This document shows, piece by piece, positions 1 through 64,000 of a DNA stretch of 64,000 nt. Positions within the stretch are counted from its first letter, which is position 1. The number at the start of each line of letters is the position of its first letter. The notes beneath the pieces were generated by a model that saw only the letters and a program-made list of their open reading frames with translations, did not search any database and was not told where the DNA came from. The DNA lies in NCBI GenBank assembly GCA_002783265.1, contig PFFG01000004.1:97598-161597 (forward strand), written 5' to 3'. Both the position numbers and the translations under genes were made by a program. The DNA is from Candidatus Gracilibacteria bacterium CG17_big_fil_post_rev_8_21_14_2_50_48_13 (lineage in GTDB: Bacteria; Patescibacteriota; Gracilibacteria; 1-14-2-50-48-13).

Positions 1-2
1 AT

Positions 3-1130
3 GAACATCGAAGCCAACCTACAATCATCTACGCGTTTTCCAGAAAAGATACGGAAGAACTGGCGAAAAAACTTACGAAACAGGGGCACCGCGCACTTCC
101 GTACCATGCGGGGCTGAGTGGCGAGGTGCGCGAAAAACATCAAAACCTTTTCATTCGCGACAAGGTGACGACTATTGTTGCTACCGTGGCTTTTGGCATG
201 GGGATTGATAAGCCCGATGTGCGCCTCGTTATTCATCACACCCTGCCAAAAAACCTGGAAGGCTATTACCAGGAAATTGGCCGTGCAGGTCGAGATGGAT
301 TGCCGAGTAAATGTGTCCTCTTTTATTCCTACGGCGATACGCAGAAACATCAGTATTTTATGCATGGCATGGCGAACCCTGTGGAGCGGGAAGCGTCGCA
401 AAAAAAGCTCCAAGCCATGGTGAACTTTGCAGAGTATACGGGGTGTCGTTGGCGATATTTGGTGGAATATTTTGGTGAACAACGCAGTGAGAAGGAATGC
501 GGTATTTGCGACCGGTGTTTGGGATCACTTGCCATGCAGGATGGAACAGAAATTGTGCAGAAAATTCTCTCGACGGTCATCAAGACCGGTAATCGCTTTG
601 GGCGTATGCATGTGGCGCAAGTGCTGCTTGGCGCGAAGGTGCAGAAAATCATCGATCTTGGGCATCATGAGCTTTCTGTGTATGGCATTGGAAAAGAGTA
701 TTCGAAGGTGCAGTTGATTTCCATCATCGCTTATCTGGAGCAAGAGGGTATTGTAGAGAGACAAGGCGACACGTACCCGGTGGTGCTCATCACAGAAAAG
801 GGACGCGCAATTCTACAGGAACGGCAGCAGGTGGATATTCCTGTGGTGCAGAAAGCAAAAGCAACGAAAACTGCAAAAACTCGCGCAAAGAAAAGTGCAT
901 TTGCAGGAGAATACGATGAAAAACTGTTTGATGCCCTGCGTGCGAAACGTCGCGAGCTTGCGGATCAGGCAAGAATCCCACCCTTCATGGTGTTTGGCGA
1001 TAAAACGCTCTACGCTATGGCGGCAACCAAACCCACGACGGATGGGGAGTTTTTAGAAATCAGTGGTGTTGGAGCAGCAAAGTTGAAAGCTTTTGGGGAA
1101 GTTTTTATGGGGGTGATTCGTGGGCAGTAA
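3..1130 (+). CDS. recQ: ATP-dependent DNA helicase RecQ, C-terminal part
   Basis: The reading frame is open from the window edge, so the 5' part (helicase lobe 1 with Walker A and DEAH) lies outside. Visible are helicase motif V (TVAFGMGIDKPDVR) and motif VI (QEIGRAGRDG), then a Cys cluster (CRWRY, CGICDRC) that is the RecQ zinc-binding site. A winged-helix RQC domain follows (roughly the stretch ILSTVIKTGNRFG to ITEKGRAIL), then a basic Ala/Lys linker and a C-terminal HRDC domain. This is the full domain order of bacterial RecQ, a 3'-5' helicase acting in recombination and fork repair. The gene ends with TAA. The next gene starts 26 bases later on the same strand, so the two may be co-transcribed. 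Confidence 0.95.
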   Translation, partial: EHRSQPTIIYAFSRKDTEELAKKLTKQGHRALPYHAGLSGEVREKHQNLFIRDKVTTIVATVAFGMGIDKPDVRLVIHHTLPKNLEGYYQEIGRAGRDGLPSKCVLFYSYGDTQKHQYFMHGMANPVEREASQKKLQAMVNFAEYTGCRWRYLVEYFGEQRSEKECGICDRCLGSLAMQDGTEIVQKILSTVIKTGNRFGRMHVAQVLLGAKVQKIIDLGHHELSVYGIGKEYSKVQLISIIAYLEQEGIVERQGDTYPVVLITEKGRAILQERQQVDIPVVQKAKATKTAKTRAKKSAFAGEYDEKLFDALRAKRRELADQARIPPFMVFGDKTLYAMAATKPTTDGEFLEISGVGAAKLKAFGEVFMGVIRGQ

Positions 1131-1156
1131 TTTTTTAAAACTCTTCAAGGTACTTT

Positions 1157-1696
1157 ATGGAAATGCTTCCCCTGATCATTCAAGGTCTCCTTCTCATCGC
1201 CTTTGCTGTCTTTGCTTACTTCTCTTTGGTGCGCTCCAGTTTATCCCTCGCGCCTTGGGTCCCCACACGGAGCAAAGACTTTGCGCGAGTGCAGAGTATT
1301 ATTTGTTTGAAACCAGGTCAAAAACTCTATGAAATAGGGTGCGGAGACGCGCGAGTCGCCATTTCTATAGCGAAGCGATTTCCAGAGGCCTTGGTTGTTG
1401 GTGTTGAGATCTCACCACTCATGTATTGCATCGCGTGTGCGCGCACCTTTTTTTCAGGTGTCAAAAACTTGCGCATTCAGTGTGCTGATGCATTGAAAAT
1501 GAATTTACGTGATGCCGATGTTGTCTATGTGTATGCACTGCCGAAGACGGTGAATCAGACGCTCATGCCGAAATTGCGTTCCGAACTCAAACGAGGATCG
1601 GTGCTCATTTCGTATTCGTTTTCCATCAACGATGAAGGGGTGGTTGTGCATTCTATACCGGGGGAGGCGAATATTTATGTACTCATGATGACGTAA
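1157..1696 (+). CDS. membrane-anchored class I SAM-dependent methyltransferase
   Basis: A 179-residue protein. The first ~25 residues form one hydrophobic helix (LPLIIQGLLLIAFAVFAYF), suggesting an N-terminal membrane anchor. After it comes a Rossmann-type methyltransferase core: motif I YEIGCGDARV, the acidic end of strand 2 (VVGVEIS), and the motif II/III region CADALKMNLRDADVVYVYALP. The length fits the small 'class I SAM-dependent methyltransferase' proteins common in uncultivated bacteria. The substrate cannot be read from the sequence. ATG at 1157 is chosen because it gives the full anchor helix. It lies 26 bases after recQ, with AAGG about 6 bases upstream of the ATG. Confidence 0.8.
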   Translation: MEMLPLIIQGLLLIAFAVFAYFSLVRSSLSLAPWVPTRSKDFARVQSIICLKPGQKLYEIGCGDARVAISIAKRFPEALVVGVEISPLMYCIACARTFFSGVKNLRIQCADALKMNLRDADVVYVYALPKTVNQTLMPKLRSELKRGSVLISYSFSINDEGVVVHSIPGEANIYVLMMT

Positions 1697-1713
1697 TCTT
1701 AGTAGAGAGTACT

Positions 1714-2358
1714 TTAGCTACTACCTTTTCCTAAATGCTCTGCCTGATTGTAGGTAAGAACCCGGAATTGCGTTGGCAGGTCGGGCGTATACTCTAGGCT
1801 TGTTATCGAAGTATTCAGTGGTGTATTGCCGTGTGTGACAGGGAACCCAACGAAATAATGCAGCATACAACGAATGACGTTGCCATGGCTCACAATTGCC
1901 ACATGTTGGGAACCTTGAGTCTTTGGCACAATTTCTTGTGTGAGTTTCTGAAATAACCGCATTCCTGCTTGTCGGTCTGATTCTCCTCCTGGTGGCAAAA
2001 AATGCCCCTCGCTGTTGTTCATTATCCAGAGCATCTCTGGTGTGTATATATTCGCTCGCACGGCACCCGTCCATTCACCTTGGTCTTTTTCCTCAATATC
2101 ATCCACAAGAACAATATTCTCGGGTGCAATTTGCATTGCATCGCAAACACCTTGGGCTGTCTGAACGGCCCTAACAGCCTTGGATGTACATATGCGGTCA
2201 AAGTGAATACCTTGCTCCACGCACCAGGTGCCGAGTAATCGTGCTTGTTGATGACCTTTTTCGGTTAGAGGCGTTTCGGAAGATCGTCCACAAATACGAT
2301 CTGCTCTTTTCTCATTTGCTTCAGACTCACCGTGACGGATGAGATGGTAGATAGTCAT
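1714..2358 (-). CDS. histidine phosphatase family protein (phosphoglycerate-mutase-like), copy 1
   Basis: A 214-residue single-domain protein of the histidine phosphatase superfamily. It has the catalytic LIRHGESEANE motif at the N terminus, ETPLTEKGHQQARLLG, the acidic EEKDQGEWTG segment and the second catalytic histidine in VSHGNVIRCML. Family members remove phosphate from small metabolites or proteins through a phosphohistidine; the substrate here is unknown. A clear paralogue lies at 8837-9466 on the same strand. The two share RICGRSSETPL/LICGRSSETPL and the PPGGESDRQA block. It converges on the methyltransferase gene, with 17 bases between the stops. Confidence 0.9.
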   Translation of the reverse strand: MTIYHLIRHGESEANEKRADRICGRSSETPLTEKGHQQARLLGTWCVEQGIHFDRICTSKAVRAVQTAQGVCDAMQIAPENIVLVDDIEEKDQGEWTGAVRANIYTPEMLWIMNNSEGHFLPPGGESDRQAGMRLFQKLTQEIVPKTQGSQHVAIVSHGNVIRCMLHYFVGFPVTHGNTPLNTSITSLEYTPDLPTQFRVLTYNQAEHLGKGSS

Positions 2359-2500
2359 GATGGTATGAAGGTGTGAGAGGGTGAATCACAGGAAGTGTTT
2401 TATAGTGATACTTTAGTGATGTACCTTGAACCTATCCAGTTTGCTTGATAGCGCTAAGGTAGATTCGTTCAATATACGTGGAGGAGTCCATGTTTCTGAC

Positions 2501-3796
2501 TTAAGCACTTTTCTCATGTTCCGCTAAAGAAAGGTCGAAGTTCAGAGCTCTACCTTCTGCTCTAGGTGGGAGTATGAGCACTGGTTGATTTCCAATTACC
2601 TTTTCCATTGCCTCTAGAAGATCATAACCTGTGAGTTCGGTTCCACCTTTCTCAAGACGTTTTCCCAAATAATCCATACTTTGGAACTGGTTTGAAAGTG
2701 TTCTCTCTTCTATTTGTGGAGTTTTAAAAAAATCTTTTAAAGCTATATTTGGACGCGGATTCATTATTGCAGGCTGGTTTTCTGCAGATTCCATAAAAAT
2801 GGCAGGAACTGATAGACCAAGTTCAAGACACCGCTCACGGAAGTTATCCATAAACGAGTCCTCCGCGCGGGTACTACGAGGGAGACACTGTGTCGTCAGG
2901 ATGGTAACATTCTGCATATTGCCTCGCTTGACAAACATGTCGGCTAATTCTTTTGAAGAGAGGTGTATGTGATTGGGTAAGTCAATATACCCACCCTCTT
3001 GAGCCATACCATGCACGGTAAGCACCAACGTGAGAGGCTTCGCTGGGTCGCTTTCTGCAATGCTTTTCGCAAGCATAGTGCGCAGATCTTCACCTGCTGT
3101 TTCAGGGTTAATTCTTGTTATTGCAGTCCCTGTATTTTTGATGCTCTCAAGAAAAGTTTCTGGTGCTGTATCGTGGGCGTCATCTTCTACAGAAAAAAGA
3201 GTGACTCCCTCCCCAACAATTTTTCTTTTTTCGAATTCTTTTCGCCGTTGCAGAATTTCTTGTACAACAGCCATTCCTTCATCTGTTTCCAGAACCTCTA
3301 AGGAAATTCCAGAATGCAGGAGTGACAAAATAAGACTTACATCTTTTTTCAAAAGTTGATTCTGCACGACTCCTTGAGTTCTTAGATACTGAAGCATTTT
3401 TGAGGGTGCCTCGTGGTAGTGAAAATCATACCAAGCAAGACTAAACTGGGTTGAAAGCAATGCCTCCTCTGCATCTACACTCTCGCTTAGGAATATTCGC
3501 ATGTCCGCATAGACACTGTATTGCATGTTGAGTGGCACATGATCGACGTCTGTAATAATCTGTACAATTCGATCAAAGACTGCTTCTAAAGGTATTCCCC
3601 ATGCTTTTTGCAATCTTTTTGAGGGTGCGCCGTCTCCTCCACTCTGCATCGCAGGCTGGACAATTTGCTTTTCTAGATACATTTTTAGTGTCTCGTGCAC
3701 CTGAGGTTTCACCTCATTAGCGGAGGGTTGTGGCGCTTCGGTGCTTTTAATTGGAGCACGAGGGGTTACTTCTGATTGGTGAAAAGATTCTTGCAT
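2501..3796 (-). CDS. candidate caspase-like (clan CD) cysteine peptidase
   Basis: A 431-residue protein without a family I can name with certainty. The N-terminal ~60 residues are low-complexity and Pro/Ser/Glu-rich. Residues ~60-190 look helical. From ~195 there is an alpha/beta region with a pattern typical of clan CD peptidases and CHAT domains: a hydrophobic strand ending in His-Gly (LTLVLTVHGMAQEGGYIDL, His262), a helix-start LSSKELADMF, then a strand ending in a cysteine (VTILTTQC, Cys304). The His-Gly plus strand-Cys arrangement supports a caspase-fold dyad, but the residues after the Cys (LPRS) differ from the usual QAC-G or DAC-SG. There is no signal peptide, so it is probably cytoplasmic. 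It stands alone between two intergenic gaps. The alternative is a CHAT-like non-peptidase. Confidence 0.55.
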   Translation of the reverse strand: MQESFHQSEVTPRAPIKSTEAPQPSANEVKPQVHETLKMYLEKQIVQPAMQSGGDGAPSKRLQKAWGIPLEAVFDRIVQIITDVDHVPLNMQYSVYADMRIFLSESVDAEEALLSTQFSLAWYDFHYHEAPSKMLQYLRTQGVVQNQLLKKDVSLILSLLHSGISLEVLETDEGMAVVQEILQRRKEFEKRKIVGEGVTLFSVEDDAHDTAPETFLESIKNTGTAITRINPETAGEDLRTMLAKSIAESDPAKPLTLVLTVHGMAQEGGYIDLPNHIHLSSKELADMFVKRGNMQNVTILTTQCLPRSTRAEDSFMDNFRERCLELGLSVPAIFMESAENQPAIMNPRPNIALKDFFKTPQIEERTLSNQFQSMDYLGKRLEKGGTELTGYDLLEAMEKVIGNQPVLILPPRAEGRALNFDLSLAEHEKSA

Positions 3797-3909
3797 GGTG
3801 GAATATATATTTTTAATTCATTATACACTGTAAGAACTCGGGCCAGATGAAAAGTAAATTTATATGCGATAATGTATTATATTATATTGATCTCAATAAA
3901 AAGGGAGGT

Positions 3910-3963
3910 ATGCCCGCCTCTGGAGTATTCAGAGCGATCGGCCCGTTTGTGATTCCTTTCTGA
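3910..3963 (+). other. possible 17-residue micro-ORF or small RNA ending at a strong hairpin
   Basis: Between two minus-strand genes lies a plus-strand unit. There is an AT-rich stretch (3862-3897) with TATA-like boxes, then GGGAGGT touching an ATG at 3910, an open frame for MPASGVFRAIGPFVIPF, a TGA at 3961, and a GC-rich hairpin followed by a T-rich run at 3974-4004. The purine-rich box is one base from the ATG, closer than usual for initiation. Either a short peptide or an untranslated small RNA of about 120 nt would fit. No homologue is recognised. Confidence 0.3.
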
Positions 3964-3973
3964 GCTAAATTTG

Positions 3974-4004
3974 AAACCCCCATGTTTATCGTGGGGGTTT
4001 TCTT
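3974..4004 (+). terminator. Rho-independent terminator-like hairpin
   Basis: AAACCCCCA (3974-3982) pairs perfectly with TGGGGGTTT (3992-4000) across a 9-nt loop, followed on the plus strand by TCTTT. It could end a plus-strand small transcript or, read on the minus strand, the NUDIX gene that stops at 4018. Confidence 0.7.
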
Positions 4005-4017
4005 TACATCCTACAGG

Positions 4018-4554
4018 TTAGAGCATGTTCAAATAATCCATCCCAAGATAGCCCGTTTCAACGTCCGTCAAATGTCCGCTGCGCAAATGTGCGCGGAATT
4101 CTTCTATGATCATCAAGACAACCTGACCAAATTCATCGTCATCCCCGGCAGGCTCGGCAATTTTTTTACAACTCAGGGCCACATAGTTGTAACGGAGCAT
4201 ATTTGAGTAGGCACAGTCGAGGCTCGTTCCTACAAAATGAAGCTCACCCGTGTAGCCGGTCTCTTCCAGAAGTTCTCGGCCCGCGGCGTCCATGGGGTCT
4301 TCACCTGGATCCACACCTCCTCCGGGGAGTTCTGACAATACTTTTTCTGGACCAGGGCGATACAACTGAATAAGGATAACTTCATTATCGGGCGTCATGG
4401 CAAGAACACAAGCGGCGAGTCCCTCATCTTTTACATCGTAGTGACCGATGGAATTGTTGGGAAGGCGATAGGTCTTTTTTAGGACTTTGCGGTGACGTGA
4501 AGCTGTGGTGAGGGGGGATTCTTCGAGTTTTTCCCAGTGTAAGGATTTTTTCAT
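4018..4554 (-). CDS. NUDIX hydrolase (ADP-ribose pyrophosphatase-like)
   Basis: A 178-residue protein with a complete Nudix box: GGGVDPGED followed by RELLEETGY, matching GX5EX7REUXEEXGU. The flanking strands (VILIQLYRPGPEKVLSELPGGG) resemble the ADP-ribose/nucleoside-diphosphate-sugar group, where the Arg of YRPG and the Glu of SELPGG are typical. It likely hydrolyses a nucleoside diphosphate linked to another moiety using Mg2+ in the cytoplasm. The exact substrate cannot be deduced. It is divergent from the decayed SLH gene to its right. A strong hairpin lies just past its stop codon. Confidence 0.9.
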   Translation of the reverse strand: MKKSLHWEKLEESPLTTASRHRKVLKKTYRLPNNSIGHYDVKDEGLAACVLAMTPDNEVILIQLYRPGPEKVLSELPGGGVDPGEDPMDAAGRELLEETGYTGELHFVGTSLDCAYSNMLRYNYVALSCKKIAEPAGDDDEFGQVVLMIIEEFRAHLRSGHLTDVETGYLGMDYLNML

Positions 4555-4624
4555 TATGGTAGTTTGTTGTTCTCCAGGTGTTTTGTTGTTTGGAATTTGC
4601 TATGAGTGAGTATATCACATAAAT

Positions 4625-5420
4625 ATGTATAATCTGCACCAAAAAACCTTACTGAAGATTGTATTGTCGTTCTGTTCCATCGTCCTGCTCTTGGGCATAC
4701 AATTGGGCCAGGCATCATATACCGTGGCGATGTCACCTGTTTCTCAAGAGAGGGCGCTTGCCTATGTTCTCGAAAAAGGATACATGCAGGGCGATCCTGA
4801 TGGAAATTTTCACCCGGAAAGACCTATTATATATGGGAGTATCTCCTATTGAAGGGAAAGTCGATACGGCGACGTTTCGATTGTTGGATAATAGATTCGG
4901 TGAGGATAAAGACCACATTTACTATATTCGCGAGGGACGTGAAAGTACAGGATGGGACTCGATATGGAAAATTCGTGTAGTTGTTCAGCTACAGTTCCCT
5001 CGACTTTTTCCCTCTTTGTGTACAGTAGTGGCGGGCAAGTGGAGCCAATGGCGGACGCTGCTAGTTTCCAAATTTTGAAGGATGGGGTCGCACGAGATAA
5101 AAAACATACCTACGAGTATATGGATGTTTTGGAGGTGGTGGAATAGGTGAGAAGGCTACGAAATCGCCGCTTTCTCTAAGACTCTCCCATAACCTCAAAA
5201 GACAACTCACCCTACGAACACTTTGAGGTAGTGTCGAATGGGGGCAAAAATACTGGAGCCAAGTAGATCGAGAGCCTCTCCAGCATTGCAGACTTTGACC
5301 TCTTCAACTTCAATACAGTCCCAAATATCTGCCCGTACGCCACAGCGATTTCGGGGTGTTCAACATGTCTGTGCTATTTACAAAAAAAGGTTCCTCAAAG
5401 TTCGACGAAAAGTATTACTG
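4625..5420 (+). pseudogene. decayed surface protein gene: SLH start plus DKNYY-type repeats
   Basis: The first frame encodes a signal-peptide-like helix (IVLSFCSIVLLLGIQLGQA) and one SLH-like segment (YVLEKGYMQGDPDGNFHPE), then stops at 4850. A +1-shifted frame at ~4850-4970 continues with DTATFRLLDNRFGEDKDHIYY. This is the spacing of DKNYY-family repeats (D-x-x-TF-x-x-L then KDK-x-x-YY). The original frame resumes at ~5030-5144 with ADAASFQILKDGVARDKKH. Further shifted remnants (FEVVSNGGKNTGAK before an in-frame TAG at 5263; KFDEKYYCGKIY near 5400) follow. At least three frame changes and stops show it is a broken gene for an exported repeat protein. The family call for the repeats is from pattern memory. 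Confidence 0.65.
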
Positions 5421-5459
5421 TGGTAAAATATACATACTACTTTCGCAAAAACACACACC

Positions 5460-7253
5460 ATGGAGGCAAAAATCAAGTCGGGCATCGCCGCGGTGAGAGT
5501 GTTGGAGGAATGGGGAGTGAAGCATATTTACGGCATTCCAGGCGGGTCGATTAATACCTTCATGGATGCACTGTTGGCTGAGAAGGACCGTATCGACTAT
5601 ATTCAGGTGCGACACGAGGAAGTGGGCGCTATGGCTGCAAGTATGCACGCAAAGTTTACGGGGCACCTGGGCGTTTGTTTTGGGAGTGCCGGACCAGGTG
5701 GGACACACTTACTCAACGGCTTGTATGATGCACGCGAAGATCACATGCCGGTGCTAGCCCTTATTGGTCAGTTTGCCACAACGGGTATGAATATGGATGC
5801 CTTTCAGGAAATTAACGAAAATCCCATTTATGCGGATGTCTCCGTCTATAATCGTACCGTGATGACGGCAGAGCAGTTGCCGCATGTGATCGACGAGGCG
5901 ATTCGTCAGGCCTATGCAAAAAGGGGAGTGGCCGTCGTGCAGCTCCCGGTGGATTTAGGATGGAAAGATATTCCAGCGCAGCCCTTCTACTCTAGCGCTG
6001 GGGCTCATCGTACTTACCCCAACCCTGTGATGGATAAAGCGGATCTCGAGGCTGCAGCGAATATTCTTAGCAGTTCTGAAAAAACGATTATTTATGCAGG
6101 TATCGGTACACGGAAGAGTGGTCTGGACCTGGTCGCTTTATCGAGAAAACTGAAGGCCCCCATCGCGGTGACGGCCATAAATTACGATAGCTTTCCCCAT
6201 GATTATGAAGGGCTCTTGGGGTCCGCAAACCGCGTCGCCACGAAGCCTGCCAATGAGGCCTTTCCTCAAGCAGATACGGTACTTTTTGTGGGGAATAATT
6301 ACCCCTTTAGTGAAGTCAGTGGCATTTTTGCCCATGTGAAAAACTTTATTCAGATTGATAACAATGTGGCAAACCTTGGTAAACGTCATGCAAACGGGGT
6401 GACGATTCTAGCTGATGCAGGCGATGCAGTGCGGGCGCTTACGGCCATGGTGGACGAACGGGAAGAGACGGCCTGGTGGCGGGCAAATCTGAAGAATATT
6501 GAAAACTGGCGAGCATATACAAAATTTTTGGAGACGAAGACAACGGGTGACCTGCAGCTCTATCAGGTCTTTGCTGCCATAAATGCTCATGCTCAGGAAG
6601 ATGCCATTTTTTCTGTCGATGTGGGCGATGTCACGGAAACATCTATTCGGCATTTGCATATGAATCCCAAGCAGATGTGGCGAACATCAAACTTGTTCGC
6701 AACCATGGGTATCGCTCTGCCCGGTGCTATAACCGCCAAGCTGGATTTCCCGGAGAGGCAAGTGTGGGCGCTTATGGGGGATGGTGCTTTTCAAATGGTC
6801 ATGCAAGATCTGGCGACGCAGGTGCAGTACCAGCTACCCATCTTGAACGTTGTCTTCTCGAATGCTCAATATGGCTTTATTAAGGATGAACAAGAGGACA
6901 CCAACACCGGGTACCTTGGGGTCGATTTTATGGATGTGGATCATGCGAAAATAGCAGAGGCGATGGGAGCAAAAGCCTTTACCCTGCGAAGGATTGAAGA
7001 GGTGGACGAAGTCTTTTCCAAGGCGAACAACGCCGTTGCTGAAGGGCATACGGTGCTTATTGACGCAAAAATCACGCAGGATCGGCCCATACCCGTGGAG
7101 CATCTTGTGCTCGATCCAGCGCTCCATAGCCAAGAGGCTATTACGAAGTTTCGAGCGCGTTATGAAGCACAGATTCTCGAGCCCTTGAGTGTTTTTCTTG
7201 CGGCAGAAGGTATAGCCACAATGCACCGCGAAGCTGCGGAAGGGGGATTTTAA
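5460..7253 (+). CDS. spxB: pyruvate oxidase (ThDP/FAD, phosphate-dependent type)
   Basis: A 597-residue, full-length member of the ThDP-dependent POX/acetolactate synthase superfamily, strikingly close over its whole length to Lactobacillus-type pyruvate oxidase. N-terminal Pyr domain: VKHIYGIPGGSINTFMDALL, the catalytic Glu in RHEEVGAMAA, and CFGSAGPGGTHLLNGLYDAR. Central FAD-binding domain: IYAGIGTRKSG and LGSANRVATKPANEA. C-terminal PP domain with the ThDP motif GDGAFQMVMQDLATQVQY ending in SNAQYGF. Expected reaction: pyruvate + phosphate + O2 to acetyl-phosphate + CO2 + H2O2, giving ATP through acetate kinase. Acetolactate synthase is less likely given the resemblance to pyruvate oxidases around NMDAFQEINENPIYADV. 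It is a single gene downstream of a decayed one. Confidence 0.92.
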   Translation: MEAKIKSGIAAVRVLEEWGVKHIYGIPGGSINTFMDALLAEKDRIDYIQVRHEEVGAMAASMHAKFTGHLGVCFGSAGPGGTHLLNGLYDAREDHMPVLALIGQFATTGMNMDAFQEINENPIYADVSVYNRTVMTAEQLPHVIDEAIRQAYAKRGVAVVQLPVDLGWKDIPAQPFYSSAGAHRTYPNPVMDKADLEAAANILSSSEKTIIYAGIGTRKSGLDLVALSRKLKAPIAVTAINYDSFPHDYEGLLGSANRVATKPANEAFPQADTVLFVGNNYPFSEVSGIFAHVKNFIQIDNNVANLGKRHANGVTILADAGDAVRALTAMVDEREETAWWRANLKNIENWRAYTKFLETKTTGDLQLYQVFAAINAHAQEDAIFSVDVGDVTETSIRHLHMNPKQMWRTSNLFATMGIALPGAITAKLDFPERQVWALMGDGAFQMVMQDLATQVQYQLPILNVVFSNAQYGFIKDEQEDTNTGYLGVDFMDVDHAKIAEAMGAKAFTLRRIEEVDEVFSKANNAVAEGHTVLIDAKITQDRPIPVEHLVLDPALHSQEAITKFRARYEAQILEPLSVFLAAEGIATMHREAAEGGF

Positions 7254-7270
7254 GTGGAATTTCTAGATTT

Positions 7271-7789
7271 TCACTTTGTTAAAAACCACGAGATTTTTGC
7301 GCGAATGTCCTCAAGTGTTTCATATTGGTAGAGGTGAAACTGTGGTTCAGTCACTCCGCGGACCATGGCACTTAACTGCGCCTGAAATTCTTTGTGCACT
7401 AAGGCTAATATTGGAGTTATCTGCATGCCTAAATCCGGTTTTAAAAGTGCATATTGCAGTTCCATACCGACACCGAGACTTGGAGCATTTACCACAGCGA
7501 CCATGTAGTCTGCTTCTCGAACCCAGGCAAGGTCTATTCCTCGAATTTGTTCGTCTGTATTGGCGCGACCATATGTATCGATGATGGTCTGACCAATATG
7601 TGTGGCGCGAATTGCTTCACGTTCTTCGGGGGTCCTTGCTGCAACATGTTCACTTAAGACTTCTGCTCCATGATCTGCCATGTAGCGAACAATATGCCAT
7701 GGAAGCTCTTGATCTTGTTCTGCTGCACCTCGTATGCTTCCAGCATAATAGATTTTTTTCCCTGAAAAATCTGGAGAGTTGAGTGACAT
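7271..7789 (-). CDS. nucleoside 2-deoxyribosyltransferase / DNPH1-like N-hydrolase
   Basis: A 172-residue protein with the signatures of the nucleoside 2-deoxyribosyltransferase family: IYYAGSIRGA near the N terminus, a VLSEHV strand, D-x-x-W-x-x-EAD (DLAWVREADYMVAVV), and the conserved NAPSLGVGMELQYAL loop carrying the catalytic Glu. The IRGG-like start and SLGVG resemble the DNPH1 subgroup, which cleaves 2'-deoxynucleoside 5'-monophosphates to base and deoxyribose phosphate for salvage or clean-up of the nucleotide pool. Substrate choice is inferred only from these motifs. It converges on the pyruvate oxidase gene, with 17 bases between stops. Confidence 0.82.
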   Translation of the reverse strand: MSLNSPDFSGKKIYYAGSIRGAAEQDQELPWHIVRYMADHGAEVLSEHVAARTPEEREAIRATHIGQTIIDTYGRANTDEQIRGIDLAWVREADYMVAVVNAPSLGVGMELQYALLKPDLGMQITPILALVHKEFQAQLSAMVRGVTEPQFHLYQYETLEDIRAKISWFLTK

Positions 7790-7906
7790 ACTGCGTACGA
7801 AAAGTGAGATCTACTAACTGAAGTATAGCTTGGGAAGAATTTAAATTACAATGCCATCTCTGCAGGTAATTTCTGCAATGTGCTCAATGCAATGAGAATG
7901 CCGTGT

Positions 7907-8773
7907 CTATATCTCATTCATTCCTGCTTGTTCTACTGTATTATATAGGCTTCTTCGAAAGAAGCGGGTAATAGTCTCCTGACGCTCAGGCCAATTAAAA
8001 AGTGGATGATTTCCTCCTTCAACAATTTGCACCACGAGTCGAGGTGAAATACGCTGCAAAATCTCTGCTTGCTTCACAGGAATTCGTTTGTCTTCGCTAC
8101 CATGCAAGCAGAGAACAGGGACGTTCTGAGGAAATGACCTCCACCACGATGCTATGGACCTTGCATCAAGCTCCTCTTCTTTCATATTAAATGCTTCTTG
8201 GAAAACCTTACGAAAATCTGGTCTGCAGTCGAGGAGACTTCTAAGATCGGTTGGTGCGCCTATGGTGAGCACCCCTTGAACAGCCTCTGGATGTTTTTTT
8301 ACAAAACGAAACGCTTCAACACCACCTCTACTGCCGGCCCAAATACCAAGTCTATCCAGTTGAAGTGACGTGTCGTCTCGCACTGCTTCCAGGAGGTTTT
8401 CTATATCTGCTAGGTGCTCGTCACCTCCCCAGGTGTCTTTGCCCTCTGCTCCCAAACCACCTTGTTTCTGCGTTGTCAGAATGGCAAATCCCTCCCTGGC
8501 AAGATTACCCAGTGTAAAACATAAATCGTACAGGCGGATTGCATCGAACTCTTTATAGCCACCGCGGAGAAAGAAAACAACAGGGAAAGGCCCCTTGCTT
8601 TTTGGCTTAATGAGAAACCCAGGTACCTTGTTTCCTTGTGCGCTATAGACGCCTCTCTCGACGGTGAGATGCTGCATGTTTTCCTGGATTCGTTGCCAAC
8701 TTGCCTCTCCATTGGGGGCGACTTGTATCGCTTTTGCATCATCTTCTGAAATTTCCATTGGTGTCCATCTCAT
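7907..8773 (-). CDS. alpha/beta hydrolase, dipeptidyl-peptidase (S9)-like
   Basis: A 288-residue alpha/beta-hydrolase fold enzyme. The nucleophile elbow is GIWAGSRGGVEAF (Ser within G-x-S-x-GG), the acid is in CLHGSEDKRIPVKQAEIL and the histidine in EGGNHPLFNW. An oxyanion-side strand reads FPVVFFLRGGYKE. Order and spacing resemble the prolyl-oligopeptidase/acyl-peptide hydrolase catalytic domain without its beta-propeller. It has no signal peptide, so is probably cytoplasmic, acting on a small ester or peptide of unknown identity. It is transcribed in the same direction as the histidine phosphatase upstream, 63 bases away. Confidence 0.85.
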   Translation of the reverse strand: MRWTPMEISEDDAKAIQVAPNGEASWQRIQENMQHLTVERGVYSAQGNKVPGFLIKPKSKGPFPVVFFLRGGYKEFDAIRLYDLCFTLGNLAREGFAILTTQKQGGLGAEGKDTWGGDEHLADIENLLEAVRDDTSLQLDRLGIWAGSRGGVEAFRFVKKHPEAVQGVLTIGAPTDLRSLLDCRPDFRKVFQEAFNMKEEELDARSIASWWRSFPQNVPVLCLHGSEDKRIPVKQAEILQRISPRLVVQIVEGGNHPLFNWPERQETITRFFRRSLYNTVEQAGMNEI

Positions 8774-8836
8774 GGTGTTGAAGGTTAATGGGCAATAACA
8801 GGCACGCCCAGTTTAACATAGTGAGAAAGTATCTTC

Positions 8837-9466
8837 TCACGCATAATGGTCTGTCTGATTATAGATGAGAACTCGAAAATCCTCAGTCTCGGGGGCTTTG
8901 ATTATGCTGGTGACGGCAGTATTTTTTAAACCATCCGCCCACGAGACGGGGTAATTGAGATGATATTTGACGAGTGACCGTATGACATTCCCGTGGCTCA
9001 CAATGGCGACGTGCTTTGCGCCTTGCGTGGCAGGAACGATGTGCTGTATGAACGCCTTATACATGCGACCTGCCGCTTGGCGATCGGATTCCCCTCCTGG
9101 CGGGGCAAAATGTCCATCACTGTCGTTCATTTCTTTCAACTTTCCTGGTGTGTAAATGCTTGATCGAAGAACCCCTGTCCAATCACCTTGATCTTTCTCC
9201 TCCATGTCATCCAGTGGGATAACGTTTTCCAGAGCAATATGCATTGCTTCGCAGAGATACTGCGCAGTTTGCATCGCTCGCACTGCTTTAGACGGAAAGA
9301 CGTGATCAAATTGCAGCTGCTGATTTGTACACCAATGACCCAGCAAACGTGCTTGGTGAATGCCTTTTTGCGTGAGGGGTGTCTCGGAGGATCGGCCACA
9401 AATAAGGTGAGCCCGTATTTCATTTGCTTCAGATTCACCGTGACGGATGAAGTGGTACGTCGTCAT
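8837..9466 (-). CDS. histidine phosphatase family protein, copy 2
   Basis: A 209-residue paralogue of the protein at 1714-2358. It has YHFIRHGESEANEIRAHLI, EEKDQGDWTG, PPGGESDRQAAG and the second catalytic His in VSHGNVIRSLV. The start is placed at 9466 (MTTYHFIRHGE) because the paralogue starts at the same point; the frame is open to an upstream ATG at 9505, but that adds 13 residues with no family counterpart. Its substrate is unknown. Two copies within 8 kb with strong conservation around the active site suggest a local duplication followed by divergence. Confidence 0.9.
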   Translation of the reverse strand: MTTYHFIRHGESEANEIRAHLICGRSSETPLTQKGIHQARLLGHWCTNQQLQFDHVFPSKAVRAMQTAQYLCEAMHIALENVIPLDDMEEKDQGDWTGVLRSSIYTPGKLKEMNDSDGHFAPPGGESDRQAAGRMYKAFIQHIVPATQGAKHVAIVSHGNVIRSLVKYHLNYPVSWADGLKNTAVTSIIKAPETEDFRVLIYNQTDHYA

Positions 9467-9560
9467 AGGGTGTGGGGGCGAAAAAATGATTGATGAGGAG
9501 AGCATAGTCGTGGGTGAGCGCTTTGTCGAGGGTGCTTCTGAAAACTAAAATGAGTTCGTG

Positions 9561-9585
9561 CAGGTCCTAGACTTCATAGGACCTG
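9561..9585. repeat. 9-bp perfect inverted repeat (hairpin)
   Basis: CAGGTCCTA (9561-9569) and TAGGACCTG (9577-9585) are perfect complements around a 7-nt loop. It lies between the stop of the 482-residue gene and the start of the phosphatase gene, both on the minus strand. It could end the upstream minus-strand transcript, though no strong T-run follows. Confidence 0.5.
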
Positions 9586-9669
9586 TCTAGTAGGGTACCT
9601 GCCAAGGCTCCACCTGATCTGCGGAGGAGTGATTCCTATTCCCAATGTATTCCAAAGGACCGTGAAGCA

Positions 9670-11118
9670 CTAAAACTTATATGCCTCATACTCTGACTTT
9701 CCAATCTTGCGCTTATGGGTTTTTACGAATGTTTCAAAATACACTCTTCCAAGTTCTTCGCAGTCTTTCTCAGTGATACCCCATTTTTCAAGCCATATTG
9801 CAAACTCATGACGGGTAAGTTGTACTTTTTCGGCTGTATCGTATACATGGATCTCGACAAATAACTGTATCCCTTCCTGATCGGCTTGAAAAAGAGAGTT
9901 CTTCCCAGGACGGAAACCGTGGGGTAATAGTCTGGTATGACCAGCAATCTTTCGCTCCTTCTTTTCATAAGATGACATTTTACCACTGCTCTCGGGGTCT
10001 GATACTTTTTCGCCGGAGCGTGGAAGATCTAAGAACGGTTCACGGGCCATTGTGAGAACTGTTTTTTCTCTTAGGGTACTATTTCTCAGTTCATGGGTAT
10101 TTGTTCTCTTTTGAGTTGCGGTATAGTCAATGTCTAACGTTTCGGCGAATTCAGGGAAATATCGTTCATGCAGTAATAGTTTTCCGTAATAGAATAGGAT
10201 GATGCGAGCAATGTGTGGCAGTACCGACCCTAACCCTGCATAAAATTGTGGGCTCAAATCGATGGATTTATGTGGAGGAGGTATGAGGCTTCCGTCTGCC
10301 ATGAGGAACATCTGAATGCCTTTTCCAAGTGTCGCAGTAAAGTGGGTACTATCGTTTATTTGTACACGTGATAGCTCCTGCCGCTGTCCTAATTCGAACT
10401 GCTCATAATCTTTTGGGTGAATCAGTACCACTCTGCAAAGTATGTCAGTACTTACTGCTGCTCCAGGCATGAAGCATAACACATAACTTTCAAAGGTTTT
10501 GAGTTCGGGAACTAACTTAGTGTTGATAATGGTATCAGCATCAACAAGTGTGTACGTTCGGTTTCTCTTTATATAATCTACGGCTTTTCTAATGGATAAT
10601 GTGGGCTTTTCATGACTAACTGCTGCAATCTTGAGGTGGTTTTTTTTCATTACATCAACAAGCCAGCTAAGATAGAAATTCACATGCATTTCTTGATCTT
10701 TCTGAGCTCCCTCAGATACTAGGATTGGCTTTGGCTGTCCAGGTATGGTAAAACTTAAAGAAAGTGGTGAGTAGGGGGCCAACCGTAGTTCATTATCCAA
10801 GTCGGGTTGCTGGAGTATTCTGTCATAGTTTTCTTGAAGTTGTAGTACGGCATAAATATCACGAACTACTTTAAAACAGTTTTGGAATTCCTCGGGTGTC
10901 CTCTGATTGTACAGTTCGGTAGTTATATACGGGTGATCTACTAATGGTTTTAATACCTTATTGATAAGCTCCAGAAGGTATATCTTCGCACTTTTATCTG
11001 GATTCTGATCGGCCTTATAACGTTCTAAAGTGCTTTGGAGGAGGTCCCGATACGCTGGCAGTTGAGGTGGATGGTCAGGGCTGGTGCTGTGTGGTCTATA
11101 AATATGCATACAACTCAT
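9670..11118 (-). CDS. hypothetical protein, 482 residues
   Basis: I do not recognise this protein. It has no signal peptide or membrane segment. Residues ~20-120 look helical with many charged residues. The middle part is alpha/beta, containing LSLSFTIPGQPKPILVSEG and a strand-rich stretch TYTLVDADTIINTKLV followed by ESYVLCFMPGAAVSTDILC. The C-terminal third is basic: SYEKKERKIAGHTRLLPHGF, then VQLTRHEFAIWLEKWGITE and KTHKRKIGKSEYEAYKF, the last of which could bind nucleic acid. Its codon use is more AT-rich than the phosphatase and hydrolase genes to its left, and it sits at the left edge of the accessory island. No partner gene is adjacent on the same strand. Confidence 0.7.
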   Translation of the reverse strand: MSCMHIYRPHSTSPDHPPQLPAYRDLLQSTLERYKADQNPDKSAKIYLLELINKVLKPLVDHPYITTELYNQRTPEEFQNCFKVVRDIYAVLQLQENYDRILQQPDLDNELRLAPYSPLSLSFTIPGQPKPILVSEGAQKDQEMHVNFYLSWLVDVMKKNHLKIAAVSHEKPTLSIRKAVDYIKRNRTYTLVDADTIINTKLVPELKTFESYVLCFMPGAAVSTDILCRVVLIHPKDYEQFELGQRQELSRVQINDSTHFTATLGKGIQMFLMADGSLIPPPHKSIDLSPQFYAGLGSVLPHIARIILFYYGKLLLHERYFPEFAETLDIDYTATQKRTNTHELRNSTLREKTVLTMAREPFLDLPRSGEKVSDPESSGKMSSYEKKERKIAGHTRLLPHGFRPGKNSLFQADQEGIQLFVEIHVYDTAEKVQLTRHEFAIWLEKWGITEKDCEELGRVYFETFVKTHKRKIGKSEYEAYKF

Positions 11119-11336
11119 GGTAATTTTTAATACGATAGTTGTTTTTTATTATAAGTCAACAACTGAAAGTATGAGGATTGTAGATATTACATACAACATG
11201 GATACGTATGGTCTTGTGTATCTCTGGAGAATTTTTATGACACAAAACCACTGGTGCTATGAAAGGGTCTAGTACGTTACAAATACTTCCATAATGCTTT
11301 GGCTCACCATCCTGGAGGAGATTCGAACCTTATACG

Positions 11337-12266
11337 CTAGCGTTTCGTTTGTCCCATATAGTCTTTCACGGCCTTACGTGTTGTCATCCAGTTCCTCCTC
11401 AGCTTTACCGCATCAATCTTGCCTTCCTTCGCGAGCTTGCTCAGATACGCCTGTGAGTACGACGTATGCTTGCCCGCCTCAGCGAGGGATATGAGTGCTT
11501 CCTTTTCTTTCGCAGGGAGCAGTGTATCAAGATAGATATTTATAGAGCGCAACACAGCTTGACCGATGAAATTCACCAGCGGCTTGTAGTCGCCTTTGTC
11601 TGCGGCCTGAAGCACGCGATAGTATTTTCTCCTGTCATTCTTCTGGATAATCACCAGTGGAAAACCGTACTGCATCAAGAAGATATTCATGACGAGCCTG
11701 CCTGTTCTGCCATTCCCATCCTCAAAGGGATGGATATTCACAAACATATGGTGGATCATCGCCGCAAACTCCACGACGTAGTGCAGCTTTTGATTCTTGC
11801 TCTGCCACAAGAGCAGCTCGCGCATGCGTAAAGGCACATCTAGAGCGCTTGGAGGGGTATGGTCTGAACCGCTGATAAATACATCGATATCTCTGTATCT
11901 GCCCGCCATGTTGGGATCAATGTCCTTAATAATCAGCTGGTGCAGCTGTTTTATCGTCTGCTCCGAAAAAGTATTTTTGCTGTCCTGCTCGATGATCTCA
12001 TACAGAAAATCCAGCGCCGCCTTATGGCTTTTGGTCTCGAGAATATCCTTTATGGGGCGTCCCTTGAGGGTCAGGCCCTCTTGAATGACCCAATAGGTCT
12101 CCTTGAGGGTGAGAGAGTTGCCCTCGATGGCGTTAGAGTTGTAGGTCATCTCCACCTCGAAGCGCTCGCGGAGCTTCTGCACCATGGTTTTAGAAAGCGG
12201 GCGTAACCGGTTGAGGGTTGTAAGCTTTTCTTCGAGGAGGTCGTGAAGGTTTTGGCGGAGGAGCAT
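11337..12266 (-). CDS. Fic family protein (AMP-transferase) with N-terminal inhibitory motif
   Basis: A 309-residue Fic protein. The active-site loop HPFEDGNGRTGR (residues 179-190) matches HPFx(D/E)GNGRxxR, with the catalytic His intact. Upstream, SNAIEG at residues 44-49 fits the inhibitory (S/T)xxxE(G/N) motif, so this is a class II Fic enzyme that blocks its own ATP-binding site until relieved. The C-terminal ~70 residues (LISLAEAGKHTSYSQAYLSK) look like a winged helix-turn-helix. Fic enzymes transfer AMP from ATP to Tyr/Ser/Thr of target proteins and often act as toxins or stress regulators. A perfect 10-bp inverted repeat sits just upstream of the start and could be the binding site for its own winged helix (inference). 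Confidence 0.93.
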   Translation of the reverse strand: MLLRQNLHDLLEEKLTTLNRLRPLSKTMVQKLRERFEVEMTYNSNAIEGNSLTLKETYWVIQEGLTLKGRPIKDILETKSHKAALDFLYEIIEQDSKNTFSEQTIKQLHQLIIKDIDPNMAGRYRDIDVFISGSDHTPPSALDVPLRMRELLLWQSKNQKLHYVVEFAAMIHHMFVNIHPFEDGNGRTGRLVMNIFLMQYGFPLVIIQKNDRRKYYRVLQAADKGDYKPLVNFIGQAVLRSINIYLDTLLPAKEKEALISLAEAGKHTSYSQAYLSKLAKEGKIDAVKLRRNWMTTRKAVKDYMGQTKR

Positions 12267-12275
12267 TATGAGGGT

Positions 12276-12310
12276 GGGTTGGATAAGGCTAATTTTATTC
12301 TATCCAACCC
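12276..12310. promoter_or_regulatory. operator-like inverted repeat upstream of the Fic gene
   Basis: GGGTTGGATA (12276-12285) and TATCCAACCC (12301-12310) are perfect complements separated by an AT-rich 15-base spacer. The left arm lies 10 bases upstream of the Fic start codon (12266, minus strand), so a bound protein would block transcription or initiation. Self-regulation by the Fic protein's C-terminal winged helix is possible but unproven. Confidence 0.55.
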
Positions 12311-12540
12311 ATGTGTTTATTTCAAGCCAAAACAGACCTATTGACGATTGGTTTAAGTTAAGTTCCATTCCAATTGGCTCAGCAGGTGGGTTCAGAAGCT
12401 CGTTTTCGGCAAGCCACCAGAGGGTTTGTATTTTAGGAATATAAGGGGAACGGGTCACCTTTGTATTTTCTGCAAATGAGACATTTGAGACAGTGTAAAA
12501 AAGGGTGTCTCAGAGGGGAGCGGGTCGGGGTTGACTTTCG
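12311..12540 (-). other. intergenic region with a start-less minus-strand frame
   Basis: Between the Fic gene and the repressor promoter no complete gene is seen. On the minus strand a frame is open for about 70 codons (roughly 12530 down to 12280) and reads KIQTLWWLAENELLNPPAEP before ending near the Fic operator. It has no good start codon and no recognised family, so it may be the tail of a lost gene. Confidence 0.3.
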
Positions 12541-12570
12541 TTTTGTTATAGACAGTAAAAGAGATTTTTT

Positions 12571-12626
12571 ATACGCAGTTGACTATTTTTATACGGTTCG
12601 TATAATTATGCCATAAATCGTATAAT
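12571..12626 (+). promoter_or_regulatory. promoter with symmetric four-half-site operator for the LexA-like gene
   Basis: A sigma-70-type promoter is clear: TTGACT (12579-12584), a 16-base spacer, TATAAT (12601-12606). Superimposed are two ATACG half-sites (12571, 12591) and two inverted CGTAT half-sites (12599, 12619). The central pair forms the palindrome ATACG-GTT-CGTAT overlapping the -10 box. The outer half-sites lie exactly 20 bases, two helical turns, from the inner ones on each side. The inner and outer left repeats extend to TTTTTATACG and the right ones to CGTATAAT. This fits cooperative binding of two repressor dimers and autoregulation of the repressor-CBASS transcription unit. 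Confidence 0.75.
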
Positions 12627-12643
12627 AGTTAGCAAGTACAGCA

Positions 12644-13255
12644 ATGAAGCCTCGTTTGAAAGAAGCCCTTATAGCAATACAAAGACATTTAAGAAAGTAT
12701 GGAACTTCTCCAAGTCTACGTGATTTACAAAAAACGATGGGGTATCAGTCCCCTCGTTCGGCCTTTTTATTAGTAAATACTCTTCTGGAAGAAGGTCTAA
12801 TCGAAAAGGATGATGAAGGTAATTACAAAATTGTAATTCCAGTAGAAGATAGTCAAGAAGTGGCAGAAACAATTAGTGTTCCCGTTCTTGGCTCCATTGC
12901 ATGCGGTAATCCTATATTTGCGGAAGAGAACGTTGTTGATAGTTATCCTGTGTCAAAGCGTCTACTCACGGGAAATCATTCCTACTTCTTTCTAAGAGCA
13001 GAAGGAGATTCTATGAACCAGAAAGGTATTGAAAGTGGAGATCTTGTTTTAGTTCGCCAGCAAAACTATGCCCAGAGTGGCGACATTGTTGTGGCCCTTA
13101 TTGATGAAAACGCGACTTTAAAAGAGTACCAGCAAAACACGGGTGCTATTATGCTTATCCCTCACTCAGATAATCCAGAGCATAAGCCTATCTTTGTAGA
13201 AGAGGGCTTTCTTGTACAGGGAGTCGTAGTACAAGTTTTTAAAAATATTTCTTAA
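12644..13255 (+). CDS. LexA-like self-cleaving repressor (S24 family) heading the CBASS operon
   Basis: A 203-residue protein with LexA architecture. The N-terminal winged helix (residues ~1-65, EALIAIQRHLRKYGTSPSLRDL then SPRSAFLLVNTLLEEGLI) resembles LexA. The C-terminal S24 peptidase domain has a predicted Cys87-Gly88 scissile bond (GSIACGNP), Ser123 in EGDSMNQKGI and Lys160 in ATLKEY. The Ser-Lys spacing of 37 equals that of E. coli LexA. It starts 38 bases after a -10 box covered by a symmetric operator, and ends 13 bases before the Cap4 gene on the same strand. It therefore most likely represses itself and the CBASS genes and is relieved by self-cleavage, as in the SOS response. Alternatively it is the genomic LexA and the proximity is coincidental; its operator differs from the repeats at umuDC. 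Confidence 0.88.
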   Translation: MKPRLKEALIAIQRHLRKYGTSPSLRDLQKTMGYQSPRSAFLLVNTLLEEGLIEKDDEGNYKIVIPVEDSQEVAETISVPVLGSIACGNPIFAEENVVDSYPVSKRLLTGNHSYFFLRAEGDSMNQKGIESGDLVLVRQQNYAQSGDIVVALIDENATLKEYQQNTGAIMLIPHSDNPEHKPIFVEEGFLVQGVVVQVFKNIS

Positions 13256-13268
13256 TAGACACAAAATT

Positions 13269-14804
13269 GTGGCATTAAACACTGTTGCAGCAAGAGTAAG
13301 TGGAGACATTTATCAGTGGATGTACTTTTGGTATAAGGTAGCTCCTCTTCTTGAGGAGCGTTCAAATGTTGAAAAAGTATGTTTCGAGTATGATGAAGCT
13401 GGAGTTGTTGACGATGTAGTGGTTTTCTACGGTGGGCCAGGAAAACATGATAATGGGAGCTTAATTAAGGCAGAGTATGCTCAGATTAAATATCATGTTG
13501 ATAATAGAGATACATATAGCTCAAAGGCTCTCATTGATCCAAAATTTTTAAGCAAAAAATCCACAGAATCACTACTAAAGCGTTTTCTAAACGCATACGA
13601 AGATCTTAAAAGTAAGGAGCACACGCCTTTTACTCTAAATCTAGTCTCTAACTGGCAGTGGGAACAAACTGACATCTTAGCACCACTTATCCGGAATACT
13701 ACTCTCTTGCCTGACGCATTTATTAGTGGCACTGTGACTGGAGCGTTAAAAAAACTTAGACAAGAATGGCAAACTCATCTTGGGATAAAAGAGGAACAAA
13801 AGTTTATCAACTTTTTGAAATGTCTCAGATTTGAAGTTAACTTTCTCGCTAACTTGCGATTCAAAGAGCTGGTTCATAAGACTCTTCAGACGGTTGGGTT
13901 GAGAGTACCAAATGCTGAACAACAGAATGATATATATGCCGGATTAACACAGCAGCTTTTGATAAACAAGAACTGCGAATTCGATGCAAACAATTTTCGC
14001 CAACTATGTACTATAGAAAAACTGTTTGCCCCTATCCAAGAAGCTAAGATCCCTATTCTAGCAGTTAGAAGCTTTTATAGAGCTGCAGAGAGCATTGAAC
14101 TTGAAGCAGATAGGTTTATCTGCGTTGACAGCCAGTTTCATGGGCGTCATCTCAAAGAGTCCTCAAACTGGACAGGAGTAGCAGGTCAAGTAAAAGATTA
14201 CTTTGCTCAGCCGCAAATACGACACGCGCTACGTCAACAAGAGCATGGGCTTTTATTGGAATGCCACGGGTCTTTAGCTCTTTTAACAGGGTATGAGTTA
14301 AGCTTCAATTCTGGGTGTACGGTTTACCCAATTCAAAAGCCTCAAAATGTTTTATGGAAGCCAGCAAACAAAAGTCCTGAAAGTAACTTATGGGTAAAGC
14401 ACGAGATCAATGCCTCTAGTAATAACGAAGAATGTGCAGTCGTATTATCCGTAACACATGATATTGCTGGAGACGTAGTAAACTATCTCGGCTTAGAAAA
14501 ACTTAGCATTGTTAATCTTATTCCAACTTCAGGATTTGGACATGGTGCAGTTTCAGATGGAACTCATGCCTATAAGATGGCCGAAGAATTAAGTCGTATT
14601 TTAAAATCATTACGACCAGGGCCAACTACTAAAATTCACCTGTTTGTTAGTGCTCCGAATTCTTTACTATTTTTTCTGGGACAGTTTCGAGAGGCGCTAG
14701 GACCTTTAGCTCTATACGAGTTCGACTTTTCGAATGAGAAGTCCTCTTCTTACGAACCTAGCTTTGAGTTAAATATCCCATTTACATCGTCATCAACAAT
14801 TTAA
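13269..14804 (+). CDS. cap4: CBASS effector: Cap4-like nuclease (DUF4297-type) with SAVED domain
   Basis: A 511-residue two-domain protein beginning with GTG. The N-terminal domain (to ~residue 210) has the layout of the DUF4297/PD-(D/E)XK nuclease: GDIYQWMYFWYKVAPLL, then FEYDEAGVVDDVVVFYGG (Glu40, Asp48/49) and AEYAQIKYHVD with the Q-x-K motif at 72-74. The C-terminal ~250 residues show a SAVED sensor pattern: IDxxxx-type strands, VVLSVTHDIAGDVVNYL, and the terminal KIHLFVSAPNSLLFFLGQF and LALYEFDF. In this family a cyclic oligonucleotide bound to SAVED activates DNA degradation and kills the infected cell. It is followed at once by the CD-NTase gene (TAATG overlap). Family assignment is by pattern; the nuclease subtype is less certain than SAVED. 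Confidence 0.85.
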   Translation: MALNTVAARVSGDIYQWMYFWYKVAPLLEERSNVEKVCFEYDEAGVVDDVVVFYGGPGKHDNGSLIKAEYAQIKYHVDNRDTYSSKALIDPKFLSKKSTESLLKRFLNAYEDLKSKEHTPFTLNLVSNWQWEQTDILAPLIRNTTLLPDAFISGTVTGALKKLRQEWQTHLGIKEEQKFINFLKCLRFEVNFLANLRFKELVHKTLQTVGLRVPNAEQQNDIYAGLTQQLLINKNCEFDANNFRQLCTIEKLFAPIQEAKIPILAVRSFYRAAESIELEADRFICVDSQFHGRHLKESSNWTGVAGQVKDYFAQPQIRHALRQQEHGLLLECHGSLALLTGYELSFNSGCTVYPIQKPQNVLWKPANKSPESNLWVKHEINASSNNEECAVVLSVTHDIAGDVVNYLGLEKLSIVNLIPTSGFGHGAVSDGTHAYKMAEELSRILKSLRPGPTTKIHLFVSAPNSLLFFLGQFREALGPLALYEFDFSNEKSSSYEPSFELNIPFTSSSTI

Positions 14805-15934
14805 TGATACTATCTAGTGATTTTAAAACATTTCTAAGTAAAATTCGCCTTACCCCTACTCAAAAAGAAGAGCTTAAGAATGGACATACGCTTTTACGCA
14901 GTCGTCTGAATTCATTTGAAGAACTACAGGATATCTTTGTTAGTGACTTTCTTCAGGGTAGTTATCGTCGTCATACTGCAGTACGTCCAAAAAATGGGAA
15001 ACGTTCTGATGTGGATATTATTGTAGTAACGAAGCTTCACGAATCTGAGTACTCTCCAGAGGAAGCAATGAATGTTTTCACCCCGTTTTTAGATAAATAC
15101 TATGAAGGAAAGTATGAAAGACAAGGACGTTCAATAGGTATTGCCCTCTCGGCTGTAGAATTTGATCTAGTACTTACTTCTGCCCCTTCGGCAAGTGAGC
15201 TAGAAATTTTAAAATCAGCTGCTGTTACAACTGAAGATACAATAGAGGAAGCATTTGACTGGAAACTGCATCCTGCATGGTTAGCCATGGGAAGCCGCGA
15301 AGCAAATCAGTTTACAGAGCAACGGTTGAATCAAGCCTCATCTGAGCAGGAGTGGAAAACTAATCCGCTACGGATCCCAAATTGTGAAGCACAATGTTGG
15401 AAAGATACTCATCCTCTTGAACAAATTAAGTGGACACGAGACAAAAATCAGATAACAAGTGGCCACTTTATTAATGTCGTAAAAGCAATAAAATGGTGGA
15501 GATTAACCAATTACGATGAGCCAAAGCATCCTAAGGGATTTCCTCTAGAGCGTATTGTAGGAGACTGTTGCCCAGACGATATCGACTCTGTTGCAGATGG
15601 AGTTGTTCGTACACTAGAGACCATTGTTTCAAAGTATAAGGATCTTGTGGATCGAAAAGAAAAACCAACTCTCCCTGATTATGGAGTTCCAGATCACGAT
15701 GTACTGGCGCGTATGGACGCAGAGGATTTTTGTAAGTTTTATGAACAGTCAAAGGAAGCAGCACTACTAGCACGGCACGCATTTGATTCGACTGATAGGG
15801 TTGAAAGTGGAAAGTTGTGGCAACAATTACTAGGAAAAGAGTTTCCAGACCCTCCTGAGAACGGAGGAAATAAATCAGCTGGATATACTAATCCTATAGC
15901 ACCGGCGAGCCCAGATTCTGGTCGCTTCGCATAA
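14804..15934 (+). CDS. CBASS cyclic oligonucleotide synthase (CD-NTase)
   Basis: A 376-residue nucleotidyltransferase. The signature is LQGSYRRHTAV (GS at 52-53) followed by SDVDIIVV (Asp69, Asp71), with the third catalytic Asp in VEFDLVL (Asp121), all in the spacing of cGAS/DncV-like enzymes. A helical C-terminal domain follows (HFINVVKAIKWWRL). The last ~25 residues are Gly/Pro/Ser-rich and end in Ala, suiting a flexible tail that Cap2 could conjugate. It makes a cyclic di- or trinucleotide when phage is sensed; the exact product cannot be read from sequence, but pairing with a SAVED effector favours a cyclic trinucleotide. Its start codon overlaps the stop of the effector gene by one base. 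Confidence 0.93.
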   Translation: MILSSDFKTFLSKIRLTPTQKEELKNGHTLLRSRLNSFEELQDIFVSDFLQGSYRRHTAVRPKNGKRSDVDIIVVTKLHESEYSPEEAMNVFTPFLDKYYEGKYERQGRSIGIALSAVEFDLVLTSAPSASELEILKSAAVTTEDTIEEAFDWKLHPAWLAMGSREANQFTEQRLNQASSEQEWKTNPLRIPNCEAQCWKDTHPLEQIKWTRDKNQITSGHFINVVKAIKWWRLTNYDEPKHPKGFPLERIVGDCCPDDIDSVADGVVRTLETIVSKYKDLVDRKEKPTLPDYGVPDHDVLARMDAEDFCKFYEQSKEAALLARHAFDSTDRVESGKLWQQLLGKEFPDPPENGGNKSAGYTNPIAPASPDSGRFA

Positions 15935-15935
15935 T

Positions 15936-17753
15936 ATGGATATCAGCTCTTTACCTTTCTCAATTATTACTGGTCTTAGGACACTTAATGATATTCCAGG
16001 ATTAACAATCACTGGCACAGCTCAAGAACTATCTGACGAGTGGGTAATCCCTTTTTCACTTGAAATAAAAAAGAGCGAAGAAGAGTTAATCCCTCTAAAA
16101 ACTCAATGGAATGTACATATTTCAAAAGACTATCCTCTTGGGAAGATAGAGATCTATCCATCAATGAAAGGTGGAATAACAGCTACATTTCAGCATCAAA
16201 CTCTAAATCTTATTGGCATTGAAGGGCCTTCAAGATCTGGTAAGTTATGTCTGGATAGTCCGAGTGAGTCATTAAATTCATTGACTGTTTCTTCTGATCC
16301 AGTAGGTATTAGCGAAGAGCGATTAAACTGGCATATCCAAAGAACTATTAGTTGGCTGAATGCAGCTGCTTCAAAAAGTTTAGCTGTAGAAAATGATCCT
16401 TTTGAATTACCGTATTATCCTCATCGAGCTGGCATAAAAGTTGTCCATATTGAAAGTGATGATACTTTCCCAATATGGTCTACTAGATTAACTGGGGATA
16501 TCGGTACGGTACAGTTGTGTGCCCTATCTGGAATACCAGAAACTTTCCATGCCAATGGATTCTTTGATCAAGGCGATGATCTACTTTATACTTCTCAGCG
16601 CTTTTTGGGTGACTTTCTAAGCAAGGACACAGAAACTTTTATGGGAGTTTGGTGGTTTTGGAAAGAGCCTCCCATTGTTGTCCCTTGGAAACCACTATTA
16701 ACGTGGGGAGAGCTTCGACAACTTGCAAAGAACCAAGGTTTAGATTGTGTTAAAAAAGTGGAAGAGATTCAAGAGCTTCTAAGGCATCAGAAGCGTAAAG
16801 TTCTTTTGATTGGTTATCCAATACCACATAAAATAGGTCATCTACCTGTAGAGGTACACTGGGAAGCAATGGAGTTCCCAATGCCCTTAGCCACTGCGAA
16901 AATACCAAATGGATTTCGTGATAACGAGATTGGCCGCAAAGAGCGTGACAAACGCACTATATTTGCAGACTCTGCTAAGCTGTATTACTTACAAACAGAG
17001 AACTGGCATCCTAAACGCATGCAGGCAAGAGGCCGACTAGAAGACTCTCTACAAAATCAGAAGGTTGCTCTTATCGGATGTGGAGCCTTAGGAGCTAGTA
17101 TAGCAGAACTATTGATTAGAGGTGGCGTAAAAAACTTACTGCTAATTGATCCTGATGTGCTTGAAGCAGGAAATTTAGTTCGTCATACTTTAACAAGTGC
17201 TGATATTGGCATTAAAAAAGTTGATGCATTAGGGCGTAGACTCAAAACTATCTCTCCTTTTTGTCAGATTACTACCCATCCTGAGAACCTACCAACAAAT
17301 ATAAATCAGGTAGAAGAGCTGCTCAAAAACTGTACACTTATTCTTGATTGTACAGGGTCGAATACAGTCATATATACTCTCGATCAGAGTAAATGGAGTA
17401 TCCCTAAATTATTTGTGTCTTTATCTGTAGGTTATAAAGCCAGGCGCTCTTTTCTCTTTATGCATAAGGGCTTTTCCCTTCCAGCAGAAGAGTTTCACGA
17501 AAAAACTCATGAAATTCTTCAAGAAGAAAGAAAACTTAGTACTCAAGATGAAGCAGTGTTTCAGGGTGCAGGTTGTTGGTCGCCTCTATTTCCTGCGCGA
17601 TTTGATGATATTATATTGGCAGCAAGTACAGGGCTTAAAACTATTGAGAGTTGTATTTCACTAAAAAGAGCACCGAAATCAGAGCTCACTGTCTACGAGC
17701 AGCTTTATGATGAATCTGGCATTTTTTCTGGTATAACCCAAAAAGTTATATGA
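15936..17753 (+). CDS. cap2: CBASS Cap2: E2-E1 ubiquitin-transfer-like protein
   Basis: A 605-residue fusion. The N-terminal E2-like domain has GPSRSGKLCLDSP with the candidate catalytic Cys105. A linker region (~180-370) follows. The C-terminal E1/ThiF adenylation domain starts with KVALIGCGALGASIAELL (~376-393), LLIDPDVLEAGNLVRH and a late Cys in GAGCWSP (Cys547), at nearly the same position as the E1 cysteine of characterised Cap2. Known role: Cap2 adenylates the C terminus of the CD-NTase and attaches it to targets, priming cyclic nucleotide synthesis. All key residues appear present. It starts one base after the CD-NTase stop, and its stop overlaps the cap3 start (ATGA), indicating translational coupling. 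Confidence 0.93.
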   Translation: MDISSLPFSIITGLRTLNDIPGLTITGTAQELSDEWVIPFSLEIKKSEEELIPLKTQWNVHISKDYPLGKIEIYPSMKGGITATFQHQTLNLIGIEGPSRSGKLCLDSPSESLNSLTVSSDPVGISEERLNWHIQRTISWLNAAASKSLAVENDPFELPYYPHRAGIKVVHIESDDTFPIWSTRLTGDIGTVQLCALSGIPETFHANGFFDQGDDLLYTSQRFLGDFLSKDTETFMGVWWFWKEPPIVVPWKPLLTWGELRQLAKNQGLDCVKKVEEIQELLRHQKRKVLLIGYPIPHKIGHLPVEVHWEAMEFPMPLATAKIPNGFRDNEIGRKERDKRTIFADSAKLYYLQTENWHPKRMQARGRLEDSLQNQKVALIGCGALGASIAELLIRGGVKNLLLIDPDVLEAGNLVRHTLTSADIGIKKVDALGRRLKTISPFCQITTHPENLPTNINQVEELLKNCTLILDCTGSNTVIYTLDQSKWSIPKLFVSLSVGYKARRSFLFMHKGFSLPAEEFHEKTHEILQEERKLSTQDEAVFQGAGCWSPLFPARFDDIILAASTGLKTIESCISLKRAPKSELTVYEQLYDESGIFSGITQKVI

Positions 17754-18238
17754 CACCAAATGATTTGTATATTACTGAAGATGGTAGTTATGGTATATGC
17801 ATTACAAATGCTGCGTGGAATCAAATCGCAGAAGCATGCTTAAAAAGTAAGGAAAAAGAGACGGGAGGAGTGTTGATCGGATCTTACTCCGCTGATCAAT
17901 CTTATGCTGTCATCTCTGAGGTATATATGCCGACTAATTCTAAAAGCGGTAGATTCTGGTTTAATCGTGGCAAATCTGGGCTGAAAAAGTATCTTAAAGA
18001 GTGTTGGAATAGTATTCCCAGAAAGTACTATCTAGGTGAGTGGCACTATCATCCAGTTTTTGAAGTTGAACCAAGTAGTCAAGACTTAGAACAGATGAAA
18101 GTGGTCAGCAATAACTCTCGTTATGCATGTAATACTCCAATAATGCTCATTGCAGGCAAGTCGTCTTCAAAAAACATGCCACTAAAAGGATGGGTTTTCC
18201 CCAAAGGAAAGGTAATAGAATTTAAAGAGTTATTTTAA
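17750..18238 (+). CDS. cap3: CBASS Cap3: JAMM/MPN deconjugating peptidase
   Basis: A 162-residue JAB/MPN metalloprotease. Glu37 in EKETGGVLIGSY and the zinc motif H99-x-H101-x10-D112 (EWHYHPVFEVEPSSQD) complete the JAMM signature. Cap3 removes Cap2-linked CD-NTase conjugates and so tunes CBASS activation. It overlaps cap2 by four bases (ATGA) and is the last gene of the operon; its stop overlaps the stop of the convergent zinc-ribbon gene by four bases. Its presence with a fused E1/E2 Cap2 marks this as a type II (long-form) CBASS. Confidence 0.93.
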   Translation: MTPNDLYITEDGSYGICITNAAWNQIAEACLKSKEKETGGVLIGSYSADQSYAVISEVYMPTNSKSGRFWFNRGKSGLKKYLKECWNSIPRKYYLGEWHYHPVFEVEPSSQDLEQMKVVSNNSRYACNTPIMLIAGKSSSKNMPLKGWVFPKGKVIEFKELF

Positions 18239-19398
18239 AAGAAAATCTTCTCCCCTCTACCGTTCACCATAGAAGGCCTCTTCAATGACTCAGGGACAGG
18301 CTTATTCTCCAGTCCTCGCTTCTTAACCAACTCCAATAACTCAGGAGTACTATCTGTTCCACTTAGTTTACCTTTCAATACGCCCATTTTATATGAGAGG
18401 CTAGTTGGAAGAATCCTCCAATTCGTATAAAGCAAAGCCTCTTCCACAGTTTTCTTAAACTCTCTTTTACTAAAAGATGCGCTTCGGCTTTCATTGGAAT
18501 CCTGAACACGAAATTTCACGACGACATCACCTCTTATCTCATCAGCATCATCAAACTTTAAAGTAGTGAATCCAACTTTTTGCAAAGCTTTTGCTAATTT
18601 TTTCTGCAATTTGGCAACCGTTGGACGTTCCAAGTGCTCTACAATATACTCAGGAGTTCCTTCCTGGTTTTTAGGATCAGATTTAATGCCTTCAACTACG
18701 TTTTTCAATTCGTCGATACGTCTAAGAGAGGCTAGATACTCCATACCTTCTTCATGGTTGAGACAGAACCTTGCCCTGTCCTGTTCAAAGTTGCGATCAA
18801 TCTTTTCTTTAAGTCGATAGTTTTTGATAACAAGAGGCTTAGAGCTCACCCAAGTACATTTAGGACAGGAATCCTGATACGTGGTGTTCTTTTTGTTTTC
18901 CGTAACTGTACACTTTACTTTCGTACTGCATTCAGGACAGCGTCTTGGAGTAAAGACTTTTTCATCTCCAAACTCTGTGATACGCATTCCATAGTCACAT
19001 CCCTTACACCAGAAAAAACACTCCACATAATTCCTCTTACCCTTTTCATATGTGACATGCAGAAACTTATCCGTAAGCTTCATATCTTTTGAGCAGTTTT
19101 TGCATCGTCTCTTTATGTTCACACGATCGTAGTGTGCGTCGAGATCTCTATCCTCTTGCATCCACTTTTCAATAGTTTTTGATTTATTCCTGTTCCTATC
19201 TCCTTTCCAAAAATACATGTAAAAGTTGACTAAACCGCTGTGTCGCGTGTCGACATTGCAGGTAACATACATGTTCTTTTTTGTACCTATGACCTCAGGC
19301 TCGTTCCAGATTTTTTCCAAGCGACGACCTTCCTCTACGGTAAAACGATCATAGAGATCCTCGTAGTGACTTTTTTCTTTGAGATGACGATATTCCAT
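18235..19398 (-). CDS. hypothetical zinc-ribbon protein next to CBASS
   Basis: A 387-residue protein of unknown family. Four CxxC pairs at residues 99-102 (CKNC), 131-134 (CKGC), 154-157 (CPEC) and 178-181 (CPKC) indicate two tandem zinc ribbons. The first 95 residues are charged and include KIWNEPEVIGTKKNMYVTC and VNFYMYFWKGDRNR. After ~200 there are helical, Lys-rich stretches. It has no signal peptide or membrane helix. Zinc ribbons of this kind usually bind nucleic acid. Its gene ends inside the last bases of cap3 and is divergent from an unknown gene at 19506. A short inverted repeat (AGAGAT/ATCTCT, 19406-19423) lies just upstream of its start. Its position within the defence island suggests a related role, but nothing direct shows it. 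Confidence 0.7.
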   Translation of the reverse strand: MEYRHLKEKSHYEDLYDRFTVEEGRRLEKIWNEPEVIGTKKNMYVTCNVDTRHSGLVNFYMYFWKGDRNRNKSKTIEKWMQEDRDLDAHYDRVNIKRRCKNCSKDMKLTDKFLHVTYEKGKRNYVECFFWCKGCDYGMRITEFGDEKVFTPRRCPECSTKVKCTVTENKKNTTYQDSCPKCTWVSSKPLVIKNYRLKEKIDRNFEQDRARFCLNHEEGMEYLASLRRIDELKNVVEGIKSDPKNQEGTPEYIVEHLERPTVAKLQKKLAKALQKVGFTTLKFDDADEIRGDVVVKFRVQDSNESRSASFSKREFKKTVEEALLYTNWRILPTSLSYKMGVLKGKLSGTDSTPELLELVKKRGLENKPVPESLKRPSMVNGRGEKIFF

Positions 19399-19505
19399 AG
19401 AACAAAGAGATGAAATAATCTCTATTCTAGTGCATTTAGACCAAGATCACTATAAAATTGCGATAATTTGATTATGCTATTTTAAACCAATACTAACTTT
19501 CCTGT

Positions 19506-20270
19506 ATGGCAAATATTATTCAAATCCCAGAAGAACAACTCGCAACGCTTAGGTCAGAGCAGACTACAGCTCTGGGACAAAAGTACATCCGAGTCTGGAA
19601 AAGTCTATTGTATAAAGAGGGGTTCCAGCGAAGTGTTTTGGCACATCGTCTCACACTCGACGTCCCCTCGCACGGATTACGTCTGCCAAAAATTAATATC
19701 ACTCCATTAGGTCAGATTAGCTTCACAGAGGACGAGATAGCCAAGATAGTATGTATGGATTTGGGGCTTGGCTTAAAGTGGGTGGAACCAATCAAGTGTT
19801 TTATTACGAAAAATGAGATCACATTGCCTCAAGTCTCCTCAAAGTCCTACATAGAGGAAGGAGGCCCAAAAAGTAAAAAGAATCTAGAACTCATCTACGA
19901 AGGAGAGGAGTTTAGAGCATATGTTTACTACGATTTATTTGTATCATCATTTATTGGTATCCATACGTTACCAAGATTGGTTGTAGAGTATGATACTGAC
20001 GTCCTTGCAAAGGATGCAGCTAGCATATTTTCTGAACTTAAGGATATTCGAGAAAAACTAGATGCTGAACATAAAAATGAACGTCTCTATACGACAGAGA
20101 TGCTTCAGTACATCGTCAACGAAAAAAATCGAGGAGTGGCATCAAAGCAGATTGTTCTGGGATTGAAAGATACTTTCCCCCAGTTGACGAGTAATCGATC
20201 ACTAGACCCTATTATGGTCAATAAACTTTATAAGAAAGCAATCGAAAAGGGGCTTATGTCAATGAATTAG
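19506..20270 (+). CDS. hypothetical protein, 254 residues
   Basis: I do not recognise this protein. The N-terminal part is mixed alpha/beta (KYIRVWKSLLYKEGFQRS, GLRLPKINITPLGQISF). The middle has LELIYEGEEFRAYVYYDL and a strand pair. The last ~70 residues are helical and end with a winged-helix-like segment (MLQYIVNEKNRGVASKQIVL, then VNKLYKKAIEKGL). It has no signal peptide. It is divergent from the zinc-ribbon gene (107 bases between starts). On the same strand it is followed 76 bases later by the methyltransferase cassette, from which it is separated by a strong inverted repeat. It could belong to the phage-like cassette or be an independent island gene. Confidence 0.65.
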   Translation: MANIIQIPEEQLATLRSEQTTALGQKYIRVWKSLLYKEGFQRSVLAHRLTLDVPSHGLRLPKINITPLGQISFTEDEIAKIVCMDLGLGLKWVEPIKCFITKNEITLPQVSSKSYIEEGGPKSKKNLELIYEGEEFRAYVYYDLFVSSFIGIHTLPRLVVEYDTDVLAKDAASIFSELKDIREKLDAEHKNERLYTTEMLQYIVNEKNRGVASKQIVLGLKDTFPQLTSNRSLDPIMVNKLYKKAIEKGLMSMN

Positions 20271-20314
20271 TCCGCGCGGTCAAATTCATGTAGAGTCTTT
20301 TTTATTTCAGCAAA

Positions 20315-20344
20315 ATCCAATTAGTACTATTTAACTAATTGGAT
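20315..20344 (+). promoter_or_regulatory. 11-bp perfect inverted repeat at the methyltransferase start
   Basis: ATCCAATTAGT (20315-20325) and ACTAATTGGAT (20334-20344) are perfect complements around the 8-nt loop ACTATTTA, ending two bases before the ATG at 20347. As DNA it would suit a dimeric repressor; as RNA it would form a hairpin over the ribosome landing site. No Shine-Dalgarno sequence is present here. Confidence 0.65.
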
Positions 20345-20346
20345 GT

Positions 20347-21612
20347 ATGAAAAACTTTTCAGTCCATTCTATCCCAATTCAGGACCTTCGTCCATACGAA
20401 GAGAATCCTCGGAAATGGGATAGTACTTCGGAGACACACCTCCGACAAAGCATCGAGCGCTTTGGGCTCGTCGATCCGATCATCGTGAATAACCACCATG
20501 ATCGGAAAAACATTATTGTTGGCGGACATTTTCGCTGGCATATTGCCAAGCAACTGGGCTTCAAAGAAGTGCCTGTTGTCTACGTGCATCTTGATCCTGA
20601 AAAGGAGAAGGAGCTTAACCTCCGTCTTAATCGCAACACAGGAGAATGGGATCTTGATTTACTGAAATCTTTCGATACTAATCTGCTCCTTGAGTTCGGT
20701 TTTTCTGAGACAGACCTTTCTTCCATCTGGGATGATGTGCTCACCACGGAAGATGATGATTTTCAGACTAGCAAGAAGCTGGAAGATTTAAAAGAGCCGA
20801 CAGTGCGGTTGGGGGAAATGTATCAACTTGGCAACCACAGACTTCTTTGTGGGGACTCTACTCTGCCTGAAAATATCCAGCGTCTTGTGGGAGATGCGAG
20901 AATACAGATGTTGTACTGCGACCCTGTGTACAATATTGATCTTTCCTACGACAAAGGTGTTGGTGGAAAGAAGAAGTATGGTGGAAAAGCAAAGGATGCA
21001 CGTTCTCAGGAGGAGTATCGAGCTTTTCTGAAAGCAACGATAGAGAATGCTCTGAGTGTTTCGGAAGAAAACACTCATGTCTTTTACTGGTGTGATCAGA
21101 ACTACGTTGGAATGGTACAGGGCTTGTACGAAGAGCTTGGGCTTACCAATCGCAGAGTATGCCTCTGGATAAAGAATTCAGCAAACCCGACTCCGCAGAT
21201 AGCATTCAGTAAATGTTATGAGCCATGCGTGTACGCAACTCGAGGGAAGCCCTATCTGAATACCGAAGCCACGAAGTTTACGGAGATTATGAATAAGGAT
21301 ATCGATGCTGGAAACCGCAGTATCGACGACATTCTTGATTATCTGGATCTCTGGTTGGTCAAAAGGCTTTCGACGTCTACCTATGCTCATCCCACAGAGA
21401 AGCCTGTGACATTACATGAAAAGGCGCTCAGACGGTGTACCCGTATTGGAGACAACGTCCTGGAACTCTTTGGTGGTAGTGGGAGCACGCTCATTGCCTG
21501 TGAACAACTCAAACGGAACTGCTTCATCATGGAGCTGGACCCTATTTTTGCATCCTTAATCATTCAACGCTATGAAGAACTTACCGGAATCAAAGCAGTC
21601 CTCCTTGCCTAA
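20347..21612 (+). CDS. ParB-domain DNA methyltransferase (phage type)
   Basis: A 421-residue fusion. Residues 1-~100 are a ParB/Srx-like N-terminal domain (IQDLRPYEENPRKWD, then IIVGGHFRWHIAKQLGF, with GGHxR replacing GERR). From ~155 follows an adenine/cytosine-N4 methyltransferase in the beta order: RLGEMYQLGNHRLLCGDST, motif IV LYCDPVYNID, target-recognition region, HPTEKPVTLHEKAL, then the SAM-binding ELFGGSGSTLIACEQ. Motif IV reads DPVY instead of the usual DPPY. ParB-methyltransferase fusions are typical of phage and integrated elements, often beside terminase genes, as here. It overlaps the next methyltransferase by 41 bases. Confidence 0.9.
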   Translation: MKNFSVHSIPIQDLRPYEENPRKWDSTSETHLRQSIERFGLVDPIIVNNHHDRKNIIVGGHFRWHIAKQLGFKEVPVVYVHLDPEKEKELNLRLNRNTGEWDLDLLKSFDTNLLLEFGFSETDLSSIWDDVLTTEDDDFQTSKKLEDLKEPTVRLGEMYQLGNHRLLCGDSTLPENIQRLVGDARIQMLYCDPVYNIDLSYDKGVGGKKKYGGKAKDARSQEEYRAFLKATIENALSVSEENTHVFYWCDQNYVGMVQGLYEELGLTNRRVCLWIKNSANPTPQIAFSKCYEPCVYATRGKPYLNTEATKFTEIMNKDIDAGNRSIDDILDYLDLWLVKRLSTSTYAHPTEKPVTLHEKALRRCTRIGDNVLELFGGSGSTLIACEQLKRNCFIMELDPIFASLIIQRYEELTGIKAVLLA

Positions 21613-22345
21613 GGAGGGTGACCTGTTTCAGCTGGGAGAGCATTTCCTCCTTTGTGGAGATGCTACTAATCCCGATCATGTGAGAGCCCTTATGAGGGAG
21701 AATACGATTGACCTGATATGTTCGGACATGCCGTACGGGATTGCGTATGTGGAGAGTAAGGAAGGGCTGGTTGGCAATATGACACATAAGAAGATTGCCA
21801 ACGACCAGCTCCAGAGTGATGCAGACTATATTGCATTCTCTCAGGGCTGGCTAAATGCTATACGACCACATCTCTCGGCAAAAAATGCATACTATATCTT
21901 TAATGCAGACCTGAAACTCTTCGCTTTACGTGAGGCATTAGCTGTAAGCAGGTTTCATTTCTCACAGCTCCTAATCTGGGTAAAGACGCAGGCTGTTGTG
22001 GGCAGGCTGGATTACTTTCCTCAGCATGAGCTCATACTTTATGGCTGGTACAAACGGCACCGTTTTCTGAAGGCGAAGGACAAGTCTGTGCTGACTTGTC
22101 CCAAACCGTCGAAGAGCAAACTTCATCCAACGATGAAGCCAATATCTCTCCTTCGCAGGCTGATCCTCAATAGCACTGCACTTGGGGATACGGTATATGA
22201 CGGATTTCTTGGTAGTGGATCAACGCTCATAGCCTGCGAACATACAGGAAGGCGGTGCTTTGGCATTGAGAAAGATCCCGAGTACTGCCAGGTCATACTG
22301 GATCGGTGGTCCAAACTTACAGGTCGTAACCCTGTAAAGCTATGA
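21572..22345 (+). CDS. DNA methyltransferase, second of tandem pair
   Basis: A 257-residue methyltransferase without a ParB domain: GDLFQLGEHFLLCGDATNP, motif IV LICSDMPYGIAY (DMPY in place of DPPY), KLHPTMKPISLLRRL, and DGFLGSGSTLIACEHTGR, again in beta-class order. It modifies DNA adenine-N6 or cytosine-N4; the recognition site cannot be told. The start at 21572 overlaps the 3' end of the first methyltransferase, and its stop overlaps the next start by four bases (ATGA), so all three genes are probably translated from one message. The tandem resembles the C-terminal half of its neighbour, consistent with duplication inside a phage. Confidence 0.88.
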   Translation: MKNLPESKQSSLPKEGDLFQLGEHFLLCGDATNPDHVRALMRENTIDLICSDMPYGIAYVESKEGLVGNMTHKKIANDQLQSDADYIAFSQGWLNAIRPHLSAKNAYYIFNADLKLFALREALAVSRFHFSQLLIWVKTQAVVGRLDYFPQHELILYGWYKRHRFLKAKDKSVLTCPKPSKSKLHPTMKPISLLRRLILNSTALGDTVYDGFLGSGSTLIACEHTGRRCFGIEKDPEYCQVILDRWSKLTGRNPVKL

Positions 22346-23004
22346 AACCATCATCCATTCAAGACAGACAGGAGGAGCAGAAAAAGCTCCTCCTCGAACA
22401 ACTCCAAAAAACTCCCATCGTCCAGATAGCCTGCGAAAAGTCAGGTGTTGGACGGGCCACTTACTATCGTTGGCGTAACGAAGATCCCGACTTTGCGAAA
22501 GAAGCAGATACTGCACTTAAGGAGGGGCGTTCACTGGTGAATGATATGGCAGAGTCTCAATTAATGTCAGCTATCCGTGACAAGAATATGACCGCCATCA
22601 TTTACTGGCTGAAACATCATCACGAGAGCTATACGACGAGAGTGGAGATCTCAGGCTCCTTAAAAACTGAGCATGTTCTCATTTCATTCTCATTATCATT
22701 TAATGGCACGCTGTACTCAAAGACTCCATTGTTGTTGAAAGCAACTTCCTCGTCATTAATGGTAAGACTGATATCGCAATTACACTCTGCAATGACCGAC
22801 CCAGTAAAGCTCAAAGTCTTCTCAGTTGAGAAATTCTTTGGGAAACTGATTTCCAGTTTCGGATATACTGTCTTGAAGTGTTCAGAGAGAAGAGGATTTG
22901 CTATAAGAAGAGCCATAATACCTACGACTAAAACGCCTAGAGCAATAAAAAGAGGTTTTCTGGGCAAAGTCTGCAAGTTCATAATCTACTGTGCTAAAGA
23001 ATAA
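22342..23004 (+). CDS. terminase small-subunit-like HTH protein with foreign 3' end
   Basis: The first ~110 residues are a phage HTH protein of the small terminase type (phBC6A51-like): RQEEQKKLLLEQLQKTPIVQ, VGRATYYRWRNEDPDFAKE, VNDMAESQLMSAIRDKNMTA and IYWLKHHHESYTTRVEISG. After about 22665 the family pattern ends and the frame continues to 23004 through sequence antisense to a truncated membrane-protein gene (22629-22982). The C-terminal ~110 residues (FSLSFNGTLYSKTPLLLKAT, etc.) look like random antisense translation. I conclude that a phage cassette was joined here by illegitimate recombination and lost its downstream part, including any large terminase. The protein itself may still be made. 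Confidence 0.65.
   Translation: MKPSSIQDRQEEQKKLLLEQLQKTPIVQIACEKSGVGRATYYRWRNEDPDFAKEADTALKEGRSLVNDMAESQLMSAIRDKNMTAIIYWLKHHHESYTTRVEISGSLKTEHVLISFSLSFNGTLYSKTPLLLKATSSSLMVRLISQLHSAMTDPVKLKVFSVEKFFGKLISSFGYTVLKCSERRGFAIRRAIIPTTKTPRAIKRGFLGKVCKFIIYCAKE
22629..22982 (-). pseudogene. truncated membrane-anchored protein with Ig-like (glucodextranase-B-type) domain
   Basis: It reads as an N-terminal membrane helix (LFIALGVLVVGIMALLIANP) followed by an exported beta domain, LSFTGSVIAECNCDISLTIN then NNNGVFEYSVPLNDNENEM. This is the pattern 'tGxvxxxaxVxINgxxvxxxxxGxFxxxVxLxxGxN' of small Ig-like domains. The expected continuation after the Asn-Glu stretch is missing; the frame runs into RTCSVFKEPEISTLVV, antisense to the terminase-like gene. 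The gene was therefore cut at about 22665-22690 by the incoming cassette. The start at 22982 is a good ATG before the helix. The domain assignment is from pattern only. Confidence 0.6.
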
Positions 23005-23287
23005 GTATTCTCCGGCAGATACTCCAAAAAGGAACACTCCTCCGCCGGGTGCAACGTACCATTAACAGTAGGTCTAAGCCTTGCTATCAAGATACTCCCG
23101 AAGAGAAGTGCTCCTCAGTTGACTTGATAGCGACCGAATTGTGCATAGATACTATGCTGGCTTGAGGTCAGAGACCTGTTACAAAATAATGGTACGTTGC
23201 CCTCGTACTATAGCATTATTCTTGGTAGATGCGAAGCTGATTTTTTGTTATAGTGCTTCTAAGTCTTTATTGGTAAATTTTACAGCA
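22983..23287. other. intergenic region upstream of the HEPN gene
   Basis: No gene is seen in these 305 bases. They hold the start region of the truncated minus-strand gene and the upstream copy of a diverged repeat (23111-23215). About 35 bases before the HEPN start there is a likely extended -10 box (TGTTATAGT, 23247-23255). Confidence 0.5.
23111..23215 (+). repeat. diverged direct repeat, upstream copy
   Basis: Two blocks match the copy at 24576-24654: 23111-23128 (15 of 18 bases) and 23188-23215 (22 of 28 bases). Similarity continues into TGCGAAG (23230-23236) and the -10 region. The copies bracket the HEPN gene and each precedes a plus-strand gene, so this looks like a duplicated regulatory region. 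Confidence 0.55.
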
Positions 23288-24553
23288 ATGAACGAAAAGC
23301 AAGACCCAATTATAGGGACATGGTGGATATCAGATAAGCCAGAAAATAAGGTTCCAGGGAGTTTGGAAGTTGATGAGAAAAAACTGACCCTACTTGGAGC
23401 CTTTAACAGCTTTCCAAGTAGTGCCCTGATGGTATCAATTCTGGAAACTCCAGTTAAGGAGAATATGATAGTTGGAATTTCATCTAAAGGAGAATACTTC
23501 TCTCTCGAGTATTACAAAACACCCGCGCATACACAGTTGGCTTTTTCACGATCATTATCGCACAACGAAACTTATTCAATTTATAGAATTATAAAAGGAG
23601 GTCATTTTGATAATATAGATGAGCTCTCTTTTGATCATATCCGTGTAGAATTGCCTCATTTATTCCAGTGGTTTTCAAAAAGTGCTGTTAAAAGTGAAAT
23701 TTTATCAAAAGAAGAAAAGGGATTAGATACAATTTCAATTACATGTGATCTTAATAACCCCGAAAGAACAGTTCTGTATAGCGATGAACTAATTGAAGTG
23801 TCCTACAATATTGACCTGACGGTTCCAACTCTTCCACTGGATGATCTCCATATTTCTCAGAAAGGTATAGTAAAAATAGAATCAAAAATAAAGTCTATGC
23901 AGTTAGACTCCCTTTTATCAATTTTAAATAGCCTGATTAGGTTTTTACAAATAGGAATAGGTCAAAAATTGAAGCCTATAAAGATAACTGCACATATTGA
24001 TAAGAATAATGTTCAGGTACTATTGCCACCAAATCTGATTACGATAAAGAAACGATCTATACATGATATGATGTTTAGCTTTAGCGAAGTTGAGGGGTCA
24101 ATACAGGATATATTGCATAAGGTCATTAATTACAATCATGACTATGCTGATATCCTAAATCTTTACTCTGGATTAATAGAAGACAGTACTAAGAATATTC
24201 ACAATAGATTTAAAGATGCAGTAAGTTTTATTGAAGGCTTTGTTAAACAGAAATCTGGAGATAAAACCCTAGAGCAGGTATTCAAACTTTTTAATAAAGA
24301 ATATACAAATAGCAAAGGAGATACACTCTTACCAGCAGCAGATGTAAAAAAAATCATAGTCACTAGAGACAGATTGACCCACTTTTTTATGCATGAAAAA
24401 AAGTTAAAGCATGTTGTAGATGAAGAGTGCATTATTATTTACACAGACAAGTTGATCTTCTTAATAGAATTTGCCTTACTAAAAGATCTGGGACTTCACG
24501 ATGATCTTCTCGAAAAGTTTTATGAGAAACGTTCCAAAAGTGTACTATATTAA
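23288..24553 (+). CDS. ApeA-like HEPN-domain anti-phage protein
   Basis: A 421-residue protein. The N-terminal ~130 residues match the ApeA_NTD1 style: PIIGTWWISDKPENKVPGSL then KLTLLGAFNS. A middle region carries long beta stretches. The C-terminal ~150 residues are a helical HEPN-like domain with VTRDRLTHFFMH, giving R-x4-H (the family usually shows RNYLTHY), followed by IIIYTDKLIFLIEFALLKDLGL, the usual last helix. HEPN RNases of this kind cleave host RNA on phage infection and cause abortive infection. The start at 23288 (MNEKQDP) is chosen because the frame upstream to 23141 encodes nothing like the family. It is flanked by diverged repeats. The Arg-His pair is intact, so it is probably active. 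Confidence 0.75.
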   Translation: MNEKQDPIIGTWWISDKPENKVPGSLEVDEKKLTLLGAFNSFPSSALMVSILETPVKENMIVGISSKGEYFSLEYYKTPAHTQLAFSRSLSHNETYSIYRIIKGGHFDNIDELSFDHIRVELPHLFQWFSKSAVKSEILSKEEKGLDTISITCDLNNPERTVLYSDELIEVSYNIDLTVPTLPLDDLHISQKGIVKIESKIKSMQLDSLLSILNSLIRFLQIGIGQKLKPIKITAHIDKNNVQVLLPPNLITIKKRSIHDMMFSFSEVEGSIQDILHKVINYNHDYADILNLYSGLIEDSTKNIHNRFKDAVSFIEGFVKQKSGDKTLEQVFKLFNKEYTNSKGDTLLPAADVKKIIVTRDRLTHFFMHEKKLKHVVDEECIIIYTDKLIFLIEFALLKDLGLHDDLLEKFYEKRSKSVLY

Positions 24554-24556
24554 AAC

Positions 24557-24588
24557 ACCCCAAAACATTTGGGGTCTCCTCGGGAGAC
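24557..24588 (+). terminator. two overlapping hairpins after the HEPN gene
   Basis: ACCCCAAA/TTTGGGGT (24557-24575, 3-nt loop) shares two bases with GTCTCC/GGAGAC (24574-24588, 3-nt loop). Both stems are perfect. They begin four bases after the HEPN stop. No T-run follows, so termination is uncertain; mutually exclusive folding is possible. Confidence 0.5.
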
Positions 24589-24654
24589 TTGATGACACTG
24601 AGTTGGGAGTAACTTATCCCTGCTAGAATGATACGTTGCTCCTTTACTGTAGCA
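24576..24654 (+). repeat. diverged direct repeat, downstream copy
   Basis: Partner of 23111-23215 (blocks 24576-24593 and 24627-24654). It is followed by TGCGAAG and TATAAT (24684-24689) ahead of the unknown gene at 24770, the same order as in front of the HEPN gene. Confidence 0.55.
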
Positions 24655-24769
24655 GGTTTATCGAGGTTGCGAAGGCATTATTGTATAATCTTGCATACAG
24701 TTTTCCTGAACTTTATTTTTAGGATAAATCATGTACTATGTTTATATATTTTCATAAGAATATACCCAT

Positions 24770-25288
24770 ATGACATATTCTGCGCTGAACTTATTTGAAC
24801 TATTTAGCCAGCATAACCTCGGCCCTATACATATTATTTACTCTAACTCTAGCTCCTCTGTACATGCACACAAGTGTTGGTTGCCAGATTTAATCAAGAA
24901 AGTAACAGGTATTTCAGAAAAAAGTATCATTTCGATATTTATTCCATCCGTGGATATTTTAAGACAGCCCTCAGAGTCGCTTATTGACTTCAAAGAAAGA
25001 GTAGCTGAGGATTTACAGACGCGAATTGAAACAGAAAATATCAACTACGAAGATGTTCGTCTTATTAATACACCTTCACATATTTTTCCACTACATAAGG
25101 ATCTAATCTGCCAAATCTTTGGCAAAAAATTAACTATCACATATTTAGGAGAAACAAACCCTGTTGAATTACTGCGTATGCGTTTAGATGGATCACTCAA
25201 GAGTGTATTTATTGCAGGAGTTCCAGCACCAGTTATTTTTGATAGGAATAATACAGATGAAATTAGCTTTGAAATAGAGGATCTTTAA
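24770..25288 (+). CDS. hypothetical protein, 172 residues
   Basis: I do not recognise this protein. It is a soluble alpha/beta protein. The N-terminal part includes LGPIHIIYSNSSSSVHAHKC and IISIFIPSVDILRQP, then LIDFKERVAEDLQTRIE, and strand-like LTITYLGETNPVELLRMRL and SVFIAGVPAPVIFD at the end. It has no signal peptide or membrane helix. It follows the HEPN gene after 216 bases and has a similar promoter region, so it may be regulated in the same way. It converges on the DUF4160 gene, with 8 bases between stops. AT-rich codon use matches the rest of the island. Confidence 0.65.
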   Translation: MTYSALNLFELFSQHNLGPIHIIYSNSSSSVHAHKCWLPDLIKKVTGISEKSIISIFIPSVDILRQPSESLIDFKERVAEDLQTRIETENINYEDVRLINTPSHIFPLHKDLICQIFGKKLTITYLGETNPVELLRMRLDGSLKSVFIAGVPAPVIFDRNNTDEISFEIEDL

Positions 25289-25296
25289 CATATATT

Positions 25297-25554
25297 TTAT
25301 CCTAAACGTAAGCGATCACTTTCAAGTATCAGGTCTTGTAAATTCTTTTCGTCAGCAAAGAAGTCTTGTATTTTTTCAATATCAGACTTTTTTATGCTTC
25401 CATACTTGCTACTTAAAAACTTAATTTCAGGAATAGTAAATCTAACATCAAAGCTTCCTTGAGTTGATGTAACGTGAAAGTGTGCAGGTGAATGATCCTT
25501 GGAGTGAGTAGTTATTCTTAAGTCATTTATTCGTGCAATCGTACCTTTTTGCAC
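25297..25554 (-). CDS. DUF4160 family protein
   Basis: An 85-residue protein read from a GTG at 25554. The segment RITTHSKDHSPAHFHV followed by a short strand pair and a helix with a DFFADEKNLQDLI end matches DUF4160, small proteins often found near toxin-antitoxin and mobile loci. The frame remains open upstream to about 25665 without a usual start codon (HTPISSIRNLEFCLQEYL), so the true protein may be longer, or the gene may have lost its 5' end next to tRNA-Gln. Function is unknown. Confidence 0.7.
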   Translation of the reverse strand: MQKGTIARINDLRITTHSKDHSPAHFHVTSTQGSFDVRFTIPEIKFLSSKYGSIKKSDIEKIQDFFADEKNLQDLILESDRLRLG

Positions 25555-25703
25555 ATACTCTCGACCATTAATAATGGTTGTTCGAGAATTAAGATATTCC
25601 TGTAAGCAAAACTCAAGATTGCGTATGGAGGATATAGGAGTGTGTTCTACGTAAGGTCTAAAAAAATCTTTTCAACCCACCCAGGTCGCCCAGAACAAAT
25701 CGC

Positions 25704-25725
25704 CCCGTTCCCTATAGGGAATGGG
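25704..25725. repeat. 11-bp inverted repeat beside tRNA-Gln
   Basis: CCCGTTCCCTA (25704-25714) and TAGGGAATGGG (25715-25725) pair along their whole length with one G-T wobble. It lies 22 bases beyond the 3' end of tRNA-Gln on that gene's downstream side and could be its terminator or an integration-related site. Confidence 0.5.
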
Positions 25726-25746
25726 TCTTCAGAACCGCGCACTAGT

Positions 25747-25820
25747 TGGCTCGGGGAAAGGGAATCGAACCCCTATTAAAGGCTTCAAAGGCCTCTGTCC
25801 TACCGTTAGACGATCCCCGA
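25747..25820 (-). tRNA. tRNA-Gln (anticodon TTG)
   Basis: Read on the minus strand: acceptor TCGGGGA/TCCCCGA, D-stem GTC/GAC around TAACGGTAG, anticodon stem GAGGC/GCCTT with loop CTTTGAA (anticodon TTG at 34-36), T-arm AGGGG-TTCGATT-CCCTT, discriminator G and an encoded CCA (25747-25749). It closes the right side of the accessory island; tRNA genes are common integration points. Confidence 0.95.
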
Positions 25821-25934
25821 ATGTGCAGGCAATCTAGCATGAGATTTTTGCTTCTGCAAGCCATGTTCCGCATTTTTCCTTGGAGGTGAACAGCTTGCAC
25901 TGCATACTTTAGGTATAAATTATTTCAACCTACA

Positions 25935-26804
25935 ATGCGCACCTATATTCTCCCTATTTTGCTGAGTGCTATACTTCTTTCAAGTTGTATGGGGCCCTCA
26001 CCTGCCAAGGATGCAGGTCGCGACGCTACTATGTCTGGTTCTACAACCGTAGAAACCGGCTCCGGTGCGGATATTTCGGCAAAAAATATCGATCTCTTTG
26101 CAGATCTGGATAAGGTGCAGGCGACGGGTGCAAGTGTGACCTATGCACAGGATGGCTCCCTGGGGTATATCGCTCGGCCTGCTCGACCTGGCGTCTATCC
26201 AGCTGTGGTGATGATTCATGAATGGTGGGGGCTCAATGATCATATCAAAAATATGGCGCGCATTCTCGCCGATGAGGGGTATGTGGTTTTGGCCGTTGAT
26301 CTCTACCAGGGCGAAGTGGCAACTGATCCTGCTGTGGCGGGAAAGAAGGCTGGTGAGGTGCGGGAAAATCCGGCACCGGCTCTCGCTAATATGCAGGCAG
26401 CAGTGGCCTATTTACGCACGCAGCCAGATGTACAATCGGAGAAAATCGCCTCCCTCGGGTGGTGTTTTGGTGGCCAGCAATCACTGAATTTAGCGCTGGG
26501 TTCAAAGGATCTCGCGGCTACGGTCATCTATTATGGAAATCTTGTGACCGACGCGGAACGTTTGGCCTCCATTACTTGGCCTGTTCTTGGTATATTTGGA
26601 GAGACGGATACTTCTGTTCCAGTAGAGTCTGTTCGGGCCTTTGAATCTGCTCTCAAGACTGCAGGTGTAGAGCAAAAAATCTATGTCTATCCTGGTGTTG
26701 GTCACGCCTTTGCAAATCCTTCGGGGCAGCGGTATGCGCCAAAGGAAACCGTGGATGCCTGGGAGAAAACGCTGAATTTCTTGCGAGCGCACCTGGGGGC
26801 TTAA
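25935..26804 (+). CDS. dienelactone hydrolase family lipoprotein
   Basis: A 289-residue protein with a lipoprotein signal (ILPILLSAILLSSC, lipobox LSSC at residues ~15-18). A Ser/Thr/Gly-rich linker and the DLH alpha/beta-hydrolase domain follow: VVMIHEWWGLNDHIKNMARI, LAVDLYQGEVATDP, nucleophile Cys in LGWCFGGQQSL, acid in FGETDTSVP and His in GVGHAFANP. The Cys-His-Asp triad is complete. It acts outside the membrane, on an unknown ester. It converges on the FMN reductase gene, sharing four bases at the stops. Confidence 0.9.
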   Translation: MRTYILPILLSAILLSSCMGPSPAKDAGRDATMSGSTTVETGSGADISAKNIDLFADLDKVQATGASVTYAQDGSLGYIARPARPGVYPAVVMIHEWWGLNDHIKNMARILADEGYVVLAVDLYQGEVATDPAVAGKKAGEVRENPAPALANMQAAVAYLRTQPDVQSEKIASLGWCFGGQQSLNLALGSKDLAATVIYYGNLVTDAERLASITWPVLGIFGETDTSVPVESVRAFESALKTAGVEQKIYVYPGVGHAFANPSGQRYAPKETVDAWEKTLNFLRAHLGA

Positions 26805-27496
26805 GTCTCCTCGCGAAGGAATGCCTTGGAAAACTCCTTTGCTGCCTCTCTGTAGTGCTCGTCGGACTCGTCTTCTGCATTGTCCAGAAACTGCCAGTTC
26901 CAGGAAAGGGCCTCCGGCACGCGGAAGCCGAAGAAGGTGAGTACCTCCTTTTGAATACTTACCACTTCTTTTCCGCGCCAGTTATGGCCAACGGCGACGA
27001 TGCCGGCGTCGATATCCGCAACAATATTTTCCTCCCCGAGGCTCGAATGGCGGTTTTCAATCCAGGTCAGGCGCTCAAGGAGTTTTTGATAAATACTGTT
27101 CATCTGCCCCCAGCGCACAGATCCAAAGAACACAACGGCGTCGCTTGCAAGAAGCTCGCGGCTCACTTTCCAGAGCTCATCGGTGGGATTGTTCAGACTC
27201 GCCCAGCAGCGGTGCTGACCTGAAGGATTTTTTTCCTTACCTGCGAGGGCCGCTTCATTGAGGCCACAGGTATTCCCCCGGGCGGTGGACACATTGCCTT
27301 CGCAGGGGAAAATTGTGAGTTTTGAGACGTCAATCACCGTTACCTGCGTACCCACAAGCCGTGCAATAGCATGGGCAAGCTGCGTGCTTTTGGGCTGTTC
27401 ACCCCCATGTTCGCCACTCCATCGGTTGGACGTGGTCAAAAACAGCACACGTTTTTTCTCGCGTAAATGCGCAACCATCGGGGAAAGTCGGTCCAT
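26801..27496 (-). CDS. NADPH-dependent FMN reductase / flavodoxin-fold protein
   Basis: A 231-residue flavodoxin-fold protein. The N-terminal strand and phosphate-binding loop read RVLFLTTSNRWSG followed by STQLAHAIARLV. ASDAVVFFGSVRWGQMNSIYQKLLERL carries the flavin-binding segment of the NAD(P)H-dependent FMN reductase group (usual pattern 'aDgiifgtPvywg.~s..mK.flDR'). Cys residues in FPCEGNVS resemble the FPCxGC motif seen in multimeric-flavodoxin family members. It probably transfers electrons from NAD(P)H via FMN to quinones or metal/nitro compounds in the cytoplasm; the substrate is unknown. Confidence 0.8.
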   Translation of the reverse strand: MDRLSPMVAHLREKKRVLFLTTSNRWSGEHGGEQPKSTQLAHAIARLVGTQVTVIDVSKLTIFPCEGNVSTARGNTCGLNEAALAGKEKNPSGQHRCWASLNNPTDELWKVSRELLASDAVVFFGSVRWGQMNSIYQKLLERLTWIENRHSSLGEENIVADIDAGIVAVGHNWRGKEVVSIQKEVLTFFGFRVPEALSWNWQFLDNAEDESDEHYREAAKEFSKAFLREET

Positions 27497-27571
27497 AGGC
27501 CAATGTGAAGAATATGCTACCAGTATACCGAAAAATCCCTACAATGGCTCTGGAGTTTTTCACATTTTTCT

Positions 27572-28507
27572 ATGTCCTACGTCATTATATTTCTCAAGGG
27601 GCTTTGTATGGGCGCTGCCGATGTGGTGCCAGGTGTTTCCGGCGGCACCATTGCCTTCATTACGGGCATTTACGAGCGCCTACTCACCTGCATTGCCCAT
27701 GTGGATGGTACCCTGGTGCGCTATCTTCTGCGGGGAAAGTTTCTTGCTGCCTGGAAGCATCTAGATGCGGGCTTTTTGATTGCCCTGCTGCTCGGGATCG
27801 CTTCCTCGTTTTTGCTGCTGTCCCGCGTGGTGCTTTGGCTTATGGGAACATTTCCGCTGCTTTTCTGGGCGGCCATGGCGGGTCTTATTCTGGCGTCGAC
27901 GGTACTGGTGTGGCGGCAACTGAAATCTTGGAACTGGGCGTATATTCTTCCTTTGCTTCTTGGTCTTGCCTTTGCCTATACCATTTCTGTGGCAACCCCT
28001 GCCGAGACTCCCTCAGACCTTTGGTTCATTTTTTTCAGTGGCATGATCGCCATTTGTGCCATGATTCTCCCAGGTATTTCTGGAAGTTTTATTCTCCTCC
28101 TTCTGCAAAAGTATGAATTTATGATGCAGGCCATCAAAGACATGCAGATGCTCACCATTCTAGTGTTTGTTTTGGGCTGTGTGATCGGTCTTCTTTCTTT
28201 TGCGCGGGTGCTCAAGTTTTTGTTTGCACGTTTTCATGATGCGACGGTCATGGTCCTCGCGGGCTTTATGCTCGGCTCCTTGGTCAAGCTTTGGCCCTGG
28301 AAGCAGGTGCTTTCAACCTATGTGAACTCAAAGGGTGAAACCGTCCCCCTGATGCAGGCGAATATCTTGCCTGACGCCTACGCGCGCCTTGGTACGGATC
28401 CACAGACGACAGCGGTGATCATCACGTTTATTATTGCCTTTGCTCTTGTGTTAGTCTTGGAATTGCTTGCAAAACGCAAGGCAACCGTGCAGGTGATCCG
28501 AATATAA
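27572..28507 (+). CDS. popT: PopT/DUF368 polyprenyl-phosphate translocase
   Basis: A 311-residue membrane protein with about eight to nine hydrophobic segments. Two internally related signature motifs mark DUF368: GAADVVPGVSGGTIAFITGI at the N terminus and ILPGISGSFILLLL in the middle, consistent with an inverted repeat transporter fold. Characterised DUF368 (PopT) proteins return undecaprenyl phosphate to the cytoplasmic face for peptidoglycan and polymer synthesis. This fits a genome with S-layer and SpoIID-type cell wall genes. The start at 27572 has the pyrimidine-rich leader TTTTTCT. The umuDC promoter follows within 15 bases of its stop. Confidence 0.9.
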   Translation: MSYVIIFLKGLCMGAADVVPGVSGGTIAFITGIYERLLTCIAHVDGTLVRYLLRGKFLAAWKHLDAGFLIALLLGIASSFLLLSRVVLWLMGTFPLLFWAAMAGLILASTVLVWRQLKSWNWAYILPLLLGLAFAYTISVATPAETPSDLWFIFFSGMIAICAMILPGISGSFILLLLQKYEFMMQAIKDMQMLTILVFVLGCVIGLLSFARVLKFLFARFHDATVMVLAGFMLGSLVKLWPWKQVLSTYVNSKGETVPLMQANILPDAYARLGTDPQTTAVIITFIIAFALVLVLELLAKRKATVQVIRI

Positions 28508-28515
28508 ATTTTCTC

Positions 28516-28571
28516 TTGCATAGGTGAACACAGTATCACCTATAATCAGAATGTCCTTACACTCTGATTAT
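28516..28571 (+). promoter_or_regulatory. umuDC promoter with two nested inverted repeats
   Basis: TTGCAT (28516) and TATAAT (28541) are possible promoter boxes with a long, 19-base spacer. The first repeat, ATAGGTGA (28520-28527) and TCACCTAT (28536-28543) around 8 bases, lies between and onto the boxes, as an SOS operator would. The second repeat, ATAATCAGA (28542-28550) and TCTGATTAT (28563-28571) around 12 bases, runs from the -10 box to the umuD ATG (28570). Confidence 0.65.
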
Positions 28572-28971
28572 GCAACGCTATGTACCCACCTGTCCTTTGG
28601 TCCTGCCCACCGTCTCCTGTGGCTTCCCGAGCCCTGCCGAAGATACGCAAGAGGCGGCGCTTAACCTCCATTCCTACGCAGTTGCGAACCCTGCAGCGAC
28701 GTTTTTTGTCCGCGCCACCGGTCAGTCCATGGCAGGAGCGGGCCTTCTGGCTGGGGACATCCTGGTCGTGGATCGTTCGCGGGAGCCGCACACGGGTAAC
28801 ATCGTGGTCGCCCTTGTTGATGGGGAATTCCTTGTGAAACGCTATGTGGAGCGTAGTGGGCAGACTCTGCTGGAGCCCTGTCATCCGGCCTATCCCACCC
28901 TCCGCATCGATAATCGTGAGGATGTCAGCATTTGGGGAGTCGTAACCTTTGCCCTGCATGAGTACGCCTGA
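28570..28971 (+). CDS. umuD: UmuD-like translesion-polymerase subunit (S24 peptidase)
   Basis: A 133-residue protein of UmuD size without a DNA-binding domain. The scissile bond is Cys17-Gly18 (VSCGFPSPAED), the nucleophile Ser53 in GQSMAGAGL and the general base Lys90 in FLVKRYV, with Ser-Lys spacing of 37. On DNA damage, RecA filaments would trigger self-cleavage, and the trimmed dimer activates UmuC. It overlaps umuC by 14 bases (28958-28971). Promoter and operator are directly upstream. Confidence 0.93.
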   Translation: MQRYVPTCPLVLPTVSCGFPSPAEDTQEAALNLHSYAVANPAATFFVRATGQSMAGAGLLAGDILVVDRSREPHTGNIVVALVDGEFLVKRYVERSGQTLLEPCHPAYPTLRIDNREDVSIWGVVTFALHEYA

Positions 28972-30244
28972 TACCTTTGCCCTCGTCGACTGCAACAATT
29001 TTTTTGTTTCCTGCGAGCGCCTCTTTCAGCCTGAACTGCGAGGGAAGCCTGTTGTAGTCCTTTCCAATAATGATGGGTGCATTGTGTCGCGTTCTGGGGA
29101 AGCTAAAAAACTGGGTATTCCCATGGGAGGGGCATTCTATAAAGTGCGCGATATTGTGGCTCGGCACGGTGTGTGTTGGCGGTCGTCGAACTTTTCTCTG
29201 TATGGCGATCTTTCTCAGCGGGTAATGCGTATTTTGCAGAGTTTTGCGCGAGACGTGGAAGTCTACTCTGTGGATGAGGCGTTTCTTGCTTTCCCTTTCG
29301 TTCGGGAGGATATTGAGGATGTGGGGCGTCTTTTGACGCGTCAGGTGGAGATGTGGACGGGTATTCCTGTCAGCATAGGCTTTGCACCCAATAAAACTTT
29401 GGCGAAAATTGCGACGGATAGGGCAAAAAAACATCCGGCGGCGGGAGGTGTTTGCTCTTTGGTGCATGCGTCAGAAGAGCAGCGGAATGCAGTGCTCGCT
29501 GAGGTTCCCGTGGGGGATGTATGGGGTATTGGGCGCCGTATGGGGCCTTTTCTGATGCAGCAAGGTATTCAGACGGCCTACGATTTAAAACACGCTCCCG
29601 AGTGGCTGGTGCGCAAACATCTGACGGTGCAGGGCGCACGTCTGGTGCGGGAACTTCGAGGCGATGTGTGTTTTCCTCTGGCACGAACAGTGCCGAAAAA
29701 GACCATTGCCTCAACCCGGAGTTTTCGCCGGTATATCACGGACAAAAGGGAACTGGCGGAGGCTATTGCGACCTATGTGGGGCGGGCGGCCCGGCGTCTT
29801 CGCGGGCAGTCGTCCTATGCATCCCTGGTGACGGTGTACATTCGTACCAACCCCTTCAGTACCCGTTACCCGCAATATCATAAGTCAGCAACGGTGGCTG
29901 TCCCCGTGCCAACAGCCTCCACCCCGCGCCTCCTGACGTCGGCGCTCGCCGCTCTCGATACCATCTTCGCACCGGGATTCCACTATCAAAAGGCGGGAGT
30001 AATCTTCTCGGGTCTTTTGCCCATGCACGTATGGCAGCGCACCCTCTGGGGGGAAGGGGAGGCGGAGCAAGAGCAGGATGACGCCCTCATGCGGGCGTTG
30101 GACAGTATGAACAAGAAGTGGGGCGATGGCACGGTGTTTGTTGCACGGCAGGGGGTGCAGCAACCCTGGTCTATGCGGCAGGATCACAAGTCGCGCCGCT
30201 ATACTACTTCATGGCAAGAGCTCCTACACGTCAAGATATCCTAG
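28958..30244 (+). CDS. umuC: UmuC-like Y-family DNA polymerase
   Basis: A 428-residue Y-family polymerase: FALVDCNNFFVSCERLFQPEL with the first catalytic Asp, VVVLSNNDGCIVSRSGEAK, YSVDEAFLAF with the second acidic pair, and GIPVSIGFAPNKTLAKIATD. The C-terminal little-finger domain has RSFRRYITDKRELAEAI and the umuC-type ending (MRQDHKSRRYTTSWQELLHV). It inserts nucleotides opposite lesions with UmuD'. The start is placed at 28958 (MSTPDTFAL); an ATG nine bases earlier is possible. It overlaps umuD, so is translationally coupled. Confidence 0.95.
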   Translation: MSTPDTFALVDCNNFFVSCERLFQPELRGKPVVVLSNNDGCIVSRSGEAKKLGIPMGGAFYKVRDIVARHGVCWRSSNFSLYGDLSQRVMRILQSFARDVEVYSVDEAFLAFPFVREDIEDVGRLLTRQVEMWTGIPVSIGFAPNKTLAKIATDRAKKHPAAGGVCSLVHASEEQRNAVLAEVPVGDVWGIGRRMGPFLMQQGIQTAYDLKHAPEWLVRKHLTVQGARLVRELRGDVCFPLARTVPKKTIASTRSFRRYITDKRELAEAIATYVGRAARRLRGQSSYASLVTVYIRTNPFSTRYPQYHKSATVAVPVPTASTPRLLTSALAALDTIFAPGFHYQKAGVIFSGLLPMHVWQRTLWGEGEAEQEQDDALMRALDSMNKKWGDGTVFVARQGVQQPWSMRQDHKSRRYTTSWQELLHVKIS

Positions 30245-30314
30245 GTGGAGTTTCCAGAGAATCTGGGTATACTCACGCCCGTGTGTTGTGCGGTTTTAGA
30301 CAATAAATTGTTGT

Positions 30315-31346
30315 ATGCAGACCTATTCCGAGAAGAGATTGCTTGCTATTGCGGGTTTTGTGGTGCTGTTTCTGGGTGCCATGCTTGTCTCTCCTCCGGC
30401 GCGCGCGGAGTCCACGTCCATCGATGTGCTCCCGTCTTTTGCGACGGCTGAGGAGCCACGCGTACGCGTGAAACTCAGTGTGCCAGAGAGGCCAGTGCAC
30501 ACTTTCGTGTCGCAGGCAGATGTTCGAGTGACTCTGGGGCCACGCGAAATCGTTGTGCCAGCGGGTGAAACAATTTTTATAAGCAGCCGCGATGGAACTC
30601 TGCGCCTGCGCACCTCCTCCCGTTTGATGCGTGCAAAAGAGTTGCTGCTCACGCCTGTGACCAATACGCCCGTGACGATTTCCAGTTGGAATCGCATTCC
30701 TGCCTGGGATACGAAAAAAGTGTATAACGATAATCAGTTTCTGGGCTCCCTGCATCTATACCCGGAAGCAAAAAATAAGCTTCTCGTGGTCAATGACATC
30801 GATGTGGAAAATTACATGCGCGGTGTCGCAGAAGTGCCAGAGCAGGATGAAACGGAAAAACGGAAGGCCCTTGCCGTCGTTTCCCGCAGTTATGTGGCGT
30901 ACTACATCAGTGGTCTCGAAAAAAAGTTCGACGATGCGCGGTACAATGCCAGTGATAATCCAGAGATTTTTCAAAAGTACCTTGGGTACGGGTTTACCCT
31001 GAGAAGCCCCAAATGGCAGGAGGCACTTGTTGCAACGAAAGGGCTTGTGCTCGCCTACAAGGGAGAAGTACTCCGGGCAGCGTACTCCAGCTGTACTGAT
31101 ACAACGGGGCTGAGAAAACTTCCCCGGGAAATAGGATGGGGGGGATACTTTGAAAAGACGAAGGAAGTGTATGCTGCGGTGCTCGACACCCAGGGTGTCG
31201 ACCCTGTGCGCAGCGAAAAAAACCAGTGTGGACACGGGGTAGGACTCTCCGGACTGGGTGCCACCAACATGGCGAAGGAGGGGAAAACCTACACGGATAT
31301 TCTGAATTACTACTACAAGGCCATCACGTTTGCATCTATTGATTAA
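30315..31346 (+). CDS. SpoIID/LytB domain protein (exported)
   Basis: A 343-residue protein with an N-terminal signal/anchor (LLAIAGFVVLFLGAMLVSPP then ARA). The C-terminal half is a SpoIID domain: YMRGVAEVPEQDETEKRKAL, AVVSRSYVAYY, a middle insert, AYSSCTDTTGLR and the ending CGHGVGLSGLGATNMAKEG, which matches the usual GHGVGLSQxGA. SpoIID proteins are lytic transglycosylases that cleave peptidoglycan glycan strands; here the role is probably cell-wall remodelling, not sporulation. DUF2177 follows 8 bases later on the same strand. Confidence 0.88.
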   Translation: MQTYSEKRLLAIAGFVVLFLGAMLVSPPARAESTSIDVLPSFATAEEPRVRVKLSVPERPVHTFVSQADVRVTLGPREIVVPAGETIFISSRDGTLRLRTSSRLMRAKELLLTPVTNTPVTISSWNRIPAWDTKKVYNDNQFLGSLHLYPEAKNKLLVVNDIDVENYMRGVAEVPEQDETEKRKALAVVSRSYVAYYISGLEKKFDDARYNASDNPEIFQKYLGYGFTLRSPKWQEALVATKGLVLAYKGEVLRAAYSSCTDTTGLRKLPREIGWGGYFEKTKEVYAAVLDTQGVDPVRSEKNQCGHGVGLSGLGATNMAKEGKTYTDILNYYYKAITFASID

Positions 31347-31354
31347 TCTCTCCT

Positions 31355-31765
31355 ATGCTCGAAACCTTAAAACTCTACGCGGCAACGCTCCCCATTTTTC
31401 TCGCCATTGATATGATCTGGCTTGGTGTGATAATGGCAGGCTTTTATAACTCTGAACTGGGTGCCCTCGCGCGCCGGTCGGGTGAGGCACTTGCGCCCCA
31501 TTGGCCCTCTGCGCTCCTGGTCTATTTTTTGATCCCCTTAGGTATTGTGCTCTATGTTGTACCGAAAGGTGCGGGTGACCCTTTGGCCACTGCTCTTTGG
31601 GGAGCGCTCTTTGGCCTCATTTTGTATGGGGTGTACGATCTGACGAATTACGCGACGCTGGCAGGTTGGCCTGCGCGCCTCGTGGTGGTCGATATGCTCT
31701 GGGGGGCCGTTGTTTGTGGTATTGTTGCACTTATCGCAAGTTACATCGCTCCGCTTATGCGCTAG
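31355..31765 (+). CDS. DUF2177 family membrane protein
   Basis: A 136-residue protein with four hydrophobic segments. [20 protein letters not shown] at the start, [15 protein letters not shown], and [20 protein letters not shown] with the WG-VVCG ending are the DUF2177 signature. Function is unknown; the family is often near lipid or fatty-acid enzymes. The leader is TCTCTCCT with no Shine-Dalgarno sequence. Its stop overlaps the last 11 bases of the convergent DUF1295 gene. Confidence 0.85.
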
Positions 31766-32522
31766 GTTTTTTCGGAAACCAAGGAAGAAAAACACTGGTA
31801 CGCGCCGCATACTCCTGGTAGGCGGCGTTTTCCTTATATCGTTGTTCTAACAGCGGTACACCAGAAACAAAACGCAGCAGCAAGGTGATCAGTAGTGGGC
31901 TGACGATAAACAAAGGCCAATAGGGGATGCCAAAGGTCATAATCCAGATACCCCACCACATCGTTGCTTCACCAAAATAGTTGGGATGCCGGGTATATTG
32001 CCACAGGCCGGACTGGAGAATTCTCCCTTTATTTTCTGGATTGCGCAAAAATTGTCGCAGCTGAGCATCACCAAGGACTTCAAAACAGAAACCGATGATC
32101 CAGATGCCAAGGCCAACCCCGAGCCAGGGAAGAGAAGGGGCGGTTTGCGTCAGACCGAGATGCATAAGCGGCAAGGCAATGACCCCAAGCAGGAAGGTTT
32201 GTAAGACAAAGATTTGTAAAAAGCTGCGCAGCAGGAAAGTTTTTCCCCACTCAGCACGCCAGGCCGCGTATCGTGGGTCCTCTCCTTTCTGGCGAAGTCG
32301 CATGAAAATGTGGCTGGAAAGACGTATCCCCCAGAGAAAGACACAGGCTAACGGGATAAGACCAAGGGAAATTGCCGCTCCACCAAGCCACCAGGACGCT
32401 ATACCCACAAGGATAAATCCAAGCCCCCAGGCAACATCGGCCACATCGCTCCGATGAAAAATGAGGCTGAGTACAAAACCCAGACAGGCGTAGCCGAGAA
32501 GACCCAAAGCAAGAAATTCCAT
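31755..32522 (-). CDS. DUF1295 / steroid 5-alpha-reductase-like membrane protein
   Basis: A 255-residue membrane protein with about six helices. [38 protein letters not shown] and [20 protein letters not shown] are the DUF1295 hallmarks; the RHPNYFGE motif binds NADPH in the reductase/isoprenylcysteine methyltransferase superfamily. It is likely a lipid-modifying reductase in the inner membrane. The start at 32522 ([10 protein letters not shown]) is chosen because the 21 upstream residues are charged and unlike the family. It is next to DUF2177 as a convergent pair. Confidence 0.87.
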
Positions 32523-32641
32523 AGTTTTTTGTTGAGAATACAGTATTATACAATACGCGGATTTCGCGTCTATTGTCCATACCAATCATATGGCAGTATA
32601 ATAGATTTCGAAACACATATTTTCTTTTCTATACGTCTCAC

Positions 32642-33472
32642 ATGGAACCTCGCCATTCACAAAAAGGGTTAATAGCAGCTATCGTTTTCGCATCAACTGT
32701 GGTTTCTGCTTCACTGGTTTTTTCTTCCATGGCCTTTACGGGTCAGCTTTCTTCTAGCGTCATTGGAAAGCCTGCGACCACCGAAGTCAGCCAATCGGAT
32801 ATTGATAAAAAAGTCGCAGATAGTATCGAGGCCTACGCAAAACAGCAGGGTACAGCGGTGAAGTCGCCAACAGTGTCAAATTCGGTGGCAACAGTTCCCA
32901 GTGATTTTAAGAAAATTGATAAGGAAAAGGATCATATTCGTGGCGATAAAAATGCCCGCATCAGCATTATTGAGTACTCCGACTACGAATGTGGATTCTG
33001 CCGCATTTTCCATGATACCGTTGTGAAACTTCTCGATATGGATGCCTATAAGGGGAAAGTAAACTGGGTGTATCGTCATTATCCACTCTCTATTCATGAG
33101 CCAAATGCAACGGCTCTGGCCATTGCTTCTGAGTGTGTCGCAGAACAGGGTGGTGCTGATGCATTCTGGAAATTTACGGATGCTGCCTTTGCCGACACGG
33201 CCAAGGGAGGGGATATCAAGGCCTGGGCTATCAAAAAAGCGAAGGACTTCGGTGTCAACGAGGCAAAACTCACGAGCTGTCTTGAGTCAAACAATTATGC
33301 CGAAAAGGTAACAACCGAGACGTCAGAAGGAACAAGCTTTGGTGTACGCGGAACCCCAGGAAACTTCTTCGTGGATAACCAGACAGGTACGGTGAAATTT
33401 ATTCCCGGTGCACTTCCATTAGAGCGTTTGAAGACAACAATTGATGGAATGCTCACGGCTGACGCAAAGTAA
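32642..33472 (+). CDS. DsbA-family thioredoxin-fold oxidoreductase, membrane-anchored
   Basis: A 276-residue protein with one N-terminal membrane helix (LIAAIVFASTVVSASLVFSS) and a DsbA-like domain from ~90: SIIEYSDYECGFCRIFHD (CGFC active site), VYRHYPLSIHEPNA, a helical insertion and the cis-Pro loop GVRGTPGNFFVD. It catalyses disulfide formation or isomerisation in exported proteins. The start at 32642 is chosen so that the helix follows a short basic N terminus (MEPRHSQKG). A second DsbA (43635) and DsbB (39055) are nearby. A membrane protein follows four bases later on the same strand. Confidence 0.92.
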   Translation: MEPRHSQKGLIAAIVFASTVVSASLVFSSMAFTGQLSSSVIGKPATTEVSQSDIDKKVADSIEAYAKQQGTAVKSPTVSNSVATVPSDFKKIDKEKDHIRGDKNARISIIEYSDYECGFCRIFHDTVVKLLDMDAYKGKVNWVYRHYPLSIHEPNATALAIASECVAEQGGADAFWKFTDAAFADTAKGGDIKAWAIKKAKDFGVNEAKLTSCLESNNYAEKVTTETSEGTSFGVRGTPGNFFVDNQTGTVKFIPGALPLERLKTTIDGMLTADAK

Positions 33473-33476
33473 ATTG

Positions 33477-34016
33477 ATGTATACGAAACGGATCATACAG
33501 ACACCCGCCTACGCGCTTGCGTGGGTGGGTTTTTCTGTGCTGATTTTCGATGTGGCCCTGTACCTCATGGCGACATTGCCAGGATCCGTCGATTACACCT
33601 GTCTTGTGGGAGGAAACCTTACCCTGACGAATATACTCTTCAGTATTGTTTTATCCCTTGGTGTGGGGTTACTCGTGACCATGGTCTTGTATTCGCTTGT
33701 GCGTCAGGTGGGTTTTGGAACGCAAAGTAGTGTTCTGGGCCTCCTGGGCAGCCTGGTGAGTTTTCTGACACTCTTCTGTGGCATCTGTTCCTTTTCTCTC
33801 ATTAGTATGCTGGTGGTCACCGTCAGTTTCGGGGCCGTCACCCTCGTACCCAATGCCTTTCTTGATAGTTTTTTGGAGTTCACAACGGACTATGATCTGC
33901 TCATAAAAATGCTAGGCCTTTTGCTTGTTGGCCTGACTATTTGGCTTCTCGATCGTCGCATGCAGGAAGACTGGTCTTGCCGGCTTCCCAAGCGAAAAAA
34001 AACTACCAAGAATTAA
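33477..34016 (+). CDS. hypothetical four-helix membrane protein with CxxC, next to DsbA
   Basis: A 179-residue protein with four hydrophobic segments (residues ~12-32, ~45-70, ~80-120, ~140-160). FLTLFCGICSFSLISML places a CGIC motif at the edge of a helix. The C-terminal end is basic (RRMQEDWSCRLPKRKKTTKN), so probably cytosolic. The gene starts four bases after the DsbA stop, suggesting co-transcription and a part in the same redox chain, perhaps passing electrons to it. No family is recognised; it is not a standard DsbB, CcdA or VKOR. The stop overlaps the convergent RelA/SpoT gene by 14 bases. Confidence 0.7.
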   Translation: MYTKRIIQTPAYALAWVGFSVLIFDVALYLMATLPGSVDYTCLVGGNLTLTNILFSIVLSLGVGLLVTMVLYSLVRQVGFGTQSSVLGLLGSLVSFLTLFCGICSFSLISMLVVTVSFGAVTLVPNAFLDSFLEFTTDYDLLIKMLGLLLVGLTIWLLDRRMQEDWSCRLPKRKKTTKN

Positions 34017-34908
34017 TTTTGTATTCGCCGTGGGCCGCAATGCCTCTCTGGGCAATATGATGCATGGCCTTGTCCCGTATTTGAAACTCGACGGGGATAT
34101 TCTTGATGCGGACGTGCAGGTGTATGCTCTGATACCCGGAGGCTTTCCGTTCACGGATATAATCTTGTACGGTTTGATCGCGTCCGCCCCATTTTTTTTG
34201 GAGGGCATCAAGCACCGTGTAACACTCCTCGAGTGAGTGGGTAATAATGCGAAATCCCAGTAGATCATCAACATCGCCTGGCAAAATGCCTTTGCGCTGC
34301 GTTTTGCGAAAGGTGCTGTAGACAGTTTTGACACGGGTTTCTATTGTCGGGGAGATGCCAGCTTTTTTAAAGAGTGACTGCATTTTTCCGAGCATAAATT
34401 GCTGCGTTTTGATCATCTTTTCCCGTGAGGTTGGCAGACGTGACGTAAGATGCGTGTAAGTGGCAGGGGAAAGAAACGAGAAAAAGTAGTCTTGGAGTTC
34501 CGCTTTGAGTTCCTGGTTATTTGTCGCTTCCAAGACCATTAGCGCTGTCTGACAACGAAAGCGGTTTTTATAACAATAATCGATGTGTTCGTCATTGTGG
34601 AGTTCCAGCATTAACCGGACAATGAGCAAAAACAACACCTCGACTGGTTCTATCACCCGCGTGTCGCTCCGATCGACTTCTATTTGTCCGCTAAAAAGCC
34701 GTTTGAGCATATCAATTCCAACACGTGCATTTTGACTGCAGTCCAGCGGGTCGTAGTTGGGAGTGAAGGTAAACTTGAGCAAAATGCCGGTAATTTCGTT
34801 TTGTACACCATGAAGAGCGATGTCCTTTTTTAATTTTTCCCGCACCTGAGGACGATCATAAATCTCCCGAACATTACTGCAAATTGGACAATTAAATTCG
34901 TATTCCAT
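34003..34908 (-). CDS. RelA/SpoT-type (p)ppGpp synthetase, single domain with N-terminal extension
   Basis: A 301-residue protein. Residues ~185-295 match the RelA/SpoT nucleotidyltransferase domain: TRVKTVYSTFRKTQRKGI, DVDDLLGFRIITHSLEECY, YIRERKASGYQSIHLHV and VEFQIRDKAMHHIAQRGIAA, ending HGEYK. The GYQSIH and EFQIRD motifs carry the conserved substrate and catalytic residues. The N-terminal ~180 residues start with CPICS, are mostly helical, and show no HDxxED hydrolase site or TGS/ACT domains. It probably makes (p)ppGpp; no linked hydrolase is seen. No other stringent-response gene is in the window. Confidence 0.85.
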   Translation of the reverse strand: MEYEFNCPICSNVREIYDRPQVREKLKKDIALHGVQNEITGILLKFTFTPNYDPLDCSQNARVGIDMLKRLFSGQIEVDRSDTRVIEPVEVLFLLIVRLMLELHNDEHIDYCYKNRFRCQTALMVLEATNNQELKAELQDYFFSFLSPATYTHLTSRLPTSREKMIKTQQFMLGKMQSLFKKAGISPTIETRVKTVYSTFRKTQRKGILPGDVDDLLGFRIITHSLEECYTVLDALQKKWGGRDQTVQDYIRERKASGYQSIHLHVRIKNIPVEFQIRDKAMHHIAQRGIAAHGEYKINSW

Positions 34909-35055
34909 AGAAGCATTGTACCGCTTTCGGGTGTTTTCGACAACGAATGAGAAAGAGATGATCGTGACAAACTGGTGATTTCTTCATCTTGCCTATTTTT
35001 GAGAAACAGCTAAAACTTTGTGCCACAAAGATTTTAGACATCTCATAGAACGAAA

Positions 35056-35592
35056 ATGCAGTATACAACCCTAGGAGAACTGACTCCCACCCCAGAAGAT
35101 ACCGTTCTTGGCGTAGCCCAGCGAAAATGGCAAACCATACACCAGCAGAATGCCATTTTACTCGACATGGTGTCGCAAGAGGAGTTTCAAAGCCAAGAGC
35201 AGCCTTCTTTGGGGCAGACACATATCAGGAGCCAGCTTCTCCGACTCATTGAAATAACCGATGAAATACGATCTATTTTTCTGTATACCAAGGAGGATCA
35301 ATCCATCGATATGGCAATGGAGGCACTTTTCCCCTTCATGGATCCACTTTCTTCCATGAAGTTTTCCCTTGAGGGAGTACAAGACGAGAGTGTGCTGCAG
35401 TTAATCCGCCACATCGACAATGTCATGATGCATCTCAAAGAAGCCTTACATGTGTTTGCGCAGTATGCGACAGATAAAACAGAGCGAGAAAAACAGGTGG
35501 TGGAAGAGCGTAGGTCACAAACGATTGAGAGCGAAAAAGCAAAGTTTCAACACGATCTCGATTTTGTGACCGGATATCAAACAAAAGGCTAG
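35056..35592 (+). CDS. hypothetical protein, 178 residues, helical
   Basis: I do not recognise this protein. It is almost wholly helical and acidic in the middle, with VLGVAQRKWQTIHQQNAILL, MDPLSSMKFSLEGVQDESVL and a C-terminal coiled-coil-like stretch (KTEREKQVVEERRSQTIESE). It has no signal or membrane segment. It stands between the RelA/SpoT gene (divergent) and the helicase gene (convergent, overlapping by four bases at CTAG). Confidence 0.6.
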   Translation: MQYTTLGELTPTPEDTVLGVAQRKWQTIHQQNAILLDMVSQEEFQSQEQPSLGQTHIRSQLLRLIEITDEIRSIFLYTKEDQSIDMAMEALFPFMDPLSSMKFSLEGVQDESVLQLIRHIDNVMMHLKEALHVFAQYATDKTEREKQVVEERRSQTIESEKAKFQHDLDFVTGYQTKG

Positions 35593-38500
35593 ACCTTTCC
35601 ATCGAGAAGGTCCTGGGTAAAGGCAAGTGTTCCCTTAAAACTTTCCTCGTAGGCCGAAGTATCTGGAAAATCAAGGTTCTGAATTTTTTTCGCGACGATC
35701 TGAACCAGCTGTGCAAATTCTGACATGGTCGCATGATCAAACTGCGTTTCGAGTATCACAAAGCCATCATCGGTGGGTTTTAAAAACTCCAGCGCACCTT
35801 CAGTCACCACAAAACGGTCGCGATACTCGGGCGAATTCTCCACAAGGAGCTTGTAAAACATGAGCTGATGACGATACTTCCAGAGTTTCGCCTGTTCATA
35901 ATCCGCTTTTCCTTTCCAGCTTGTGGCAGGACTTCCGGTTTTCCAGTCAGTGACCCGAATGGTACGGGCCTCTTTGTCGAGATGCATACAGTCTATTTTT
36001 CCCGTAATCTGTGCCTCACCAACTTGTACATGATCCTGTTTAAAATTTCGTTCAACAATATCTTCTGGATCAAGCAGAGGCCCTCGCTCGCTCAAGTATC
36101 TTGTGAGATGCTCTATTCCTTCTGTATGGTACTTTTCAAAATCAAGGTCGGAGAGGCGTTCCCGTTTAAGACGATTCGTGAAGAACTCGGTGATCTCAAG
36201 GATGCTTGGCAGTGTTTTTTTCGTCCGCAAAGTTTTATGCATATACTCTAGACTCGCATGCATCGACGTTCCGAAACATCCGGAGACCTGTTTTCTTTGT
36301 GGGAAACGAAGGAGATGATTCATGACAAATGCGCGAGGGCCTCCTTTTTCAAGGTCAAGAAAGCTGCTTAAGTGTGTGGTACTCAGAGCATATTCTTGCA
36401 CAAGGTCTTGGAGATAGGCGAGATACTCTACATCTTCTAACGTCGTATCTCGCTGGATCTGCAGCATATAGTTGCCTGCAAGAAGTTCTTTTGGTGCAAT
36501 GTATTCTTCTGTTTCTGGCATGACACTACTGGTCAGATAGGACAGAACTTCGGTCGTTTTATCTTTTGTACTGCGCATGGGGTAGGTCATGGTGATCCAC
36601 CTTTTTGCACGTGTTAACGCAACAAAAAAGAGTTTTCGGAAATCACTCTCCGTTTCAGGACTCGCGCTCAACGCGAGAAATTTGGGAAGTGAGAGCCCGC
36701 GATTTCCACCTTTTTTCTTGTTCCATGCCTCGCTTGTACAGCGCACCAGAAAAACGTGATCAAATTCCAACCCCTTTGATTTATGGACCGTCATGAGACT
36801 AAGGCCGTGGTCTTTTCGAAGAAGCGTGTCATCCGTTGGAATCTGTAACCCATATTGTTTATAGAGCGCAATCATCTCGAGAAAGTCTTTGGTCAGGACA
36901 ACGCTTCCTGCTAAAAAGGCACGCACCTTTTTTTGCAGACCACGGAGGGCAGCTAAGGTTTCCATCTCGCTGGCGCTACCAATGTCACTTCCAAAATAGT
37001 GTTTCCTGAACGGAGAAGTAAATGGGATAGTTGTTGACTCGTTGTCCGGTGAGATCGTTGCAATGTCCAGAGGTTCGGTCCCCGTGAGAAGATCGATGAT
37101 ACGTTCGAGGGGTTCATGCGCTGCGAGTGCCCCAACGGTAATGAAAAACTGTGCTATAGACTGAAGATGTTCATTCTCGGAAGCGAGCATCGTATCCAGC
37201 CAAGATTGGCGCTCTGTAAAGGCATCCCGTGAGAGCTTCCAGAGTGTGAGGGTGGGGATTCCCCAGTAGGGATGACAGAGAATGCGCGAAAGAATATCGT
37301 CTTTGAGGTCATATCGAGGAGAAAACAGTGTCCCAACAACGTCGAGCATATCAAGAAGTTCCCCGATGACAGGATCTTCAAGGATGTTATTACTTCTTTC
37401 ATAGACGAAAGGAACACCTTCCTGTCGCATACGTTTTGCAACTGCTGCTAAGTGGGCATGATTTCGCGCAAGAACCGCAATTTCTGCAGGATCAGTACCT
37501 TGATCGAGGAGCTGACGAATGGATTCGACGATGTATATTGCTTCTTCTTCCTCCGTCGGGGTTTGGATAATCCGCAGCTTACCTCCTGTAACGGAGGGGT
37601 TTGCTGCAGAAAGATGTTTGGGAAAGTCTTCCGGCAAAAGGGTCGATAATCGGTCTTCACATGGGAGAATGACATCCTCTGCGAGCGCCAATACTTCTGC
37701 AGTTGAACGATAGTTTTTGTCGAGAACGATGGATGCACCTCCTGGAAAGAGGGTTTGGAATCCTAACAAGTTTTCAATATCCGCCCCCTGAAACTTGTAG
37801 ATGGCTTGATCGTCGTCCCCGACGGCAAGGATATTTGGTCTGGCATCTGGTAGATCTGTGTCTGTGAGTAGTCTTGCAAGTTCCAACTGGATTCCGTTGG
37901 TATCTTGAAACTCATCAATAAGAATATAGAGGTATTGTTCTGCAAGATTGTACCGTAACTCCTCATGCGTTTTCAGTGCTTCCACTACGCGAAGAAGCAT
38001 ATCATTAAAATCGACCAAAGACTGTGCATGTAGTGCGGCTTGATAGGAGGCATATATCTCTGCGAGTGCGGCATATTTCTTAGCATGCACCTGTTCTTTC
38101 CATTGTAGCTGTTTTTGCTTATCCTTTGACGTATTGTTCTTTTTCCACTCCGTCACAGCCTTTGAATTCTCTTCTTCCAAGAGTGTTTGAAAGTCCATGA
38201 TAATGCGGGCTTTTAAAGGGTGCATGGAAGGTAATGGGCGGAGACCTCCATGCGTCGCTTCTGCAACACTGCTCAGGAATTGGGGCAGACGATCAAGCGT
38301 CTTTTTTGAAACCGTTGCTCCAAGAGCCTCCTGCAGAGCGCCTTGTGTCTCTGCATAAAAAGCCATGGCGTCTTCCGTAAGCAGACGAAACTGCTCCGGA
38401 GAAAGACCACCTTTTTTGATGTCGTTAATGGCGTTCATGACAGTACGTGCATGAAAGTACCCTTTTTCTTCATGGTACGAAGAAAAGGGATTGCTTCTGG

Positions 38501-38891
38501 GCAGTTGTTCAAGAATAGAGGTAATGATTTGCAAAGACATGATGTCATCTGCTGGGAGATACTCGAGCCCATCAAAAAAGTAATCACTGTAGCGATCCAT
38601 GATGGTGGTTCCAAGGCTATGGAAGGTATGTATAGCAACGTCATAGGCAGTTTGACCTATGAGCCCAACGAGCCGTTTACGCATGTTTGCAGCAGCAGCT
38701 TCAGTGAAGGTGATACACAATATAGATGACGCAGGTGTATCGGTTTTGAGCAAGATATTGGCCACACGCATGGAAAGAAGTTCCGTTTTGCCGGAACCAG
38801 GACCTGCCACAACCATGACAGGGCCTTCAGTAGTATCAACGGCTCGTTTTTGTTCTGCATTCAGCTGGTTGTATCGTGCTTCAAATTGCAT
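35589..38891 (-). CDS. UvrD/PcrA-type helicase with C-terminal RecB-family nuclease
   Basis: A 1100-residue superfamily 1 helicase: Q-motif-like LNAEQKRAV, Walker A VVAGPGSGKT (~28-36), ILCITFTEAAAANMRKRL, DEFQDTN with IQLELARLL, AVGDDDQAIYKFQGAD, DKNYRST, LMTVHKSKGLEF and VALTRAKR. From ~1000 a PD-(D/E)XK nuclease reads GKIDCMHLD then IRVTDWKTG and YEQAKLWKYRHQLMFYK. This layout is that of AddA/RecB-like end-processing enzymes, working alone or with a partner not seen here. It likely resects double-strand breaks. Length and motif set look complete. Confidence 0.93.
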   Translation of the reverse strand: MQFEARYNQLNAEQKRAVDTTEGPVMVVAGPGSGKTELLSMRVANILLKTDTPASSILCITFTEAAAANMRKRLVGLIGQTAYDVAIHTFHSLGTTIMDRYSDYFFDGLEYLPADDIMSLQIITSILEQLPRSNPFSSYHEEKGYFHARTVMNAINDIKKGGLSPEQFRLLTEDAMAFYAETQGALQEALGATVSKKTLDRLPQFLSSVAEATHGGLRPLPSMHPLKARIIMDFQTLLEEENSKAVTEWKKNNTSKDKQKQLQWKEQVHAKKYAALAEIYASYQAALHAQSLVDFNDMLLRVVEALKTHEELRYNLAEQYLYILIDEFQDTNGIQLELARLLTDTDLPDARPNILAVGDDDQAIYKFQGADIENLLGFQTLFPGGASIVLDKNYRSTAEVLALAEDVILPCEDRLSTLLPEDFPKHLSAANPSVTGGKLRIIQTPTEEEEAIYIVESIRQLLDQGTDPAEIAVLARNHAHLAAVAKRMRQEGVPFVYERSNNILEDPVIGELLDMLDVVGTLFSPRYDLKDDILSRILCHPYWGIPTLTLWKLSRDAFTERQSWLDTMLASENEHLQSIAQFFITVGALAAHEPLERIIDLLTGTEPLDIATISPDNESTTIPFTSPFRKHYFGSDIGSASEMETLAALRGLQKKVRAFLAGSVVLTKDFLEMIALYKQYGLQIPTDDTLLRKDHGLSLMTVHKSKGLEFDHVFLVRCTSEAWNKKKGGNRGLSLPKFLALSASPETESDFRKLFFVALTRAKRWITMTYPMRSTKDKTTEVLSYLTSSVMPETEEYIAPKELLAGNYMLQIQRDTTLEDVEYLAYLQDLVQEYALSTTHLSSFLDLEKGGPRAFVMNHLLRFPQRKQVSGCFGTSMHASLEYMHKTLRTKKTLPSILEITEFFTNRLKRERLSDLDFEKYHTEGIEHLTRYLSERGPLLDPEDIVERNFKQDHVQVGEAQITGKIDCMHLDKEARTIRVTDWKTGSPATSWKGKADYEQAKLWKYRHQLMFYKLLVENSPEYRDRFVVTEGALEFLKPTDDGFVILETQFDHATMSEFAQLVQIVAKKIQNLDFPDTSAYEESFKGTLAFTQDLLDGKV

Positions 38892-39054
38892 GGCGGTGGA
38901 GTAAGGATGCGTCTATTGTTCACGAGTTTTGTGCCATGTGCAAGGGAAGGCGTCTTATCGTGTTCTTCCTTTTGAACAACACGACTTGGGGTCCACTGCT
39001 TGATTTCTGCAAAAATATGCCGCAAGATAGTCTTGTCATTTCTTGTTTCTTTGT

Positions 39055-39537
39055 ATGCGTTCTCCAAAACAACTCACAGTGCAGATCTTCATTTTTATCC
39101 AGGCACTCTTTGCCATGCTTGGGTCCCTCTATTACAGCAATTTTGGTGATCCCGTAAAAAATATTGCCCAGGGTTTTTTGTTCCATGGTGAAGGTGGCTT
39201 GGAACCCTGTCATTTGTGTTGGTGGGCGAGAATTCTTATGTACCCATTGGTATTCATTAGTGCCATGGGCCTCATAAAAAAAGATAATCGCTTTACCGAC
39301 TACATTCTTCCCTTGGCCATTCCTGGATTTATTCTAGAGGTGTATCACTACCTCACACAAAAGGTCTTTACACAAAGTTTCTTTGAGTGCGGAACGGTGA
39401 ATCCCTGTTCTGCAACCCAGGCCGTCGACTACTTTGGTTTTATCACTATTCCGTTCCTCTGCTTCACTGCCTTTGGCGTCATAATTATACTCAGTGGTAT
39501 CAATACGGTGATTGAAGCAAAACAATCAAAGGCGTAG
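39055..39537 (+). CDS. dsbB: DsbB/BdbC-type thiol oxidoreductase
   Basis: A 160-residue membrane protein with four helices. The first periplasmic CxxC is in GGLEPCHLCWWARILMYPLV. The second pair lies in ECGTVNPCSATQAVDYFGF, with TIPFLC after it; ATQ...FGFITIP is typical of BdbC. It reoxidises DsbA proteins and passes electrons to quinone. The start at 39055 (MRSPKQL) replaces an upstream ATG that adds four residues. It is followed by a strong terminator shared with typA. Confidence 0.93.
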   Translation: MRSPKQLTVQIFIFIQALFAMLGSLYYSNFGDPVKNIAQGFLFHGEGGLEPCHLCWWARILMYPLVFISAMGLIKKDNRFTDYILPLAIPGFILEVYHYLTQKVFTQSFFECGTVNPCSATQAVDYFGFITIPFLCFTAFGVIIILSGINTVIEAKQSKA

Positions 39538-39551
39538 AGAGAACATGTGCA

Positions 39552-39585
39552 CAAAAAAAACCGCGCAAGCAGCGCGGTTTTTTTT
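39552..39585. terminator. bidirectional terminator between dsbB and typA
   Basis: CCGCGC (39561-39566) and GCGCGG (39572-39577) form a perfect stem with AAGCA loop, flanked by eight A's before and eight T's after, so it works in both directions. The typA stop codon (39584-39586) lies in the T-run. Confidence 0.9.
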
Positions 39586-41392
39586 AGTCTTTCTTCGACG
39601 TGCGATCACGTTTACGTTCGTGTTCCTTCAAATATTTTTTACGAAGGCGTACGGAACTTGGAGTCACTTCAACGTATTCATCATCTTGAATATACTCGAG
39701 AGCAATTTCCAGATTCATTTCCAGAGGTGGTGTAAGGACAATTGCGTCATCGGAACCGGAAGCACGAACATTGGTCAGTTGCTTTCCTTTTGTTGGGTTC
39801 ACGACAAGGTCGCTGCCTTTAGCGTGTTCACCAATAATCATACCTTCATAGACCTCAACACCAGGGCCGATAAAGAGAGGGCCACGCTCTTGCAACGTCC
39901 AAAGTGAGTAGGCAGACGTTGTTCCCTGAAGTCCTGCAATTTGTGAACCCTCGAGACGTCCTGGAATGGTGCCCTTGTACTCTTCGAAGCGGAGGAAACT
40001 GTGGTACATAATGCCGTTTCCACGGGTATCAATGAGAAATTCTGAGCGGAATCCGAGAAGTCCACGCGTAGGAACTTCATATTCCATGCGAACAAGCCCG
40101 TTCTCCTGTTTCATATCCTTCATTTGTCCCTTTCGGCGACCAAGTTTCTCAATAACTGACCCACTATGTTCTTCTGGAACTTCGACAATACAGAACTCAA
40201 TGGGCTCCATTTTTTTCCCACCTTCGTACTGGAAGATCACCTCAGGTCGTGAAACCTGGAGCTCGAATCCTTCACGGCGCATGGTTTCGATCAGCACGGA
40301 GAGATGCATTTCTCCACGTCCTGACACAATGTAGGAATCACTATTTTCAACAGACTCTACCTTGAGTCCCACGTTCGTTTCCAACTCACGATCGAGACGA
40401 TCTTTAATATGACGCGTTGTAACAAATTTTCCTTCGCGACCTGCAAAGGGGCTGTTGTTTACCATGAAATACATGGAGACAGTCGGTGGATCGACTTTAA
40501 TAGCAGGAAGCGGCTCTGCATTTGGATCAGCACAGATGGTCTCACCAACATAAATGTCAGGAAGTCCTGCTAAAACCACAATGTCGCCTGCGTAGGCCTC
40601 CTGCACTTCGACTTTTTGAAGCCCCTGGTGCGTAAAGAGTTTTGTAATGCGACCCGTCGACTGCGTTCCATCCGCTCGTTTGACGTGCACAGACATGTTT
40701 GGACGGATCGTCCCTTCATAGATACGACCAATGGCTAAGCGGCCAAGATAGTTGTCATAACCAAGATTTGAAGGCTGCATGCGCAGTGGGGCTGCCGTAT
40801 CCGCTTTTGCCACGGGCACTTTCTCCATAATCAAATCATAGAGAGGTGTCAGATCCTTTGAATCATCGGTCAGTGCTTTTTTCGCAATTCCATCGCGACC
40901 AATGGTGTACATATAATCAAACTCTAGCTGCTCATCGGTTGCTCCAAGTTCCACAAAGAGATCGAAGACCATATCTACAACCTCATCGGGACGGGCCATG
41001 GGCTTATCAATCTTGTTAATAAGCACAATAGGCTTTAGCCCAAGCTCCAGCGACTTCTTCAGTACAAAACGTGTTTGTGGCATAGGTCCTTCATAGGCAT
41101 CCACGAGCAGAAGAACACTGTCGACGGTACGAAGAATACGTTCCACTTCCGATCCGAAGTCCGCGTGACCTGGTGTATCCACAATGTTAATTTTCGTGTC
41201 CTTCCACAAAATCGATGTATTCTTTGCATAAATGGTAATTCCGCGCTCTCGCTCGAGGTCGTTGGAGTCCATAACACAAACGGCAACCTCTTCGTTGTCA
41301 CGAAAGGCACCACCCTGCTTTAAAAGTGCGTCGACAAGCGTCGTTTTACCATGATCGACGTGTGCGATAATGGCGATGTTTCTGATATCCAT
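39584..41392 (-). CDS. typA: translational GTPase TypA/BipA
   Basis: A 602-residue translational GTPase: [18 protein letters not shown] (G1), [11 protein letters not shown] (G2), [17 protein letters not shown] (G3), NKIDKP (G4). Domain 2 and the EF-G-like domains III/V follow ([20 protein letters not shown]), then the TypA-specific C-terminal domain ([36 protein letters not shown]). TypA binds ribosomes and supports growth under stress and low temperature and 50S assembly. The start at 41392 (MDIRNIAI) is the family start. Its leader is pyrimidine-rich. The terminator at 39552 ends the gene. Confidence 0.97.
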
Positions 41393-41528
41393 GAAATGTT
41401 TTGAAAAAGTGAGGGCATGAGCCTCACAGGCTGATGCAAGGATAGTAGGGAAAATGGCTCGCAAGTCAATGAAAATAATTGACGTAATGCAAAAAAGTTC
41501 CCGAATTATCAATCGAAATTACGTAGGT

Positions 41529-41960
41529 CTACTCGCGCTGTTCCTTCCCGTTAATGTACATTTTCAGCACTTTTTCCAATTGAATTTGCTGGCGATCTCC
41601 CTGAATATTGAATTCAAACGAGGCAAGATCGTCCTTCATGGGGAATTCCGCGAGCAGTTCCCGCAGTTCGTGTGTCAGCTCACGCATGCGCTCCCGCGAT
41701 TCAAGCTCTTCCTTTGTGGAATCCTGAAAATCTTCATCCTGTTTGAATTCCTCTTCCAGGCGCTGCTTTTCTGCTTTGACCTGATCGCGAATATCCCGGG
41801 CAGCACGCTTTAAATCTGTGAGTGCTTCGGACTCGATGCGAAACTCCTTCAGGCGCTCTTTCGCCACTGCGTGACGTTCCCGCTCTTTAACAAGGTCAGC
41901 GAGCAATCGTTCAAGTTGGAGGTTGCTGGGGGTAGCCATGGGGTTGCATGCAAAAGACAA
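41529..41960 (-). CDS. hypothetical coiled-coil protein
   Basis: A 143-residue, highly charged, mostly helical protein. The heptad-like run ERLLADLVKERERHAVAKER continues into LKRAARDIRDQVKAEKQRLE, predicted to form a long coiled coil. No catalytic motif is seen. The likely start is either 41960 or 41939 (MATPSNL). It is upstream of typA on the same strand, with 136 bases between. No function can be assigned. Confidence 0.6.
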   Translation of the reverse strand: MSFACNPMATPSNLQLERLLADLVKERERHAVAKERLKEFRIESEALTDLKRAARDIRDQVKAEKQRLEEEFKQDEDFQDSTKEELESRERMRELTHELRELLAEFPMKDDLASFEFNIQGDRQQIQLEKVLKMYINGKEQRE

Positions 41961-42070
41961 GTAGTGCGTGGGTTGTACCGTTTTTTTGTTCCCCTGTCTA
42001 CGTAGTTTCGCTTGGCGAAGGGCAGGAGCATACGTATACTAGCTTTTGACTTTACTAGCGAAAAAATACC

Positions 42071-42883
42071 GTGGCTCAAGGACAATCACCGGAAAGGGAA
42101 GTGGCGCTTGTGACAGGGGGAACTCAAGGTATCGGTCTTGAATGTGCAAAGATTTTGGCTGCCGAAGGCTATGATCTCATTCTGGTCGGTCGTGATAAGG
42201 AAAAGGCGGAGAGGGCTTGTGCGTTAATTCAAAAAAACTTTTCTGTTTCAGCTACGCCTCTTCCGCAAGATCTGAAGGAAATTGATGCACCCCAAAAGAT
42301 TTTTGATGCGGTGCACGCGATGGGTGTTCATGTGTCTTTGCTCATCAATAATGCCGGTTTTGGTATTCAAGGTGATTTTGCCACGACACAGCTCGACTAT
42401 GAGATCGGGATGATGCGGCTCAATATGGAAACGGTTGTACGGCTCACCAAACTGTTTTTGCCGGATATGATTGCTCGAAGGTCAGGAAAAATTTTAAATG
42501 TTGCCTCTACAGCTGCATTTCAGGCAGGTCCCTACATGAGTATTTATTGTGCGACGAAGGCCTTTGTGCTGTCTTTTAGTGAAGCGCTTGCAGAGGAGCA
42601 ACGAGGGAAAAACATCACAGTGACGGCGCTCTGTCCGGGGCCAACGAAAACGGGCTTTCAGGCCAATGCCCATTTAGAAGAACTAGCTCCCAAACAAGGG
42701 AGTGCGGCGGACCCTTTTGTCGTTGCAAGTGCAGGAATTCATGGACTTATGTCGGGTAGGGCCGTTGTCGTGCCAGGCTTCAAAAACACCTTCCTTATTT
42801 TTATGGAACGATTTTTGCCTCGACGAAGTGTCGTACGCGCGGCGGCAAAAGTGTTAAAAAAGATGGCACAAAAGGAATCCTAA
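42071..42883 (+). CDS. short-chain dehydrogenase/reductase (SDR)
   Basis: A 270-residue classical SDR read from GTG. NADP-binding TGGTQGIGLECAKILAAEGY, LLINNAGFGIQGDF (NNAG), active-site Ser in ILNVASTAAFQAGPYM and Y-x3-K in YCATKAFVLSFSEAL, then LCPGPTKTGF. The family is the DltE/YqjQ-like group of NADP-dependent oxidoreductases acting on unknown carbonyl substrates. It is followed 13 bases later by a membrane-anchored unknown protein and 750 bases later by a DsbA lipoprotein on the same strand. Confidence 0.92.
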   Translation: MAQGQSPEREVALVTGGTQGIGLECAKILAAEGYDLILVGRDKEKAERACALIQKNFSVSATPLPQDLKEIDAPQKIFDAVHAMGVHVSLLINNAGFGIQGDFATTQLDYEIGMMRLNMETVVRLTKLFLPDMIARRSGKILNVASTAAFQAGPYMSIYCATKAFVLSFSEALAEEQRGKNITVTALCPGPTKTGFQANAHLEELAPKQGSAADPFVVASAGIHGLMSGRAVVVPGFKNTFLIFMERFLPRRSVVRAAAKVLKKMAQKES

Positions 42884-42896
42884 TTTTTTCTCTCCT

Positions 42897-43610
42897 ATGT
42901 CAAAACAAACATTATCGAAAGAAGCATCCGTGCAGAGCATTCTCCTCTCGAGTTTCCTGTTAGTTTCCCTGGCGCTGAATGTCTATTTTGGTCTGCAAAT
43001 CCTTGCACCCAAGGGTAGTACACCAGGGGGAAATACCCCGCTTGCCTCCTATAGTCGGGGCACGCTATCGAGTGAAATGTCCTTTGGTGCCAATGCTCCT
43101 TTGGAGTATGACTTTGCCTTTGGACTGAGAAAAAATATGCAGCTGACGAAGGAGAACTGTTTGCTCGACGAATGTTACCTCAATCTCGATCTGACCTTAC
43201 CTGTAGGCACGCTTCCAGCGGACTATTCGACGGCTTTAGCATCACTAGCGAAACAAGAAGGGGAGTTGGTGGATCTCCTGACAGCGGAGGCAACCCTAAG
43301 GCCGCGAGGCCCCTTAGTGCACCTGTTACCAGCGACAAAAATTCGTGCCGAAGTGGTCAATTTTCTTGCGCAAAAGTATGGAGTTGTCATTCCACCATCA
43401 GAAAAAGGTGTGCCTCTTGCTTCGAGTGGAGATGGGCAAAAGGCCGCATGCGGCTTTGTAGGGGAGCGACAGAAGAAGCTCCTCGAGTCCTACGATGCTG
43501 AGCTTGCGCGCCCAGACATTTCCAACTATCCTGACCTCATGTACGCCTTTACGCAGCTTTCTGCGCAGACACGCGTCGTTCATCTCCCGCTCACTCAAAC
43601 TTGTCTGTAA
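42897..43610 (+). CDS. hypothetical membrane-anchored protein, 237 residues
   Basis: One N-terminal membrane helix (ILLSSFLLVSLALNVYFGLQI) and a Ser/Gly-rich linker precede a soluble helical domain with LAKQEGELVDLLTAEATLRP and RAEVVNFLAQKYGVVIPP. Six cysteines outside the helix (NCLLDEC, ACGF, TCL) suggest disulfides, fitting the DsbA lipoprotein gene immediately downstream (24 bases). No family is recognised. The leader is TTTTCTCTCCT. Confidence 0.65.
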   Translation: MSKQTLSKEASVQSILLSSFLLVSLALNVYFGLQILAPKGSTPGGNTPLASYSRGTLSSEMSFGANAPLEYDFAFGLRKNMQLTKENCLLDECYLNLDLTLPVGTLPADYSTALASLAKQEGELVDLLTAEATLRPRGPLVHLLPATKIRAEVVNFLAQKYGVVIPPSEKGVPLASSGDGQKAACGFVGERQKKLLESYDAELARPDISNYPDLMYAFTQLSAQTRVVHLPLTQTCL

Positions 43611-43634
43611 ATCTTATCTTTGTTTTTTCTTCTT

Positions 43635-44279
43635 ATGAAAAAGACCTTAGCCTTTATGGCAATTTCCGTGGCGCTCGTTGCAACATCCTGCAGCGCACCA
43701 CAAACAAATCAAAACGCTGCTCCCACGACGGGTTCAGGGATTGATATGAGTAGTGCTGCGCCAACAAAAAACTTTCTTGGTAATCCTGATGCAAAGGTAG
43801 TCTTGGTGGAATTCAGTGACCTTCAATGTCCAGCTTGTAAAAATGCAGAGCCAAGTGTCAAAAGTATTACAGATGAATTCGGAAGCCGTATTCGATTTGA
43901 ATATCGCTATTTTCCTTTGAAGACCATTCATAAAAATGCGGAGATTTCTGCCTATGCGGCAGAAGCAGCGGCACAGCAGGGCAAGTTCTGGGAGATGAAG
44001 GCAAAGTTGTTCCAGACGCAGGAAGAATGGGCGGAGTCGAATTCCGCAAAGGAATTGTTTCTGGGCTATGCAAAGGAACTTGGACTGGATGCGGACAAGT
44101 TAGCCGCAGATATGGACTCACCTTCTGTGAAAGCGACTGTCGCAGCGGATGAGGCATTTGGAGAAAAAATTGGCGTGAATTCTACACCGAGTTTCTACCT
44201 CAATGGAAAACGTCTGCGCCCAGGAAGTTTCAGTGAATTTAACTCTCTTGTTCGTGAGGCGGTTCTCTCTCAGGAATAA
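43635..44279 (+). CDS. DsbA-family lipoprotein
   Basis: A 214-residue protein with a lipobox (LAFMAISVALVATSC). The DsbA-like domain has VVLVEFSDLQCPACKNAEPS (CPAC active site), YRYFPLKTIHKNAEISAYAA and the cis-Pro loop INSTPSFYLNGKRL (IGVNSTPSFY). Typical thioredoxin/DsbA spacing with a helical insert. It oxidises exported proteins and would be recycled by DsbB (39055). The start at 43635 (MKKTLAF) gives a proper signal; the leader is TTTTTTCTTCTT. It overlaps the convergent hflX by 10 bases at the stops. Confidence 0.92.
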   Translation: MKKTLAFMAISVALVATSCSAPQTNQNAAPTTGSGIDMSSAAPTKNFLGNPDAKVVLVEFSDLQCPACKNAEPSVKSITDEFGSRIRFEYRYFPLKTIHKNAEISAYAAEAAAQQGKFWEMKAKLFQTQEEWAESNSAKELFLGYAKELGLDADKLAADMDSPSVKATVAADEAFGEKIGVNSTPSFYLNGKRLRPGSFSEFNSLVREAVLSQE

Positions 44280-45385
44280 AGCCCCTTATTGACCTCAGCA
44301 ATGCGGGATTTGAGAGCATGAAGCCCTTCACCTGTGAGGGCAGAAACAAAGAGCGGCGATTCTTCCTGTAAGAGTTCGGCCGCTTTTTGTTTTGTTTCTG
44401 GATCCAGGGCATCTGCCTTGTTGAACACATAGATTATAGGAATTTTGGGTACGCCAATATGTTCAAGCACATCGCGAACAACCTCAATTTTCATGCCAAG
44501 GCGTGGATCGTTTGCATCGATAACATGCAAAAGCATGTCTGCATCCTTCGTTTCTGCGAGGGTTGATTGAAACGAATTAATGAGGGTGTGAGGAAGATCC
44601 TGAATAAATCCAATCGTGTCGGAAAGGAGAACCTCCGTTTGAGTCTCGGGCAGGTAGAGCTTACCGACGCGGGTATCGAGCGTAGCAAAGAGTTTGTCTG
44701 CCGCGTAGGCCCCCTTTTTCGTGAGTGCATTTAAGAGGGTACTTTTGCCTGCATTTGTATACCCGATAATACCAATGGTACGAAAGTTTTTGCGCCTTCG
44801 ACTATGCATGGCAAGGGAGCGGGTTTTCTGACATTCTGCTAACTGTGCACGGATTTTATCTTCCTGGGCGGCAAGGTGTCGTTTCATTTTTTCCGTGTTG
44901 GTTTCTCCTTCTCCTCGTGTTCCGATACCGCCTCCTTGTCTTGAAAGTTCAATTCCCATGCCGTAAATGCGTGGGCCCATATGGCGAACGCTGGCGAGTT
45001 CAATTTCCAACTGCGCTTCTTTCGTCGAGGCGTGTTTTTGAAAAATCTTCAAAATGAGGTCAATGCGATCCCAGACATCTACTTTGGCCGGACGGTAGAG
45101 TTCGCTTAAGTTATAGACCTGCCCCGGCTTCAGCTCGTTATTGACAATGAGAATATTCGCACCGGCATGCTTCGCCTCTGCAAGAATCTCTTCCGCTTTT
45201 CCTGGACCAATATAAGTACGATAGTGTGGATGCATGCGACGCTGATAGCTTGCCACAAGCACGACCCCGCCATAGGTGGAGACCAAACTTTTTGCCTCGG
45301 ACATGCGAAAAGCCGCTTCTTCCTTGGACATATCCGGAGGAATACAATCTATGAGGACAGCGCGGAGAGAGGATTGATCGTGCAT
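44270..45385 (-). CDS. hflX: ribosome-associated GTPase HflX
   Basis: A 371-residue protein with the HflX N-terminal domain (SYQRRMHPHYRTYIGPGKAE, ILIVNNELKPGQVYNL), then ELASVRHMGPRIYGMGIELS, RQGGGIGTRGEGETNTE, and the G domain with IIGYTNAGKSTLLNAL (G1), LSDTIGFIQDLPHTL (G3), NKADALDPE (G4) and SALTGEG (G5). HflX splits stalled 70S ribosomes after heat or antibiotic stress. The length is slightly short at the C terminus, as in many small-genome bacteria. Confidence 0.96.
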   Translation of the reverse strand: MHDQSSLRAVLIDCIPPDMSKEEAAFRMSEAKSLVSTYGGVVLVASYQRRMHPHYRTYIGPGKAEEILAEAKHAGANILIVNNELKPGQVYNLSELYRPAKVDVWDRIDLILKIFQKHASTKEAQLEIELASVRHMGPRIYGMGIELSRQGGGIGTRGEGETNTEKMKRHLAAQEDKIRAQLAECQKTRSLAMHSRRRKNFRTIGIIGYTNAGKSTLLNALTKKGAYAADKLFATLDTRVGKLYLPETQTEVLLSDTIGFIQDLPHTLINSFQSTLAETKDADMLLHVIDANDPRLGMKIEVVRDVLEHIGVPKIPIIYVFNKADALDPETKQKAAELLQEESPLFVSALTGEGLHALKSRIAEVNKGLYS

Positions 45386-45442
45386 TTCGCTTGCATGGTG
45401 AATTTGGTACGTGCATCATACGCGGGACCTTTTTTTCTGTCT

Positions 45443-46216
45443 ATGCCCAAGCACAAGCAAATTGAGCCCAAACCCGCGCCCTATAGTGTGCCAATGCAAT
45501 TGCGCGAGCCCTGTTCAAACAATGGCTTATCGTATGAAGAGCGACGTAGGGCGGGGAGCACGGGTATCCTCCATGTTGCTGCACGACTTGAAGATCCAAA
45601 GCTGCGGCTACATGAGGGAGAACTGCCAGCCTTTGAAGAAGTGGAGGAGGGGACGCTTATGTCATTTAAGGGGCTCGCACATTTTGTTTCTACACGTCAC
45701 CCAGTTACTGGGGCACCCATAACGGTTGTGGATAATCATAACCATGCGCTGTATTTCTGGTGTGAAGCCTATGTGAAGGGGGATATTCCCCTAGGGCTTC
45801 CCCTCGTGCACGTGGATCAACATAAGGATATGCGTGTGCCTTCCGTGCTCCTTGCGCGGGAGCGGCTGACCGATCTTCTCTTTGTCCATGACTACGTCAA
45901 TAGCGAAGTGCACGTCGGGAGTTTTATTGTTCCAGCTCTCGAGGCTGGACTCCTTTCTGAAGTACGCATGCTGGATGGAGATGGTGCCTTCGAGCAATTC
46001 TCCCTGCCCAAAACCCCTTTTGTTCTTGATATTGATTTAGATGTTTTTGCGAGAGATCTTGCGTACATGAATAGAAGCCGCATGCGAGAAGTGTTACGCG
46101 CCTTAATGGGGACGGCCAGTTGTATCACTATTGCGACGAGTCCCTATTTTATTCCCTTCGATGAAGCAAAAGCCTGGCTAGAGATTCTGCTTGAAGATGC
46201 AGGGATTCGCAGGTAG
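45443..46216 (+). CDS. UPF0489 family protein
   Basis: A 257-residue protein with the UPF0489 (C5orf22-like) signature: VVDNHNHALYFWCEA, LPLVHVDQHKDMRVPS, FIVPALEAGLL and FVLDIDLDVFARDLAYM. Conserved His/Asp clusters resemble the metal sites of the arginase/deacetylase fold, and a hydrolase role has been suggested for the family but is unproven. The start at 45443 (MPKHKQ) is chosen because the upstream frame lies over the divergent hflX gene. The leader is TTTTTTTCTGTCT. Confidence 0.85.
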   Translation: MPKHKQIEPKPAPYSVPMQLREPCSNNGLSYEERRRAGSTGILHVAARLEDPKLRLHEGELPAFEEVEEGTLMSFKGLAHFVSTRHPVTGAPITVVDNHNHALYFWCEAYVKGDIPLGLPLVHVDQHKDMRVPSVLLARERLTDLLFVHDYVNSEVHVGSFIVPALEAGLLSEVRMLDGDGAFEQFSLPKTPFVLDIDLDVFARDLAYMNRSRMREVLRALMGTASCITIATSPYFIPFDEAKAWLEILLEDAGIRR

Positions 46217-46246
46217 ACTTGCAGCACTTGTTTCCAACTCTTTTTT

Positions 46247-48112
46247 ATGCGCCGACTTCCTTCCTGCCTTTTGCTGACTGCTGGTGTTCTTACGTTGTCG
46301 AGTTGTTCTTCGACGGATACTTTGCCTCTTGGTCGTTTTTTTCCCGTCGCCGATGAGAAGAATATTACGAATGTTCCGCATGTGACGGTTGATCAACAAC
46401 TGGCAAATCAAGTGCCGCTTCGACGCTTTAAGAATCCGGAGGAGTTAATGGCTGCCGTGGGTAGTGTATTGAGTCCCGTAAAGGAAATCAACTGGTCAGC
46501 GGAATCTTTGGAGAAAAGTGTTGTGGCGAAGTCCTATGTGTACCGCATGACGGAAAAGGGTCTTTCCTACATACGTTTAGGAGACTCGACGCTTCCTGTG
46601 CGAGTGATGGTTCTTCCTTTTGAACCGTCGGGGATCACTATTTCTGGCGATATGCTTGCGCTCATTGGAACGAAAACAGACGGCATGACTGAAATCGCCT
46701 ACGTTGACATTACAACACCTGCCGCTCCAAAGCTGGTTACCCATATGACAGCGGAAGGGACCTTTGTCGCCACCCGTTCTGCAAACAACACCTTATTTTT
46801 TATTTTGCGGGGGCAGTGGAAAGAAAACGTGCATGTGCCAACTCTGGCGGTTGGCGGGAAAGAAATTGCGTATGACTACAAAAAACCTACGTGTCCCTGT
46901 CCAGCCTTGTATGGATTTTCACGCGAATACAGAAATCCGAATTTTGTGCATGTACTCACGGCAGATACGCGCAATCCGGCACAGTTTACAACGGGGCAAG
47001 TTCTCGCACTCTCAGAGGATCAAACGGTGACGGTTACCTCAGGAGCCTTGTACATTAGTTACGCGCCTCAAATGCAGGAGGATGATGTGCTCCTGGATGC
47101 ACTAAAAAACGTCTTAGTCTCTAAACTGAGTAATGCTGCCAAGGTGCAATATACCCAAATTGTGCAAGCTCCTGACTTCTTGCTGACCCCGGAAGAACGT
47201 CGTCGCAAGCAGTTGGCCTTTCTTCGGCGCCAAGAACAGCTTCTCTCACCAGAAATGCAAAAGGCTGTGGAAAAAGAGCTGACGTCGACAGCGGAGTATA
47301 GTACCTATAAGGAAAAGCTGCGGGTGACGACAGTACATAAACTACGTTTTGATGAGGGAAAGTTTCAATATGTTACCGCCGCGACAACGCCAGGACTCCC
47401 CTTCGCGTCACCTTTGCTGGGTGACACGGAAGGTGGTTCCTGGATGCTCAGTCAAGAAGGAAGTGGAGCTCTCCTCCGTACCTTTGATCCGCAGATGGCT
47501 CCCAAAGGCACGGTGCTTCTCGAAAATATGGCAAGTCCCGTTGTGCGGCGAAACCGCGGCAATACCATATGGCTAGGTAATTCTGGCACAAGTAGTGTCC
47601 GTGAAATTCAGATGGCCGACTTGTCCGCGCCACGCTCCACGGAGGGACCAGATCTCACTATGGATGCGCGTTTAATTACGCTCGATGCGGGTCGTGCAAT
47701 TCAGGTGCAAAAAACTGCCAAGGGCCTTGAGCTCCAATTGCTCTCCTTGGGTGATATGAACGTTCAGGCACGTTTTGCCCTGGAAGGAACGGAGGCCTAC
47801 TCGCGCATTTTTGACTCTCTAGATGCGGCGTACTACGATACGGCAACAAAGCAGCTTTTTGTACACATGAGTGAGAAACGAGGGACGTCGCAAAAGGAAA
47901 CCTTTGATGGCCTCATGGTCTTCAAGGCCGAGGAAGGGCGATTGGAAAAAAAGGCAGAAATAGATTTGCGTTCTGGTATGACTGGCGATCTTGGCACGGA
48001 TATTCGTGTGATGCCCCTCGGGGATAAGGAAGTGGTTGTCATCTATGGAAAAGTTGCATCCACCATGAATACCGAGAATCTGACGGAGAGTGCCCGAAAG
48101 ATTTTAGAGTAA
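46247..48112 (+). CDS. beta-propeller lipoprotein (Beta_propel family, PF09826)
   Basis: A 621-residue secreted lipoprotein with lipobox LLTAGVLTLSSC. FKNPEELMAAVGSVL precedes a propeller region with ISGDMLALIGTKT, EIAYVDITTPAAPKLVTHM and GTFVATRSANNTLFFILR; these match the C-terminally located, secreted Beta_propel family known from archaea and some bacteria. Blades are not countable with certainty. The function is probably extracellular binding or scaffolding. It is followed by a bidirectional terminator. Confidence 0.78.
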   Translation: MRRLPSCLLLTAGVLTLSSCSSTDTLPLGRFFPVADEKNITNVPHVTVDQQLANQVPLRRFKNPEELMAAVGSVLSPVKEINWSAESLEKSVVAKSYVYRMTEKGLSYIRLGDSTLPVRVMVLPFEPSGITISGDMLALIGTKTDGMTEIAYVDITTPAAPKLVTHMTAEGTFVATRSANNTLFFILRGQWKENVHVPTLAVGGKEIAYDYKKPTCPCPALYGFSREYRNPNFVHVLTADTRNPAQFTTGQVLALSEDQTVTVTSGALYISYAPQMQEDDVLLDALKNVLVSKLSNAAKVQYTQIVQAPDFLLTPEERRRKQLAFLRRQEQLLSPEMQKAVEKELTSTAEYSTYKEKLRVTTVHKLRFDEGKFQYVTAATTPGLPFASPLLGDTEGGSWMLSQEGSGALLRTFDPQMAPKGTVLLENMASPVVRRNRGNTIWLGNSGTSSVREIQMADLSAPRSTEGPDLTMDARLITLDAGRAIQVQKTAKGLELQLLSLGDMNVQARFALEGTEAYSRIFDSLDAAYYDTATKQLFVHMSEKRGTSQKETFDGLMVFKAEEGRLEKKAEIDLRSGMTGDLGTDIRVMPLGDKEVVVIYGKVASTMNTENLTESARKILE

Positions 48113-48131
48113 TCTCGCGTATTTCTACAAA

Positions 48132-48158
48132 AAAGCCCCGACCTGATGGCGGGGCTTT
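48132..48158. terminator. bidirectional terminator
   Basis: AAAGCCCCG (48132-48140) pairs with CGGGGCTTT (48150-48158) around ACCTGATGG, with a T-rich run after and A-rich before. It serves the beta-propeller gene and the convergent SLH gene. Confidence 0.9.
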
Positions 48159-48175
48159 TTCTTTTTCAGTAATCC

Positions 48176-50230
48176 TTATTCCCCTACGGTACCTTCGACG
48201 GTACTTGTGGAGAAGAGGGTACTGAGGGTGGCTTGCATTAAGGTGGCAATTTTTGCGACCTCAGCGCGGTTAATTGGGGAATCCGGTCGGAAGGTCGTTG
48301 CACCTGCATCACCGGAAATAATGCCCATCTGCTTGGCAAATTCAATGAAGCGAGCAGCTTTCATCGAGGGGAACACATCGGAAAAGCTACTACTTGTTAT
48401 CATCGATGGATTGATGCCGTAAGCCTCAATAAAGGTTTGAATGACTTCCGCTCTGGTTGCTGGTCGGTTAAGGTTTTCAGCAGAGGCAACCAAGCTGATA
48501 TGCAGCTCTTCAGCTCTCGCGACGTAACCCTTACTCCAGTGATTTGCGGCACCTGGCATCATGACACTCCCCGTGCTCGTTCCTGCACCAGAAGTTCCTA
48601 AACTGATTTTGAGTAATTCTGCTACGGTCAGTGACTTTTCTGGTCCAAAATGACCGGTGAGGCTTCCAGAGGCATCTTTGTATCCTGACAGAATGCCTGC
48701 TTTTTTACTGAGACCAACAAACCCCGCATACCAGGCTTCTGCAGGAACATCTGTAAAGAGTCCAAGATCTTCCTTCTGCAGTCCTACGGCATTTTCAGCA
48801 AGCGCTTGTTGCACCTCCGTTGCTAGGGCGCGCAGTTCTGCGCCAAAATTATCACGGCTAATAGCACCGGATCTCGCCAAGAATGCATCAAAGGAACTCA
48901 AAATCATAGGAGTTGCATCTCCAGACCAGAAAAGCGTATTACTCAATTTTGCAAGCAGCGCATCCAATTCAGTTCCTTGAGAGGCACTGAGTAAGGAACG
49001 AACTTGATCGAGTTTCGTTCGGAGATTCTGAATCTTTAGCGCCTGACGTGCATACGCTTTTGCAATCGCTTCACGTTTTGCCTCAGGGCTGGTGATCAAA
49101 AATCGCCCAAGACTGCGTAAAGAAATATCATCGAGTTGTTTGATAGACTGCCAGATACTTGGAGAGAGACTGCTGAGAACAACAATAAATTCTGTACGCT
49201 CCGTGGGGTCAAGGGTGGAAAGAAAACGTTTCATCGCCTGAAATTGTTCTTCCGAAAGATCTGCTGCAGCGCGAAGTGTTGCAGGAACAAAGCCTTCGAG
49301 TAACAAACCGCGTTCAAGTAGTGCTGGACTAAGCTCTCCGAGACGGTCCTGCGCAAGACGAAGCAGGGTTTTGTAAACCGCATCTGTCATATGGGAAAGC
49401 TTGGAAAGATCCATGCGCGCAAGATCAGTTTTCGTCAAAGATGCCAGTTCTTCTGGTGACAGGAGAAACAGCATGTCAGGATGCAGAGCGCTTCCAGCCC
49501 AGATAGGGTCTTTCCATTTTGTTAGTTCACGTCGAAGCGCTGTCCAGATTTCCATTTTTTCCTTTTCGCGAAGGCGTTCCATGATATCACCCAAAGCAGA
49601 CTTACATTCAGTTTCTGTCTTTCCATTCTGCATACAACTGCGCAGAGCACTTTCCATACGTGCCGCAATTTGTGTTCGTATGGTGCCTTTTGCTAGGGAA
49701 ACATTTTCTGCCTGCATGCGTACGGATAGCCCTTCAGGCGTGAGATAGGTGAATTCTTTTTGTGTCGCAAAGCTTAAAATAGGCTGATGGATAGTTATGC
49801 CGCTGCCAACCTGAAAGGTAATTTGTTCCGTGCGTCCGTTTTGCGGCAGGACGCGCAGAAAGACCCCATCCATGTTGCTTAAAATATCAGATTGAAACCG
49901 AATCGTCGCACCTTCTTCATCGAGAAGACGGTCGTTTTCATCTTGAAAAAACAAGGGGCGTATCACGCGCATTTTTCCGCCATCAATGCTAATCTCACCG
50001 TCCCAGGCAATTGTTGTGCCGCTGCCGACGGTGCCTAGGGAGTTGTCGACGTCACCCCATGTCACCAAAAGCCGCATTTCATCAATACGAACATCTTCTG
50101 CCGATTGGGCATTCGTGGAAGGGAAGGAGATGAGCAAACCTGCAAGGACAACTATGGCGAGGGCGCCATATTGCCATGATCGTGGAACTGTCATAAATCT
50201 AGGAAAAGAGGAAGGCAAAACTAGCTGCAC
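48176..50230 (-). CDS. exported protein with C-terminal SLH domains
   Basis: A 684-residue protein. A signal peptide lies near the N terminus (ALAIVVLAGLLISFPSTNAQ; start at 50230 or, giving a shorter n-region, 50194). Residues ~45-190 form a beta-rich domain. A long helical middle (~190-500) has repeated LxxLsxEqlxxM-like stretches (LFLLSPEELASLTKTDL, RAAADLSEEQFQAMKRFL). Three C-terminal SLH motifs follow, e.g. FTDVPAEAWYAGFVGLSKKA and ISGDAGATTFRPDSPINRAE. It is expected to attach to cell-wall polymer through SLH. The middle region has no recognised family. Confidence 0.85.
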   Translation of the reverse strand: MQLVLPSSFPRFMTVPRSWQYGALAIVVLAGLLISFPSTNAQSAEDVRIDEMRLLVTWGDVDNSLGTVGSGTTIAWDGEISIDGGKMRVIRPLFFQDENDRLLDEEGATIRFQSDILSNMDGVFLRVLPQNGRTEQITFQVGSGITIHQPILSFATQKEFTYLTPEGLSVRMQAENVSLAKGTIRTQIAARMESALRSCMQNGKTETECKSALGDIMERLREKEKMEIWTALRRELTKWKDPIWAGSALHPDMLFLLSPEELASLTKTDLARMDLSKLSHMTDAVYKTLLRLAQDRLGELSPALLERGLLLEGFVPATLRAAADLSEEQFQAMKRFLSTLDPTERTEFIVVLSSLSPSIWQSIKQLDDISLRSLGRFLITSPEAKREAIAKAYARQALKIQNLRTKLDQVRSLLSASQGTELDALLAKLSNTLFWSGDATPMILSSFDAFLARSGAISRDNFGAELRALATEVQQALAENAVGLQKEDLGLFTDVPAEAWYAGFVGLSKKAGILSGYKDASGSLTGHFGPEKSLTVAELLKISLGTSGAGTSTGSVMMPGAANHWSKGYVARAEELHISLVASAENLNRPATRAEVIQTFIEAYGINPSMITSSSFSDVFPSMKAARFIEFAKQMGIISGDAGATTFRPDSPINRAEVAKIATLMQATLSTLFSTSTVEGTVGE

Positions 50231-50258
50231 TATAAGCCTGGATGCGTATGGAATAAAG

Positions 50259-50284
50259 AAAAAGCAGCCCTAGGGCTGCTTTTT
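50259..50284. terminator. bidirectional terminator after ssb
   Basis: AAGCAGCCC and GGGCTGCTT form a perfect stem around TA (50262-50281), flanked by A's and T's. It ends ssb (stop at 50315) and could also stop plus-strand readthrough. Confidence 0.88.
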
Positions 50285-50314
50285 CTTTTGACGTGTACAC
50301 GTTTCGTGCTCTGC

Positions 50315-50776
50315 TTAGAATGGAACGTCTTCAATACTGATTTCTTCCTCAAAGGATTCCGTTTTCTTTGATGGTTTTTTCATGGAGGCGGGGATAACTT
50401 CTGTGACACCAGCCATCATATCCGAGGAGCTGTTGTTTCCACTGTCGCCACCACGATCAAGCATGATCAGATTTTCTGCATTAATCTCCGTTTTGTAATG
50501 CTTTACTCCCTGCTGGTCCTCCCAGCTCCGAGTCTGTAGGCGACCTTCGACGTATACTTTTTTTCCTTTCTTACAATATTGGGCAATAATTTCTGCGAGT
50601 TTACCCCAGGCAACGATGTTATGAAACTCGGCCTGTGATACTTTTTGACCAGAGCTGTCTGTGTAGGTGCGATTTGTTGCAACGCTGAAAGAAACCACAT
50701 TCTGCCCTGTTGAAGTCTGCTTCAGTTCAGGATCTTGTGTTAAATTACCGATAAGTTGTGCGCGATTTAAGTCCAT
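50315..50776 (-). CDS. ssb: single-stranded DNA-binding protein
   Basis: A 153-residue SSB. The OB fold begins MDLNRAQLIGNLTQDPEL, with FSVATNRTYTDSSGQ, EFHNIVAWGKLAEI and KKGKKVYVEGRLQTRSW. A Ser/Gly-rich linker leads to the acidic tip IEDVPF, close to the usual DDIPF, which binds repair and replication proteins. It is monocistronic, with its own terminator. Confidence 0.96.
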   Translation of the reverse strand: MDLNRAQLIGNLTQDPELKQTSTGQNVVSFSVATNRTYTDSSGQKVSQAEFHNIVAWGKLAEIIAQYCKKGKKVYVEGRLQTRSWEDQQGVKHYKTEINAENLIMLDRGGDSGNNSSSDMMAGVTEVIPASMKKPSKKTESFEEEISIEDVPF

Positions 50777-50886
50777 GGGGGTTGGGAAACAATATAAGAC
50801 TGGCTCCAGTATAAAAGGGGCCTAGGAAATTGCAATGTCGTGAATGGATGTCTTGTTGTTACAAACCTACGACAGAAGCCCAAGGG

Positions 50887-51408
50887 CTACTGAACCGGAT
50901 TTTCAGGAATAACACCTGTACATCTCCAAAGAATCTCAGAGTCCGCATTTGTTGCATTGACCGCACAACTTGCCTGACACATTGGTTTGGGGTCCTTTAT
51001 GGTAAATTTCCATATTTTGTCCTCTGTGCGTGTGATCTCAGGGGTGTTAAGAATCTCGCCAGCCTCTCCACAGGGACCAAGTAAGGCTACAGCTCGAGCT
51101 TCAGCATAGGATAGCAGTTTCATTTCCTCCTGAAGTTGTATGAAATTGTTGAAGGTATAACTTTTGAGAATGCCATCAAGACGAGAAAGCATCACACTTG
51201 CCTCCGCCCGTGTAATGGTTTGATTTGGTTTAAAGGATCCGTCTTCATATCCCTTCAGGACATTTTGCGTACTTAAATCTTCTACAGATGCTGCAAACCA
51301 TTCATCGCCGCGGATATCCGTAAAGGTTTTTTGAATCGCAAAGGTACTACCAACACCAAGCATGCATCCAAAGAGCAAGGCTGCAATAACAACTCGTGAA
51401 GTTTTCAT
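50887..51408 (-). CDS. exported single-SLH protein
   Basis: A 173-residue protein. Signal peptide VVIAALLFGCMLGVGSTFA, then one SLH domain (FTDIRGDEWFAASVEDLSTQ, VLKGYEDGSFKPNQTITRAE). The C-terminal ~80 residues have a Cys-containing domain (GPCGEAGEIL, PMCQASC, WRCTG) with no recognised family. Small SLH proteins of this kind are typical of SLH-decorated envelopes. It lies between ssb and the VirB4-like gene on the same strand. Confidence 0.85.
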   Translation of the reverse strand: MKTSRVVIAALLFGCMLGVGSTFAIQKTFTDIRGDEWFAASVEDLSTQNVLKGYEDGSFKPNQTITRAEASVMLSRLDGILKSYTFNNFIQLQEEMKLLSYAEARAVALLGPCGEAGEILNTPEITRTEDKIWKFTIKDPKPMCQASCAVNATNADSEILWRCTGVIPENPVQ

Positions 51409-51442
51409 AGTTTGCGGTAAACAATAGTACCAAAACTATACG

Positions 51443-53440
51443 TTACTTATTTTGCTGCGCAAGAACGTCTTCTGGATTGGTGCTGACCACCATTTTCTCG
51501 CTGTAGCTCGCAATAATCTGTATGGCGACGTGCTTACTACCTGCAAAAAAGAGCCCCTGTCCTACGCCGCTATTGAGGAGCATATATTTTTCACCCTCCG
51601 TGAGGTTAAAAATATTCCCCAAGGGTTCCACCGCCGCAGGTGATTGTTTCAGGAGAAGCTGCATGGAGGAATTGGTAATAATCGGCTTTCCAAATGGCGA
51701 TTTCACGAAGTCTTCCACGTCCTGTGTGATGGTACTCACCCCAAGATAGTACTTTCGGGCACGCTTGACGAGACCGAAGAGGAACCGGGCAGAATCCTCA
51801 TGCTGCATCATGATCCACGCCTCATCCACCACGAGCATACGACGTTTGAGACTCGATCGTACAATGGTCCAGATATAGTTAATAACAATATACATGGCAA
51901 TGGAACGGAGACTTTCTTCCAGGTCGCGAATACAAAACACCACCATTCCATTATTCAAATTAATGTTTGTTGGTTTGTTAAACAGGCCAGAAAAGGTACC
52001 CCGTGTGAATTTGGAGAGGCGCTCAGCAATGTTTTCACCACCTGTGATGTTCATGAGCACATTGGTGAGGTCCTCCATGGTTGGTGGTTCCTTCTCATGG
52101 GGGTTTTCCGTTTCTAAGGTAATGCCTTTCAGGGCATAGGTATCGATGAGGGCCTTATCGACAATGGCTTCTTCCGTAGGAGAAAGACTTCCGAGCATGA
52201 GTTTGACCATACCCGTGAGGGTAATAATGTTGGAACGGAGAATATCGCCGGGCTTTTCCAAGACACCCGCTGCTGGTGTTGGCAGATCAAAGGGGTTGAT
52301 GCGCTGATCCGAATTGAGGGACATATTCAAATACGTTCCCCCCACGGTATTACACAGGTTTTGATATTCGTTTTCCGGGTCGATAACGATGACATCTGTA
52401 CCTAACATGAGACTTCGAAGAATTTCTAACTTCACGGCAAAGGATTTACCCGCACCGGATGTAGCAAAAATCACGGAATTCGCATTGGGGAGTTTGAACC
52501 GGTCGAAAATAATCAAGGAATCATTGTGGCGATTGATGCCATACAAAATTCCTTCATTCGATGTGAGGTCGGAGGATGTGAATGGAAAGGTAGAAGAGAG
52601 GGGGGATGTATTCATATTGCGGAATACCCCAAGCTCGTCTGTTGCAATGGGGACCGTCGAGTTGTAGGCATGTTCCATCTGCAGGTTGGCAGGTTTTGCC
52701 AAAACAAGCCGCCCACCGAGAATTCCCTGAATCTGTTTAGAGAGCTGGTCGAGTTTTTTCTCATCATCGGTGTACACGGTGTAATACAGCGAAAAATGGA
52801 AAAACTTTTCCGATCCACGCTGCAGCTCATCACGGAGTTCCTCCGCATCCTGAAAAGCAGCTTCAAGGGCGGGATCGCGCACAAGGCCACGCTCCTGATT
52901 CATGTGAATTTGCGCGCTGATCTGCGTTACTTTGTTGCGCAAAAACTTCATGATCTTGTTATTGTCGATGGGATACACAAACATGGAAATATCCATGGTT
53001 GCATCGATGTTAATCACAGGCGAAAGCCAGTTGGAATCTATGTAGCGTGGGTAGTTATAGACAAAAAATGTTCGCGCATGCATGCCGGATACCTTCACAC
53101 GGTCAAAATCAATCTGCATGCTGTCGGGAGCAATGATATGATTGATCGAGGTAATACCTTCCTGAAAGGTTTTTTCCCCCGCAAGAATTGCCGCCTTTTC
53201 TTCTGCCGTCAGCTTTTTGTTGGTCACGACTGTCTCTGGCGTAGGGGCTTCAGCGGATCCGTCTGGAACCGGTGACTCGGCGGTAGATCCGCTGTTTGAC
53301 GTGCCCTTTGCCTCAGAGGAAGGCGTCTCTTCTTTTGTTATGGCTTTTTTTGCAATGTCCAGATTCAAAAAATGCGCAATTCTCCCAAGAATATCGGTTT
53401 TCTTTTGCTCAGCTGATTGTGGTGCAGAACCTTCAGACAT
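51443..53440 (-). CDS. VirB4/TraC-like ATPase
   Basis: A 665-residue protein. The first ~90 residues are low-complexity and Glu/Pro/Ser-rich. Residues ~95-290 form the VirB4 N-terminal domain (YTDDEKKLDQLSKQIQGILG). The ATPase follows with Walker A FATSGAGKSFAVKLE (~326-335), VIVIDPENEYQNLC and Walker B RRMLVVDEAWIMMQ, then VSTITQDVEDF. VirB4 proteins power type IV secretion and conjugation pilus assembly. Single VirB4-like genes without a full vir set are common in CPR bacteria and may serve surface-protein export or DNA uptake (inference). No other T4SS genes are in the window. Confidence 0.88.
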   Translation of the reverse strand: MSEGSAPQSAEQKKTDILGRIAHFLNLDIAKKAITKEETPSSEAKGTSNSGSTAESPVPDGSAEAPTPETVVTNKKLTAEEKAAILAGEKTFQEGITSINHIIAPDSMQIDFDRVKVSGMHARTFFVYNYPRYIDSNWLSPVINIDATMDISMFVYPIDNNKIMKFLRNKVTQISAQIHMNQERGLVRDPALEAAFQDAEELRDELQRGSEKFFHFSLYYTVYTDDEKKLDQLSKQIQGILGGRLVLAKPANLQMEHAYNSTVPIATDELGVFRNMNTSPLSSTFPFTSSDLTSNEGILYGINRHNDSLIIFDRFKLPNANSVIFATSGAGKSFAVKLEILRSLMLGTDVIVIDPENEYQNLCNTVGGTYLNMSLNSDQRINPFDLPTPAAGVLEKPGDILRSNIITLTGMVKLMLGSLSPTEEAIVDKALIDTYALKGITLETENPHEKEPPTMEDLTNVLMNITGGENIAERLSKFTRGTFSGLFNKPTNINLNNGMVVFCIRDLEESLRSIAMYIVINYIWTIVRSSLKRRMLVVDEAWIMMQHEDSARFLFGLVKRARKYYLGVSTITQDVEDFVKSPFGKPIITNSSMQLLLKQSPAAVEPLGNIFNLTEGEKYMLLNSGVGQGLFFAGSKHVAIQIIASYSEKMVVSTNPEDVLAQQNK

Positions 53441-53606
53441 ACTGTAAAAAGGGAAATATCAAAGCATTATACACGAGAAGTGCCCCCTTGTGCACCCGCG
53501 TATATTGCAAAAATCGGAAAAGATTGTAAGAAAATACCTTAGGAATGTCTGTTGCTTCGACAAAAGCTTGCAGAAGAACCAACCCTTTCGTATAGTACGT
53601 GTCGTT

Positions 53607-53680
53607 GGTGCCTTGGCCGAGTGGTTAGGCAGCGGTCTGCAAAACCGCGTACAGCGGTTCAATTCCGCTAGGCACCTCCA
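53607..53680 (+). tRNA. tRNA-Cys (anticodon GCA)
   Basis: Acceptor GGTGCCT/AGGCACC, anticodon stem GCGGT/ACCGC with loop CTGCAAA (anticodon GCA), T-arm AGCGG-TTCAATT-CCGCT, discriminator T (usual for tRNA-Cys) and encoded CCA ending at 53680. The PriA fragment's stop codon begins at the next base on the opposite strand. Confidence 0.95.
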
Positions 53681-54709
53681 TTACAGCAGTTGTAAGGGTT
53701 CCACATCTACTCGCACCGACGTTGGTATTTTTGTTGATTCCAACACGCTTCTTGCTCCTTTTCCTTTCAAGAGGACGTGATAAACAAAGACGCCGTGTTG
53801 CCTGGGAATATAAGCAGGCGCCACAAAGGCTTCCACATCGTGTCCCAGGGTGCCACGAGTTTCCATAAAGGATTTTTGAAGGTTTTCTGCGTGCATAGCG
53901 GCATCGGATTCTGTTTTTGCGAGCACCGTACACTTGATCAGGTCCGCAAAGGGTGGGTAGGCGTAGGTTTTTCTCTGCTCTAAAAGATAGGCATAGAACC
54001 CCTCCATGTCTTGGGTCGCCGCACAGGAAATACTGGGAGACTCAGGCATCCATGTTTGTATGACAACACGTCCCTCTACTCCTGTTCGTCCCGCACGACC
54101 GAGAACCTGCATAAGGAGCTGAAAGGTTCGTTCTTCTGCACGGAAATCCGGAATGGAGAGACCTATATCTGCATCCAAAACTCCAACAAGGGTGATGCGG
54201 GGATTATCCATTCCCTTCGCCAGCATCTGGGTGCCGATTATGATATCGACGCTTCCATCATGGAGCTCCTTGTGCAGATCAGTGAAGGCATGTTTGCCCT
54301 TTGTTGTATCTGCATCAATGCGGAGAATTTTTGCTGTTGGAAATCGGTGGCGTAGCTCCTCTTCTGCCTGTTGAATACCAAACCCCGTTGATTTAAATTG
54401 TTCTGCCTTACAGGAAACACAAGCCTGCGGAATATCTTCTTCTTTGCCGCAGTAGTGGCAGAGCAGGGAGTACTGATCACGTTTTTTATGCACGGTCATG
54501 GAAACAACACAGCGAGCACACTGATGTGCCATGCCACAGGCAGTACAAAGGAGCGTCCGCGCATGTCCGCGCCGGTTTAAGAGCAGTAAACTCATTTCTC
54601 CTTTCGCGAGAGTTTGCTCAAGGGAATGTGCCAAAAAATCGGTCACAATGGGGAGTTTTCCCTTCTGTGCCTCGATGCGAAGGTCTACAAGAAATGTTTT
54701 TAGTGACAT
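53681..54709 (-). CDS. priA: PriA C-terminal fragment (helicase lobe 2 and zinc motifs)
   Basis: A 342-residue protein that matches only the second half of PriA (usual length ~730). Present: LLLLNRRGHARTLLC with the zinc-binding CTACGMAHQCARC and CHYCGKEEDIPQACVSC, helicase motifs V-VI (DIIIGTQMLAKGMDNPRI, LLMQVLGRAGRTG) and a C-terminal domain. Missing: the 3'-DNA-binding and winged-helix domains and helicase lobe 1 with Walker A and DEAH. The frame is open only to 54814, inside the clpC promoter, so the N-terminal half cannot be adjacent. Start is set at 54709 (MSLKTFL). It cannot unwind DNA alone; it is either a remnant or one half of a split PriA. Confidence 0.75.
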   Translation of the reverse strand: MSLKTFLVDLRIEAQKGKLPIVTDFLAHSLEQTLAKGEMSLLLLNRRGHARTLLCTACGMAHQCARCVVSMTVHKKRDQYSLLCHYCGKEEDIPQACVSCKAEQFKSTGFGIQQAEEELRHRFPTAKILRIDADTTKGKHAFTDLHKELHDGSVDIIIGTQMLAKGMDNPRITLVGVLDADIGLSIPDFRAEERTFQLLMQVLGRAGRTGVEGRVVIQTWMPESPSISCAATQDMEGFYAYLLEQRKTYAYPPFADLIKCTVLAKTESDAAMHAENLQKSFMETRGTLGHDVEAFVAPAYIPRQHGVFVYHVLLKGKGARSVLESTKIPTSVRVDVEPLQLL

Positions 54710-54807
54710 GGCAATAAGGAATGGTTCGACCTGAGCAGGACACTTGCTATAATAGAATGACCTTTCCCAGGGTACAAGAGACACTTTTCTCTGGCGAGGA
54801 TCACACG

Positions 54808-54848
54808 TTGACAAGGAAACATTAGCACTCTAAACTTTACAGTGCTAA
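54808..54848 (+). promoter_or_regulatory. clpC promoter with CIRCE (HrcA) element
   Basis: TTGACA (54808-54813), a 17-base spacer and TAAACT (54831-54836) form a near-consensus promoter. TTAGCACTC (54822-54830), nine bases, CAGTGCTAA (54840-54848) is a CIRCE element with one mismatch from the consensus second half (GAGTGCTAA). It covers the -10 box, so HrcA should repress clpC until heat stress. Confidence 0.9.
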
Positions 54849-54872
54849 GACTACTACTCACCACATACACCT

Positions 54873-57551
54873 ATGTCTGAAAGCAATTTTGATAAATTTA
54901 CTCCCGATGCCAAGAAAGCCCTGCTCTATGCAGAGCAGGAGGCAAGGAATGAACATATAGGCTATATTGGAACCGAGCATCTTCTCCTGGGTATTCTGAG
55001 TCAGAACGAATCGCTCGGAAGTGTGATTTTGCAGCATTTTAATGTCGCTGCGGAAAATATTCGTCGTATTTTGAAGGAAACCAATGCAAAAAGGCAACAT
55101 AAGGAGGCTCCAAGCGAAAATCTTGAGCTGACGGGTTTTGCGAAAAAAACCATCCGCGATGCAGTGTCTGCTGCGTACAAGTATAACCATGCCCATGTGG
55201 GCACGGAACATATGCTCTATGCGCTGGTTGGACAGGAGGGGACAGCGGCTGTTGTTATCCTGGAAGAACTCGGTGTTATGGCCACGGAGGTGATTAAGAA
55301 ACTGGAGGATGTCTTTACGCAGGGGGAACAGTATCGCCAGGCACTTGGGCAATTTTTGAATCCCATGCAGGGTATGATGAACGGTATGGGCGGTTTCTTT
55401 GTTCCCAATGGACAAGGCGCTCAAGGGTTTACTCCACCAAATTTTGCTCAAGAAATGCCGATGGAAATGGAGGGCATGGAACGTCCCGTCAAAGGTGCGA
55501 AGGGAAGTAAAACCAGTGCGCTCGATTTTTTTACGACGGATCTCACAGCGGAAGCCCGCAATGGAGAGCTGTCGCCCGTGGTTGGTCGCAGCAGTGAAAT
55601 TCACCGTCTGGTCGCAATTTTGAAACGAAAAACGAAAAATAACCCCGTGCTCATTGGTGAGCCGGGAGTGGGTAAAACCTCTGTTGTAGAAGGGCTTGCT
55701 CTTGCTATCGTGACGGAAAATGTTCCGTCGACGCTGGCGAATAAGCGCATTCTAGCTCTCGATATGTCCGCTCTTGTGGCCGGTACAAAGTATCGAGGAG
55801 AATTTGAAGGCCGTCTCAAACAGGTACTGGAAGAGGCGAGTAAGAAGGAAAATGATGTGATTCTCTTTGTAGATGAGCTGCATACCGTCATGGGCGCAGG
55901 GTCCGCGGAGGGTTCTTTGGATGCAGCAAATATGCTCAAACCATTGTTAGGACGCAGTAAACTGCAGGTTATTGGAGCAACAACAGTGAAGGAATATCGT
56001 AAACATATCGAACAGGACCATGCCTTTGAGCGTCGGTTCCAGCCGGTGATGGTGGAGGAACCCAATGAAGAGAATGCTCTCACCATTTTGCAGGGTCTTC
56101 GTGAATCCTTTGAGGAATATCACAATCTGCGCATCAGTGATGATGCCCTCGCGGCGGCTGTTCGTCTCTCAAAACGCTATGTGCAGGATCGTTTTCTGCC
56201 CGACAAGGCTATTGATCTTCTTGATGAAGCATGTGCCGTGCGGGATATTGAACGAACGGGCAAGGAAGACGGAAAATATCAGAAACTGAAAGCGCAGTTG
56301 GAAAAGGTGATTAAACAAAAGGAATCCGCTGCTGCATCCGAAAGCTATGAAAGTGCTGCAAAGGCCCGTGAGCAGGAAATGGAGCTGACGAAACAGCTCA
56401 AAAAAATGAAGGAAGCGAAAAACCTTCCGCGCGCACGACGTCCGGAAATTAACAAAGAACACATTGCACAGGTGCTTTCAAAGGCAACAGGAATTCCCGT
56501 CACGAAGCTCATTGGTTCCGATATTGATCAGCTCATGAATTTGGAAGGGAAGCTGGGCAAAAAAATTGTGGGACAGGATGATGCAATCAAGAGTATTGCA
56601 CGAGCAATTCGGCGCAGTCGCGTTGGCGTTTCCGATGCCCATCGCCCCATTGGCTCCTTTATTTTTCTTGGTCCAACGGGTGTCGGTAAAACGGCGCTGG
56701 TGAAGGCACTGGCGAAGGAAATCTACAACGATGAAAGTGCTCTCCTGAAGTTTGACATGAGTGAGATGATGGAGCGGCACAATGTTTCGCGTCTCCTTGG
56801 AGCGACCGCGGGCTATGTTGGATACGATGAAGGTGGTCAGCTAACGGAAGCGGTCCGTAAGAAACCCTATTCCATTATCTTGTTCGACGAGATAGAAAAG
56901 GCGCATCCAGATGTGTATAACGTTTTGCTGCAGATTTTGGAAGATGGGTATGTCACCGATGGAAAGGGGCGTCGTGTGAATTTCCGCAATACCATAGTGG
57001 TTATGACGTCTAATATTGGCGCCCAGCGTTTTGCCAAGCAGGCACAAAAAATTGGGTTTAACCTTACTGGTGCTGCTGCAAATGAACTCACTATGCGTGA
57101 GTTTGAAGAGGTCCAAGCGGATGTCATGGAAGATTTAAAGAAGGCCTTTAAGCCGGAATTGTTCAATCGTCTCGATTCTGTGGTGGTGTTCCGCCCCCTG
57201 GGGCACGATCAGATTGTGGATATTGTGAAACTGGAACTGGGCTATTTGCAGGAGCGCATCGCGGACCGTGGTATTACACTCTACGCAACAAACGATGCCA
57301 TAGAGCAACTGGCGAAACTGTCCTACGATCCCTTGTATGGCGCAAGGCCTGTACGCCGAAAGTTGTCTGAGCTCATTGAGGATTCTTTAACCGACCTCAT
57401 TCTTGGGGGCCTGGCTCCTGAAGATGGTGTCGTTATTGAAAAAGATGGCGAAACCATTCGTGTTCGTTCTATGGACATCAAGGAGAAGGTGATGTCTCTG
57501 GTAGACTTTCGGACACTGACTTTAGACCAAAAGGTCGCAGCGGTTGCCTAA
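54873..57551 (+). CDS. clpC: ClpC, Clp protease ATP-binding subunit
   Basis: An 892-residue Hsp100 unfoldase. The N domain has a double repeat (NEHIGYIGTEHLLLGIL and NHAHVGTEHMLYALVG). A Met/Gly/Pro-rich linker lies at ~155-215. AAA1: Walker A IGEPGVGKTS (~261-270), ILFVDELHTVMGAG. A UVR-like coiled-coil middle segment (AASESYESAAKAREQEMELT) precedes AAA2: LGPTGVGKTALV and ILFDEIEKAHPDVYN. It feeds unfolded proteins to ClpP (not seen here). Promoter and CIRCE are directly upstream; the leader is ACATACACCT with no Shine-Dalgarno sequence. Confidence 0.96.
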   Translation: MSESNFDKFTPDAKKALLYAEQEARNEHIGYIGTEHLLLGILSQNESLGSVILQHFNVAAENIRRILKETNAKRQHKEAPSENLELTGFAKKTIRDAVSAAYKYNHAHVGTEHMLYALVGQEGTAAVVILEELGVMATEVIKKLEDVFTQGEQYRQALGQFLNPMQGMMNGMGGFFVPNGQGAQGFTPPNFAQEMPMEMEGMERPVKGAKGSKTSALDFFTTDLTAEARNGELSPVVGRSSEIHRLVAILKRKTKNNPVLIGEPGVGKTSVVEGLALAIVTENVPSTLANKRILALDMSALVAGTKYRGEFEGRLKQVLEEASKKENDVILFVDELHTVMGAGSAEGSLDAANMLKPLLGRSKLQVIGATTVKEYRKHIEQDHAFERRFQPVMVEEPNEENALTILQGLRESFEEYHNLRISDDALAAAVRLSKRYVQDRFLPDKAIDLLDEACAVRDIERTGKEDGKYQKLKAQLEKVIKQKESAAASESYESAAKAREQEMELTKQLKKMKEAKNLPRARRPEINKEHIAQVLSKATGIPVTKLIGSDIDQLMNLEGKLGKKIVGQDDAIKSIARAIRRSRVGVSDAHRPIGSFIFLGPTGVGKTALVKALAKEIYNDESALLKFDMSEMMERHNVSRLLGATAGYVGYDEGGQLTEAVRKKPYSIILFDEIEKAHPDVYNVLLQILEDGYVTDGKGRRVNFRNTIVVMTSNIGAQRFAKQAQKIGFNLTGAAANELTMREFEEVQADVMEDLKKAFKPELFNRLDSVVVFRPLGHDQIVDIVKLELGYLQERIADRGITLYATNDAIEQLAKLSYDPLYGARPVRRKLSELIEDSLTDLILGGLAPEDGVVIEKDGETIRVRSMDIKEKVMSLVDFRTLTLDQKVAAVA

Positions 57552-57670
57552 CAAGTGCATGTTTGGGTTGACGAAGGAACGGGAAGTAGGTAATAATGCA
57601 ACCTACACCGTTCTTTTGTTTGGGGCAAAAATACACATACAAAAAATATAGAACCTTCTTTCTTTTTTGT

Positions 57671-58654
57671 ATGGACCCACGAACAATTGAGGCCTTTCGC
57701 CGCTATATAGAGACCAACGACACGTTTTTGCTGCTAGGGCCAAAAAATATCGATGGCGATACCATTGGTACCAATGTGGCCTTCGCGATGTATTTAGAAC
57801 AGCAACTTGGCAAGTGCGCCATTTTGTATTCTCCTGTGCCCATCGACGAGAAGTACCGTTTTTTGCCGTGGACCGATCGATTTGTGCATCATTTTGATGC
57901 GGAAGAGGTGGATGCAATTTTTACGTCGGATACGGCCGTTCCCCATTTGTTTGCTCATACGGCAGATGAAGAGGCCGTGTTTGCCCGCGGTATTCCCTGG
58001 GTGAATCTCGATCACCATATTTCCAACACGAAATACGGAACGCTGCCCATTCTCGATTTTGAAAGCACCTCCTGTTCTATGATCCTCTATCATCTTCTCA
58101 GGAAGCTTGGAGGAACCATCACGCCGGATATGGCAACGCACATGATGATGAGCATTTACACGGATTCAGGATCCTTCATTCACCCGAATACGACAGAAGA
58201 TACCTACCGTGTGGCAGGGGCGCTGATGGAAGCCGGAGCTGCGCAAGAGGAGGTTGCGCGACGACTTTTTCTCACGAATCATGCGGGAAAGCTCAAACTT
58301 TGGGGACGTGTGTTGGAGAGAATGCACTTAGGTCCGGATGGGGTATTGTTTAGTGCTGTTACGACCCAGGATATGATGGAGTGTGGAACAGAAAAAGAGG
58401 ATCTTGAAGGTTTGGTTGATCTTATGAATACCATACCGAATCGTGTTTGCGTTCTGCTCTCGGAAGATGGAAAGGGGAATGTGAAGGGATCACTGCGCAC
58501 CGGTACAGAAGACGTGGATGTGAATATCATCGCACAACGTTTCGGCGGAGGAGGTCATCGCCTGGCATCTGGGTTCACCATGAAGGGGAAGCAACTTGTT
58601 CCACAAATGACCTGGAAAGTCATGGATCGCGTCGATACCCTCCAGGAAGTATAA
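57671..58654 (+). CDS. DHH/DHHA1 phosphoesterase (NrnA-like) with altered motif I
   Basis: A 327-residue DHH-DHHA1 protein like NrnA/oligoribonuclease. Motif II DAIFTSDTAV, motif III WVNLDHHISNT, motif IV SIYTDSGSF and the DHHA1 end RFGGGGHRLASGF are normal. Motif I, usually H-x-x-PDGD, reads GPKNIDGDTIG, so the metal-binding His is replaced by Pro while both Asp remain. Expected role: degrading very short RNAs or pAp and cyclic dinucleotide products. The start at 57671 (MDPRTIEA) is chosen; the frame is open to 57596, over unrelated sequence. Its stop abuts the convergent SLH gene. Confidence 0.85.
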   Translation: MDPRTIEAFRRYIETNDTFLLLGPKNIDGDTIGTNVAFAMYLEQQLGKCAILYSPVPIDEKYRFLPWTDRFVHHFDAEEVDAIFTSDTAVPHLFAHTADEEAVFARGIPWVNLDHHISNTKYGTLPILDFESTSCSMILYHLLRKLGGTITPDMATHMMMSIYTDSGSFIHPNTTEDTYRVAGALMEAGAAQEEVARRLFLTNHAGKLKLWGRVLERMHLGPDGVLFSAVTTQDMMECGTEKEDLEGLVDLMNTIPNRVCVLLSEDGKGNVKGSLRTGTEDVDVNIIAQRFGGGGHRLASGFTMKGKQLVPQMTWKVMDRVDTLQEV

Positions 58655-59311
58655 CTACTGGTAGGCAGGAGGATCCAGGGCAATGGTCGCCATTTTCGCA
58701 ATCTGCGCTCGCGTCACAGTATCATGGGGACCAAAGGCACCAGTGAGTTTTCCCTTTGTGTTTCGGTAGCCGTCCACAATGTGCAGGGTATTTGCTGTTG
58801 TTATTGCTCCTGCAAACCAAGCATCCTTCGGGACATCGGTAAAAGTGGGGCTTTCATGCGATTCGGCTCCTACCCCTGTGGCGGCAACCAGGACCTTCAC
58901 TGCCTCAGCTCTCGTCACAGCTTGCTCTGGTTTAAAGAGACCTGTTGCGATTCCTTCCGCATTTGTATAGCCACGCATAAGTCCAGCGGCTTGCGCTTTT
59001 TGCACATGGGGGGCATACCAGCTCGTGGCGTCGACATCGAGAAAAGAGTTGCTCAGTATTTCTTCCTGCCCGGTCACGCTTCCAGACACTTCACCAAGCA
59101 ATACTGCAATTTTCGCAAGCTCTGCACGCGTTAAGGAGGCGTTGGGTGTAAAGGTACCATCAGGATTTCCAGCCACAATGCCGTGTGACGATAACTCTTC
59201 GACATAGGGGGCGAACCAATGCTCTTCGGACACATCCGCAAAGCCGTGCGCGGCATCCAATGGAAGGCTGATGGTCAAAAGGAGGCAAAGGCCAAGAAGG
59301 CGGTGGCGCAT
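58655..59311 (-). CDS. exported three-SLH-domain protein
   Basis: A 218-residue protein made almost wholly of a signal peptide (LLGLCLLLTISLPLDAAHG) and three SLH domains: FADVSEEHWFAPYVEELSS, FLDVDATSWYAPHVQKAQAA and FTDVPKDAWFAGAITTANT, each followed by a G-Y/N-x-DG-TF-like segment and TRAE. It anchors to the wall through SLH; it may itself be a minimal S-layer or linker protein. The start at 59311 (MRHRLLG) gives a short basic n-region. Confidence 0.9.
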   Translation of the reverse strand: MRHRLLGLCLLLTISLPLDAAHGFADVSEEHWFAPYVEELSSHGIVAGNPDGTFTPNASLTRAELAKIAVLLGEVSGSVTGQEEILSNSFLDVDATSWYAPHVQKAQAAGLMRGYTNAEGIATGLFKPEQAVTRAEAVKVLVAATGVGAESHESPTFTDVPKDAWFAGAITTANTLHIVDGYRNTKGKLTGAFGPHDTVTRAQIAKMATIALDPPAYQ

Positions 59312-59580
59312 ATGATGCAGGGAAAGAAGACGAAAGGAGTGTACGTTTCTTAGAAACATTAGAACAGTAAAAATGTGTTATAAATGGATAATTTAACAAA
59401 AGGTCAATAAGTTTCTCGATAAAAGTGTCTCTGAAAGGGGTGATGAAATGTGGCCTTCTAACGTTCTTGTAAAATCGCCTTTGACTTTATTTTTCGCTCA
59501 TGCTATGGAACGGCTTGTCGCGCTTCGAGGGCGCTTTTTTGTCGTTGTACAATTTTTTATTTCTTAAACGCACAATTTGT

Positions 59581-60960
59581 ATGAAGAAGAACGTCATGTC
59601 ATTTACCTTGAAACATTTTCTGCAAGATGCTCTGGCTGGACTGACCGTCAGTTTTGTCGCATTAAGCCTTGGCGCAGCATTTGGCCTGTTGTCTGGGCGA
59701 GGTGCATTTGCTGGTATGCTGTCCTCTGCACTCTTTGCCAGTATTACATCGCTCTTTGGTGGAACGCGAAGACAATGTTCGGGACCTACAGGGCCCATGA
59801 CGACAGTGACGGCAATGGTCGTAGCCTTTGCACATGATGGACTTGCGTCACAAATGCCATCTATGAACGCAGATCATTTTGTGAATGTTGTTATTGGACT
59901 CACGGCCATACTTCTTTGTATAGCCGCCCTTCTTCGTTTGGGCAAATTCATTCGATTTGTGCCCAATGTGGTGATTTCTGGTTTTATGAATGGCATTGCT
60001 GTCATCATTTGGCTTGATCAGCTCAAACGACTATTTGGTTTCGGTGGAAAGGTGGCACTGAATGGTCCCCTCATGACCAATCTCATCGTGATGGCTCTAT
60101 CGGCTCTCCTTGTTTTTTCTCTTCCGGTGCTCTTTCGACGTTTTCTTCCTAAATTTGCGAGTATCCTCTCAGCAACCTTTCTCACCATCGTCATTATGAC
60201 GCTTCTATCAGTGTTGTTGCAGCTGCCCATTGAAACGGTAGCACTGTCGAGTTCCATTCATTCATTCCAGGATTTTTTTGTTTATGTAAGCTCACAGGTT
60301 CCTACGTCACTCAGTTGGCCCATGGTATGGATCGCCTTACCCTTTGCTCTGCAACTGACTTTATTAGCATATCTCGACACCCTCATGACATCTCTCGTGG
60401 TGGATCGAATGACGAAAGAATCAACGAAACAAAATCAGGAACTCTTTTCCCAAGGTATTGGAACACTCGTTATGGCATGTATTGGCGGTATTCCAGGTGC
60501 TCAAGCAACAATTCGCTCTGTCTTGATCGTAAAAGAACATGCAGTGACACGTTTAGCCGGTGTTTTTGTTGGTATGTTCGCACTGATCGAAATGCTGATG
60601 CTCCAACAGTATATCAATCTTATTCCTCAGGCAGTGTTTGCGGGTATATTAATTAAAGTAGGTTATGATGTTTTCGACTGGACTCCAGTGCGGCTATACT
60701 GCAAAGAACTTGTACAAAATAGTCGCACTGTCTTTCATAAATTTTTTTCTCGCCATGATGACGAAAAAATTTATGTGACCAATATAGAAATGTTGATGAT
60801 AGTAGGTACGATGCTTCTTACAGTCTTTGTTGATTTAAATGCTGCCGTATTTCTCTTTACCTTGCTGTTTTACCTCTGGAATAAAGTGCTCGCAAAAAAT
60901 CATACGATGCGCGATTTACTACCCGAATTGGAGACGGAAGGTATGGGAGATGAATTATAA
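59581..60960 (+). CDS. SulP family anion transporter without STAS domain
   Basis: A 459-residue membrane protein with ~12 hydrophobic segments. DALAGLTVSFVALSLGAAFG is the SulP signature start (usual 'dl.AGltva.valP.al'), with CSGPTGPMTTVTAMVVAFA, FVPNVVISGFMNGIAVIIW and QGIGTLVMACIGGIPGAQAT following. The usual C-terminal STAS domain is absent; the protein ends ~60 residues after the last helix (LPELETEGMGDEL). SulP proteins carry sulfate, bicarbonate or dicarboxylates; the substrate is unknown. A bidirectional terminator follows. Confidence 0.9.
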   Translation: MKKNVMSFTLKHFLQDALAGLTVSFVALSLGAAFGLLSGRGAFAGMLSSALFASITSLFGGTRRQCSGPTGPMTTVTAMVVAFAHDGLASQMPSMNADHFVNVVIGLTAILLCIAALLRLGKFIRFVPNVVISGFMNGIAVIIWLDQLKRLFGFGGKVALNGPLMTNLIVMALSALLVFSLPVLFRRFLPKFASILSATFLTIVIMTLLSVLLQLPIETVALSSSIHSFQDFFVYVSSQVPTSLSWPMVWIALPFALQLTLLAYLDTLMTSLVVDRMTKESTKQNQELFSQGIGTLVMACIGGIPGAQATIRSVLIVKEHAVTRLAGVFVGMFALIEMLMLQQYINLIPQAVFAGILIKVGYDVFDWTPVRLYCKELVQNSRTVFHKFFSRHDDEKIYVTNIEMLMIVGTMLLTVFVDLNAAVFLFTLLFYLWNKVLAKNHTMRDLLPELETEGMGDEL

Positions 60961-60961
60961 G

Positions 60962-60987
60962 AAAAACCCCGCCTCGGCGGGGTTTTT
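60962..60987. terminator. bidirectional terminator
   Basis: AAAAACCCCGCC (60962-60973) and GGCGGGGTTTTT (60976-60987) form a perfect 12-bp stem, ending the SulP gene and the convergent SLH gene. Confidence 0.93.
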
Positions 60988-61002
60988 GCTTTTTGCAGAA
61001 CT

Positions 61003-63564
61003 TTATTTCTTGAGCGTTGTCGTCAGCTCCACAACCTTGGAGACTTCAGCGCGGGTCATGTTGTCGCCTGCGCGGAAGATACCTGGCTGTTTACCACTAA
61101 TGATTCCCTTACTGGCAGCGAGGTCAATGTACGGTGCAAACCAGTCGCTGGTTTGAATGTCACCGAAGCTTGACCGAGCTGGAGGATTGCTTGCATAACG
61201 CGCAACCTGATCCGCAAGTTCCTTATCATCAATGGTGCTGGCAGCATTCAAGATGATTTTCAGCGCTTCCGAACGATTAATTTCTCGGAAAGGCTGGAAG
61301 GTACCATCTGGGTATCCATCAATGAGGCGGAGTTCGCGTGCTCTGGTCACGTATGGTGCAAACCATTCATAGGTCGGTACATCCGGGAATCCAGAATCCG
61401 TTCTTGCCGTGTTGACGCTAATACCTTCCGCAGCCATCATGATTTTCAGAAGTTCTGCACGGGTAATGGAATTATCTGGGCGGAAGAGACCCTTGTATGG
61501 ACCATCCGTATATCCACTAATTGCTTTCTTGTTGTAGAGCTTACAAATGAAGCTCGTTGCCCAGTGATTATTTGCATCGCGGAACGGTGTTCGATTTCTG
61601 TTGAGGTTGTCATCACAGATTTCTGTACCCGTGTTTGCCTGCGTAACCGCAGTTCGTGCAAAGATTCCTACAATCATAGACTTCGGAAGGCTCACGGTGA
61701 GTTTTCCATCGACAATGGCGTTCCCATCTGCAATTTGTACCCATTTCTGCTGCTGGAAGTCCCAAGCCATGACCACAAGTTGATCCTTTGGTGTCTTGAG
61801 CTCACCAACGTTCCCCTTCATAAAGACATTGGGTGAGAAGGTCTCATTCAAGTTGCCGTATTGCATGAAATATTCATAGGCAAGCGTCATATCCGCTGGG
61901 AGCAGTCCCTTCATAGGTTCGCGCAAGTTCGCAAGTGGGTAGCGAATGATCGGCATATAGATACCGGTAAACGGTGTACCGTCTCCATTTGTTACCTTGG
62001 TTCCACGCGTGAATGTTGCTTCCCAACCCGTCAGCTTTTCAATGTGACGTACAGGAATGTGGACCATACCTTCTGAGTTCTTGAAGTTCAGCGGTCCATA
62101 GAGAATGACAGAACGTCCATCATCTTTGTTCGGGAGAATGAGCTCACTATCAAGTTCGCTGAATCCACCTCCAGGTCCAAATTGAGATGGGGTAGGGCTT
62201 CCGCCACCACCGCCTCCTCCACCGCCTCCGCCTCCACCACCGCCGCCTCCCGAAGTTGGAGGATTGCTCGTCACAAAGTTACGAGGGCCATTTGCTGCAG
62301 GTACATCTGAGCTTGTGCCATCAGAAACGAGAACGGTCCAGTAATACGTCGTGCTTGGTGTGAGATTATTTCTTGTTAATGTCGTAATGCTGCCTGCCGG
62401 TTCACAATTGTCGAGAACCGTCGCTGCATCTCTACTCAAACAGAATCGATAGGTAAAGGTTTCGCCTTCATCCACATTAGATCCTGCCCAGTTAAAGATA
62501 GCACTTGTTGTTGTTATACCCGTCATGGCACCAAGCGTCGCTATAGGAGGACGGTTGCCAACATTTGGCGTTCCTTCGGTTCGCACGCGGTCTGGCCCCA
62601 CCTGATTGCCATTTTCGTCGAAGTCGCGCTCCGTTATGGTTCGTGTTCCATCAGGATTGTAGACGGTTTCACGTTCGTAGCGTACGGTAATGCCGTCGTC
62701 ATAGAACTCTCGGTAGGTTTCTCGAATAGGGTCACCGTTCGCAGCGTACTCGGTGATGGTCTCACGAATCAAGTGACCATCGGTGTTGTCATACACACGT
62801 TCTGTCGTGGAAATGAGGACGTCATCAGGGCCATAGAGCCGTTCCGTCACGGTGCGCTCGTTTCCATTAATGGAGACTTCTTCAATAATATAGTTTTCAC
62901 CCGGCGTGATAACCAGTGGCTCGGAAATTGCGCCAGCTGTTGTGTTGGCGAGGTACAGAGAATCACCTACTCCAGTGCTAAGGCCTGCGGTATCCAGGAA
63001 TCGGAGATTTTCTAAAGTCAGTGTATAGGACGTTGCCTGAACCAAGGGCTCAACCTCAATGGTCAGAAATTGATGATAGGGACGAAGAAAGTTCCCCGTG
63101 TTTTTGTCGATGGAAAAGTAAAAGGCACCGGTTTGATTGCCCCCACTCGTCACGATTCGTGTAATGTCTGGGTCAACGGTAAAGTCCGTTCCCGTGAGTT
63201 TGATACTGGTGTTATCTAAGGAGATTTGCGTTGGGTCATAGCGCAGCACACCACTTATGGAGTTTACTTGCAGTGCGCGTGGTACCAGAGTGACTTGAGC
63301 GCGCAATCGCAGGGTGCTTCCGGTTCCGTATCGTGTATCATTGGAACCAAGGTGCACACCTGTTCCTACACGTTGAAAGGTCTGAGCTCCGATTGTTTGC
63401 GTTGTTGGCATGTAAAGTCCCGCATCATTGGTTGTCGGGGACGTGCCAAAAAGGCTGGACATGAGGAAGTTCCCTATGGGACTTGCGGCCAAAACGACCA
63501 TGGTTCCTATGGCAGCAAGGCCGACGATGAGCGCCGTTCGTTGTTGGTTTTTTGTGGGTTTCAT
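61003..63564 (-). CDS. large SLH surface protein with cohesin-like, repeat and Fn3 regions
   Basis: An 853-residue exported protein. N-terminal helix ALIVGLAAIGTMVVLAAS; a cohesin-like beta region (~55-205: LRLRAQVTLVPRALQVNSIS, LTIEVEPL); a run of degenerate ~14-20-residue repeats (~230-330) built on R-E-T-x-x-E-Y/F-x-x-x-G, such as IRETITEYAANGDP and ERETVYNPDGTRT; an Fn3-like domain (ATLGAMTGITTTSAIFNWAG, TPSTTYYWTVLVSDG); a 17-Gly stretch; an unassigned domain; and three C-terminal SLH domains (FRPDNSITRAELLKIMMAAE, etc.). Start is set at 63564 (MKPTKNQ); 63576 is possible. It likely displays the repeats and Fn3 region on the cell surface. Confidence 0.88.
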   Translation of the reverse strand: MKPTKNQQRTALIVGLAAIGTMVVLAASPIGNFLMSSLFGTSPTTNDAGLYMPTTQTIGAQTFQRVGTGVHLGSNDTRYGTGSTLRLRAQVTLVPRALQVNSISGVLRYDPTQISLDNTSIKLTGTDFTVDPDITRIVTSGGNQTGAFYFSIDKNTGNFLRPYHQFLTIEVEPLVQATSYTLTLENLRFLDTAGLSTGVGDSLYLANTTAGAISEPLVITPGENYIIEEVSINGNERTVTERLYGPDDVLISTTERVYDNTDGHLIRETITEYAANGDPIRETYREFYDDGITVRYERETVYNPDGTRTITERDFDENGNQVGPDRVRTEGTPNVGNRPPIATLGAMTGITTTSAIFNWAGSNVDEGETFTYRFCLSRDAATVLDNCEPAGSITTLTRNNLTPSTTYYWTVLVSDGTSSDVPAANGPRNFVTSNPPTSGGGGGGGGGGGGGGGGGSPTPSQFGPGGGFSELDSELILPNKDDGRSVILYGPLNFKNSEGMVHIPVRHIEKLTGWEATFTRGTKVTNGDGTPFTGIYMPIIRYPLANLREPMKGLLPADMTLAYEYFMQYGNLNETFSPNVFMKGNVGELKTPKDQLVVMAWDFQQQKWVQIADGNAIVDGKLTVSLPKSMIVGIFARTAVTQANTGTEICDDNLNRNRTPFRDANNHWATSFICKLYNKKAISGYTDGPYKGLFRPDNSITRAELLKIMMAAEGISVNTARTDSGFPDVPTYEWFAPYVTRARELRLIDGYPDGTFQPFREINRSEALKIILNAASTIDDKELADQVARYASNPPARSSFGDIQTSDWFAPYIDLAASKGIISGKQPGIFRAGDNMTRAEVSKVVELTTTLKK

Positions 63565-63680
63565 ACGTGTGTGCATACGATGTTTTTATATTTTTGTGAA
63601 AATATTCTCCCTATACTAGCACAGAATTTGCGTTTTTGAAAGAATTTTGTACAATGCACCCATACTTTCGACCAAATTCT

Positions 63681-64000
63681 ATGTCGCCCATGCCCCGATT
63701 TTCCTTCCTGCTTGGATCCCTCGCATGTTTTTTGACCATGCCTGCCCTTGCGGTTGCAAGTTTTTCCGATGTTCCCAGTTCTCATGCCTATGCCGCTTCT
63801 GTGCAGTATGCGGAAGGGCGGGGTATTATGAAGGGGTACTCTAATGGCACTTTTGCTCCTGATGCACCTGTGAACCGTGCGGAGTTTCTCACCATGCTGT
63901 ATCGTGCCTTTGGTTTAGAGATTCCTACGACGGGTGATGCGTGTTTTCGGGATATCGCAACAAAAGCTTGGTATGCCCCTGTGGTGTGTGATGCGAAATC
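63681..64000 (+). CDS. SLH-domain protein, 5' part
   Basis: The gene runs off the window. Visible are a signal peptide (FLLGSLACFLTMPALAVA), one SLH domain (FSDVPSSHAYAASVQYAEGR, IMKGYSNGTFAPDAPVNRAE) and the start of a second (CFRDIATKAWYAPVVCDAKS). It is divergent from the large SLH gene to its left. ATG at 63681 or 63690 is possible. Confidence 0.88.
   Translation, partial: MSPMPRFSFLLGSLACFLTMPALAVASFSDVPSSHAYAASVQYAEGRGIMKGYSNGTFAPDAPVNRAEFLTMLYRAFGLEIPTTGDACFRDIATKAWYAPVVCDAK

Follow-up and report, generated by a model that had tools for sequence, protein, structure and literature searches.

How potentially suicidal immune operons stay off is an active question, and it is raised here by a short array of repeats just upstream of a repressor gene in the window, by which is meant the whole 64,000-nucleotide stretch of DNA that was analysed. 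What would bind such an array, and what would be controlled by it? We consider it likely that the array serves as the operator through which a dedicated LexA-type repressor, first in a type II CBASS operon, regulates its own expression, and that damage-induced self-cleavage of this repressor would derepress the operon. The features concerned, in order of position, are the following.

12569..12575, forward strand: left outer half-site TTATACG, exact match
12579..12584, forward strand: -35 box TTGACT (promoter match 11/12 together with the -10 box)
12589..12605, no strand assigned: central 7-N3-7 palindrome TTATACG GTT CGTATAA, a box of the LexA clade
12601..12606, forward strand: -10 box TATAAT, mostly under the central palindrome
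12619..12625, forward strand: right outer half-site CGTATAA, exact match
12644..13255, forward strand: LexA-type repressor of 203 aa, predicted to be self-cleaving (Cys-Gly site, GDSM serine, TLK lysine; from Pfam, alignment and PDB matches)
13269..14804, forward strand: SAVED effector, predicted PD-(D/E)XK nuclease (Cap4-like)
14804..15934, forward strand: CD-NTase (oligonucleotide cyclase)
15936..17753, forward strand: E1-E2 protein (Cap2-like)
17750..18238, forward strand: JAB peptidase (Cap3-like)

The array spans 12569-12625 and is composed of exact 7-mers in the order TTATACG N13 TTATACG N3 CGTATAA N13 CGTATAA, with TTATACG starting at 12569 and 12589 and CGTATAA at 12599 and 12619. The original prediction had described four mirror-symmetric 5-mers, two copies of ATACG (12571, 12591) and two of CGTAT (12599, 12619); these are exact, with no other copies of the two between 12001 and 13300, and the symmetry is borne out about an axis at 12597, the half-sites being longer than claimed. 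The 20-bp spacing between outer and inner half-sites is likewise exact, but the "exactly two helical turns" read from it is approximate, as it amounts to ~1.9 turns at 10.5 bp per turn. The array had also been placed around the -10 box, most of which is indeed covered by the central palindrome, but off-centre, with the palindrome also spanning the end of the spacer. The promoter itself, TTGACT-16-TATAAT (12579-12606), is the sole promoter-like site on the forward strand in 12240-12700. Its -35 box sits between the two left half-sites, the outer of which lies just upstream of it, and the right outer half-site falls near the expected transcription start.

Each 7-mer has one further copy in the 64 kb (forward strand), and the pattern ATACG-N10-18-ATACG-N1-5-CGTAT is matched in the window by the array alone, once per strand, against an expectation of 0.00 from shuffles. 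Given the central palindrome, first-order simulations of the local sequence put the chance of a mirrored pair of 5-mers within 40 bp at P = 1.1e-4 and yielded a mirrored outer 7-mer pair in 0 of 200,000 runs, values which serve as a guide and not as a formal P because the pattern was picked after being seen. The original prediction had also proposed a search for the same array elsewhere in the genome; the core TATACG-N3-CGTATA proved to be single copy in 1.28 Mb, and at up to 3 mismatches it had 27 matches compared with 94 for a reversed control pattern, per strand. A wider regulon was considered in five approximate matches, three with 2 mismatches and two with 3 mismatches and the full ATACG-N3-CGTAT core, four of which are inside ORFs whilst the fifth, at C1:156714, is upstream of an HU-like gene. 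As four of the five are intragenic and matches are fewer than for the control, no further regulon member is claimed; boxes at several repair genes, as would mark a global SOS regulator, were not found for this repressor, its core being unique in the genome. A similar 35-bp pattern on viral contig L121 was rejected, belonging to a longer inverted-repeat stretch where no LexA gene was found.

The protein encoded at 12644-13255 scores 98.3 bits with PF00717 (Peptidase_S24), far above the cut-off, and 24.5 bits with PF01726 (LexA_DNA_bind), barely above the cut-off of 23.7; these are its only Pfam domains, with no WYL domain among them. The Cys-Gly cleavage site and the Ser/Lys dyad are present in an alignment with E. 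coli LexA, and PDB sequence matches are to LexA first and then UmuD, those to LexA structures being near full length. Judged by its sequence, the protein is a member of the LexA family. The host has RecA and a second full-length LexA, on contig C1. The promoters of the latter and of a umuDC-like operon (window 28570-30244) carry GTGTAAATATTATCAC and GGTGAACACAGTATCACC, unlike TTATACG, and ATAGGTGA-N8-TCACCTAT upstream of umuDC probably represents the kind of SOS box that the host's main LexA recognises. As these promoter motifs differ, the two LexA-type repressors apparently use different boxes, and the host's own LexA is disfavoured as a binder of the array.

Closer counterparts come from elsewhere in the class. 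At E <= 1e-35, a search of 353 genomes of the class gave 20 matches in 19 genomes besides the host, in two families (f6 and f22), with 40-49% identity between the repressor and its recA-linked relatives and with recA next downstream in 19 of the 20. In a tree the repressor groups with this recA-linked clade (support 89/96), on a long branch whose exact place is unsure, whilst the host's own LexA joins further LexAs from the class (100/99). In all 12 f6 promoters the -10 box is overlain by an inverted repeat with the 7-N3-7 geometry of the central palindrome; TTGAC lies ~10-11 bp before the repeat, and a third half-site, TGTATGC, follows 10 bp further on in direct orientation. The central palindrome is thus the counterpart of the f6 box, as it shares both the geometry over the -10 box and the position relative to TTGAC. 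The promoters of f22, a family in which TGA is decoded as an amino acid, differ in having direct TGTATAC-like repeats. This recoding of TGA, taken with the small size of the genomes, points to Patescibacteria. Motifs of the direct-repeat type are mentioned in a published review on LexA binding motifs, where a study on Patescibacteria is cited. When the 64 kb were scanned with the motif of the recA-linked LexAs the array site ranked only 4th, which together with the 40-49% identity suggests that specificity has shifted somewhat. A second LexA copy of ~47% identity was seen in the TGA-recoded genome G494 (L074:7824-8435), where it heads a PLD-helicase and type IIG-like restriction locus and not recA. 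Work on the LexA network of Patescibacteria was reportedly done by Sanchez-Osuna et al. in 2017.

The repressor is the first gene of its operon, and the CBASS genes follow directly 3' with gaps of at most 13 bp or short overlaps. With CD-NTase, effector, E1-E2 and JAB genes within one operon, this is a type II CBASS, whose antiviral role we infer from the gene content. G+C from ~7 to 26 kb is mostly 0.34-0.47, lower than the 0.52-0.55 beyond 26 kb. The operon seems to lie within a larger defence island: window 20347-24553 encodes two N6/N4 DNA methylases, an ApeA-like HEPN protein and an HTH_Tnp_1_2-like protein, the last with homologues in L107 and L108. At 18235-19398 the reverse strand carries an uncharacterised gene, Cys-rich and zinc-ribbon-like, for which Pfam gives no match; its relatives (L074:5151-6191, L107:9761-10876, L108:5036-6112 and L114:3359-4459; 25-30% identity, E 1e-22 to 1e-42) form a family that recurs at CD-NTase/defence loci.

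The association of such repressors with CD-NTases extends beyond this genome. Of 380 genomes of the phylum, 26 have SMODS CD-NTases, and 21 loci were compared with the window excluded, 19 from the SMODS search plus L072 and L073, the unit counted being CD-NTase loci, not each an established full CBASS. An S24/LexA-like gene lies within ~2 kb in eight of the 21 (L072, L108, L109, L111, L113, L114, L116 and L117), where 0.19 would be expected from the S24 counts of those genomes (P ~5e-12, or ~4e-10 with seven instead of eight, L072 having been first noticed partly via its own S24 gene). Pfam confirms the seven genes from L108 to L117, and that of L072 was identified by HMM and a genome search with PF00717. 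The (A/C)G site, Ser and Lys are kept in all eight proteins; a LexA-type DNA-binding half was not shown by Pfam in L108, L113 and L072. At seven plasmid CBASS loci whose SAVED effectors are distantly related there was no annotated LexA/S24 neighbour, the neighbours being XRE, HTH plus ImmA/IrrE or unannotated genes. L109:5680-7389 encodes a fusion of a LexA-type repressor with a D12-class DNA adenine methyltransferase, divergent from the CD-NTase locus and with a TCGAAA-TTG-TTTCGA palindrome in its promoter.

These observations are consistent with a simple switch. A repressor dimer on 12589-12605 would block the -10 box of the only strong forward promoter. Each outer half-site is 20 bp off, on roughly the same face of the helix, and probably binds a single protomer of a dimer next to it, so tightening repression; of all the steps this one is the least certain. 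RecA-ssDNA filaments formed upon phage attack or other DNA damage would set off self-cleavage of the repressor at Cys-Gly, the repressor and CBASS genes would be derepressed together, and newly made repressor would reset the switch. The effector, being a predicted DNA-cutting enzyme, could by its own activity prolong induction of the operon.

It is plausible, and we lean slightly towards the view, that the outer half-sites are cooperative contacts for the repressor. The partner halves that would complete outer dimer sites (12579-12585 and 12609-12615) are degenerate, so the array comprises one full site and two half-sites, and it is best read as a putative LexA-type operator plus two additional half-sites in phase with it. 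The same degeneracy would be expected if only the central palindrome worked, the outer half-sites then being either remnants of no effect or a side effect of an AT-rich promoter and its TATAAT-like strings. Half-sites at +/-20 bp were also not seen in the relatives' promoters, so the case for their function is their symmetry; however, four identical 7-mers in exact mirror arrangement, never reproduced in the simulations, speak against this reading, and the relatives too have one extra half-site, albeit at +10 bp. We thus regard a single working site as a real but lesser possibility.

The manner of release and the type of switch can be weighed in the same way. Direct contact with ssDNA is made by two other CBASS controllers, CapW and CapP (PMC13373217), and the LexA-like IrvR of Streptococcus mutans is reported not to follow the RecA rule (PMC7101444), which would fit release by direct ssDNA or ligand sensing; however, homology to recA-linked LexAs, the retention of all cleavage residues and the RecA of the host make this unlikely. 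The original prediction had likened the array to a phage CI switch rather than to a single SOS box, and an S24 repressor with a symmetric multi-site operator does invite a bistable reading, in which there would be two promoters and dimers would bind in alternative registers. However, the DNA-binding domain is that of LexA and not CI/XRE, the box matches those of the recA-linked LexAs, no opposing promoter-like site was found overlapping the array, no Cro-like antagonist gene was seen beside it and the downstream genes are CBASS and not phage genes. A protein scan returned two distant spirochaete LexAs from genome contigs and no relative from viral contigs. The CI-like switch is therefore very improbable; what stands of the prediction is that the array is a putative operator of the 12644-13255 protein, with plausible contacts for more than one dimer.

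The interest of the finding lies in the link between the repressor and CBASS and in the recurrence of that link. On balance we favour the view that CBASS has one more recurrent family of controllers in this small-genome phylum (probably Patescibacteria), namely self-cleaving LexA-type repressors, forming SOS-like branches whose own operators would couple RecA activation to defence, and that the extra in-phase half-sites here keep a DNA-cutting effector tightly off. If true, CBASS would be joined directly to the SOS system through a self-cleaving LexA-type controller that recurs at CD-NTase loci. The genome studied here holds two LexAs with apparently different boxes, and the compact promoter makes testing in a laboratory host easy.

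The published controllers found to link CBASS to DNA damage in this literature are CapW/BrxR, CapH with CapP and CapK with CapS (PMC13373217, PMC9122588), which answer damage via proteins unrelated to a LexA-type repressor; no paper on LexA control of CBASS or CD-NTases was found in the open-licence literature, mostly judged by title or abstract. Here too an immune-operon repressor sits near the promoter and a response to DNA damage is expected. However, the protein is unrelated to theirs, has neither a WYL domain nor a protease or kinase partner and is predicted to cleave itself; the genes that follow it are the CBASS core, with no ImmA/IrrE protease or STAS/kinase pair. With phage CI it shares the class of S24 self-cleavage domain and several operator contacts, but it differs in its LexA DNA-binding domain, the lack of an opposing promoter and the single full palindrome. 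Another close parallel is the autorepression of SOS LexA, with which it shares the LexA domains, the cleavage residues and a palindrome over the repressor's own promoter, and its recA-linked LexA relatives have the same box geometry; in contrast to both, the repressor described here is linked to CBASS and not to recA, is a second LexA in its genome and has half-sites 20 bp to either side of its box.
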